In this document: positions 1 to 34,367 of the stretch, piece after piece
Layout of the letters: every line of letters begins with the position of its first letter
How positions within the stretch are numbered: position 1 is the stretch's first letter
Source of the DNA: an uncultured Lachnospiraceae bacterium
GTDB lineage: Bacteria; Bacillota; Clostridia; Lachnospirales; Lachnospiraceae
Assembly (NCBI GenBank): GCA_945949045.1
Contig: CAMFDG010000021.1
Span: 1-34,367, forward strand
DNA: 34,367 nucleotides
Reading direction: 5' to 3'
Program-made: the position numbers and the translations under genes
Notes under the pieces: generated by a model
Databases searched by the model: none
Seen by the model: the letters and a program-made list of their open reading frames with translations, nothing else
What the model was told of the DNA's origin: nothing

Positions 1-58
1 ACTTCTCTCTTTTTCGATTGTGTACTAAGGAAAAATATAACCACCTCCGAACATTACT

Positions 59-100
59 ACTATCATTTGATAGTATACTTGTCAATTGATAGTTTGTCAA
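59..100 (-). promoter_or_regulatory. Outward (leftward) sigma-A promoter with palindromic operator
   Basis: Read on the minus strand, there is a consensus promoter: -35 TTGACA (95-100), a 17-bp spacer and -10 TATACT (72-77). The palindrome ACTATCATTTGATAGT (59-74) overlaps the -10 and the expected start site. A half-related word, TGATAG, occurs in the spacer with TCAATTGA (82-89). A GGAGGTGG ribosome site follows at 41-48. The driven gene must begin beyond the left edge, because no start codon is usable in the last 40 bases. The layout suggests a repressor of MarR/TetR type occupying the -10 region; that is inference. Confidence 0.7.
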
Positions 101-116
101 GTAGATTACAAGATTA

Positions 117-142
117 CGTTAACTTCCTGTAGAAAGTTAACG
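117..142. repeat. 26-bp imperfect palindrome
   Basis: CGTTAACTT at 117-125 pairs with AAGTTAACG at 134-142 around a short centre. There is no T-tract on either side, so it is not an obvious intrinsic terminator. It lies between the leftward promoter and the end of the small zinc-ribbon gene. It could be a protein-binding site or a remnant of an element end. Function is unknown. Confidence 0.5.
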
Positions 143-210
143 GATTAATCCCGCTTTCATTCATCTAAAATACAGGCATCCTCCGCAAACAGATTATCTG
201 TTACAGGAAT

Positions 211-381
211 TCAATACCTCAAATTTCTTTCATCAATGGTTTTTCCACACTTTGCACACTTACATACTTTTAATATTCTTCTTTTCATCTGTTGCCCCCT
301 GGACATCTGCGCAAAACAATAGGGACAGCAGTTATTTGTGAATTTGCTCGGTTTAACGATATGGCCTTTATCAATTTTCAT
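211..381 (-). CDS. Small zinc-ribbon protein, 56 aa
   Basis: An ATG at 381 opens a 56-residue basic protein. It carries a CCPYC cluster (residues 18-22) and a C-K-C-A-K-C-G cluster (residues 40-46), a two-knuckle pattern typical of zinc ribbons, followed by KTIDERNLRY at the end. The start overlaps the stop of a broken upstream ORF as ATGA, suggesting the two once formed a coupled unit. No strong ribosome site precedes it, which fits coupling. I do not recognise the family. Small zinc-ribbon proteins of this size are frequent in mobile elements, but no mobility gene is present here. The spacing of cysteines and the intact frame argue that it is, or recently was, a real gene. Confidence 0.55.
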   Translation of the reverse strand: MKIDKGHIVKPSKFTNNCCPYCFAQMSRGQQMKRRILKVCKCAKCGKTIDERNLRY

Positions 382-590
382 CCGTCATCAACTTCTATAA
401 AGTCCGAAACCTCCCCGTCATGGGTCTCACCAGCTCCTCATCCCCTCGACACTTCTTCATAATTTATGGATGCTGCTGAATTACCCCAAATGCAATCGTT
501 TCCGATATCCAATGATACATCCAAAAGTAACAATGCTTTAATGGGTATCTCTACACTTTCTTTGATACAAACAAATATCGCAATTAAATT
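378..590 (-). pseudogene. Broken small ORF upstream of the zinc-ribbon gene
   Basis: One minus-strand frame from 590 to 378 reads as plausible protein (for example SLDIGNDCIWGNSAASINYE, then GAGETHDGEVSDF). It is cut by an in-frame TGA at 438-440 and has no start codon. In the adjacent frame just upstream, the segment CDICLYQRKC also looks protein-like, suggesting a frameshift near 545-550. The ORF ends in TGA overlapping the ATG of the zinc-ribbon gene. I do not recognise the family. A decayed gene is the simplest reading. Recoding of the TGA is unlikely because no selenocysteine-type context was seen. Confidence 0.4.
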
Positions 591-642
591 TTACGCCTAA
601 CCCAAAGCAAAATCAATTCTATTCCTTATCTGATAAAATATT

Positions 643-670
643 ATTATAGCTGCACATGACGTGCAGTCAA
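643..670 (-). promoter_or_regulatory. Probable promoter with a palindrome in the spacer
   Basis: Minus-strand -35 TTGACT (665-670), a 16-bp spacer and -10 TATAAT (643-648). The spacer is almost entirely an inverted repeat, CTGCAC-N5-GTGCAG (649-665 read on plus), a good candidate operator. The promoter points at the decayed ORF and the zinc-ribbon gene. Confidence 0.5.
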
Positions 671-694
671 TAAAAAGGCTTTTCATGGCAGCCT
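669..694 (-). terminator. Weak terminator after the macrodomain operon
   Basis: Read on the minus strand, AGGCT and AGCCT form a 5-bp stem with a 9-nt loop followed by TTTTTATT. The stem is short. It follows the stop of the small membrane protein by about 43 bases and overlaps the -35 of the next promoter. Confidence 0.4.
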
Positions 695-737
695 GCCCAA
701 AAGCATTACTAATATGTTTCAGTACCAACAAAGCCGT

Positions 738-959
738 CTACCCCGGCAAAATCACATGAATACCGGCCATAAAAACCTTCGCTCCTACCGGTATCAGAAT
801 CAGGGTACAGCAGAGAACAGCTCCCAGCACACACAGTACCACTCCAATGGGCAGAAGGATAAACAGCCACAGACAGGCTTTTAACAGTGCACCTGTTACA
901 GTAAATCCCACCCAAAACAAAACGGATAACAATACCAAACAAATCATAAATGTAATCAT
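738..959 (-). CDS. Small integral membrane protein, 73 aa
   Basis: The ATG at 959 is chosen because it follows the stop of the macrodomain gene (961-963) by a single base and has GAAGGGATGG as ribosome site. An earlier ATG at 1052 in the same frame lies wholly inside the macrodomain gene. The protein is almost all hydrophobic, with about two membrane segments (roughly residues 1-20 and 24-60), and ends in GIHVILPG. I do not recognise a family. Its tight spacing suggests translational coupling to the ADP-ribose hydrolase, but a functional link is only inferred. Confidence 0.6.
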   Translation of the reverse strand: MITFMICLVLLSVLFWVGFTVTGALLKACLWLFILLPIGVVLCVLGAVLCCTLILIPVGAKVFMAGIHVILPG

Positions 960-960
960 T

Positions 961-1518
961 CTATACCATCCCTTCATTCTCCAGACCAAGCTTTTTCTCA
1001 TCGTAAAGGCAGTCAACTTCCTTTTCATACACCTTCTGGGTATGTTCGTCAAACAATACCCATTCCACCAGATCGAACGCCTGACTGTTTTCTCTCAGAT
1101 ATCTTACGACCGTGCTTACCGCTGTCCTTGCCGCCAGTTCTACCGGAAAACAATATACTCCAGTAGAAATTGACGGAAATGCAATCGACCGGATTCCATG
1201 TTGTGCGGCTACGCATAACGAATTGTAGTAACAGGAAGCAAGCAGTTCCTCCTCATGGGCGCCGCCTCCGTTCCAGATTGGTCCCACCGTATGAATCACA
1301 TACTTGCAGGGTAGATCATAGGCTTTCGTAATTTTGGCCTCACCCGTATCACATCCATGCAGTGTGCGGCATTCTTCCAGCAGCTTCGGTCCGGCGGCCC
1401 GGTGAATGGCACCGTCCACACCACCACCGCCAAGCATTGAACAGTTTGCTGCATTGACGATTGCCTGCACGTTCTTTATTTTCGTAATATCGCCTCTAAC
1501 TGTCTTGAGAAGTACCAT
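961..1518 (-). CDS. Macrodomain ADP-ribose hydrolase (O-acetyl-ADP-ribose deacetylase type)
   Basis: The 185-aa protein is a single macrodomain of the MacroD/YmdB class. This class hydrolyses O-acetyl-ADP-ribose or removes mono-ADP-ribose from proteins, probably in the cytoplasm. Visible landmarks are GDIT (9-12), [20 protein letters not shown] (20-39) with the asparagine and glycine loop that bind the distal ribose, TGEAKIT (58-64), HTVGP (76-80) and the second loop [10 protein letters not shown] (116-125). The family usually has G where this protein has C in VYCFP. Length is normal for the family, with about 15 extra C-terminal residues. A -10-like TATAAT lies at 1539-1544. The ribosome site is weak (AGTGAG). 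No ADP-ribosyltransferase partner is visible nearby. Confidence 0.92.
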
Positions 1519-1970
1519 TTATCATGTCTCACTTTCTTATTATAAATAAAAACTTAACTATTCAGACCCCCATGCAAATCAGGAAAACAGATTCGTAATA
1601 CTTGCATGAAAGAAGCTGTTTTTCTGCTTCACATGTGTTGATATGGACAGATCTGATTTGTAAAAGGGCATATGTTAAATAAATTTATTTTCCATGCCCA
1701 ATTTCCCTGATAATATTTCCTTAAAATGGCATAATCGGGCGTTTAGACCAATAACTCGCTGTGCACGCCCATGGTTTCATCATTTCACGGGATGTGAACA
1801 TCAAATATTTGTTCTCCACGCCCAAAACATCATATATTATGCAGAAAAACAGGGCAAAATGGGCAGTACGTTTTGCTTTTTCCAATATATGCCCAAAACA
1901 TTATTATGGACTATCCAACTTGACACTGTTGAAAGACACAGATGATCAAAAGAGCTGGATTTGCGAAATC
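1519..1970. other. Gene-free interval of about 450 bp
   Basis: No convincing coding frame was found. The interval holds a 7-bp inverted repeat, CATGCAA (1571-1577) with TTGCATG (1602-1608), and the degenerate GCCC/GGGC repeat stretch at about 1668-1895. It separates the macrodomain gene from the end of the rhodanese gene, and no strong terminator for the latter is seen. Confidence 0.6.
1668..1895. repeat. Degenerate direct repeats with GCCC/GGGC arms
   Basis: Two roughly 68-bp segments, read on the minus strand from about 1868 to 1800 and from about 1743 to 1675, can be aligned. Each begins with TGCCCA or CGCCCG, then TTTTGCC or TTATGCC, an AT-rich middle, then TTGGGC and GTGGA or ATGGA, then A/T-rich sequence. 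Further copies of the arms occur at 1766 (CGCCCA), 1890 (TGCCCA) and 1667 (GGGCAT). Each unit could fold through the GCCC/GGGC arms. Identity is low, so this is a decayed repeat at best. Confidence 0.4.
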
Positions 1971-2363
1971 TTACTCGCCGACCCCGGATACTATTTCCCC
2001 AGTCCAGTCATTGATACCGCCAAATTCCACAATATTAGTGTACCCCAGCTTAACAAGCTTCTCCGCCGCTTGCTTGCTGCGATTTCCGGAACGGCAGTAG
2101 ACCATGATCAATTGGTCTTTATCCGCCAGCTCCGATATCTCATCAGAGCCAATTGTTTCATTCGGAATGCAGATAGCTCCCAAAATATGTTTTTCTTCGT
2201 ATTCTTCCTCTGTGCGAACATCCAGAATGATGTAATCCGATTCCTCCTGCATCATTGTGACAGCCTCATCGGTGCTGATCTGTTTATAGGATAATTCCGA
2301 TGCAGCTGTCCCACAGCCGGATAATAACATTATACTTAATACAACCATGACTATTTTCTTCAT
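1971..2363 (-). CDS. Rhodanese-domain lipoprotein, 130 aa
   Basis: A lipoprotein signal peptide (hydrophobic residues 4-14) ends in the lipobox LSGC with Cys17 as the lipidation site. A single rhodanese domain follows, with DVRTEEEYEEKHILGA (48-63) and the active-site loop CRSGNRS starting at Cys90. The family carries sulfur as a cysteine persulfide. An extracytoplasmic, membrane-tethered version may act in sulfur transfer or thiol chemistry at the cell surface, but the exact substrate is not known. Its start overlaps the stop of the preceding gene by four bases (ATGA), so the two are translated together. Confidence 0.88.
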   Translation of the reverse strand: MKKIVMVVLSIMLLSGCGTAASELSYKQISTDEAVTMMQEESDYIILDVRTEEEYEEKHILGAICIPNETIGSDEISELADKDQLIMVYCRSGNRSKQAAEKLVKLGYTNIVEFGGINDWTGEIVSGVGE

Positions 2364-2656
2364 TTTGCGTTTTCCTCGCCCTGAACATCAGCCATTTCCC
2401 TAAGCGCTTCCATATAATTATCCATCCAGGCTGCCATTTTGACAGCTGTTTTAGATTCCTCATCCGGCTTGTCTATATCTACCGGCCACTCATCGCCTTC
2501 TTCAATTTTCTGATACTCCAGCCAGTCTTCGGGTACTTCAAACCGGCACTCTCTGCCATCATCACTTTCCAATGTGACAAGTGCCATCAATGGTTCTCCC
2601 GGCATTCGTTCTTCACAGCCATAATCTGCCTCTGCTATTCTACTCACATACCACAT
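2360..2656 (-). CDS. Hypothetical acidic protein, 98 aa
   Basis: A small, acidic, soluble protein with no signal peptide or membrane segment. The N-terminal part reads like a small beta fold (YVSRIAEADYGCEERMPGEP, then LVTLESDDGRECRFEVPE), and the C-terminal 35 residues are likely helical. The single Cys pair (14 and 37) has no metal-site spacing. I do not recognise the family. It overlaps the rhodanese lipoprotein gene by four bases and starts 10 bases after the glycosyltransferase pseudogene ends, so it sits in the middle of the trmO operon. An intact frame and coupling support it as a real gene. Confidence 0.65.
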   Translation of the reverse strand: MWYVSRIAEADYGCEERMPGEPLMALVTLESDDGRECRFEVPEDWLEYQKIEEGDEWPVDIDKPDEESKTAVKMAAWMDNYMEALREMADVQGEENAK

Positions 2657-2666
2657 ACTTTAACAT

Positions 2667-3604
2667 CTACTTCTCCAACGCAAGTATCACCGCATCCGTA
2701 AGTACCTTTCTGGTATAATATCCATGGGTAATCAAAAACTGGATTCTCTTAACATTGTCCAGCGTCTGCCGGTACTGCTGCTCCGTCAGCGACTGCACAA
2801 GCTGATCTGCCTCCTCAATGGACTCTGCTTCCCAGCCAATTTCCTGCTCCTTAACAAAATCAGCAACATGAATCCCCTTCTGCACAATCAGAGGGTTTCC
2901 GGCCGCCAGAAAGGTTGTCGCCTTAAAAGGCAGATTTAACCGGTAATAAGCATATTGATCGTCACCAGCCCACACAAGGCCAAAACCGCCCTCCGACATC
3001 TCCGAAAGCAGTGATACCCCGATTCTCTCCCCCATACATTTCGTGTTGGAACCTGGATCTGCCGCTTTCTTTCCATACAGGACAATCGGTGTCTTTCCCT
3101 GGTAATGGTTCACAAAACCAAACCGATCGGGCGAACCGGTGAAGATCATTTTTCTTTGAAAGGTATGCCGCTCCATTCCCACATCAAGTGGATAATCAAA
3201 TATGGTCTGAAAGCATACCTTCTCCACCTTCAAACCGTGCTCTTTCAAACATTCATACATTTTTTGGGAAGGAAGGATCAGGACATCGGCCTTGTTGTAC
3301 AGATTGATGACCGCCCGCAGATTTTCCTCACCGGAATCAAACTGCAGTGGCACCACATCGTGAATAAACATGATCAATTTCACTTGGTAGTTTTTCAGCT
3401 TATCAATCAAACGTTCCTCATAGCGCATATCATTCCAGGTGGGAAGCTGCAAACATTGTCTACCCTGGATGGATACTTATAAATGGAGACCTCCAATCCT
3501 GCATCCTGCGCGAATTCCGAGGCAATCTTTGCAACACTGTGCATTGCAACAGAAGTCGCTGAGCTTCCTGAAATTCCGTATCAATTTGTAATATGTAACC
3601 GCAT
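2667..3604 (-). pseudogene. Gtf3-like glycosyltransferase, disrupted near its N-terminus
   Basis: The region from 3452 down (about 261 residues) matches the body of Gtf3/galactofuranosyltransferase-like sugar transferases: LPTWNDMRYEERLIDKL, MFIHDVVPLQF, KADVLILPS, IFTGSPDRFGF, and GGFGLVWAGDD followed by FLAAGNPLIV. Upstream, an ATG at 3604 with a GGAG site begins MRLHITN, the expected family start, but codon 8 is TGA (3581-3583). The frame then continues as YGISGSSATSVAMHSVAKIA and EVSIYKYPS before losing register near 3455-3465. Relative to the family, about 30 residues are missing there. A TTG at 3452 could start the truncated body but has no ribosome site. The ATG begins one base after the trmO stop, so the gene was once translationally coupled. 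I infer a pseudogene. Confidence 0.8.
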
Positions 3605-3605
3605 A

Positions 3606-4310
3606 CTATTCTCCTTTCTTCACTGGTGCAAAACCCTCATTTCTTAACTCCACCCCTACCACTGTGAGCACTCCCCCGGAAACCACAAACCGGATATCAT
3701 AATCTGCAAAGGCCATCCCATACACGTAATCCGGCTTTTTGTTATAGGCCGCCCGGGGATCCTGGGCGAGCACATCCACCGCCGTCTTACGCAGTTCCTC
3801 CGGAAGCTCGAAAAGAAGTTCCTCTGGAAAAATCACCGGAATATGTGAATCCTTAAGTTCCTCCCCAAAACCACCTTTTGCCTCGGTGTGTGCATCCGCA
3901 TATGGCAGATAAGGCTTGATATCATAAAGCGGCGTGCCGTCCAAAAGATCTATCCCGGAAACCGTCAGAACCGGACCGATTGCTTCCTCCAGACGCACAC
4001 CCAACAGCTTCACGCAGGACAGACCGATAGAATTCGGCCGGAAAGGCGAACGGGTGGCAAAGACTCCCATTCGCTTTCTTCCACCGAGACGCGGTGGCGC
4101 CACCGTGGCATGAAATTCCTCCTGATGGGCTTTGGAGAAATCCCACAAAAGCCATAGGTGGGAAAACTCCTCAATACCCTTCACCGCATCCGGATTCCGG
4201 AATTTTGGCTCAAAAACAATTTCACCAATTGCGTTCTCCACCAGACCGCTCTGACGCGGTATCCCGAATTTTTCCGGAAACTGCGTATGAATATATCCGA
4301 TATATTCCAT
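3606..4310 (-). CDS. trmO: tRNA (N6-threonylcarbamoyladenosine(37)-N6)-methyltransferase TrmO
   Basis: A TsaA/TrmO-family protein of 234 aa. The family methylates N6 of threonylcarbamoyladenosine at position 37 of ANN-decoding tRNAs, using S-adenosylmethionine bound in a beta-barrel fold. The signature ATRSPFRPNSIGLS spans about residues 85-98, preceded by FSHLWLLWDFSK (49-60) and APPRLGG. The C-terminal domain (DPRAAYNKKPDYVYGMAF) is also typical. Length is normal. It is the gene just before the glycosyltransferase pseudogene and follows a 63-aa protein by about 35 bases, in one leftward run. Older annotations call the family TsaA or YaeB. Confidence 0.92.
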   Translation of the reverse strand: MEYIGYIHTQFPEKFGIPRQSGLVENAIGEIVFEPKFRNPDAVKGIEEFSHLWLLWDFSKAHQEEFHATVAPPRLGGRKRMGVFATRSPFRPNSIGLSCVKLLGVRLEEAIGPVLTVSGIDLLDGTPLYDIKPYLPYADAHTEAKGGFGEELKDSHIPVIFPEELLFELPEELRKTAVDVLAQDPRAAYNKKPDYVYGMAFADYDIRFVVSGGVLTVVGVELRNEGFAPVKKGE

Positions 4311-4345
4311 CTTTTCTCCCCTGTATTTTGTAATGCCTGTTCTTT

Positions 4346-4537
4346 TTACTTTGTCCTGCCGGTTTCAGCAATATTTTGGACAAGATTCTGCATCTCTTCC
4401 TTTGATGCAACCCCTCGCGCAGCCTCGATCACCTGTCGTTTTTCCTCTTCGTTCATAGCTGCAAAACTGCTCATGGCCTCCTCGTTCATTGCCAGACCAA
4501 AACCGAGCCCAAGCGGAAGTCCATCCTCTTTTACCAT
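4346..4537 (-). CDS. Small conserved-looking protein, 63 aa
   Basis: A 63-residue soluble protein starting at 4537 after a good AGAGGTGG site. The first third is glycine-rich (GLPLGLGFGLAMNEEAM) and the rest is a likely amphipathic helix (MNEEEKRQVIEAARGVASKE). I recall proteins of this shape as hypothetical proteins in Lachnospiraceae, but no function is known to me. It lies between spoVAC and trmO on the same strand with short gaps, so it is probably co-transcribed. Confidence 0.65.
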   Translation of the reverse strand: MVKEDGLPLGLGFGLAMNEEAMSSFAAMNEEEKRQVIEAARGVASKEEMQNLVQNIAETGRTK

Positions 4538-4602
4538 TCGAATCCACCTCTTTTCAAGTTTTTTCGAATTTAGTATTTCCTTCCGTAAAGCCCTCTATTC
4601 AA

Positions 4603-5082
4603 TTACGCCCAGCCAAAGCATTTAAAGATCCAATAGATCAATCCCAGCACCCAGCTGGAAAAAATCCCGTATAAGATGACGGGCCCCGCAATCTTAAAAA
4701 TTTGACAGCCGATACCGAATACCTGTCCTTCCTTCTGAAACTCCACTGCCGAAGCGCAGACACCATTGGCGAAACCGGTAATCGGAACCAGCGCTCCCGC
4801 ACCTCCCCAGATGGCCAGAAGACCATATACATTACAGCTGGTTAAAATCACGGAAAGCAGCACCAGAATCAGGCTGCACCACATTCCGGCGTCGTCCTTA
4901 TCCAGCCCAAAGGCATTCATGGCAATATTTGTGATCACCTGGCCCAGAAGACAGATGGTGCCTCCCAGTAAAAAAGCTTTTCCCATGTTTGCCCATAGAT
5001 TATGCTTCGGTGTCACCTGTTCCACATAGTCATTGTATTCCTGATTGCGTTTTTCCTGCTGCTCCTGTGTTAATTCGCTCAT
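4603..5082 (-). CDS. spoVAC: Stage V sporulation protein AC
   Basis: SpoVAC is a membrane component of the SpoVA complex that moves calcium-dipicolinate across the inner forespore/spore membrane; it has been described as mechanosensitive. The 159-aa protein has about four membrane segments (roughly 35-55, 69-90, 95-112 and 130-155). It carries the family core GGTICLLGQ, GALVPITGFANGVCASAVEF and GQVFGIGCQIFKIAGPVI. The start at 5082 is preferred because GAGGGAG precedes it at proper distance; an earlier ATG at 5106 has no site. Unlike the usual contiguous spoVA operon, this copy lies about 3.2 kb from spoVAB, with marR, the flotillin gene, the palindrome and another gene between. spoVAD and spoVAE do not follow it. 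Confidence 0.9.
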   Translation of the reverse strand: MSELTQEQQEKRNQEYNDYVEQVTPKHNLWANMGKAFLLGGTICLLGQVITNIAMNAFGLDKDDAGMWCSLILVLLSVILTSCNVYGLLAIWGGAGALVPITGFANGVCASAVEFQKEGQVFGIGCQIFKIAGPVILYGIFSSWVLGLIYWIFKCFGWA

Positions 5083-5182
5083 CGCACACTCCCTCAACTC
5101 ATTCATATATTTTCAGACTGCAAAACAATATGCACTCCAATAACTATGATTTAGTTTCTCCGTAAATGTGCAGATTATACCA

Positions 5183-5620
5183 TTATTCCTGCGGCTGTTC
5201 CGCAAGCAGATCCCTGATTTTACTAAGAGTCAGAAGCGTAGTCTCCAGATCCTCCTTACGAATATTTGTAAGAATCTTTTCGTAAGCATTCATCATATGC
5301 TCCTTCTGCCGTCTCATCAGCTCTTTTGCACTGGTCGTCAGTGTGATGAAGGTGCGTTCCTCCTTCATATCCGTCTTCCAGCTCACATAGCCTTTCTCCT
5401 GGAGTTTCTTCACCGTAATGGAAATCTTCGCCATCGGCAGACCCATAAACTCTGCCAGTTCACTTAAGTACACACCCTCCTCCAATTCAGAGGTCTCCAT
5501 ACATTTCTTAATATTGTACAGGAAAAAATAATCGGTCCGGTCCAGAAAGGCAAAGACCTTCTCCACATTCATGCTCTTTAAGAAAAATTCTTCTTCTGTG
5601 TTACTTATATTTTTCTGCAT
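5183..5620 (-). CDS. MarR-family transcriptional regulator
   Basis: A winged-helix regulator of about 145 aa. The helix-turn-helix is EGVYLSELAEFMGLPMAKISITVKKLQEKGYV (roughly residues 49-80), followed by a wing (EERTFITLTTSAKEL) and a C-terminal helix for dimer formation. MarR proteins bind palindromic operators and often respond to small ligands. Two ATGs lie at 5626 and 5620; GGGAGG is 8 bases from the second, which I chose. A TATAAT-like -10 lies at 5651-5656 with a poor -35. It sits between the flotillin and spoVAC genes. A hairpin terminator upstream isolates it from flotillin. Its target is not evident. Confidence 0.85.
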   Translation of the reverse strand: MQKNISNTEEEFFLKSMNVEKVFAFLDRTDYFFLYNIKKCMETSELEEGVYLSELAEFMGLPMAKISITVKKLQEKGYVSWKTDMKEERTFITLTTSAKELMRRQKEHMMNAYEKILTNIRKEDLETTLLTLSKIRDLLAEQPQE

Positions 5621-5691
5621 CTGCATTACCTCCCGTTCATTTCACCAATTATTATAACCTATTTGACTCATTTTTGTATGAAATTTGTATA

Positions 5692-5735
5692 AATAAAAAA
5701 TCCGCTGTACTCATTTTCCTTAGTATAGCGGATTT
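5692..5735 (-). terminator. Terminator after the flotillin gene
   Basis: The minus strand forms an imperfect stem, ATCCGCTATACT with AGTACAGCGGAT (5700-5733), with a short loop, followed by TTTTTTATTT. It lies 18 bases after the flotillin stop. The plus strand also has a partial T-tract, so it may work both ways. Confidence 0.85.
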
Positions 5736-5752
5736 TCATATAAATTACAATT

Positions 5753-7258
5753 TTATTCTAACGGCGTCTTTGGTTCCTTTACCACCACATTAATATCGTC
5801 CAGACCTGTCACATTGACATTTCGGTTTACCTTCGCATCATATGTATCTGCCTTCACGATTTCCGCCAGATCAATGCCTGTCGCTTCCTTCATGCTCTCA
5901 AAAAGCTTCGCCATCACAGCCGGAACATTACCGGCCACCTGATCCACACCATTTCCGGAGCCATCGCTGCCACCGATGATTGTAATCTTGTCGATCTGTC
6001 CCAGCGGCTCTGCGATCTTTGCTGCCACATCCGGGAGAACCTTGATCATCATCTCTGCAACGGCAGCCTTATTGTACTTGGCATAAGCCTCGGCCTTCTT
6101 CTCCATAGCCTCAGCCTCCGCGATACCCTTTGCCTGGATTGCAGATGCTTCTGCTTCTCCGACGGCACGGATACCGGCAGCCTCCTGCTCTTTGGAGTAG
6201 CGCTCTGCCTCCGCCTGGGCCTTTCTGGCCTCTGCGGCTCTCTGGGCCTCGAACTGCTTTGCCTCCGCATCCTTCTGACGCTGGTACAGATCCGCATCAG
6301 CTCTCTGCTGTGCAGCGTACTTGTCAGCTTCCGCCTGCTTCTTAACCTCTGCATCCAGAGCCTGCTCCTTGACTGCAACCTCCTTCTGCTTCAGCTCAAT
6401 CTCACGCTCCTGCTTGGCAATATTTGCATTGGCAGTGGTAATCTCGATGGTTTTCCGCTGCTCTTCCTTCTGGATCTCGTAAGCTGCATCAGCCTCAGCT
6501 TTCTTGGTATCTGCCTCGATCTGGAGCTCGGATTTCTTGATGGCCAGCTCGTTCTGTTTCTTGGCGATCTCTGTCTGGGCTGCTACGGCTGCATCGTTGG
6601 ATTCCTTATCCGCAGACGCCTGGGCAACCTTGATATCTCTCTCGCTCTCTGCTCTGGCAATGGCAGCAGCCTTCTTGATCTTAACGATGTTATCGATACC
6701 GAGATTCTCGATCACTTCGTTGCCATCCACGAAGTTCTGGACATTGAAGCTGATGATATCAAGTCCCATGGCAGCCAGATCCGGCTCTGCATTTTCTTTC
6801 ACCAGAGTGGCAAACTTCTGACGGTCGGAAACCATCTCCTCCAGCTTCATCTTACCCACGATCTCACGGACATTACCTTCCAGCACTTCCCTTGCGACTC
6901 CGGCTACATATTCCGTGTTCTTGTTCAGGAAGTTCTCTGCAGCCAGACGCAGACGCTCCGGATCATTGCTGATCTTGACGTTGACGGTGGCATCCACATT
7001 AATGTTGATGTAATCCGCTGTAGGAACCGCGTTGCTTGTCTTGACATCGATCGGAATCAGGCGAAGATTTAACTTATCCAGCCGCTCCAGAAACGGAATA
7101 CGGATCGTTGATTTTCCGATCACGATTTTAGACTTCTTCTTAAAACCTGAGATGATGAATGCCATATCCGGTGGCGCCTTCACGTATCCCACACACAGAA
7201 GTACAATCAGTAAAATCACTACGGCAGCGATCACTGCCAGCTTAATAATTTGGTCCAT
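5753..7258 (-). CDS. floT: Flotillin-like SPFH-domain membrane protein
   Basis: A 501-aa flotillin of the YuaG/FloT type. Such proteins scaffold ordered membrane patches and assist membrane-protein complexes. An N-terminal membrane anchor spans about residues 5-27. An SPFH/band-7 domain follows (about 30-200, with VPTADYININVDATV and LEGNVREIVGKMKLEEM). A long Ala/Glu/Lys-rich coiled coil (about 200-400, many AEAE-type repeats) comes next, then a flexible Gly-rich C-terminus (GGSDGSGNG). Length fits the family (around 500). It is a single gene, with its own promoter 46 bases upstream and a terminator after it. An NfeD-type partner, often adjacent in other bacteria, is absent. Confidence 0.92.
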   Translation of the reverse strand: MDQIIKLAVIAAVVILLIVLLCVGYVKAPPDMAFIISGFKKKSKIVIGKSTIRIPFLERLDKLNLRLIPIDVKTSNAVPTADYININVDATVNVKISNDPERLRLAAENFLNKNTEYVAGVAREVLEGNVREIVGKMKLEEMVSDRQKFATLVKENAEPDLAAMGLDIISFNVQNFVDGNEVIENLGIDNIVKIKKAAAIARAESERDIKVAQASADKESNDAAVAAQTEIAKKQNELAIKKSELQIEADTKKAEADAAYEIQKEEQRKTIEITTANANIAKQEREIELKQKEVAVKEQALDAEVKKQAEADKYAAQQRADADLYQRQKDAEAKQFEAQRAAEARKAQAEAERYSKEQEAAGIRAVGEAEASAIQAKGIAEAEAMEKKAEAYAKYNKAAVAEMMIKVLPDVAAKIAEPLGQIDKITIIGGSDGSGNGVDQVAGNVPAVMAKLFESMKEATGIDLAEIVKADTYDAKVNRNVNVTGLDDINVVVKEPKTPLE

Positions 7259-7303
7259 ATAGATTCCCTTTCCTAATATTTCACTTTTCAGAACTACATT
7301 TTC

Positions 7304-7333
7304 ATTTTACTATATTTTCAAGAATACCGTCAA
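7304..7333 (-). promoter_or_regulatory. Promoter of the flotillin gene
   Basis: On the minus strand: -35 TTGACG (7328-7333), an 18-bp spacer and -10 TAAAAT (7304-7309). The -35 begins only 24 bases from the left end of the 511-bp palindrome, so flotillin has an independent promoter just inside the gap. The ribosome site is AAAGGGA before the ATG at 7258. Confidence 0.6.
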
Positions 7334-7356
7334 TTACTTTCCGTTTATTCCTAAAG

Positions 7357-7867
7357 GAAAACTTGCCGCACTGATTTTCGAGCGGCCCCGCCTGCCGCCG
7401 GGATTCTCCGGGGATGGCTGGCGGAACAGTTCGCGCAAATTGCGTACATTTGTCAGGTATCGAATTTCGGCTTCAAGTTTGTATACATTCGACAGCCGGA
7501 CGCTTCTGCAGTGGCGCCCGTCTATGACAGACGCTCTCATGATTCCTGCACCTAGTGCGAGTAAATGCCTCCATCCACAGAGTTTATCAGGCACGGGAAA
7601 TACAAACGCGCTACGCTTAAACGTGTATTCCCCGTGCCCACTTTTGTGGATGGAGGCATTAACTCGCACACGGTTTGGAATAAATCGAGCGTCTGTCATA
7701 GACGGGCGCCACTGCAGAAGTGTCCGGCTGTCGAATGAACGAAGATTATCTAAGGAGCCGAAATCCGATACCTGACAAATCTGCAATTTGGTGCGAGTTC
7801 CGCCAGCCATCCCCGGAGAATCCCGGCGGCAAGCGGGGCCGCTCGAAAATCAGTGTGGCAAGTTTTC
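7357..7867. repeat. 511-bp segmented palindrome (giant foldback element or structured RNA)
   Basis: The whole segment is an inverted repeat of five blocks. The pairs are 7357-7427 with 7797-7867 (71 bp, 2 mismatches), 7448-7472 with 7756-7780 (25 bp, 1), 7486-7536 with 7687-7737 (51 bp, 1), 7555-7578 with 7646-7669 (24 bp, 1) and 7590-7603 with 7625-7638 (14 bp, 1). The apex is 7604-7624. Sequences between blocks (7-20 nt per side) do not match across arms. The repeat ends sharply and is flanked on both sides by AAG (7354-7356, 7868-7870), a possible 3-bp target duplication. The stop codon of the gene to the right straddles the boundary. Open frames inside on both strands are by-products of the symmetry. 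No transposase is present, so a non-autonomous mobile element or a long hairpin RNA are the main options. Confidence 0.9.
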
Positions 7868-8213
7868 AAGTCTCAATCTCGGGATGCCAGGAGGTTGTCA
7901 CCTGCCACAAGTCGGGCTCCTTCTGCCCCCAGACAAATAATTCCTTCATCTGGTCATCAAACTCCTCCCCCGGCTCATAGCGTTTCAGCATTGTCAGAAG
8001 ATATTCTTCCTTCTCATTCTCAGGTGACAGGCAGTCCACCTTCTCCAGGATAGCGGCAGACAGTTCCTGTGGTTTCTGCTCCCGGCTCAGCTCCAGTCCG
8101 TACAGCTTCTGCACAAGCCCTGCCGCATAATAGAACTCATAATTTCCTAACATCACAGACTTCTGTAAATTGCATTTAATAATAACGCTCTGACGCGCGA
8201 TCGATGTAACCAT
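7866..8213 (-). CDS. Hypothetical small protein ending at the palindrome, 115 aa
   Basis: The start at 8213 is chosen for its GGAAGGGGAG site; the longer open frame upstream overlaps spoVAB antisense and has no such site. The protein is soluble and mostly helical: MVTSIARQSVIIKCNLQKSV, then NYEFYYAAGLVQKLYGLELS, then an acidic C-terminal half rich in Glu and Trp. It may belong to one of the small Clostridia-specific DUF families, but I do not recognise it with confidence. It follows spoVAB by 80 bases on the same strand. Its TGA stop uses two bases of the palindrome, so the element may have trimmed or replaced its original C-terminus. Confidence 0.65.
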   Translation of the reverse strand: MVTSIARQSVIIKCNLQKSVMLGNYEFYYAAGLVQKLYGLELSREQKPQELSAAILEKVDCLSPENEKEEYLLTMLKRYEPGEEFDDQMKELFVWGQKEPDLWQVTTSWHPEIET

Positions 8214-8293
8214 GGCGCTCCCCTTCCTTTTTCTTTTGTTGTAACTATTCAGAACCCCTTTTGTTACATATTTTAGCACAAATCCCGACTTTT

Positions 8294-8752
8294 TTACCAG
8301 TATTTCGGAAGCCCGTATCCAAAGAAAAAATAGTAGAAGGCACCTGTCATTTTCCCCAAAGCCATGGCTGTCATGACGAGCTGCAGCCCCCGCTTCATAT
8401 AGAGCCTGCGGAACAGAATGGGAAATGTGTTCAGAATTTCTGCCAGGGCAACGGAGATACATCCCACAAATATTCCTGCAGAGATTCCATACAGCCCCAG
8501 AAGGAAATGCCCCAGCCATACCATCGGAAACTGTGCCTTCCAGTCAACAACGGAAAAAACGGCACCTGTCAGTACACCGAGAACAATCATATTTTCTATG
8601 GTAAAAATGTGATCCGCAAGACAGCTCTTTTTAATTATGCGGGGAATTACGCCAATGACAAGCAGGAAAGCGAAAGTTCCCGCGGAGATAGCCACGCCGC
8701 AGGCGAAAGTAATAAGCACCATCAGAACAGTTTTAAGAAACATCATGCTCAT
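8294..8752 (-). CDS. spoVAB: Stage V sporulation protein AB
   Basis: A 152-aa membrane protein with about four or five hydrophobic segments. It resembles SpoVAB: GVAISAGTFAFLLVIGVIPR near the N-terminus, ENMIVLGVLTGAVFS in the middle, then LGLYGISAGIFVGCISVALAEILNTFPIL. SpoVAB is an accessory part of the SpoVA dipicolinate channel, made in the forespore. The ATG at 8752 follows GAAAGGGG and lies inside the end of spoVAA (20-base overlap), so translation is coupled. In the classical operon spoVAC would follow; here a 115-aa orphan and the palindrome follow instead. Confidence 0.85.
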   Translation of the reverse strand: MSMMFLKTVLMVLITFACGVAISAGTFAFLLVIGVIPRIIKKSCLADHIFTIENMIVLGVLTGAVFSVVDWKAQFPMVWLGHFLLGLYGISAGIFVGCISVALAEILNTFPILFRRLYMKRGLQLVMTAMALGKMTGAFYYFFFGYGLPKYW

Positions 8753-9380
8753 GCCCCTTTCTTCCTGCATTCTCGATAAATGTGGTGTCTACATCCTTTT
8801 CGTATTTGCGCATCTCTACCTGAATCGGTGTCGGATCGGAGGTTATCTTTTTTCTTCCTATATGGTTAAAGAAAACAAGAATACCGACAGCCAGCCCCAG
8901 ACAGTAGCACACCTCAATTTCCGTCACATTCGGTTTATTCACTCCCATGATCTGTCCGTAAAAGCGGTCAAACACTTCCCCGATGGATATATCATTGTTG
9001 AATGCCATGATGGTAAAAGCCGATCCCAGAAAGATTAAGAGGCACACAGCCCCAACCTTCAAACACTCCAGCCATTTCGGAGCCGGCGGCCGGTCTATAT
9101 ATTCCACTACAAAATCCTGCTCTCCGTAGCTGACCACCTCCACCTGGGGATAATCATTCTGGATCAGTTCGATGATTTTTAAAATGGAAAAAACCTCAAT
9201 TCTCTTTTTCTTTGCTTCTTCATTCTTTTGAAATGTATAAAAAGTTTTATTTTTGATTCCGGCACAGATTGCCGGATCCGAGCACTGTACGGACATAACA
9301 TCCTGTATTTTCACCTGTGGTTCGCGGCAGACACTGTTTCGCTCCGCCTTCACATATACCGTTTCACACTTTTCCTTCAT
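8733..9380 (-). CDS. spoVAA: Stage V sporulation protein AA
   Basis: A 215-aa protein matching SpoVAA architecture. A soluble N-terminal domain (about 1-110) includes KIQDVMSVQCSDPAICAGI and VFSILKIIELIQNDYPQVEV. Two membrane segments follow (about 117-137 and 165-185), with FNNDISIGEVFDRFYGQIMG between them and FFNHIGRKKITSDPTPIQVE after the second. The N-terminus carries extra cysteines (MKEKCE, SVCRE). The start at 9380 has AAGAGGTG upstream. A sigma-G/F-like promoter lies immediately upstream, consistent with forespore expression. It overlaps spoVAB. Confidence 0.87.
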   Translation of the reverse strand: MKEKCETVYVKAERNSVCREPQVKIQDVMSVQCSDPAICAGIKNKTFYTFQKNEEAKKKRIEVFSILKIIELIQNDYPQVEVVSYGEQDFVVEYIDRPPAPKWLECLKVGAVCLLIFLGSAFTIMAFNNDISIGEVFDRFYGQIMGVNKPNVTEIEVCYCLGLAVGILVFFNHIGRKKITSDPTPIQVEMRKYEKDVDTTFIENAGRKGHEHDVS

Positions 9381-9410
9381 TACACACCTCTTACACATAG
9401 TTTTCTTGTC

Positions 9411-9440
9411 TATTATGTCTGTTTTCATAAAATTTATGTA
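9411..9440 (-). promoter_or_regulatory. Putative sigma-G/F-type forespore promoter for spoVAA-spoVAB
   Basis: On the minus strand a -35-like TACATA (9435-9440) and -10-like CATAATA (9411-9417) are 17 bp apart. Forespore sigma factors prefer TGMATA and CATNNTA at this spacing, so five of six -35 bases and the whole -10 fit. It is 30 bases from the spoVAA start. It overlaps the region between the divergent thrE promoter and spoVAA. Confidence 0.5.
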
Positions 9441-9444
9441 ATGG

Positions 9445-9473
9445 TTGACTTTGTACCAAATTGGGCATACATT
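9445..9473 (+). promoter_or_regulatory. Promoter of the threonine/serine exporter genes
   Basis: Plus strand -35 TTGACT (9445-9450), 17-bp spacer, -10 TACATT (9468-9473). It ends 30 bases before the chosen start codon at 9504, leaving room for the AAGGAG ribosome site at 9488-9493. Confidence 0.55.
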
Positions 9474-9503
9474 GAATGTATGAAAAAGAAGGAGATTACA
9501 AAA

Positions 9504-10277
9504 ATGGCTCACACCAAGGAAATCCTGACCCTCGCGGTAGAGATTGCCGACACTATGCTTAGAAGCGGTGCCGAAATCTATCGGGTGGAGGATTCTGTAA
9601 TTCATATACTGGAGGCCTACGGCTTGGAAGATTTCGACGTATATGTGCTTTCCAACGGCATTTTTGCCAGTGCCAATGAGAACCGGGAGGATGCCTGCAG
9701 CATGGTGCGCCATGTGCCAATGGCTGCCACACAGCTCAACCGGGTGGTTGCTTTGAACCAATTGGTCCGGGACATTTGTGACCACAAATGCACCCTGCCG
9801 GAGGCAAACCTCCGCCTGCAGAAATGTCGTGATCTTTCGCCCTATTCCCGCGGAATCACCATTTTTGCCTGTGGCGTGGTATGTGCTGCCTTCTCCCTGA
9901 TGTTTGGCGGAAGCATGCTGGATGGCCTCTTTTCCTTCGGCATTGGACTTCTGGAACAGCTCTTTTTGCTTGCCTGCAAAAAGTACAAGGTATCACGCTT
10001 CCTCACAACCGTATATACCAGTGTGATTATTTCACTTCTGTGTATCTTTTCGGTAATAACGAGGCTTCCCATCCACTATGACAAGCTTGTGGTCGGGGCT
10101 ATCATGCCCATCGTACCGGGAATTGTGTTTACCACGTCAATCCGCGACTTTTACAATGAAGATTACCTGTCCGGCAGTATTCATCTGATTGATGCGCTCC
10201 TGACAGCACTTTGTATTGCAGTGGGCGTTTCGCTTCCGATTCTGCTATTTCGTTATCTGGGAGGGTTCTGGTTTTGA
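9504..10277 (+). CDS. Threonine/serine exporter, N-terminal subunit (ThrE_1 type)
   Basis: A 257-aa protein of the ThrE/DUF1212 family, split into two polypeptides as is common in Firmicutes. The N-terminal soluble half (about 1-115) has the family features EIADTMLRSGAEIYRVEDSV and LSNGIFASAN. About five membrane segments follow (from FACGVVCAAFSLMF on), including VGAIMPIVPGIVFTTSIRDF. The family exports threonine and serine using the proton gradient, in the cytoplasmic membrane. The ATG at 9504 is chosen for its AAGGAG site; ATG 9480 in frame has none. Its stop overlaps the start of the second subunit. Confidence 0.88.
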   Translation: MAHTKEILTLAVEIADTMLRSGAEIYRVEDSVIHILEAYGLEDFDVYVLSNGIFASANENREDACSMVRHVPMAATQLNRVVALNQLVRDICDHKCTLPEANLRLQKCRDLSPYSRGITIFACGVVCAAFSLMFGGSMLDGLFSFGIGLLEQLFLLACKKYKVSRFLTTVYTSVIISLLCIFSVITRLPIHYDKLVVGAIMPIVPGIVFTTSIRDFYNEDYLSGSIHLIDALLTALCIAVGVSLPILLFRYLGGFWF

Positions 10278-10747
10278 ATTATTTGATTCAGTTTATTGTG
10301 GCGATGACGGCCACAGTTGCAGTTGCCATACTATTTGCCACGCCAAAGAAAGAGCTTCTTTTTTGCGGTCTGAGTGGTGCCATCAGCTGGATTGTCTATT
10401 ATGTGGTAGATGAGAAATCCGGCAACACCGTGGCGGCATGCCTCGCAGCCACCTTTATCCTGACGGTTTTTTCCCGTGCCCTTGCGGTCCTTCGGAAAAA
10501 TCCCGCCACCATTTATCTGCTCTCCGGCATCTTTACCCTGGTTCCGGGAGCCGGCGTCTATTATACGGTGTACTATCTGATTTCCGGAGACCGGGCACAG
10601 TTCGCCTCCAAAGGATTAGAAACCTTCGAGATCGCTCTGGCCATCGTATTTGGAATCATTTTCGGCTTTGCCATCCCGGAAGCCCTTTTCCACCGGCATA
10701 CCCACGGAAAACAAGCCAAAAGAGCCGCAGATTCCCAGAAACTTTAG
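10274..10747 (+). CDS. Threonine/serine exporter, C-terminal subunit (ThrE_2/DUF3815 type)
   Basis: A 157-aa membrane protein with about five hydrophobic segments that pairs with the preceding gene to make a full ThrE-type transporter. Family features are FATPKKELLFCGLSGAISWI near the N-terminus and LSGIFTLVPGAGVYYTVYYL in the middle. The reading frame has no ATG at its proper N-terminus. A TTG at 10274 overlaps the upstream stop as TTGA and lies 9 bases after GGGAGGG, so I chose it. The overlap couples translation of the two subunits. A hairpin terminator follows. Confidence 0.85.
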   Translation: MNYLIQFIVAMTATVAVAILFATPKKELLFCGLSGAISWIVYYVVDEKSGNTVAACLAATFILTVFSRALAVLRKNPATIYLLSGIFTLVPGAGVYYTVYYLISGDRAQFASKGLETFEIALAIVFGIIFGFAIPEALFHRHTHGKQAKRAADSQKL

Positions 10748-10756
10748 GCTGCAGAC

Positions 10757-10803
10757 AAAAAGCCGTTACAGATGGTCTCTCCCACCTGCAACGGCTTATT
10801 TCT
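10757..10803. terminator. Bidirectional terminator between convergent genes
   Basis: AGCCGTT (10761-10767) pairs with AACGGCT (10790-10796), with extra inner pairs. It is flanked by AAAAA on the left and TTATTTCT on the right. It lies between the plus-strand exporter and the minus-strand alarmone synthetase gene, so it can stop both. Confidence 0.8.
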
Positions 10804-10816
10804 ATGGCTTTTCTTT

Positions 10817-11503
10817 CTATGAAATTTCTTTGGTTTCTTCGTCCTGCTGTACATCCTCCCAGACCACCTGCCTGGCCTTCGCCTCCAGGATTGCTTCATT
10901 CAGCTGCAGCATTTTTGCATCCAGATCCGACACGATCTCTGCGCAGGCTCTCAGGTCACGGCTGATATACTCCGGTGCATTTCCCTCAAATTTATAGTAT
11001 ATTTTATGCTCAAGACTGGCCCAGAAATCCATGGCAATGGTACGGATCTGAATTTCCACTTTCGTGTCCACCACCCGGTCCGAAAGGAAGATGGGGACGG
11101 TCACGTGCATATGGAAGCTCTTATAACCGCTTGCCTTCGGATGCTTTATGTAATCCTTAATGGAAATTACCGTAAGATCATTCTGCTTACCGATCATCTC
11201 AGCCAGACGATAAATATCCGAAGTAAAGGAACAGACAATACGGATTCCCGCAATGTCATTGATATAATTGACCATGTTCTCAATGGTGCTCTCATATCCG
11301 TCTCTCTTAAGCTTCTTGACGATACTCTCCGGTGTCTTGATTCTCTTCTTAATGTATTCTATGGGATTATACTTATGTATGTGAACAAACTCGTCATTGA
11401 GGATATCAAGCTTCGTGCCGACCTCCTTTAACGCCGAGTTATACAGAAACATGACAGTCTCCCAGCTGTCAATGTCCTCATTCAGCATCTGTGATGTACT
11501 CAT
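10817..11503 (-). CDS. Small alarmone synthetase (RelP/RelQ-type GTP pyrophosphokinase)
   Basis: A 228-aa single-domain (p)ppGpp synthetase; the enzyme transfers pyrophosphate from ATP to GDP or GTP. The synthetase motifs are visible: KKRIKTPESIVKKLKRDGY, INDIAGIRIVCSF, IKDYIKHPKASGYKSFHMHV and VEIQIRTIAMDFWASLEHKI. There is no HD hydrolase or TGS/ACT domain, so it is a small synthetase, not a long RelA/SpoT. The acidic C-terminal tail (WEDVQQDEETKEIS) resembles RelQ-like proteins. AAGGAGGGGG precedes the start. It stands alone. The promoter is not clear; a TAGAAT-like -10 lies near 11535. Confidence 0.9.
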   Translation of the reverse strand: MSTSQMLNEDIDSWETVMFLYNSALKEVGTKLDILNDEFVHIHKYNPIEYIKKRIKTPESIVKKLKRDGYESTIENMVNYINDIAGIRIVCSFTSDIYRLAEMIGKQNDLTVISIKDYIKHPKASGYKSFHMHVTVPIFLSDRVVDTKVEIQIRTIAMDFWASLEHKIYYKFEGNAPEYISRDLRACAEIVSDLDAKMLQLNEAILEAKARQVVWEDVQQDEETKEIS

Positions 11504-11606
11504 GCTGCCCCCTCCTTACTATTACTCCATTATTCTAACATACTTCCCCTTGAAAAAGGGAAAATCCCCCTATATTTTAGAAAATCTTAATGGTTATCAC
11601 AGGTTT

Positions 11607-11870
11607 CTAATCCTCATGGAGTACTTGCATTTCCAGATAGTCGAAGTCAATCTCCTCCACGAAATTATCCTTACTGAATCTCGTTTTCGCATGACGCTTA
11701 AATTCCTCCACATTGGCATCCAGCCAGATGGGTTTCCCCAGGTCGAATTTCAGGCATGCCTCCTCCAATGCCCGAAAAATTTTGTGGGTTCTGGTATCCT
11801 CGCTGTCATCTTCAATGGTCTCTGTGCGAAGCAGATGGGCATCCGACCAGATCTTAAACCATATCGTCAT
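11607..11870 (-). CDS. Conserved-looking small protein, 87 aa
   Basis: A soluble, charged protein that starts (MTIWFKIWSDAHLL) one base after the trmH-type gene stops, so it is translationally coupled. Recognisable blocks are EDDSEDTRTHKIFRALEEAC, FDLGKPIWLDANVEEFKRHA and FVEEIDFDYLEMQVLHED. I recall closely similar hypothetical proteins in Lachnospiraceae but know of no function. A longer frame reaches back into the neighbouring gene and is discounted. Co-expression with an rRNA/tRNA methyltransferase is the only clue. Confidence 0.75.
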   Translation of the reverse strand: MTIWFKIWSDAHLLRTETIEDDSEDTRTHKIFRALEEACLKFDLGKPIWLDANVEEFKRHAKTRFSKDNFVEEIDFDYLEMQVLHED

Positions 11871-11871
11871 A

Positions 11872-12648
11872 TTACTTCCTCCTCTGGCGGCTGCACTCAT
11901 ACATAAGAAGTGCCGCAGAAACCGCCGCATTTAATGACTCCACCTGTCCCTGCATCGGAATACGGATATAGGAATCTGCCATCCCTGCAGTTGCATCTGT
12001 AAGGCCGTTTCCCTCATTTCCGATCAGAAAACCGCAGGGTTTCCTATAGTCAAAAGCATCATATGGCGCTGTTCCCTGAAGGTGTGCCGCATACAGACAA
12101 ACCCCGTCTGCCTTCAGCCGCTTCAGAGTCTCCCCCAGCTCCTCAGCCACCAGAAAAGGTACCCGGTATATGCTTCCCATGGTGGAGCGAATGGTTTTGG
12201 GATTGAACAGATCCACCGTGGTCCTGCTCATGATGACCCCGGTAATACCAGCCCCCTCCCCGGTCCGAAGCATCGTACCCAGATTTCCCGGATCCTGTAT
12301 TCCCTCCAGAATCAGTAAATGCGTGCGTTCTCCCTCCAGAAGCTGCTCATAGGAATATTCCGGCATACGGATCACTGCCAGAATTCCCTGGGGCGTCTGG
12401 GTATCCGATACATTTTTAAATACCGTATCAGAAACCTCCTCGTACCGGCATCCTTCCAAAATTCTTCTGTGCTCCTCATTTTCCAGAAACCCGGAAGAGA
12501 CATAGACCTGAAGCACCTGTTCCCTCGGTGCCTCTTCAAACATTTTGATGCCTTCCACCACAAAGGCCTTCTGCTTTTTGCGTTCCTTTGCTTTTTTCAT
12601 CAGCGTGGTCAGATTCTTCATCTGCTGGTTTGAGGTACTTGTTATCAT
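11872..12648 (-). CDS. TrmH-family (SpoU) RNA 2'-O-methyltransferase
   Basis: A 258-aa SPOUT methyltransferase. An N-terminal substrate-binding domain (KNLTTLMKKAKERKKQKAFVVEG, about 11-33) precedes the knotted catalytic domain. The three motifs are ILEGIQDPGNLGTMLRT (about 113-129), FLIGNEGNGL (about 207-216) and IPMQGQVESLNAAVSAALLM (about 231-250), which bind S-adenosylmethionine. The family methylates ribose in 23S rRNA or tRNA; the exact target cannot be read from sequence. Its GGGGGA ribosome site begins right after the T-tract of the pfkA terminator, leaving no room for a promoter in between. Confidence 0.9.
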   Translation of the reverse strand: MITSTSNQQMKNLTTLMKKAKERKKQKAFVVEGIKMFEEAPREQVLQVYVSSGFLENEEHRRILEGCRYEEVSDTVFKNVSDTQTPQGILAVIRMPEYSYEQLLEGERTHLLILEGIQDPGNLGTMLRTGEGAGITGVIMSRTTVDLFNPKTIRSTMGSIYRVPFLVAEELGETLKRLKADGVCLYAAHLQGTAPYDAFDYRKPCGFLIGNEGNGLTDATAGMADSYIRIPMQGQVESLNAAVSAALLMYECSRQRRK

Positions 12649-12659
12649 AAAATCCCCCG

Positions 12660-12688
12660 AAAAAAAGACGGCCGATTCCTCGGCCGCC
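12660..12688 (-). terminator. Terminator after pfkA
   Basis: On the minus strand GGCGGCCGA and TCGGCCGTC form a 9-bp stem (one G-U pair) with a 4-nt loop, followed by TTTTTTTC. It lies 24 bases after the pfkA stop and only 11 bases before the trmH-type start codon. Confidence 0.9.
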
Positions 12689-12711
12689 CTGTGTGTTGTT
12701 CTCTTTCCTGC

Positions 12712-13683
12712 TTATACCAAAGACTTGGAAATCTGATACATATACTCGTCTACGCCCTTCTTCATGGCAAGTGCCTCATCAATATCAAAATCAACAAATT
12801 CGCCGCCGTTGTGTGCTACCACACGGTTGCTCTTGCCCTCACAGAGAAGGTCAACAGCCATTGCCCCCATGGTTGTTGCGTAAACACGATCCTTACAGGT
12901 TGGGCTTCCGCCTCGCTGCATATGTCCGAGGATCGTTGCACGGGTCTCAATACCGGTAGCTTCCTCAATTCTCTTGGCCATGCTCTGGGAATGTCCGATT
13001 CCCTCAGCATTGATGATAATATAGTGCTGCTTTCCGTTCTTTCTGGCATCCACTACCTGATCGATCAGACGCTGCTCATCGTAATCATATTTCTCCGGAA
13101 GAAGAACCTCCTCCGCACCATTGGCAAGACCGCACCACAGTGCGATGTGCCCTGCGCCACGTCCCATAACCTCGATGATGGAACATCTTTCATGGGAGGT
13201 AGAAGTATCACGAACCTTATCGATAGCCTCCATTGCCGTGTTTACTGCCGTATCAAAACCGATGGTATAATCGGTACATGCAATATCCAGATCAATGGTA
13301 CCCGGAACGCCGATGGTGTTGATTCCCAACGCAGCAAGCTTCTGGGCTCCCTGGAAAGAACCGTCACCACCAATGACAACAATCGCGTCAATTCCGTGTT
13401 TTTTACAGATCTCAGCCCCCTTCTCCTGTCCTTCCGGGGTCACAAACTCCATACAACGGGCAGTCTGTAAAATCGTACCACCGCGGGATATGGTATCAGA
13501 AACGCTCTTTGCATCCATCTCAACGATCTCCTCGTTTAAGAGGCCAGCATACCCTCTCTTGATTCCTACCACTCTCTTCCCTTTGGAAAGACCCTGACGG
13601 ACAACGGCGCGAATTGCCGCATTCATTCCCGGAGCATCTCCTCCGCTGGTCAGTACACCGATTGTATTGATCTCTTTTGCCAT
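12712..13683 (-). CDS. pfkA: ATP-dependent 6-phosphofructokinase
   Basis: A 323-aa PfkA that phosphorylates fructose-6-phosphate, the committed step of glycolysis. Motifs are TSGGDAPGMNAAIRAVVR (12-29), VIGGDGSFQGA (103-113, with Gly rather than Asp as expected for ATP use), PGTIDLDI (127-134) holding the catalytic Asp131, and MGRGAGHIALWCG. The classical TIDND has Leu at position 132 here. I believe this is a lineage feature, not a defect. The start at 13683 follows GGAGG; a frame-compatible ATG at 13710 has no site. It follows dnaE by 62 bases, a pairing often seen in Clostridia. Confidence 0.95.
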   Translation of the reverse strand: MAKEINTIGVLTSGGDAPGMNAAIRAVVRQGLSKGKRVVGIKRGYAGLLNEEIVEMDAKSVSDTISRGGTILQTARCMEFVTPEGQEKGAEICKKHGIDAIVVIGGDGSFQGAQKLAALGINTIGVPGTIDLDIACTDYTIGFDTAVNTAMEAIDKVRDTSTSHERCSIIEVMGRGAGHIALWCGLANGAEEVLLPEKYDYDEQRLIDQVVDARKNGKQHYIIINAEGIGHSQSMAKRIEEATGIETRATILGHMQRGGSPTCKDRVYATTMGAMAVDLLCEGKSNRVVAHNGGEFVDFDIDEALAMKKGVDEYMYQISKSLV

Positions 13684-13745
13684 TACTAACTTCCTCCGTA
13701 TATTATTCATTAAGATAAAGCTCTTTAATCTGTTCTATTTTATAC

Positions 13746-16700
13746 TTATTTCACGGGATTTTCAATGCTTTTTTCTTTGAGTACAACATTTTTTTCACCG
13801 AGAAAGGCCTTAAGCTTCATAAGAAGCGCCGAATCCGCCTGTACATTCCAGTTTTCCCCCAATCTTTTGACTGCCCTGGGATTGGAAACATAGATCAAGA
13901 CCTCATCGGCTCCATCCGAATCACGCAGCAGGGATAGAAGCTCCTGCTCCTTATCCGCATACTCCTCCTTGCTGGAAAATTGAAGCCACAGTTCCTTTCT
14001 TGTATCCTCAAAGGGAACAATACGCTCGCAGATGATCTTGCCATCCTGCTCCTCTTCTACGGTGGCGCGGCCCACTACAAACAGCTTTGCATCCTCCGCG
14101 AGATATTTCCCATAGGTCTCGTAATCCCTCGGGAAAATAATGATTTCCACAGAACCGGTCAGATCTTCCAGGGTGATAAAGGCCATCACCTTGTCGTTTC
14201 TTGTGTATTTGATGGTTTTGGCACTCAGCATTCCACCCACCACCACACGGGCGTTGTCTGCCACCTGTACCGCACCGGTCTCCTCGTCCCGCATGAAATC
14301 CACTGCATTGGCCGTAGTGTTCCTTTTCATTTTTTCCACATATTCTTCCAGCGGATGTCCGCTCAGATAAATGCCCAGGACCTCCTTTTCATAGCCAAGA
14401 AGTTCCTCCTTGGAGAATTCCTCCACCTTCGGGTACTGGATCTCATAGTGCTTTTTTTCTTCATCCGAAACCAGGTCAAACAGGCTCATCTGTCCTTCCA
14501 TTCCGGATTTCTTCTGTTTCGTGACATCATCGGCAATGGCTGCATATACCAGTACCATCTGGTGGCGGTTTCCGTCCAGGCTGTCGCAAGCACCGGCTTT
14601 TATGAGATTTTCAATGGCCCGTTTGCTCATATCCTGCCCTGCATTCCGCTCAATGAAATCCTGCAGTGTCCGATACCTTCCGTTTGCCTTTCGCTCCGCA
14701 ATGATCTTATCGATCACCGGCCGGCCCAGGGATTTGATGGCGTAAAGACCGTAGCGGATATGGTCTTTCTCTGCGGTGAATTCCCCCTGTCCCTCATTAA
14801 TGTCCGGCGGCAGTACCTGAATGCCCAGTTCTCTGCAGTGCAGCAGATATTCGGCAGCTTTTACGGAATTGTCAATCACAGAAGTCATAAGAGCTGCCAT
14901 AAATTCCACCGGATAATAGCATTTAAGCCAGGCTGTCTGGGCACTGATGACAGCATAGGCCGCAGCATGGGATTTATTGAACGCGTATTTCGCAAAGTCC
15001 ACCATGGAATCATAAATACTGTTGGCCGCCTTTTCGTCGATTCCATTCGCCACACAGCCCTTGATCCCGCGTTCCGCGTCTCCATAAACAAAGCTCTTTC
15101 GCTCTGCATCAATCACATACTGTTTTTTCTTGCTCATGGCACGGCGGATATTATCAGCCTGCCCCATGGTATAGCCGGCCAGCTTCTGCACAATCTGCAT
15201 CACCTGCTCCTGGTATACGATACAACCGTAGGTGGGCTCCAGAATGGATTTGAGCTCCGGGGTCACATAGGTGACCGTTTCCGGATGATTTTTTCCCTTA
15301 ATATAATCGGGAATAAAGTCCATTGGTCCCGGACGGTACAGAGAAATTCCGGCAATGATGTCCTCGAAATTCTCCGGCTTCAGCTCCCTCATGAAGTTCT
15401 GCATTCCCGCAGACTCCAGCTGGAACACACCCTCGGTCTTGCCGGTTCCGATAAAATCAAGCATTTTTTTGTCATTGACATCGATATGATCGATATCAAT
15501 ATCTTTCCCCGTTGAAGCCTTAATATTCCGTACCGCATCCTTAAGCACCGTCAGGGTCCGAAGCCCCAGAAAATCCATCTTGAGAAGTCCCAGTTCCTCC
15601 AGCTGGATCATGTTGTATTCCGCTGTTGGCGAACCGTCGCTGGCCCGTCCCAAAGGCACATAATCACTGGCAATCCCCGGATAGATGACAACGCCCGCCG
15701 CGTGAACAGAGGTATGATTCGGAAGCCCTTCCAGGCGCTTTGCCATGTCGATCAGGTCGTGCATCTCGTGATCACCCTCATAGAGACTTCGAAATTCCGG
15801 ATTCACCTGCAAAGCCCGGTCAATGGTCATATTTAATTCCATTGGAACCATCTTCGCCACCCGATCCATCTGGGCATAAGGAAAATCTAACGCTTTTCCC
15901 ACAGCCTTGATCACACCCCGGGCTGCCATGGTTCCAAAGGTCACGATCTGCGTCACGGAATCCTTGCCGTATTTTTCCGTAACATATTCAATGGCCCGAT
16001 AGCGCTCCGCGTACTCGAAATCCACGTCGATATCAGGCATGGACACACGCTCCGGATTTAAAAAACGCTCAAACAGCAGATTATATTTCACGGGATCAAT
16101 ATTCGTAATACCTGTACAATAGCAGACCTTGCTTCCGGCAGCCGATCCACGTCCCGGCCCCACCCAGCAGTCGTGAGTCCGGCACCAGTTGATATAATCC
16201 CATACAATCAGAATATACTCTACGAACCCCATCTTCCGGATAATGCCCAGTTCATAGAGCATATCCTCATAGATCCGGTCACACTGTTGTCTGGTATACT
16301 CTTTATTCTTCCTGTATTTTTTCTCAAACCCCTCCTCGCAGAGACTGTTCAAAAAAGTCCAGGCGCTGTCAAATCCCTCCGGCACCTCATATTTCGGGAT
16401 CTTATAGTTTCCGAATTCAATGGTCACCTGACAGCGATCCGCAATTTTCTGCGTATTTTCCAAAGCTTCCGGGGCATAAGGGAAAAGATCGCGCATCTGT
16501 TCTTCACTCTTCACAAAGAACTGTCCACCCTCGTAACGCATACGGTCTTCGTCGGTAATTTTCTTTCCGGTCTGGATACACAAAAGTACATCGTGAGACT
16601 CCGCATCCTCCGCGTAGGTATAATGTACATCGTTCGTACACACCAGACCGATGCCAAGCTCCCTGCTCATGCGGACCAGCTGCTCATTTACCAGTCTCTG

Positions 16701-17246
16701 GTCTGCGATCCCATGATCCTGAAGTTCGAGGAAAAAGTGATCTTTTCCAAAACAGGCCGCATATTTCTCCGCGATTCCCCTGGCCTCCTCATAAAACCCC
16801 CGCACAATATATCTGGGAATTTCTCCTGCCAGACAGGCAGAAAGGCAGAACAGACCCTCATGATATTTCTCCAGAGTTTCAAAATCCACACGGGGTCTGT
16901 AATAATATCCCTCCGTGAAACCAATGGAGACAATCTTCATCAGATTCGCATATCCCGTGTTATTCTCAGCTAAAAGAATCAAATGGAAATAGCGGTCCTC
17001 CCCGTGCCCTGCCTCTCTGTCGAACCGCGAAGCCGGTGCCACGTACACCTCACAGCCGATAATCGGATTGATTCCGGCCGCTTTTGCAGTCTTGTAGAAT
17101 TCAATGACTCCGTACATGTTGCCGTGGTCGGTGATGGCGGCGCTGTTCATCCCCAGCTCCTTCACACGGGCGACATATTCTTTTATCTTATTGGAACCAT
17201 CCAGAAGTGAATATTCCGTGTGGGTGTGGAGGTGTACGAATGCCAT
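13746..17246 (-). CDS. dnaE: DNA polymerase III subunit alpha (DnaE)
   Basis: An 1166-aa C-family replicative polymerase. The N-terminal PHP domain keeps its metal-site residues (HLHTHTEYSLLDG at 5-17, ITDHGNMYG near 38-46). The palm carries VGPGRGSAAGS near residue 361 and the catalytic aspartates in PDIDVDFEY near 402-410. ADNIRRAMSKKK lies near 690-700. A helix-hairpin-helix region is near 870-890, and an OB fold (VVVGGMLSAKTIKYTRNDKV, near 1000-1045) precedes the C-terminus. Length and order fit DnaE, not PolC. It probably shares a transcript with pfkA. A -10 TATAAT promoter lies 57 bases upstream. Confidence 0.96.
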   Translation of the reverse strand: MAFVHLHTHTEYSLLDGSNKIKEYVARVKELGMNSAAITDHGNMYGVIEFYKTAKAAGINPIIGCEVYVAPASRFDREAGHGEDRYFHLILLAENNTGYANLMKIVSIGFTEGYYYRPRVDFETLEKYHEGLFCLSACLAGEIPRYIVRGFYEEARGIAEKYAACFGKDHFFLELQDHGIADQRLVNEQLVRMSRELGIGLVCTNDVHYTYAEDAESHDVLLCIQTGKKITDEDRMRYEGGQFFVKSEEQMRDLFPYAPEALENTQKIADRCQVTIEFGNYKIPKYEVPEGFDSAWTFLNSLCEEGFEKKYRKNKEYTRQQCDRIYEDMLYELGIIRKMGFVEYILIVWDYINWCRTHDCWVGPGRGSAAGSKVCYCTGITNIDPVKYNLLFERFLNPERVSMPDIDVDFEYAERYRAIEYVTEKYGKDSVTQIVTFGTMAARGVIKAVGKALDFPYAQMDRVAKMVPMELNMTIDRALQVNPEFRSLYEGDHEMHDLIDMAKRLEGLPNHTSVHAAGVVIYPGIASDYVPLGRASDGSPTAEYNMIQLEELGLLKMDFLGLRTLTVLKDAVRNIKASTGKDIDIDHIDVNDKKMLDFIGTGKTEGVFQLESAGMQNFMRELKPENFEDIIAGISLYRPGPMDFIPDYIKGKNHPETVTYVTPELKSILEPTYGCIVYQEQVMQIVQKLAGYTMGQADNIRRAMSKKKQYVIDAERKSFVYGDAERGIKGCVANGIDEKAANSIYDSMVDFAKYAFNKSHAAAYAVISAQTAWLKCYYPVEFMAALMTSVIDNSVKAAEYLLHCRELGIQVLPPDINEGQGEFTAEKDHIRYGLYAIKSLGRPVIDKIIAERKANGRYRTLQDFIERNAGQDMSKRAIENLIKAGACDSLDGNRHQMVLVYAAIADDVTKQKKSGMEGQMSLFDLVSDEEKKHYEIQYPKVEEFSKEELLGYEKEVLGIYLSGHPLEEYVEKMKRNTTANAVDFMRDEETGAVQVADNARVVVGGMLSAKTIKYTRNDKVMAFITLEDLTGSVEIIIFPRDYETYGKYLAEDAKLFVVGRATVEEEQDGKIICERIVPFEDTRKELWLQFSSKEEYADKEQELLSLLRDSDGADEVLIYVSNPRAVKRLGENWNVQADSALLMKLKAFLGEKNVVLKEKSIENPVK

Positions 17247-17302
17247 TGTAGTATTTCCTTTCTCAAAATAAGCTTATGTGGAAACGATTTCGAATCATTA
17301 CT

Positions 17303-17331
17303 ATTATACCCGAGATTGAATGAAATGGAAA
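17303..17331 (-). promoter_or_regulatory. Promoter of dnaE
   Basis: Minus-strand -35 TTTCCA (17326-17331), 17-bp spacer, -10 TATAAT (17303-17308). An AAAGGAAA ribosome site follows close to the start codon at 17246. Confidence 0.6.
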
Positions 17332-17369
17332 GATGGTGTTCCGATATTACTTATAGAAACTTCCATGCC

Positions 17370-17685
17370 TTACATAATACGACTGCTTGTCCGATAATAA
17401 GTAAACTCTGCTGTTGCCAGTAGTTTCCCGTCATCCGCGGTAAGACGGACCTCATATAATCCAATTCTTCCTCCCTGCCGCACCACGTCTGCCTCGCAGT
17501 ATACATACTCCGTATCCTTCATCGGCAGAAGATAATTGATCTTTCCATCAATGGTTGTCACATAATTTCCATATGTGGATGCGGCAATCCCCGCCAGTGT
17601 ATCTGCAAGAGCGTAGCTGCATCCCCAAAAGCTGGGCAAACCCGTTTTCTTTCAGGATCTTTTGCATTTTTTCTAAACTAACCAT
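17370..17685 (-). pseudogene. PaaI-like hotdog thioesterase with internal deletion and frameshift
   Basis: An ATG at 17685 opens a typical family N-terminus (MVSLEKMQKILKENGFAQLL) that runs into another frame after about 21 codons. The C-terminal part, in the shifted frame, is SYALADTLAGIAASTYGNYV, then YVYCEADVVRQGGRIGLYEV, then TAEFTYYR, which is the second half of a hotdog thioesterase. Compared with the family, about 30 residues are missing at the junction near 17622-17630. These include the catalytic-site loop that normally reads NxxGxxHGG. Total length (316 bases) is not a multiple of three. I infer a pseudogene. It is the last gene after glgP and the TraX-like gene. Confidence 0.75.
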
Positions 17686-17719
17686 ATCACAATCATCTCC
17701 CTGTAGTTCTTTATCCGGC

Positions 17720-18517
17720 TTATATTCCCAATCCCAGCAGCATGCAGATCACACCTAAAATAAGCAAATGCACCGGATAAAACCAGTAAAAGAAATATTT
17801 CATCTGTCTGCCCCTTGTGCCATTATACGCGTCGATAAAGGGCAGCATAAAAAGGGCTCCAAACTCTGACACATCGGAAAGGAAACCAAGTGACAGCACC
17901 ATCAGACCAAAGCCCAACTCCCGTTTCTCATAAAACAGATACATGAGTAAAATTGCGATCACCCCTGCCGCTCCGTAGTCTGTATGCAGCAATTCCGCCA
18001 CAATACAGCCGTAAAAAACAATCACAAGAATAAACAATATACGAAGGATGATCCATTCCTTTTCGCGCTCATATGTCTGTACCACATGGATGCCCCACAT
18101 GGAAATCAATCCGATCAGTAATGTAAAAAACACATTATTGTGACTACTGTCAAAAAGGCTTTGTCTGAGAGCCATATCGAAAGGAATCTCCGAGATAAGA
18201 GCAAACACAAAAAGGCGAAGTGCATACTTCGCCCTGTTTCTCGTATGATAAAATCCCTCTACCAGCAGAAAGCAATAGATGGGAAATGCCATCCTGCCGA
18301 TGAGCCGTAAACAACTATACAGCATCAGAAAGCTGCTTCTGTTCTCGCTTGTCACCGGTCCCCATGCCGGCATCTGAACGATCAAACGACCGAAAACGGA
18401 TGCCGCTGTATGGTCCACCAGCATACTGACAACAGCGATCATTTTAAGAACACAGCCGGACAGACCTGTCTGCCCGGCTGCACATAAAGAATTTTGCTTT
18501 TCATTCTTTAAATTCAT
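17720..18517 (-). CDS. TraX-family integral membrane protein
   Basis: A 265-aa polytopic protein with about eight membrane segments. TraX-type features are LKMIAVVSMLVDHTAASVFG near residues 24-43, LRLIGRMAFPIYCFLLVEGF near 70-90 (with the RIG.AFPI core), FALISEIPFDMAL and the closing YWFYPVHLLIL. The family was named for F-pilin acetylation but is widespread in Gram-positives without conjugation genes, and here the substrate is unknown. The ATG is directly adjacent to the TAA of glgP, so it is translated with glycogen phosphorylase. No conjugation genes are in the window, so pilin acetylation is unlikely. Confidence 0.85.
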   Translation of the reverse strand: MNLKNEKQNSLCAAGQTGLSGCVLKMIAVVSMLVDHTAASVFGRLIVQMPAWGPVTSENRSSFLMLYSCLRLIGRMAFPIYCFLLVEGFYHTRNRAKYALRLFVFALISEIPFDMALRQSLFDSSHNNVFFTLLIGLISMWGIHVVQTYEREKEWIILRILFILVIVFYGCIVAELLHTDYGAAGVIAILLMYLFYEKRELGFGLMVLSLGFLSDVSEFGALFMLPFIDAYNGTRGRQMKYFFYWFYPVHLLILGVICMLLGLGI

Positions 18518-20989
18518 TTATTTGATTCCTGTCATGTTAACCTCAATTTTGTCCAGATGCCAGATATCGTCCACATACTCCTGAATGGTACGGTCAGAGG
18601 AGAACTTACCGACATGAGCTACATTTAAGATTGCGCTCTTTGCCCATGCGCTCTTGTTCTGATAGTATGCACCAATTTTGTTCTGCGCATTTGCATAAGC
18701 ACGGAAATCAGCAAGTATAAAGTAGCGATCCGCAACCTGTCCCGGCTGTGAATTGAGCAGTGAGTTGTAGAGGTCACGGAACAGTTCTCTGTCGTTGTGG
18801 GAATAAGTGCCATCCACAAGCTGATTCATCACTTTGCGAATCTCCGGATCGTTGTTGTAAATATCATATGGATGATAGTCTTTGCGCTGTTCGTGGGCAA
18901 TCACCTCATCTGCACTCATACCAAAGATGAAGATATTGTCTGCGCCAACCTCCTCATACATCTCCACATTGGCACCATCCATGGTTCCGATGGTGATAGC
19001 ACCGTTTAACATGAACTTCATATTACCGGTTCCGGATGCTTCCTTGCTGGCGGTGGAAATCTGCTCGCTGATATCTGCGGCAGCAAAAATCCACTCTGCA
19101 AGAGATACACGGTAATCCTCTAAAAATACCACCTTGATTTTTCCGTTGATGGAAGGATCGTTGTTGATCACCTCTGCAACAGAATTGATCAGCTTAATGG
19201 TGAGCTTCGCCGTACGATAACCAGCTGCAGCCTTGGCTCCGAAAATAAAAGTTCTCGGATAGAAGTCCATATTTGGATTCGCCTTCAGCTGGTTATAAAG
19301 ATACATCACATGAAGAATGTTCATGAGCTGTCTCTTATACTCATGCAGACGCTTTACCTGCACATCGAAAATGGAATTCGGATCCACGTCGATACCGTTG
19401 TGCTCCTTGATATATTTTGCCAGACGAACCTTGTTCTGGTGCTTGATTTCCATGAATTCCTGCTGTGCCTTCGGGTCATTTGCCACAGCGGTAAGTCCCT
19501 CAACCTTGGACAGATCCGTGATCCAGTCTTTGCCCACATGCTTGGTTACCCAATCCGCGAGAAGCGGGTTTCCATGTGCAAGGAATCGTCTCTGGGTGAT
19601 TCCGTTGGTCTTGTTGTTGAATTTCTCCGGGAACATCTCGTAGAAATCCTTAAGCTCCTGATTCTTTAAAATTTCGGTATGAAGTCTTGCCACACCATTC
19701 ACAGAGTAGCCGGCACAGATAGCCATATGCGCCATCTTTACCTGTCCGTCCTGAAGGATTGCCATCTTTCTTACCTTCTCATCATTGCCCGGGTAACGCT
19801 CCTGAATCTGAAGAACAAAACGGCGGTTGATCTCCTCGACAATCTGGTATACACGAGGAAGTAGTCTCTGGAAAATATCAATCGGCCATTTCTCCAGTGC
19901 TTCAGCCATAATCGTATGGTTGGTGTAAGCCACACAGTGGGTGGTGATATCCCATGCGTCATCCCAGGAGAGTCCCTCTTCATCCACAAGAATACGCATC
20001 AGCTCTGCAACTGCAACTGTCGGATGGGTATCGTTCATCTGGAAGGTTACCTTCTTCGGCAGATCATGCAGATCGCTGTGATGCTTCTTAAATCTGTCAA
20101 GTGCCCGCTGGATGCTTGCAGAAACGAAGAAATACTGCTGCTTTAAACGAAGCTCCTTGCCCTTGACATGGTTATCATTCGGATAAAGAACCTCCACCAG
20201 GTTACGAGCCAGATTTTCCTGCTCAACAGCCTGATCGTAATCTCCTCTGTCGAAGGAATCCAGACTGAACTCCTCCTTGGGCTGTGCGTCCCAGATAATC
20301 AGGGAATCTACCACGTGGTTTCCATAACCCACAATTGGCATATCATAGGCAACTGCAAGTACAGACTGATAGCCCACCTGCTGGAACTGCACATTGCCGT
20401 TTTCCTGTTCCTTTGCCTCCACATGACCGCCATACTTGATCTCGTAACAGTATTCCGGTCTTCGAAGTTCAAAAGGATATCCCTCTTTCAGCCAGTTGTC
20501 CGGAACCTCTACCTGGAAGCCGTCAATAATCTGCTGTTTGAACATACCATAGCGGTAACGGATTCCACAGCCATATGCCGCATAGCCCAGGGATGCAAGA
20601 GAATCCATAAAGCAGGCAGCCAGACGACCAAGACCACCGTTTCCAAGCGCCGGGTCCGGCTCCTGATCCTCAATGACACTTAAATCCAGGCCGATTTCCT
20701 CCAACGCTTCCTTCACTTCTCCGTAGGCCCCAAGGTTGATCAGATTGTTGCCAAGGGCACGGCCCATTAAAAACTCCATAGACATATAATAAACCGTCTT
20801 CGGATCATCCTTCTCAATGACCTGCTGGGTAGCCATCCACTCATCCATGACCACATCCTTGACGGCAAGGGAGACCGCCTGGAAAATCTCCTGCTGGCTG
20901 GCTTCCTTTAAAGTTTTGCGATACATAGACTTCACATTCTCCGTGACGGAATTAATAAACTCCTTCTTACTGAATACCTTATCTCTCAT
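18518..20989 (-). CDS. glgP: Glycogen/alpha-glucan phosphorylase
   Basis: An 823-aa GT35 phosphorylase that releases glucose-1-phosphate from glycogen or maltodextrin using pyridoxal phosphate. Visible features are EDQEPDPALGNGGLGRLAAC near residue 110-130, MNDTHPTVAVAELMRIL near 310-330, VQVKRLHEYKRQLMNILH near 535-555 and EASGTGNMKFMLNGA near 645-660, which holds the cofactor-binding Lys. Length is typical of bacterial GlgP. The start at 20989 has GAGGAGG upstream. It follows the ileS terminator by about 37 bases, and no clear promoter was seen in that gap. The TraX-like gene follows without a gap. Confidence 0.95.
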   Translation of the reverse strand: MRDKVFSKKEFINSVTENVKSMYRKTLKEASQQEIFQAVSLAVKDVVMDEWMATQQVIEKDDPKTVYYMSMEFLMGRALGNNLINLGAYGEVKEALEEIGLDLSVIEDQEPDPALGNGGLGRLAACFMDSLASLGYAAYGCGIRYRYGMFKQQIIDGFQVEVPDNWLKEGYPFELRRPEYCYEIKYGGHVEAKEQENGNVQFQQVGYQSVLAVAYDMPIVGYGNHVVDSLIIWDAQPKEEFSLDSFDRGDYDQAVEQENLARNLVEVLYPNDNHVKGKELRLKQQYFFVSASIQRALDRFKKHHSDLHDLPKKVTFQMNDTHPTVAVAELMRILVDEEGLSWDDAWDITTHCVAYTNHTIMAEALEKWPIDIFQRLLPRVYQIVEEINRRFVLQIQERYPGNDEKVRKMAILQDGQVKMAHMAICAGYSVNGVARLHTEILKNQELKDFYEMFPEKFNNKTNGITQRRFLAHGNPLLADWVTKHVGKDWITDLSKVEGLTAVANDPKAQQEFMEIKHQNKVRLAKYIKEHNGIDVDPNSIFDVQVKRLHEYKRQLMNILHVMYLYNQLKANPNMDFYPRTFIFGAKAAAGYRTAKLTIKLINSVAEVINNDPSINGKIKVVFLEDYRVSLAEWIFAAADISEQISTASKEASGTGNMKFMLNGAITIGTMDGANVEMYEEVGADNIFIFGMSADEVIAHEQRKDYHPYDIYNNDPEIRKVMNQLVDGTYSHNDRELFRDLYNSLLNSQPGQVADRYFILADFRAYANAQNKIGAYYQNKSAWAKSAILNVAHVGKFSSDRTIQEYVDDIWHLDKIEVNMTGIK

Positions 20990-21025
20990 ACGCTTTCCTC
21001 CTCAAATAAAAATGTGCTTTGACAT

Positions 21026-21056
21026 AAAAAGGGAGCCGGAATTCTTCCTGCTCCCT
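21026..21056 (-). terminator. Terminator after ileS
   Basis: On the minus strand GGGAGC and GGCTCCC form a stem extended by GGAA/TTCC inside (21031-21055), followed by TTTTT. It lies ten bases after the ileS stop. Confidence 0.85.
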
Positions 21057-21064
21057 CTCCTGTT

Positions 21065-24000
21065 CTACTTCTTTTGTACGGCAAGAGTAACTTTCTCTCC
21101 GTTGATACTCCAATCGTCCTGGTATCCGGCCAGATCTCCTGCAGTAATCGCATCCGCAAGTACCTCTGCCTGAATCTTCTCACCATACTTCGCAAAGATT
21201 CCTGTCACCTTCTCATCTGCAATATATGATACTGCAATATGATCCATTACTTCAAAACCAGCCTTCTTGCGCATGGTCTGAATCTTGCTGATTAATTCGC
21301 GGACAAAGCCCTCCTCAATCAGCTCAGGTGTCAGCTTCGTATCCATAACTACCGTTACATAGTTATCCCCCTCGGTTACGAATCCTTCCGCCTGTGTCAT
21401 TGTGATCAGTAAATCCTCTTCTAATAATACAACTTCATCACTGACACTGTCAAGCTTAAGTGAACCGGTGGACTTAAGCTCAGCCATAGCCTTGTTGCCA
21501 TCCAGCTCTGCAAGGGCGGTCTGGATCTGCTTTAAATATTTTCCGAACTTCGGTCCAACGGTGCGAAGCTGCGGCTTAAACTGGTAATCCGTATAGGAGG
21601 ATACGTCATCGGTAAAGGCCACCTTCTTCACATTTAACTCGTCAGCAATAATTGCCACATAGAAATCATCCAGTTCCTGCGGTGCCTTCACATACATCTG
21701 TCCGATTGGCTGACGGTTCTTGATATTAGCACTGTTACGGCATGCACGGCCCATCACAACGATCTTTAAGACCTCATCCATGGCGGTCTCCAGATCTTTG
21801 TCGATCATACGCTCGTCAACCGTCGGGAAGTCACAAAGATGAATACTCTCCGGTGCTGACGGATCAATGGAGCATACCAGATTGCGGTAAATATCCTCCG
21901 TCATAAAGGGGATCATTGGTGCCGCAGCCTTGCTGATTGTCACAAGGGCAGTATACAATGTCATATAGGCATTAATCTTATCCTGCTCCATGCCTTTTGC
22001 CCAGAAACGCTCACGGGAGCGGCGGACGTACCAGTTGCTCATATCGTCCACGAACTCCTCTAACGCTCTGGCAGCCTCCGGGATCCGGTAATTGTCCAGA
22101 TTGTCATCCACTGCTGCAACGGCAGAATTCAGCTTGGACAAAAGCCACTTGTCCATGACAGCAAGCTTATCATATTCCAATGTATATTTTGTCGCATCAA
22201 AGTTGTCAATATTCGCATACAATACGAAAAAGGCATAGGTATTCCAGAGGGTTCCCATGAATTTCCGCTGTCCCTCCTGTACGGCCTTGCCGTGGAAACG
22301 ATTGGGCAGCCATGGTGCACTGTTGGTGTAGAAATACCAGCGGATGGCGTCTGCGCCGTAGGTCTCCAGTGCCTCAAAAGGATCCACTGCGTTGCCCTTG
22401 GACTTAGACATCTTCTGTCCATTCTCATCCTGCACATGCCCCAGAACGATAACGTTCTCATAGGGAGCCTTGTGGAACAGCAGGGTGGACTCTGCCATCA
22501 GGGAATAGAACCAGCCACGGGTCTGATCCACAGCTTCGGAGATAAACTTCGCCGGGAACTGCTGCTCAAACAGATCCTTATTCTCAAAGGGATAATGATG
22601 CTGTGCAAAAGGCATGGCACCGGAATCAAACCAGCAGTCGATTACCTCCGGCACCCGCTTCATGGTACCTCCGCATTTATTACATTTGAACGTCACTTCA
22701 TCAATATACGGACGATGCAGCTCAACCTTAGCCGCATCCGGGTTTCCGGAACGCTCCGCCAGCTGGGCCCGGCTTCCGATGGACTCCTGACAGCCGCAGT
22801 CCTCGCACTCCCAGATGTTGAGCGGTGTGCCCCAGTAACGGTTACGGGAAATACCCCAGTCCTGAATGTTCTCCAGCCAGTTTCCGAAACGACCCTCTCC
22901 AATGGACTTCGGAATCCAGTTGACAGTTTTATTGTTGGCAACCAGTTCATCTCTGACCTCGGTCATCTTGATGAACCAGGACTCCCTTGCATAGTAAATT
23001 AACGGAGTATCACATCTCCAGCAATGTGGATACTCATGCTCGAACTTCGGTGCATCGAAAAGCTGTCCTCTCGCATCCAGATCCTTAAGAACCTCAGGAT
23101 CCGCCTTCTTGACAAACAATCCTGCAAACGGAGTCTCCTCTGTCAGTTCTCCCTTTCCATCCACAAACTGAACAAACGGAAGATTATAATTGCGGCCGAC
23201 ATTCGCATCATCCTCACCAAAGGCCGGTGCAATATGAACGATACCGGTACCATCCGTCATGGTAACGTAGCTGTCGCAGGTGACAAAAAATCCCTTCTTA
23301 TGCTGCTTGTCGGATACCACCTTAGCGCAGTCATACAGCGGCTCGTACTCCTTATACTCTAAATCCCTGCCCTGATAGGTTTCCAGAACCTCGTAAGCCT
23401 TCTCTCCCTCTTCCTTTGCAAGGGAACCAAGCACCTTGTCTGCCAGAGCCTCTGCCAGATAGTAAATGCAGCCATCTGCAGCCTTTACCTTGATATAGGT
23501 ATCATCCGGGTTCACACAGAGAGCCACATTGCTCGGAAGGGTCCATGGTGTTGTGGTCCATGCCAGGAAATAGGCACCCTCTCCCACGACTTTAAAGCGG
23601 ACAATAGCCGAACGCTCCTTGACGGTCTTGTAACCCTGTGCCACCTCCTGAGAGGAAAGCGGAGTTCCGCAGCGCGGGCAGTAGGGCACGATCTTAAAGC
23701 CCTTGTACAAAAGCTTCTGATCCCAGATTTCCTTCAACGCCCACCACTCAGATTCAATATAATCATCGTCATAGGTAACATAGGGATGATCCATATCCGC
23801 CCAGAAACCAACGGTATTGGAGAAATCCTCCCACATGCCTTTATACTTCCATACGGATTCCTTACACTTCTTGATAAAAGGCTCCATACCGTACTCTTCG
23901 ATCTGTTCCTTGCCGTTTAAGCCCAGCATTTTCTCTACTTCCAGTTCTACCGGCAGACCATGGGTATCCCATCCGGCCTTGCGGGGTACATACTTTCCCT

Positions 24001-24223
24001 TCATGGTCTGATATCTCGGAATCATATCCTTGATGACACGGGTCAGCACATGTCCGATATGGGGCTTTCCGTTGGCAGTTGGCGGTCCGTCGTAAAAGGT
24101 ATAGGTTTCTCCCTCTTTGCGGTTTTCCATGGATTTCTTAAAAATATCGTTCTCACGCCAGAATTTCTCGGTTTCCTTCTCGCGCTCAACGAAGTTCATG
24201 TTGGTGTCAACTTTGTTGTACAT
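21065..24223 (-). CDS. ileS: Isoleucyl-tRNA synthetase
   Basis: A 1052-aa class I synthetase that charges tRNA-Ile and edits valine. The HIGH signature is in GPPTANGKPHIGHVLTRV (about 46-63), and KMSKSKG lies near residue 603-609. The inserted editing domain contains WTTTPWTLPSNVAL. CxxC pairs (CPRCGTPL, CEDCGCQ, CNKCGG) suggest zinc sites. The length, longer than the roughly 920-940 aa of the E. coli/Bacillus type, points to the IleS2-like class. The start at 24223 is chosen because GAGGAGG precedes it; the frame upstream is T-box leader. Expression is predicted to be T-box controlled. Confidence 0.96.
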   Translation of the reverse strand: MYNKVDTNMNFVEREKETEKFWRENDIFKKSMENRKEGETYTFYDGPPTANGKPHIGHVLTRVIKDMIPRYQTMKGKYVPRKAGWDTHGLPVELEVEKMLGLNGKEQIEEYGMEPFIKKCKESVWKYKGMWEDFSNTVGFWADMDHPYVTYDDDYIESEWWALKEIWDQKLLYKGFKIVPYCPRCGTPLSSQEVAQGYKTVKERSAIVRFKVVGEGAYFLAWTTTPWTLPSNVALCVNPDDTYIKVKAADGCIYYLAEALADKVLGSLAKEEGEKAYEVLETYQGRDLEYKEYEPLYDCAKVVSDKQHKKGFFVTCDSYVTMTDGTGIVHIAPAFGEDDANVGRNYNLPFVQFVDGKGELTEETPFAGLFVKKADPEVLKDLDARGQLFDAPKFEHEYPHCWRCDTPLIYYARESWFIKMTEVRDELVANNKTVNWIPKSIGEGRFGNWLENIQDWGISRNRYWGTPLNIWECEDCGCQESIGSRAQLAERSGNPDAAKVELHRPYIDEVTFKCNKCGGTMKRVPEVIDCWFDSGAMPFAQHHYPFENKDLFEQQFPAKFISEAVDQTRGWFYSLMAESTLLFHKAPYENVIVLGHVQDENGQKMSKSKGNAVDPFEALETYGADAIRWYFYTNSAPWLPNRFHGKAVQEGQRKFMGTLWNTYAFFVLYANIDNFDATKYTLEYDKLAVMDKWLLSKLNSAVAAVDDNLDNYRIPEAARALEEFVDDMSNWYVRRSRERFWAKGMEQDKINAYMTLYTALVTISKAAAPMIPFMTEDIYRNLVCSIDPSAPESIHLCDFPTVDERMIDKDLETAMDEVLKIVVMGRACRNSANIKNRQPIGQMYVKAPQELDDFYVAIIADELNVKKVAFTDDVSSYTDYQFKPQLRTVGPKFGKYLKQIQTALAELDGNKAMAELKSTGSLKLDSVSDEVVLLEEDLLITMTQAEGFVTEGDNYVTVVMDTKLTPELIEEGFVRELISKIQTMRKKAGFEVMDHIAVSYIADEKVTGIFAKYGEKIQAEVLADAITAGDLAGYQDDWSINGEKVTLAVQKK

Positions 24224-24239
24224 GTTATCCTCCTCATTG

Positions 24240-24522
24240 ACCTGATAAGTTACGCTAATACGAAACAAAGCCCACGTCCAGTAATTAGGACGCGGGCTCA
24301 CGTTATACCACCTGATTACCATGTACTTGAGAGCTCATAATCATAAGCCCACGCATACTTCGTTCCCTGTAACGTAGGAAAGACGTCGGCTTCTATTAAG
24401 AGATAGCTCCGTTCGGGCCGAAACTCAGAAGTGATCTTCACAACCGCACTACTCGCACCGGTTCCCACCTGCCCCGGCTCTCTTTGCCTTTCCTGCGGAA
24501 GCTACTGTCTTCGTCATCGTTT
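24240..24522 (-). promoter_or_regulatory. T-box leader of ileS
   Basis: The roughly 280-nt leader has T-box landmarks on the minus strand. A long stem I carries GATCAC, with ATC (Ile) at 24433-24435 as likely specifier. The T-box bulge AGGTGGTAT lies at about 24305-24313, with TGGT expected to pair with the NCCA end of uncharged tRNA-Ile. A final terminator follows: AGCCCGCGTCC with GGACGTGGGCT (24269-24298), then TTTGTTTC. Uncharged tRNA would favour the antiterminator and expression of ileS. Confidence 0.9.
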
Positions 24523-24528
24523 TTTCTA

Positions 24529-24557
24529 AGTATAGTAAAAATCAGTTTCACTGTCAA
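24529..24557 (-). promoter_or_regulatory. Promoter of the ileS T-box transcript
   Basis: Consensus minus-strand promoter: -35 TTGACA (24552-24557), 17-bp spacer, -10 TATACT (24529-24534). Confidence 0.85.
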
Positions 24558-24582
24558 GAATCAAACGCAAAAAACAAATTCC

Positions 24583-25350
24583 TTACAGGGATTCCTGCTC
24601 CATAAATTGCTGATAGTTGTCAAAATCAGAGAAATTGGTTTTGCCTTCTGATGCTGCGGCGATCCAGAATATCGTCGCAATGATAATTGAGATTGCAGCT
24701 GTGATAATTCCTGTAATTGCCATGCCCTTTTTCTTGCTCTTTACAAGCTGTACAATACCGAAAATAATGGCAAGAATCGCGAAAATATAATTGATACAGC
24801 AGACAAAGGTAAAAATGGACAGAATGCCCAGTACCATAGATGCTACGCCAAAGCCGATGCTGTCCTCCTTGTTCTGGGAGGCCTGACCATAGTACAGATT
24901 CTGGCTCTGATTCGTGTTCTGCTGATACGGAGTGCTGTAGGTGTTCCCATTGCTATACGGATTCGCATTCGTATACGTATTTGCATTCGTGTAAGAATTC
25001 GTCCCCGGATTACTATATGGATTCTGTTGAGAATAGATATTCGGATTCGCATTCGGCTGCTGATAACTTCCGGTCTGCTGCTGGTATGCTCCTGCCTGGG
25101 TTCCCGTCTGCTCATAGCTTCCGGTCTGCTGCTGGTAGGTCCCCGTCTGAGCTTCCGTCTGCCGGAAGTCTCCACTCTGTTGGAATGTTCCTGTCTGGGC
25201 GCCTGTCTCCTCATATGTTCCGGCCTGCGTCTCCGGCTCCGCCTGAACGGTCGATGCGTCGAAGCTGTCACTCTGGGAATCGGGAGCTCCGTAATCCGCC
25301 TGTGACTTCGGTTCTATCACGCTGCTATCCTGTGTAAAATCATCATTCAT
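24583..25350 (-). CDS. DUF4190-like membrane protein with Gln/Thr/Tyr-rich repetitive N-terminus
   Basis: A 255-aa protein in two parts. Residues 1 to about 160 are hydrophilic and repetitive: blocks such as TGTYQQQTGSYEQTG and AGAYQQQTGSYQQP, then Asn/Tyr-rich NPYSNPGTNSYTNANTYTNA. The C-terminal part has two membrane segments (about 168-195 and 210-235) with SIGFGVASMVLGILSIFTFV and a KSKKKGMAITGI loop, the pattern of DUF4190 proteins. Function is unknown. The repetitive part is probably disordered and cytoplasmic. The start at 25350 follows AAAGGAG. A consensus promoter lies upstream, so it is a single-gene unit. Confidence 0.8.
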   Translation of the reverse strand: MNDDFTQDSSVIEPKSQADYGAPDSQSDSFDASTVQAEPETQAGTYEETGAQTGTFQQSGDFRQTEAQTGTYQQQTGSYEQTGTQAGAYQQQTGSYQQPNANPNIYSQQNPYSNPGTNSYTNANTYTNANPYSNGNTYSTPYQQNTNQSQNLYYGQASQNKEDSIGFGVASMVLGILSIFTFVCCINYIFAILAIIFGIVQLVKSKKKGMAITGIITAAISIIIATIFWIAAASEGKTNFSDFDNYQQFMEQESL

Positions 25351-25385
25351 GGCTAATCTCCTTTCGCTCTTGAAACTCTGAAAGA

Positions 25386-25415
25386 AGTATAGCATTTCTG
25401 AATGGATACTGTCAA
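25386..25415 (-). promoter_or_regulatory. Promoter of the DUF4190-like gene
   Basis: Minus-strand -35 TTGACA (25410-25415), 18-bp spacer, -10 TATACT (25386-25391), about 35 bases before the start codon. Confidence 0.8.
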
Positions 25416-25472
25416 TCCTGCACTCTGACGGGGGTTGCGTAAATACACCTTTACTCCGTATTTTTCCCTTTT

Positions 25473-25640
25473 TCAAGTTTTATCTGCCCCTCCGGGCAGA
25501 CTCCGGCTTAGTCCTCTTGGGCGCCTTTTAGGCTGTATTCCGCAGTGACAGGATATTGAAAATGTGAACCCGTTTCTTTGTGTGTATTTGTTGCAAGCCA
25601 TACATACTTTATCACAAAGCGGTGTTCTCTTTTCATTCAT
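25473..25640 (-). CDS. Possible small cysteine-rich protein, 55 aa
   Basis: An open frame from 25640 encodes a basic protein. Five cysteines lie in CDKVCMAC (about 9-16) and SCHCG (about 31-35), spacing compatible with one zinc site, followed by a proline/arginine-rich tail. It lies just after the vanY-type gene on the same strand. Its ribosome site is poor, and the frame continues open into vanY, which weakens the case. A stem (TCTGCCC with GGGCAGA, followed by TAAAACTT) lies over its end and may be a weak terminator of the upstream operon. Confidence 0.3.
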   Translation of the reverse strand: MNEKRTPLCDKVCMACNKYTQRNGFTFSISCHCGIQPKRRPRGLSRSLPGGADKT

Positions 25641-25657
25641 CCGAATAAAATTTAACG

Positions 25658-26554
25658 CTAGCCTCTGGCGGCGGCCCCACAGAATTCTTCCAGCGTCAGC
25701 CCCTGCTCCGCCATATATTTTGCAGCCTCCTTCCCCACGTAGCGGAAATGCCAGGGCTCCCATGCAATTCCCGTTACAGATACCTTGTCCCTCGGATATC
25801 GCAGAATAAACCCATATTCGCTGCAATGGGACAAAAGCCACCGGTTTGCGGGTTCCTCGGCCTGAGATGCATCCATGTCCGCATTGCCGGAACAGAGGAT
25901 ATCCAGAGCCAGTCCTGTCTCATGCTCACTGTGCCCCGCAGGCATTGTTTCCTTCAGCGTCTCCTCTAACGCCTCCCGGCGGTTTTTTCCCTGCCGCATC
26001 AGTGCAGCTACATCCTCGTCCACCAGCTCCTGTTGTCTTGCTCTGCTGCGGTAGGCGGAGGCAATCCAGTAGTCATACCCCGCCTCTCCCGCCGCGTGAA
26101 GCATGTCCGTCAGATCCTGATACATCCAGTCCGAAACCTCAAGCCTTCCTCTGCAGATGCTGCGCAAATGGGAATCAAAGGACGGATCCAGTTCCACTTC
26201 TTTATTGACCAGGACACAAAGCTTCGGATTCTTTTCATATATTTTTCTGCAGGCTTCACACACCTCCTTTGAGACAGTCTCCTTCTTATCTGAAGTCACC
26301 GTCTCTGTCCCTTGATTTTGTGTCAAACCAGGTACATTCCCGTTTTCATCGGCTGCCGGATGATCTGCAATTTCCTTTTTCTCTGACAGATACATACCAC
26401 ACTCTTCTGCCGGCACTGCCAGTTCCTTCTTTTGTCTCACGAAGGTCAGCAGCCCTGTCATAAGAACCGATACCAACAGGATCCGGACAACTTCCCCACA
26501 GATTTTTCCTGTTTTTCTCTTTCTTCTCTTTTTTCGCAATCCTTCCGACACCAT
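25658..26554 (-). CDS. VanY-type D-alanyl-D-alanine carboxypeptidase, membrane-anchored
   Basis: A 298-aa M15B peptidase that trims the terminal D-Ala from peptidoglycan stem peptides outside the membrane. A basic N-terminus and one membrane anchor (about 22-38) are followed by a linker and the catalytic domain (about 110-285). Zinc ligands are visible as SEHETGLALD (His211, Asp218) and in AWEPWHFRYVG (His269), with Glu266 as catalytic base. The start at 26554 follows AGGAGGT; the open frame upstream has no site. It is the last gene of the two-component operon, 113 bases after the anchored protein of unknown function. It may be a target of the regulator, as VanY is in vancomycin clusters, but no vanH/A/X genes are here. 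Confidence 0.9.
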   Translation of the reverse strand: MVSEGLRKKRRKRKTGKICGEVVRILLVSVLMTGLLTFVRQKKELAVPAEECGMYLSEKKEIADHPAADENGNVPGLTQNQGTETVTSDKKETVSKEVCEACRKIYEKNPKLCVLVNKEVELDPSFDSHLRSICRGRLEVSDWMYQDLTDMLHAAGEAGYDYWIASAYRSRARQQELVDEDVAALMRQGKNRREALEETLKETMPAGHSEHETGLALDILCSGNADMDASQAEEPANRWLLSHCSEYGFILRYPRDKVSVTGIAWEPWHFRYVGKEAAKYMAEQGLTLEEFCGAAARG

Positions 26555-26667
26555 GGCTATACACCTCCTTTTGTCCAAAGGATAACAAAAGAATGCATCC
26601 CCTTCTGCAACTTGCTGCATCAATTCTGCATCATTTACATCACAAAAATCAGTGCTGGAAGTTTTTA

Positions 26668-27507
26668 TTACATTACCATGAGAAGCGTCCCCATTCCGGT
26701 CTGAAATGTCCAATTACCCTTCTTTGCGTAATACATCATCGGATTCTCCAGCCGGTTTAAAATAGAAAATGAGCTGCCATCTGAAAAAACCACCCTATAC
26801 TCCCCTGAAATTCCCCCATAGACAATGTCCGTTGATGCGACATTGTCGTTGGAATACCGCTCACTGATATCCGCATCTGCAAGCTCCCAATAGCGGCACC
26901 AGGCTTGTGCCATAGAGCAAAAATCATCCTTCTTCTGTTTCTCCAGCCATGGCTCTATGGAAGGAGTCACTTTTTCCAGAGGAGTTGTCACCGCCATGTT
27001 GAATCCATAAATTTTGTGGTAGGTACTGTCCAGTGTCAATGCGATACTTCCCCCATCGATATCGGCAATCAATGTCCAGTAACAGACATTCTGAAGGACA
27101 GCATCACCGGTCTGAACCGGCATCGCATAGAGCTGATAAAAATAACGGTATGCCAGCTTTTCTATTGTAATCTTCCGGGGTAAAATCTCCGCCTGATAGA
27201 GCTTTTCCAATTCCTCATTTGCAATTTGTACCATTTCCTCGTCGTCCAGTGCGTCCTCTCGCTCCCGAAGCTGTACCGCATAGGGCGCGACGCCCTCTGT
27301 GACCTGTCCCGCCAGGGCATTCATCTGGTCCGGAAAGGAGTGGTAGGGTGTGATTTCGCAAGGTTCAAATTCCATTTTTTCATAGGAAAGCAACCCTAAT
27401 GTCTGTCCGTCATACCAACGGTCTGCCACCTGGGGTGCCAGAAGGGCAAGCACTGAAAAAGCCCCCAAAAGCAAAAGTGTCACCATATAAGTAACCTTAT
27501 TTCTCAT
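26668..27507 (-). CDS. Membrane-anchored extracytoplasmic protein of unknown function
   Basis: A 279-aa protein with an N-terminal membrane anchor or uncleaved signal (about residues 6-24: TYMVTLLLLGAFSVLALLAP). It has a mixed alpha/beta outer domain with no motif I recognise. Landmarks are YEKMEFEPCEITPYHSFPDQ, YRYFYQLYAMPVQTGDAV, WTLIADIDGGSIALTLDSTY and YGGISGEYRVVFSDGSSFSI. The ATG at 27507 is inside the end of the histidine-kinase gene (11-base overlap) and has GGGGAGGTG upstream, so the two proteins are made together. It could be an accessory sensor or envelope-stress effector of the kinase. That is inference from position alone. Confidence 0.8.
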   Translation of the reverse strand: MRNKVTYMVTLLLLGAFSVLALLAPQVADRWYDGQTLGLLSYEKMEFEPCEITPYHSFPDQMNALAGQVTEGVAPYAVQLREREDALDDEEMVQIANEELEKLYQAEILPRKITIEKLAYRYFYQLYAMPVQTGDAVLQNVCYWTLIADIDGGSIALTLDSTYHKIYGFNMAVTTPLEKVTPSIEPWLEKQKKDDFCSMAQAWCRYWELADADISERYSNDNVASTDIVYGGISGEYRVVFSDGSSFSILNRLENPMMYYAKKGNWTFQTGMGTLLMVM

Positions 27508-28981
27508 GCTGCACCTCCCCCGACCGTGACGCTGATGCATCCTCCACCCGGTCTTTAGATTTTCCACTGTTCATCTCCTGAAACAGAATAGATACCGTCG
27601 TCCCCTCTCCCACTGTGCTCTCGATTTTCCACTGTGCATGATGAAGCCTTACGATCCTCTCACAGATAGCCATGCCAAGCCCTGCACTCCCCTCGCGTCT
27701 TGCTCTTGATTTATCCACCATGTAAAATGCTTCCGTTATCTTTCCAAGTTCCTCCTTCGGAATTCCACAGCCATCATCAGCCACTGTAATCCGGTACTGT
27801 CCCTCTCCTTCGTGCCCGCCGCACACCAAAATATGTCCGCCCTCCCGGCAGGCTTTTCTGCCATTGTCTACAAGATTCACCAAGAGAGAGAGGAGCAGGT
27901 CAAAGTCGCCTTCCAGACTTCCTTTCTCCGCCCGGCAGCACAGTGTGATTTCCTTTTCCCGCAGCAGATTCCCGGTTGTTTTCTCCAACTGTTCCAACAG
28001 ACTTAGGATGTTTACCGGCTGATATATGATGGTTCCCTTTCCAAGACCAATGAGCTCCATCATCTTATAAGAGAGTTTCTCCAATCGCTTGCTCTCGCGA
28101 TAAATATAAGAGGCGGCCTGTGTTCTTTCCTCCTCCGTCAATTCCCTCATCAATAGCATTTCCCCATAGCCGATCATGGAGGTCAAAGGTGTTTTTAACT
28201 CATGGGCAAAGGCGCCTGTAAACTCCTCCTGCCGTCTCGCGGCCTCCTTCAGTTCATCAATATTATCCTGAAGTTCATCCGCCATATAATTAAAATCCTG
28301 CATCAAAAGAGCAACCTCGTCCTTTCCCTCCGGCTTCACACGCCTGTCATAAATCCCCTCCGAGAATTCTCTTGTCGCCTGGGAAAGCTTTCGCAAAGGC
28401 CTGGTCATCTTTCCTGCCAGAACCCCTGCAAAACCGGCGGTCACAAAGAACAGCGCCAGCAGGGAAATTCGATAATTTTGATACATTTCCCTTCTGCTGT
28501 CATAGATATTCTGAATATTACGGGTAACTTCCAAGCCATAGATTTTTTCTCCGCTCTCCATCTTTACCATGGCTTTTAACACATGGTTTCCCTTTTCCTC
28601 GGTCAGTTCCCATAGGCAGTTCTCATCACTTTTCTTCTGCTTCAGCGTATTCCAACGCTTTCCGGCACGCTGTCCCACCGGATAGATGCTGGTCCCGGTA
28701 TCATAATATAGACAAAAGCTGCAACGGCTGTCTAAGAGATTTTTTCCCACAGACTCCGCCAGAGTCCGAAGCATCTCCTCATCCACTGTATAGTGATCGC
28801 CCAGTTCCTCCAGTGAAGAAAGAAAGGAATACTGAAAACAACGAAGTTCCTCCAGTCCGTTTTCCTTTTCCCTCTCAAGTGCCGTACGAAAGGAGGTCTG
28901 CAGCAGGATCGTCCCAAACAGTGGAAATGTCAAAAGGAAAATGGTCATAATGCCAAGCATCAGCTTCCAGAATAATTTCAT
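27497..28981 (-). CDS. Sensor histidine kinase (HAMP-HisKA-HATPase)
   Basis: A 494-aa transmembrane kinase. Two membrane segments (about 5-27 and 172-190) bracket an outside sensor domain of about 145 residues that contains a CSFC pair (87-90). A HAMP linker (about 190-245) is followed by the H-box FAHELKTPL with His260, the N-box LVNLVDNGRKA (about 368-378), the G1 box DDGCGIP (402-408), the F box EAFYMVDKSR and the G2 box GSAGLGMAI (431-439). The sensor domain has no named ligand family that I recognise. It starts by overlapping the response-regulator stop (ATGA) and ends overlapping the anchored protein. Confidence 0.95.
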   Translation of the reverse strand: MKLFWKLMLGIMTIFLLTFPLFGTILLQTSFRTALEREKENGLEELRCFQYSFLSSLEELGDHYTVDEEMLRTLAESVGKNLLDSRCSFCLYYDTGTSIYPVGQRAGKRWNTLKQKKSDENCLWELTEEKGNHVLKAMVKMESGEKIYGLEVTRNIQNIYDSRREMYQNYRISLLALFFVTAGFAGVLAGKMTRPLRKLSQATREFSEGIYDRRVKPEGKDEVALLMQDFNYMADELQDNIDELKEAARRQEEFTGAFAHELKTPLTSMIGYGEMLLMRELTEEERTQAASYIYRESKRLEKLSYKMMELIGLGKGTIIYQPVNILSLLEQLEKTTGNLLREKEITLCCRAEKGSLEGDFDLLLSLLVNLVDNGRKACREGGHILVCGGHEGEGQYRITVADDGCGIPKEELGKITEAFYMVDKSRARREGSAGLGMAICERIVRLHHAQWKIESTVGEGTTVSILFQEMNSGKSKDRVEDASASRSGEVQHEK

Positions 28982-29637
28982 CCCTGCCTCCTGAAACGGT
29001 ATCCCACTTTATAAACAGCCTCAATCTCCTTCTCCAATCCGGTTTTTTTCCGAAGCCTCTGCACATGAAGATCCACGGTCCTGCTGTCTCCCATATAATT
29101 GCTGCCCCACACCTGCTCGTATATCATTTCCCGGTACAGTGCTACATCCGGATTCCTGAGGAATAGCAAAAGCAGATCAAATTCCTTCATGGTCAACGGA
29201 ATTTCCCTGCCCTCCCGCGTCACACTCCTTGCCGGAATATTAACATGAAGTCCACAGACATCTATCTCCTGCTCCAGCTTGTTGTGACGGCGCAGCACAT
29301 TTTCAACTCTTGCCAGAAGTTCCAGAATATCAAAGGGCTTGGTCATATAATCCTCTGCTCCAAGCCTCAAACCTTTTACTTTATCCGGCACCTCTCCCTT
29401 TGCCGTAAGGAAAATCACCGGCAGCTGCAGTCTGTTGGCATACTCTAACAGTTCATAGCCGTCAATTCCCGGCAGCATGATGTCCAAAATGCACAGATCG
29501 AAACTGCCCTCCTCCATACGGTTGGCCCCCTCATTTCCGGTATGGGCCAACACACATTCATAACCTGCGTTCTTCAAATTCATCCAAATCAGATTGGCAA
29601 TGGCTTCCTCATCCTCCACAATTAAAATTCTGATCAT
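28978..29637 (-). CDS. OmpR/PhoB-family response regulator
   Basis: A 219-aa regulator. The receiver domain has the acidic pair in VEDEE (8-12), phospho-acceptor Asp52 in CILDIMLPG, Thr78 and Lys100 in DYMTKPFD. The C-terminal winged helix contains LTMKEFDLLLLFLRNPD and SNYMGDSRTVDLHVQRLRKK, the DNA-recognition helix of the VanR/PhoB class. It is the first gene of the four-gene operon, followed by the kinase with a four-base overlap. GGAGGAG precedes the start. No convincing sigma-A promoter was seen in the 140 bases upstream. Confidence 0.95.
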   Translation of the reverse strand: MIRILIVEDEEAIANLIWMNLKNAGYECVLAHTGNEGANRMEEGSFDLCILDIMLPGIDGYELLEYANRLQLPVIFLTAKGEVPDKVKGLRLGAEDYMTKPFDILELLARVENVLRRHNKLEQEIDVCGLHVNIPARSVTREGREIPLTMKEFDLLLLFLRNPDVALYREMIYEQVWGSNYMGDSRTVDLHVQRLRKKTGLEKEIEAVYKVGYRFRRQG

Positions 29638-29776
29638 CCTTTTGTATATTCTCCTCCTCTTTTGTATTTTTTATGATAGCAGATAATTGTATCATTTTTG
29701 TATAAAAGGGAAATATGAAAGAAAATTCGACAGGAATTATGCATTCATGCGTATCCATTCCTGCTAACCAGACTTG

Positions 29777-30028
29777 CGTACGTGTATTTTTTCAATTTTG
29801 TTGATTTCACCCGTATGAATCATGGCATTCCTACGGGTGTTTTTTCGCTTTTGCCGATTTCACCCGTACGGTTCACGGCATTTCTACGGGTGTTTTTTTG
29901 CTTTCGTCGATTTCACCCGTATGGTTCTCGACATTTCTACGGGTGCTTTTTCACTTTTTTCAATTTCACCCGTACCAACCGAGACATTTCTACGGGTGTT
30001 TTTCCTCTTTTGGTAATTTCACCCGTAC
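29777..30028. repeat. 53-bp tandem array of terminator-like hairpins (4 full units plus partials)
   Basis: Units start at 29804, 29857, 29910 and 29963, with a fifth partial unit at 30016 (ATTTCACCCGTA only). The spacing is exactly 53 bp each time. Each full unit has ATTTCACCCGTA, an 11-nt variable segment, ATTTC (ATTCC in unit 1), TACGGGTG, a 5-7 base T-tract and a T-rich variable tail. CACCCGTA and TACGGGTG form a perfect 8-bp stem with a 16-nt loop. A degenerate TACGTGTATTTTTT at 29779-29792 sits in exact register before unit 1. Read on the plus strand each unit looks like an intrinsic terminator; on the minus strand, along which both neighbours are transcribed, the T-tract is missing. It lies between the two-component operon start and the niaR end. 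Confidence 0.92.
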
Positions 30029-30097
30029 TGATCCGCCGAATCATATGGATATGGAACATAAAAAGCAAACTTATCAGGTCAAAATCCAGGCCTCGGC

Positions 30098-30652
30098 TTA
30101 ATTGTCTTCCTCATGACTCCAGAAGTCCACCGGCTCATAATCCTGCAATGGAGCAAGAAAACCACACTTTTCCAGTTCCGTCTGAATCCGATCCAGGATC
30201 TCCTCGCTTGCCGCACATATGGTATGGTAGTGATACCCGGAGGTAACATTTTTGAGAAGACTGGATTTACCGGAGCTTATTTTATCTACATACTCTTTCA
30301 CGTCCATACGGGAACTAATATTCATATCCGCCTTGATCACACCATAAACCTTATGATAGACAAACACATCCTCGATCCGGCCCCCCATGTCCACAATAAG
30401 ATTCATTTCCTGCGTCACTTCGTCATCCTCATGCCGCACTTTGAAAACGCGGCTGACGCCGGAATCATTATTCAGGAGATATCCCCTGTTTGTGGAAATA
30501 ATATCCATGCCGTTAGCCCTAAGCAGAGCAATATCCTGCACGATGACCTGCCGGCTGACCCCAAAGCTTTTGGCCAGCGCGCTTCCCGGGAGAGGGGCAT
30601 TTTCATTTTTCAGCATCTGCGTAATTTTCTGCCGTCTCTTTTCTCCGTTCAT
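30098..30652 (-). CDS. niaR: NiaR-family transcriptional repressor of NAD synthesis
   Basis: A 184-aa repressor. The N-terminal helix-turn-helix (GSALAKSFGVSRQVIVQDIA, about 23-42) precedes a 3H domain, with conserved histidines in VYHKVYG and GYHYHTI. The latter domain is thought to sense nicotinic acid. In Firmicutes NiaR represses niacin transport and nad genes when niacin is plentiful. It begins five bases after the nadC stop, in the operon it is expected to control. A palindrome at 33011-33028 before nadB is its likely site. Confidence 0.92.
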   Translation of the reverse strand: MNGEKRRQKITQMLKNENAPLPGSALAKSFGVSRQVIVQDIALLRANGMDIISTNRGYLLNNDSGVSRVFKVRHEDDEVTQEMNLIVDMGGRIEDVFVYHKVYGVIKADMNISSRMDVKEYVDKISSGKSSLLKNVTSGYHYHTICAASEEILDRIQTELEKCGFLAPLQDYEPVDFWSHEEDN

Positions 30653-30657
30653 GCACT

Positions 30658-31518
30658 CTATCCCTCCACCGGATGAAGATTCTTAAGGGAAATGTCGAGA
30701 ATCGGTGCAGAATGAGTCAATGCGCCACTGGATACATAGTCAACACCCAGATCAATCAGCCTTGCGATATTTTCCTTTGTCACATTGCCGGACACTTCTA
30801 TCTCGGCCCGCCCATCAATATAAGCGATGGACTCTTTTAAGGTTTCTGTATCCATATTGTCTAACATAATGATATCCGCACCGGCTGCCACCGCATCCTT
30901 TACCATGTCAAGAGTCTCCACCTCAACCTCAATTTTTCTGACGAAGGGTGCATATGCCTTCGCTGCGGCAACGGCCTCTTTTACACCACCGGCAGCTCCG
31001 ATGTGGTTATCCTTGAGAAGTACTCCGTCCGACAAATTATAACGGTGATTATTTCCGCCTCCCACCCGGACCGCATACTTTTCAAAAATCCGATTGTTGG
31101 GAGTCGTCTTTCTGGTATCCAGAAGCTTGATCTTACTGCCCGCAAGCAGAGCTGCCACGGAGTGCGTGTAAGTTGCAATTCCACTCATGCGCTGCAGATA
31201 ATTAAGTGCCGTTCTCTCACCGCAGAGCAGGGTACGAATGTCTCCGTGAACCTTTGCCATCAACTGCCCCTTTTTGACCTCGTCACCATCTTCCACGTAG
31301 AATTCCACCGTTGTCTTTTCATCCAATAGTGTAAATACCCGCGCAAATACCTGAAGACCACAGATAATGCCATCCTCCTTACAGATCAAATCAACTTCTC
31401 CCGGCTGAGGGTGCGGCATTACGCTATTTGTGGAGACATCCTCACTTGTGATATCCTCTTTTAACGCACTTAATATGTATGGATCTACATTTAATTTTAA
31501 AGTAACCTGATCGTACAT
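30658..31518 (-). CDS. nadC: Nicotinate-nucleotide pyrophosphorylase (quinolinate phosphoribosyltransferase)
   Basis: A 286-aa enzyme that turns quinolinate and PRPP into nicotinate mononucleotide. Motifs include LKEDITSEDVSTNSV near 18-32, GERTALNYLQRMSGIATYTH near 100-120, LLDTRKTTPNNR near 131-142, VRVGGGNNHRYNLSDGVLLK near 149-168, EVEVETLDM, and MLDNM near 216-220. Two ATGs are close (31524 and 31518); AGGAG is eight bases from the second, which I chose. It follows nadB by 55 bases and precedes niaR by five. Confidence 0.96.
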   Translation of the reverse strand: MYDQVTLKLNVDPYILSALKEDITSEDVSTNSVMPHPQPGEVDLICKEDGIICGLQVFARVFTLLDEKTTVEFYVEDGDEVKKGQLMAKVHGDIRTLLCGERTALNYLQRMSGIATYTHSVAALLAGSKIKLLDTRKTTPNNRIFEKYAVRVGGGNNHRYNLSDGVLLKDNHIGAAGGVKEAVAAAKAYAPFVRKIEVEVETLDMVKDAVAAGADIIMLDNMDTETLKESIAYIDGRAEIEVSGNVTKENIARLIDLGVDYVSSGALTHSAPILDISLKNLHPVEG

Positions 31519-31573
31519 GCTCATTCTCCTTTTCACTTGTGATTTTTTCCTGTAATGTTCCTGACTTATGTGG

Positions 31574-32944
31574 CTATGCCCCGGCATTGCAGGTGCTCCG
31601 TCGAAAAGCCACCACAGCTTTTCCCCGGCTTCCCGTTGATACTTCTCCGTCCATCCGTTTTTGGGCCTGCACAATAGCCTCCTTCACACATTGATGACAG
31701 TGGCTGGCCAATGCCTCCTGGTCTTCATATTGGGCAAGAGAAATCCTGTCAAACAGTTTCTCCTTCCCCTCTTCCACTCCGGTATAGGTATCGCTCATCT
31801 GCTTTGCGGCTCTCCCTGCAAAAACAAGGCTTTCTAACAGGGAGTTGCTTGCCAGGCGGTTTTTCCCGTGCACGCCATTGCAGGCCGTCTCCCCCACCGC
31901 ATAAAGCCTCTCCATGGAGGTGTGACTATCATGATCCACCCACACGCCGCCCATAAAATAATGCTGGGCCGGTACCACCGGGATACATTCCTTCGTCACG
32001 TCATAGCCCATCTGCCGGCAGTGCTCCACGATATTGGGGAAATGGGTCAAAAGCTCTTCCTGGGGAATCGGCCTGAGATCCTCCCACACATGCTGTGTAT
32101 GATCCTTTTCCATCTGCTTATAGATTTCCTCCGTCAGACGGTCCCTTGGCAGCAGCTCGTCCACAAATCGGTTCATGTTCTTGTCATACAACTTTGCACC
32201 TTCTCCCCGGACCGATTCCGAGATCAGAAAGCTCCGGTCTTCCTCATGCTCCGAATAAAAAGTGGTGGGATGAATCTGAACGTAATTGACATCCCTGAGT
32301 CGAATGCCATGCATGATGGACAATGCCAGAGCATCCCCCGTCAAATGCCGGAAATTGGTAGAATGCCGATACAGTCCTCCGATTCCTCCACAGGCCCAGA
32401 CCGTATAATCCGCCAGTATTTTCTCAATGCTCCCATCCTCTCTGCGAACTATCGCTCCGTAGCAGCAGTTGTCCTCCGTCATGATATCTAACATCTTCGT
32501 ATGCTCCAGAATCGTGACATTCGGAAGTTTTTCAGCCGTCGCCAGAAGCTTACTGGTGATTTCCTCTCCCGTGATATCCTCATGAAAAAGAATCCGCTTG
32601 TCGGAATGGGCGCCTTCTCTGGTAAAGGCAAGTTCCCCGTTCTCATCTCTGGCAAAGTCCACCCCATATCCTATCAGGTCTGCAATCACCTTCTTTGAGG
32701 ATCGAATCATGATCTCAACGGATTTCCGGTCATTTTCATAATGTCCCGCCCTCATGGTGTCCTCGAAATAGCTGTCATAATCCCCCTCGTCCTTCAGCAT
32801 ACAGATGCCGCCCTGGGCCAGAAAGGAATCACTTTCCGACGCACCGGCTTTGGTAATGATCGTTATTTTTTTGTCCGGCGGAAGCTGCAGGGCACAGTAG
32901 AGCCCGGAGCAGCCGCTGCCGACAATCAATATATCTGTTCTCAT
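31574..32944 (-). CDS. nadB: L-aspartate oxidase
   Basis: A 456-aa flavoprotein that oxidises L-aspartate to iminoaspartate, the first step of de novo NAD synthesis. The FAD-binding dinucleotide fold is at the N-terminus (ILIVGSGCSGLYCALQL, about 5-21). Further landmarks are FLAQGGI, VQIHPTTFY, SVRGEGAKL, PAQHYFMGGVWVD and GENACNG-like GETACNGVHGKNRLASNSL. Length is typical of the shorter Firmicutes form. The last 25 residues (GEVSTGSRGKAVVAFRRSTC) look unlike a usual helical tail. The start at 32944 is right after a run of T, with GGAG inside the preceding hairpin. Confidence 0.94.
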   Translation of the reverse strand: MRTDILIVGSGCSGLYCALQLPPDKKITIITKAGASESDSFLAQGGICMLKDEGDYDSYFEDTMRAGHYENDRKSVEIMIRSSKKVIADLIGYGVDFARDENGELAFTREGAHSDKRILFHEDITGEEITSKLLATAEKLPNVTILEHTKMLDIMTEDNCCYGAIVRREDGSIEKILADYTVWACGGIGGLYRHSTNFRHLTGDALALSIMHGIRLRDVNYVQIHPTTFYSEHEEDRSFLISESVRGEGAKLYDKNMNRFVDELLPRDRLTEEIYKQMEKDHTQHVWEDLRPIPQEELLTHFPNIVEHCRQMGYDVTKECIPVVPAQHYFMGGVWVDHDSHTSMERLYAVGETACNGVHGKNRLASNSLLESLVFAGRAAKQMSDTYTGVEEGKEKLFDRISLAQYEDQEALASHCHQCVKEAIVQAQKRMDGEVSTGSRGKAVVAFRRSTCNAGA

Positions 32945-32994
32945 AAAAAAACTCCATGTCCTGTGAATAGTATCGCTACTGCATGACATGGAGT
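32945..32994 (-). terminator. Hairpin terminator that overlaps the nadB -10 and ribosome site
   Basis: A perfect 10-bp stem, ACTCCATGTC (32994-32985 on minus) with GACATGGAGT (32960-32951), and a 24-nt loop are followed by seven T. The 5' arm covers the last bases of the nadB -10. The 3' arm contains the GGAG that serves as nadB ribosome site. The T-tract touches the ATG. It fits a terminator for the glycosyltransferase gene upstream. Confidence 0.75.
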
Positions 32995-33028
32995 ATAACA
33001 CATATCTTTACAACTGACAAGACAGTTG
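32992..33028 (-). promoter_or_regulatory. nadB promoter with NiaR-like operator
   Basis: Minus-strand -35 TTGTCA (33015-33020), 17-bp spacer, -10 TATACT (32992-32997). The palindrome CAACTGACAAGACAGTTG (33011-33028) covers the -35 and matches the CTGTCTTG-type core of known NiaR boxes. A repressor there would block polymerase. The box reaches to within two bases of the stop of the next gene. Confidence 0.8.
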
Positions 33029-33029
33029 C

Positions 33030-34043
33030 TTAATTAAATCCTACGACCTTCTGTGACAGACGATAAGCCGCAACAGAAATTTTCCGCCCCCCCTTTCCCG
33101 GAAGATTCATGGTCTGCCCCATAATCCCCCGTCTCAGCTTATGGAACAGTGTGATATCCTTTTCCTTGATATATTTCCAAAGCTCCCGCTTTTTCTCCAG
33201 ATTTTCCTCTGTCCCCGAACGCAGCAGCATAACGGTGGACACCACGGTAATGATTTCCAGATAGTTAAACATATATTTGCGGCATTTCGGATTAGACACC
33301 TTGTGCAGATCCACATCATCAATCATGATCTTGTTGACCCTGATCTGCTGGTCGATCCGCCCGATCATGACCTTCTCGTTGACGGACTGATCCTCTCTGC
33401 CGATAAAATACCGGTAAAAATCCACATCCATATAGTACATGGTCCGCACGTAAGGGAGGGGCTTATATACATAAATATTATCCACGTAAAAAGTATGTTT
33501 CGGCAGCTGAAGCCCACATTCCCGCAAAAGCTTGGTGCGGTAAATCACAGAGTGCATGAGTATGTAATGGCCCTTGTAAAAATGGCGCACATCACTCCAT
33601 GTAAACACCTGATCTTTCGGGAATCCGGTCTGACGCATCACACGCTTATGACTTGCCCCCTCCTTCTCATAGACGTAATTGGCAAGCAGCATATCAAGGG
33701 TCACACTGCCCCCCGCCAGCTCTCTGAGTTTATCCAGAATTTTCTTGTATGCCTCGGCATCCACCCAGTCGTCACTGTCTACAACTTTAAAATACAGGCC
33801 CGTGGCATTGCGGATTCCTGTATTAACCGCCTCTCCATGACCGCCGTTCTCCTGATGGATTGCCCGCACAATCGTAGGATATTTTCTCGCATATTCATCC
33901 GCGATTTCTGCCGTGCGGTCTGAAGAACCGTCGTCCACAATAAGGATTTCTACGTCTTCTCCCCCGGGCAGAATAGAATCAATACAGTGTTCCATGTAGT
34001 CCTGTGAATTATAACATGGTATTGCAAAAGTAAGTAACTTCAT
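33030..34043 (-). CDS. Family 2 glycosyltransferase
   Basis: A 337-aa GT-A-fold transferase, probably cytoplasmic face of the membrane. The nucleotide-sugar site is in LLTFAIPCYNSQDYMEHCID (3-22) and ILIVDDGSSDRTAE (33-46). QENGGHGEAVNTGIRNA lies at 64-80, and the metal-binding DxD-like segment is VDSDDWVD (88-95). There is no transmembrane segment. The acceptor is unknown; cell-wall or capsule glycans are likely. The start at 34043 follows GGAGG; an earlier ATG at 34085 lacks a site. It is a single gene, ending at the NiaR box of nadB. Confidence 0.9.
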   Translation of the reverse strand: MKLLTFAIPCYNSQDYMEHCIDSILPGGEDVEILIVDDGSSDRTAEIADEYARKYPTIVRAIHQENGGHGEAVNTGIRNATGLYFKVVDSDDWVDAEAYKKILDKLRELAGGSVTLDMLLANYVYEKEGASHKRVMRQTGFPKDQVFTWSDVRHFYKGHYILMHSVIYRTKLLRECGLQLPKHTFYVDNIYVYKPLPYVRTMYYMDVDFYRYFIGREDQSVNEKVMIGRIDQQIRVNKIMIDDVDLHKVSNPKCRKYMFNYLEIITVVSTVMLLRSGTEENLEKKRELWKYIKEKDITLFHKLRRGIMGQTMNLPGKGGRKISVAAYRLSQKVVGFN

Positions 34044-34123
34044 CCTTTTCCTCCGTTCCCCTGACATTAGTTCATATATAACCAATGTTTATAAACATCC
34101 TCTGGTATTTTGCGTATGAACCT

Positions 34124-34152
34124 ATTATACACAATTTTATGCATCCGTCGAA
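34124..34152 (-). promoter_or_regulatory. Possible promoter of the glycosyltransferase gene
   Basis: A -10 TATAAT (34124-34129) on the minus strand is good, but the -35 at 17 bp (TTCGAC, 34147-34152) is poor. The leader would be about 75 bases. Confidence 0.35.
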
Positions 34153-34255
34153 CAATTTTTACTGAAGATTCTCTTAAGATTTACTTCCCACAATTTGTTC
34201 ATATTTTATTTACAATTTTCTCATATTCTCCACATACCAATTTCACATTTGAATT

Positions 34256-34300
34256 TTATACTGTAATCACAGTTAAGAAATAGACTTTTTTCTTTTTCAT
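34256..34300 (-). CDS. Very short ORF (14 aa) behind a hairpin-spaced ribosome site
   Basis: MKKKKVYFLTVITV followed by TAA looks like the start of a signal peptide or a leader peptide. AGGAGGT lies 27 bases upstream. Between them is a hairpin, CCTCGC with GCGAGG, plus inner CCT/AGG pairs (34304-34327), that would bring the ribosome site to within about three bases of the ATG when folded. The GAGG of the 3' arm could alternatively serve as the site. It may also be the remnant of a secreted-protein gene. The evidence is thin. Confidence 0.25.
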   Translation of the reverse strand: MKKKKVYFLTVITV

Positions 34301-34367
34301 ATTCCTCGCACCTGACAAGGCGCGAGGACCTCCTTTTTAAGAAATATTTCTTTCTCATACTAATCTT

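Follow-up and report, generated by a model that had tools for sequence, protein, structure and literature searches.

The window analyzed here, the whole 34,367-nucleotide stretch of DNA from an uncultured Lachnospiraceae bacterium, contains a 511-bp palindrome that raises the question of whether such a structure is a mobile DNA element, the gene of a structured RNA or an artefact. An earlier note, made from the sequence alone, described a giant palindrome of conserved stems and non-matching loops and offered two readings, a foldback element moved in trans or a large structured RNA expressed from the spoVA operon; the results below support the former and not the latter. The palindrome belongs to a real, multi-copy, mobile family of palindromic elements of the Lachnospiraceae that was not found in Rfam, in the record annotations examined or in the literature searched.

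The palindrome itself is real, as its limits were recovered in two separate analyses and its predicted fold lies far beyond that of shuffled sequences (Table 1). The plus strand folds at -409.9 kcal/mol compared with -170.5 +/- 6.2 kcal/mol for its shuffled versions (z -38.4; none of 100 folds as well) and the minus strand likewise (z -34.9; 0 of 100), with a single rod of about -410 kcal/mol predicted from either strand. The inverted-repeat search resolved four arm pairs of 71, 25, 61 and 30 nt that are 97%, 96%, 92% and 90% complementary, respectively, the fourth lying at 7550-7579/7645-7674. The middle is paired as well, with another conserved hairpin at the apex (about 7590-7641), so that the unmatched segments are internal loops within one rod.

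The element is flanked by a DUF3837 gene, whose stop codon overlaps the element edge, on one side and a flotillin-like gene on the other, both on the minus strand, followed by SpoVAB (8294-8770). The nearby spoVA gene is SpoVAB, but the adjoining genes are, according to Pfam, the DUF3837 and flotillin-like genes. Two open frames across the element (158 and 111 aa) gave no Pfam match.

Table 1. Features of the palindromic element and a related solitary end in the window.
Feature	Position	Strand	Basis
Whole palindromic element, full-length family copy	7357..7867	.	Inverted repeats, fold; absent at syntenic G005 site
Outer left arm; terminal sequence AAACTTGCCGCACTGATTT at 7359-7377	7357..7427	+	Inverted repeat, terminal matches
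Outer right arm; terminal sequence AAACTTGCCACACTGATTT at 7847-7865, minus strand	7797..7867	-	Inverted repeat, terminal matches
Second stem, left arm	7448..7472	+	Inverted repeat
Second stem, right arm	7756..7780	-	Inverted repeat
Third stem, left arm	7486..7546	+	Inverted repeat
Third stem, right arm	7677..7737	-	Inverted repeat
Conserved core: asymmetric internal loops and apical hairpin (model R1)	7522..7701	+	Alignment, profile searches
Apical tip, one of the most conserved regions in other genera	7604..7624	+	Alignment, copies
Solitary terminal sequence, 1 mismatch	26646..26664	-	Terminal-sequence search

With three mismatches allowed, the terminal sequence AAACTTCCCRCACTGATTT occurs 52 times in the genome of the window (an assembly of 2.16 Mb in 78 contigs; 80% complete), compared with none for its reversed control, and 70 pieces match the 511-base sequence when both strands are counted. 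Core-bearing palindromes measure 511, 537, 370, 365, 338, 336 and 260 bp, a 390-bp palindrome keeps the core in part, and palindromes with family ends in which the core is lacking or incomplete measure 264, 107, 74, 55 and 34 bp. The earlier note had named a single copy, with no relatives and no covariation, as grounds for giving up its reading; dispersed copies, relatives in other genomes and covariation are all present.

Several copies carry additional or altered interiors. Three copies in genome G000 (L031 1114-1379, L032 1034-1299 and L034 1030-1295) share an insert of about 86 bases, located to one side of the core and folding into two additional hairpins, and the interior of another element with family ends (L052 751-1004) is a tandem repeat with units such as GGACCGTGAAGGCC. 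At the smallest scale, 34-bp hairpins with family ends (L193 2931-2964, L194 2955-2988 and L197 1078-1111) may be terminators, since open frames converge on at least the first two.

The 511-base sequence matched 5 of 60 genomes in a sample of relatives, its own included, with two of the others weak; a core from G016 used as a query matched 5 of 62 genomes of the genus, own genome included; and about 20 element places were found in G079, including half-elements cut off by the end of a contig. The covariance model R1, built on the 180-nt core, matched 5 of 299 genomes drawn from the bacterial family, the source genome among them. Of 392 genomes taken from the order it matched 3, each of them within the Lachnospiraceae; both searches used strict filters, under which weak matches are lost. 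The exact core pattern was present in 27 stretches from six assemblies of a species-genome collection, with titles naming Lachnospiraceae, Lachnospira, Clostridiales or Bacillota. Among plasmid records there were three matches, two from Lachnospira eligens and one from Agathobacter rectalis, the two named carriers, with no annotated gene beneath. In G016, which is a single contig of 3,449,685 bases, the insertion and its flanks are common to A. rectalis at 98-99% identity. Many contigs of G000 and G079 end inside elements (e.g., L035, L036, L039, L040, L089, L095 and L098-L102), so copy numbers in metagenome assemblies are probably underestimated.

No family match was found in the phage collection, and IMG/VR, queried with the exact core pattern alone, had no match to it. 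Rfam returned nothing at the gathering score for the window region and six further loci; on the element it gave only microRNA-precursor models far below that score, and beside it two small snoRNA models. The literature searched, mostly excluding subscription papers, held no description of the palindrome family, which is apparently undescribed.

The foldback half of the earlier proposal is supported by these dispersed copies together with element-free sites in a relative, target repeats on several copies, and a search that found no autonomous partner. Two copies, the window's included, are absent at the matching site in G005. At the site of the window copy, both neighbouring genes are present in G005 and the aligned flanks are 79 bp apart, compared with 600 in the window. 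The second copy in L029 separates genes for an ABC-transporter ATPase and an ABC-2 permease, which in G005 are joined without an element; for the first L029 copy the site is uninformative, as G005 carries about 1 kb of other sequence there. The window site is also element-free in G079, G010 and G076, where the intergenic DNA aligns poorly, and the corresponding G074 stretch aligns on the flotillin side only. At the orthologous site of G079 (L175, about 430-570), a different, unrelated-looking inverted repeat stands in the element's place.

Of 24 loci entered into a flank test, 19 gave two-ended places, one of which (L196 1918-2587) is probably no copy. Perfect direct repeats of 7, 8, 8 and 10 bp flank four of the 19, standing two or three bases outside the AAACTTCCC ends; the remaining 15, with the window copy among them, have no perfect target repeat. 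The summed direct-repeat score was 47 over the 19 copies against 10.5 +/- 9.4 with exchanged flanks, a value reached in 1 of 2000 exchanges. The AAG target duplication proposed for the window copy was not upheld, its best repeat score being 0. A TA duplication, which the flanks had suggested, was displaced by the 7-10 bp repeats.

Known insertion sites in A. rectalis and L. eligens include CCA tRNA nucleotidyltransferase-proS and NUDIX-cls. The insertion beside proS in G014 has lost its centre and right arm, and TTAGGCGCGAA, which occurs twice in the A. rectalis DFI.5.28 locus (in the core and downstream), occurs once in G014, at the join; this is the pattern expected for deletion between short repeats. 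Solitary arms (L030 and L033) and the solitary end in the window may have a similar deletion origin, the latter being probably a remnant of another copy.

Eleven copies from G000 and G079 (the Agathobacter set) were aligned arm by arm. Within a single element, the arms are 95-98% identical to each other in the stem windows (columns 21-100 and 161-200), whereas arms of different elements are 69-85% identical, and same-side arms are no closer than opposite-side arms. In the loop windows (columns 201-220 and 261-340) the two sides of one element are 24-66% identical and the same side of different elements is 83-100% identical; windows 1-20 and 101-160 are intermediate. In pairwise counts, which are not independent, differences affecting both arms compared with one arm stand at 44:17 and 486:104 in the stem columns, and the ratio is reversed in the loops (25:259 in columns 261-334). 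The earlier observation that changes spare the stems and fall in the loops describes a single copy accurately, but across the Agathobacter copies the stems vary together and the loops are conserved. The stem contrast is weaker in G267 and G099, which represent two other genera and where one-arm differences exceed both-arm differences over the whole alignment and stems within an element are often no more alike than same-side stems of different elements. Between genera, the outer stems diverge widely yet pair, the core is better conserved than the outer arms, and the loops and apical tip are still recognisable.

Deletions are mirrored as well, with short copies missing the same stretch from both arms. 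Of the six short or full copies tested for this, three (L027, L032 and L090) contain the junction sequence once per arm, letter for letter. In L034 the mirroring is imperfect, with mismatches, in L091 one side is longer by 8 bases, and L026 lacks any large deletion. It is unlikely that two separate deletions would share one junction, and copying from arm to arm would give such a junction directly. Copying alone would erase the loops too, and their persistence therefore implies selection on them.

Stems that change together are also what a multi-copy gene for a large structured non-coding RNA would produce, with the pairing under RNA selection and the loops serving as functional motifs. The conservation of the core across genera, the conserved loops and tip, and both-side changes in 26 of 61 core pairs (in a seven-sequence core alignment) agree with this explanation, as does the lead of minus-strand G-U in the A. 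rectalis group (21 to 10) and in the seven-sequence alignment. However, if one RNA strand were selected, leftover mismatches would be expected as G-U on that strand, and the balance noted earlier for the window copy (3 and 4 in this analysis) extends to the family: over 36 elements and 3872 locally supported pairs, the two strands had 86 and 105 G-U pairs (p = 0.19). A further 280 mismatches were of other types, and many of these probably fall in the conserved loops. Plus-strand G-U leads instead in G267 and G099 (21 to 35 and 21 to 34), and a structure-fitted alignment of 39 cores gave 87 G-T on the plus strand and 50 A-C, 25 of the G-T representing one fixed pair. A functional minus-strand RNA, which an excess of A-C over G-U in the seven sequences had suggested, was not supported by the 36-element and 39-core counts. 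Also against an RNA gene are the lack of a favoured gene orientation (around the cores of 35 loci the neighbouring genes show each of the four possible orientations, with counts of 12, 9, 9 and 5; in one locus, L128, the core was mislocated), the lack of an Rfam match at the gathering level and the many coreless derivatives. An RNA gene is considered an unlikely explanation overall, and the specific proposal of an RNA from the spoVA operon is not supported, given copies in all gene orientations, no overall G-U strand preference and a family that is not tied to spoVA. In one A. rectalis copy (L064 755-1100), all seven transition-type arm mismatches run one way (G-U on the minus strand 7, on the other 0), a bias such as deamination of one arm or selection on one strand might leave.

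Since G-U shows no strand preference, the pairing seems to be maintained at the DNA level, and the covariation is better explained by arm-to-arm copying than by RNA compensation. The element is accordingly best read as a non-autonomous, foldback-type mobile DNA element whose arms are homogenised by copying and whose asymmetric loops are under selection, an interpretation that is regarded as probable. A putative transposase supplied in trans would recognise the terminal inverted repeat AAACTTCCCRCACTGATTT, and insertion would proceed into AT-rich intergenic DNA by a staggered cut of about 8 bp. Near-complete self-complementarity may then let one arm serve as template for the other whenever a replicating or moving strand folds back on itself, so that substitutions and deletions arising in one arm appear in both. 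Template switching has been reported to make the arms of inverted repeats uniform (PMC8604942). The asymmetric loops and apical tip would escape this copying because selection retains them, most simply as features recognised in the folded DNA, and coreless copies, down to the 34-bp hairpins, would persist as derivatives.

No autonomous copy was seen from the spacing of ends in the window's own genome (80% complete) or in 12 other genomes, nor in 12 stretches of the own genome, mostly around solitary ends. Terminal-sequence matches were present in 10 of the 12 other genomes (40 in G079, 1 to 5 elsewhere, none in G005 and G267; the reversed control gave 1 to 2 in G010 and G099), and with ends and open frames as the criterion, no end pair 1-3 kb apart around a gene stood out.

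A more far-reaching version of the foldback reading, considered unlikely, is a mobile element of a new kind whose renewal passes through a DNA hairpin, one arm templating the other in each round, with several conserved asymmetric loops, read together as one oriented folded-DNA unit of about 500 nt, acting as the enzyme's signals. An improbable alternative is that the element is a folded single-stranded DNA on which a tyrosine recombinase or HUH transposase acts, in the manner of IS200/IS605, REPINs and integron attC sites, and that the loops mark it for recognition; pairing maintained with no strand preference and oriented asymmetric loops fixed by side are as this would predict, but the 7-10 bp target repeats on several copies are a misfit, as HUH and attC insertion are not known to leave any. 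That the palindrome arose by misassembly or from one ancient inverted duplication, as the several copies that end at contig ends might suggest, is very improbable, being contradicted by copies in complete plasmid records of L. eligens and A. rectalis and in a single-contig genome, and by dispersed copies with element-free sites.

Among known systems, the element works like a foldback MITE, and the features of that class that were tested are present: shared terminal inverted repeats, target site duplication (at the family level), element-free sites, and no coding capacity, the two open frames of the window copy lacking a Pfam match. Short deletion derivatives are likewise common to both. Foldback elements and MITEs have a parent transposon, whereas none was found for this family in the search by end positions; unlike a usual MITE, it is also complementary through the whole element and has a core conserved between genera. 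ERIC (IRU) and YPAL sequences are similarly non-coding, dispersed and predicted to form one long stem-loop. The target repeat of ERIC is TA, and the present family differs in having 7-10 bp repeats, in being about four times longer and in arms that change together. Many E. coli genomes carry ERIC, and the window copy had no match in 5,426 E. coli genomes, an indirect comparison in which no sequence link was found. The listed length of ERIC is 127 bp for E. coli, and in Yersinia it ranges over 69-127 bp (PMC2267715). REPINs, which depend on RAYT transposases, are also mobile hairpins between genes; the present family is far larger and has target repeats. Integron attC sites resemble it in folded shape, and their unpaired bases are conserved while the stem sequence varies, but this family is far larger and dispersed singly.

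Long near-perfect palindromes are usually unstable in bacteria; here they are kept, and are mobile, in several genera of common gut bacteria. Their co-changing stems beside fixed loops provide a natural record of arm-to-arm copying under selection. Additionally, covariation alone is no proof of a functional RNA, because homogenisation of inverted repeats at the DNA level yields the same signal, and the balance of G-U between strands helps to separate RNA selection from such homogenisation.
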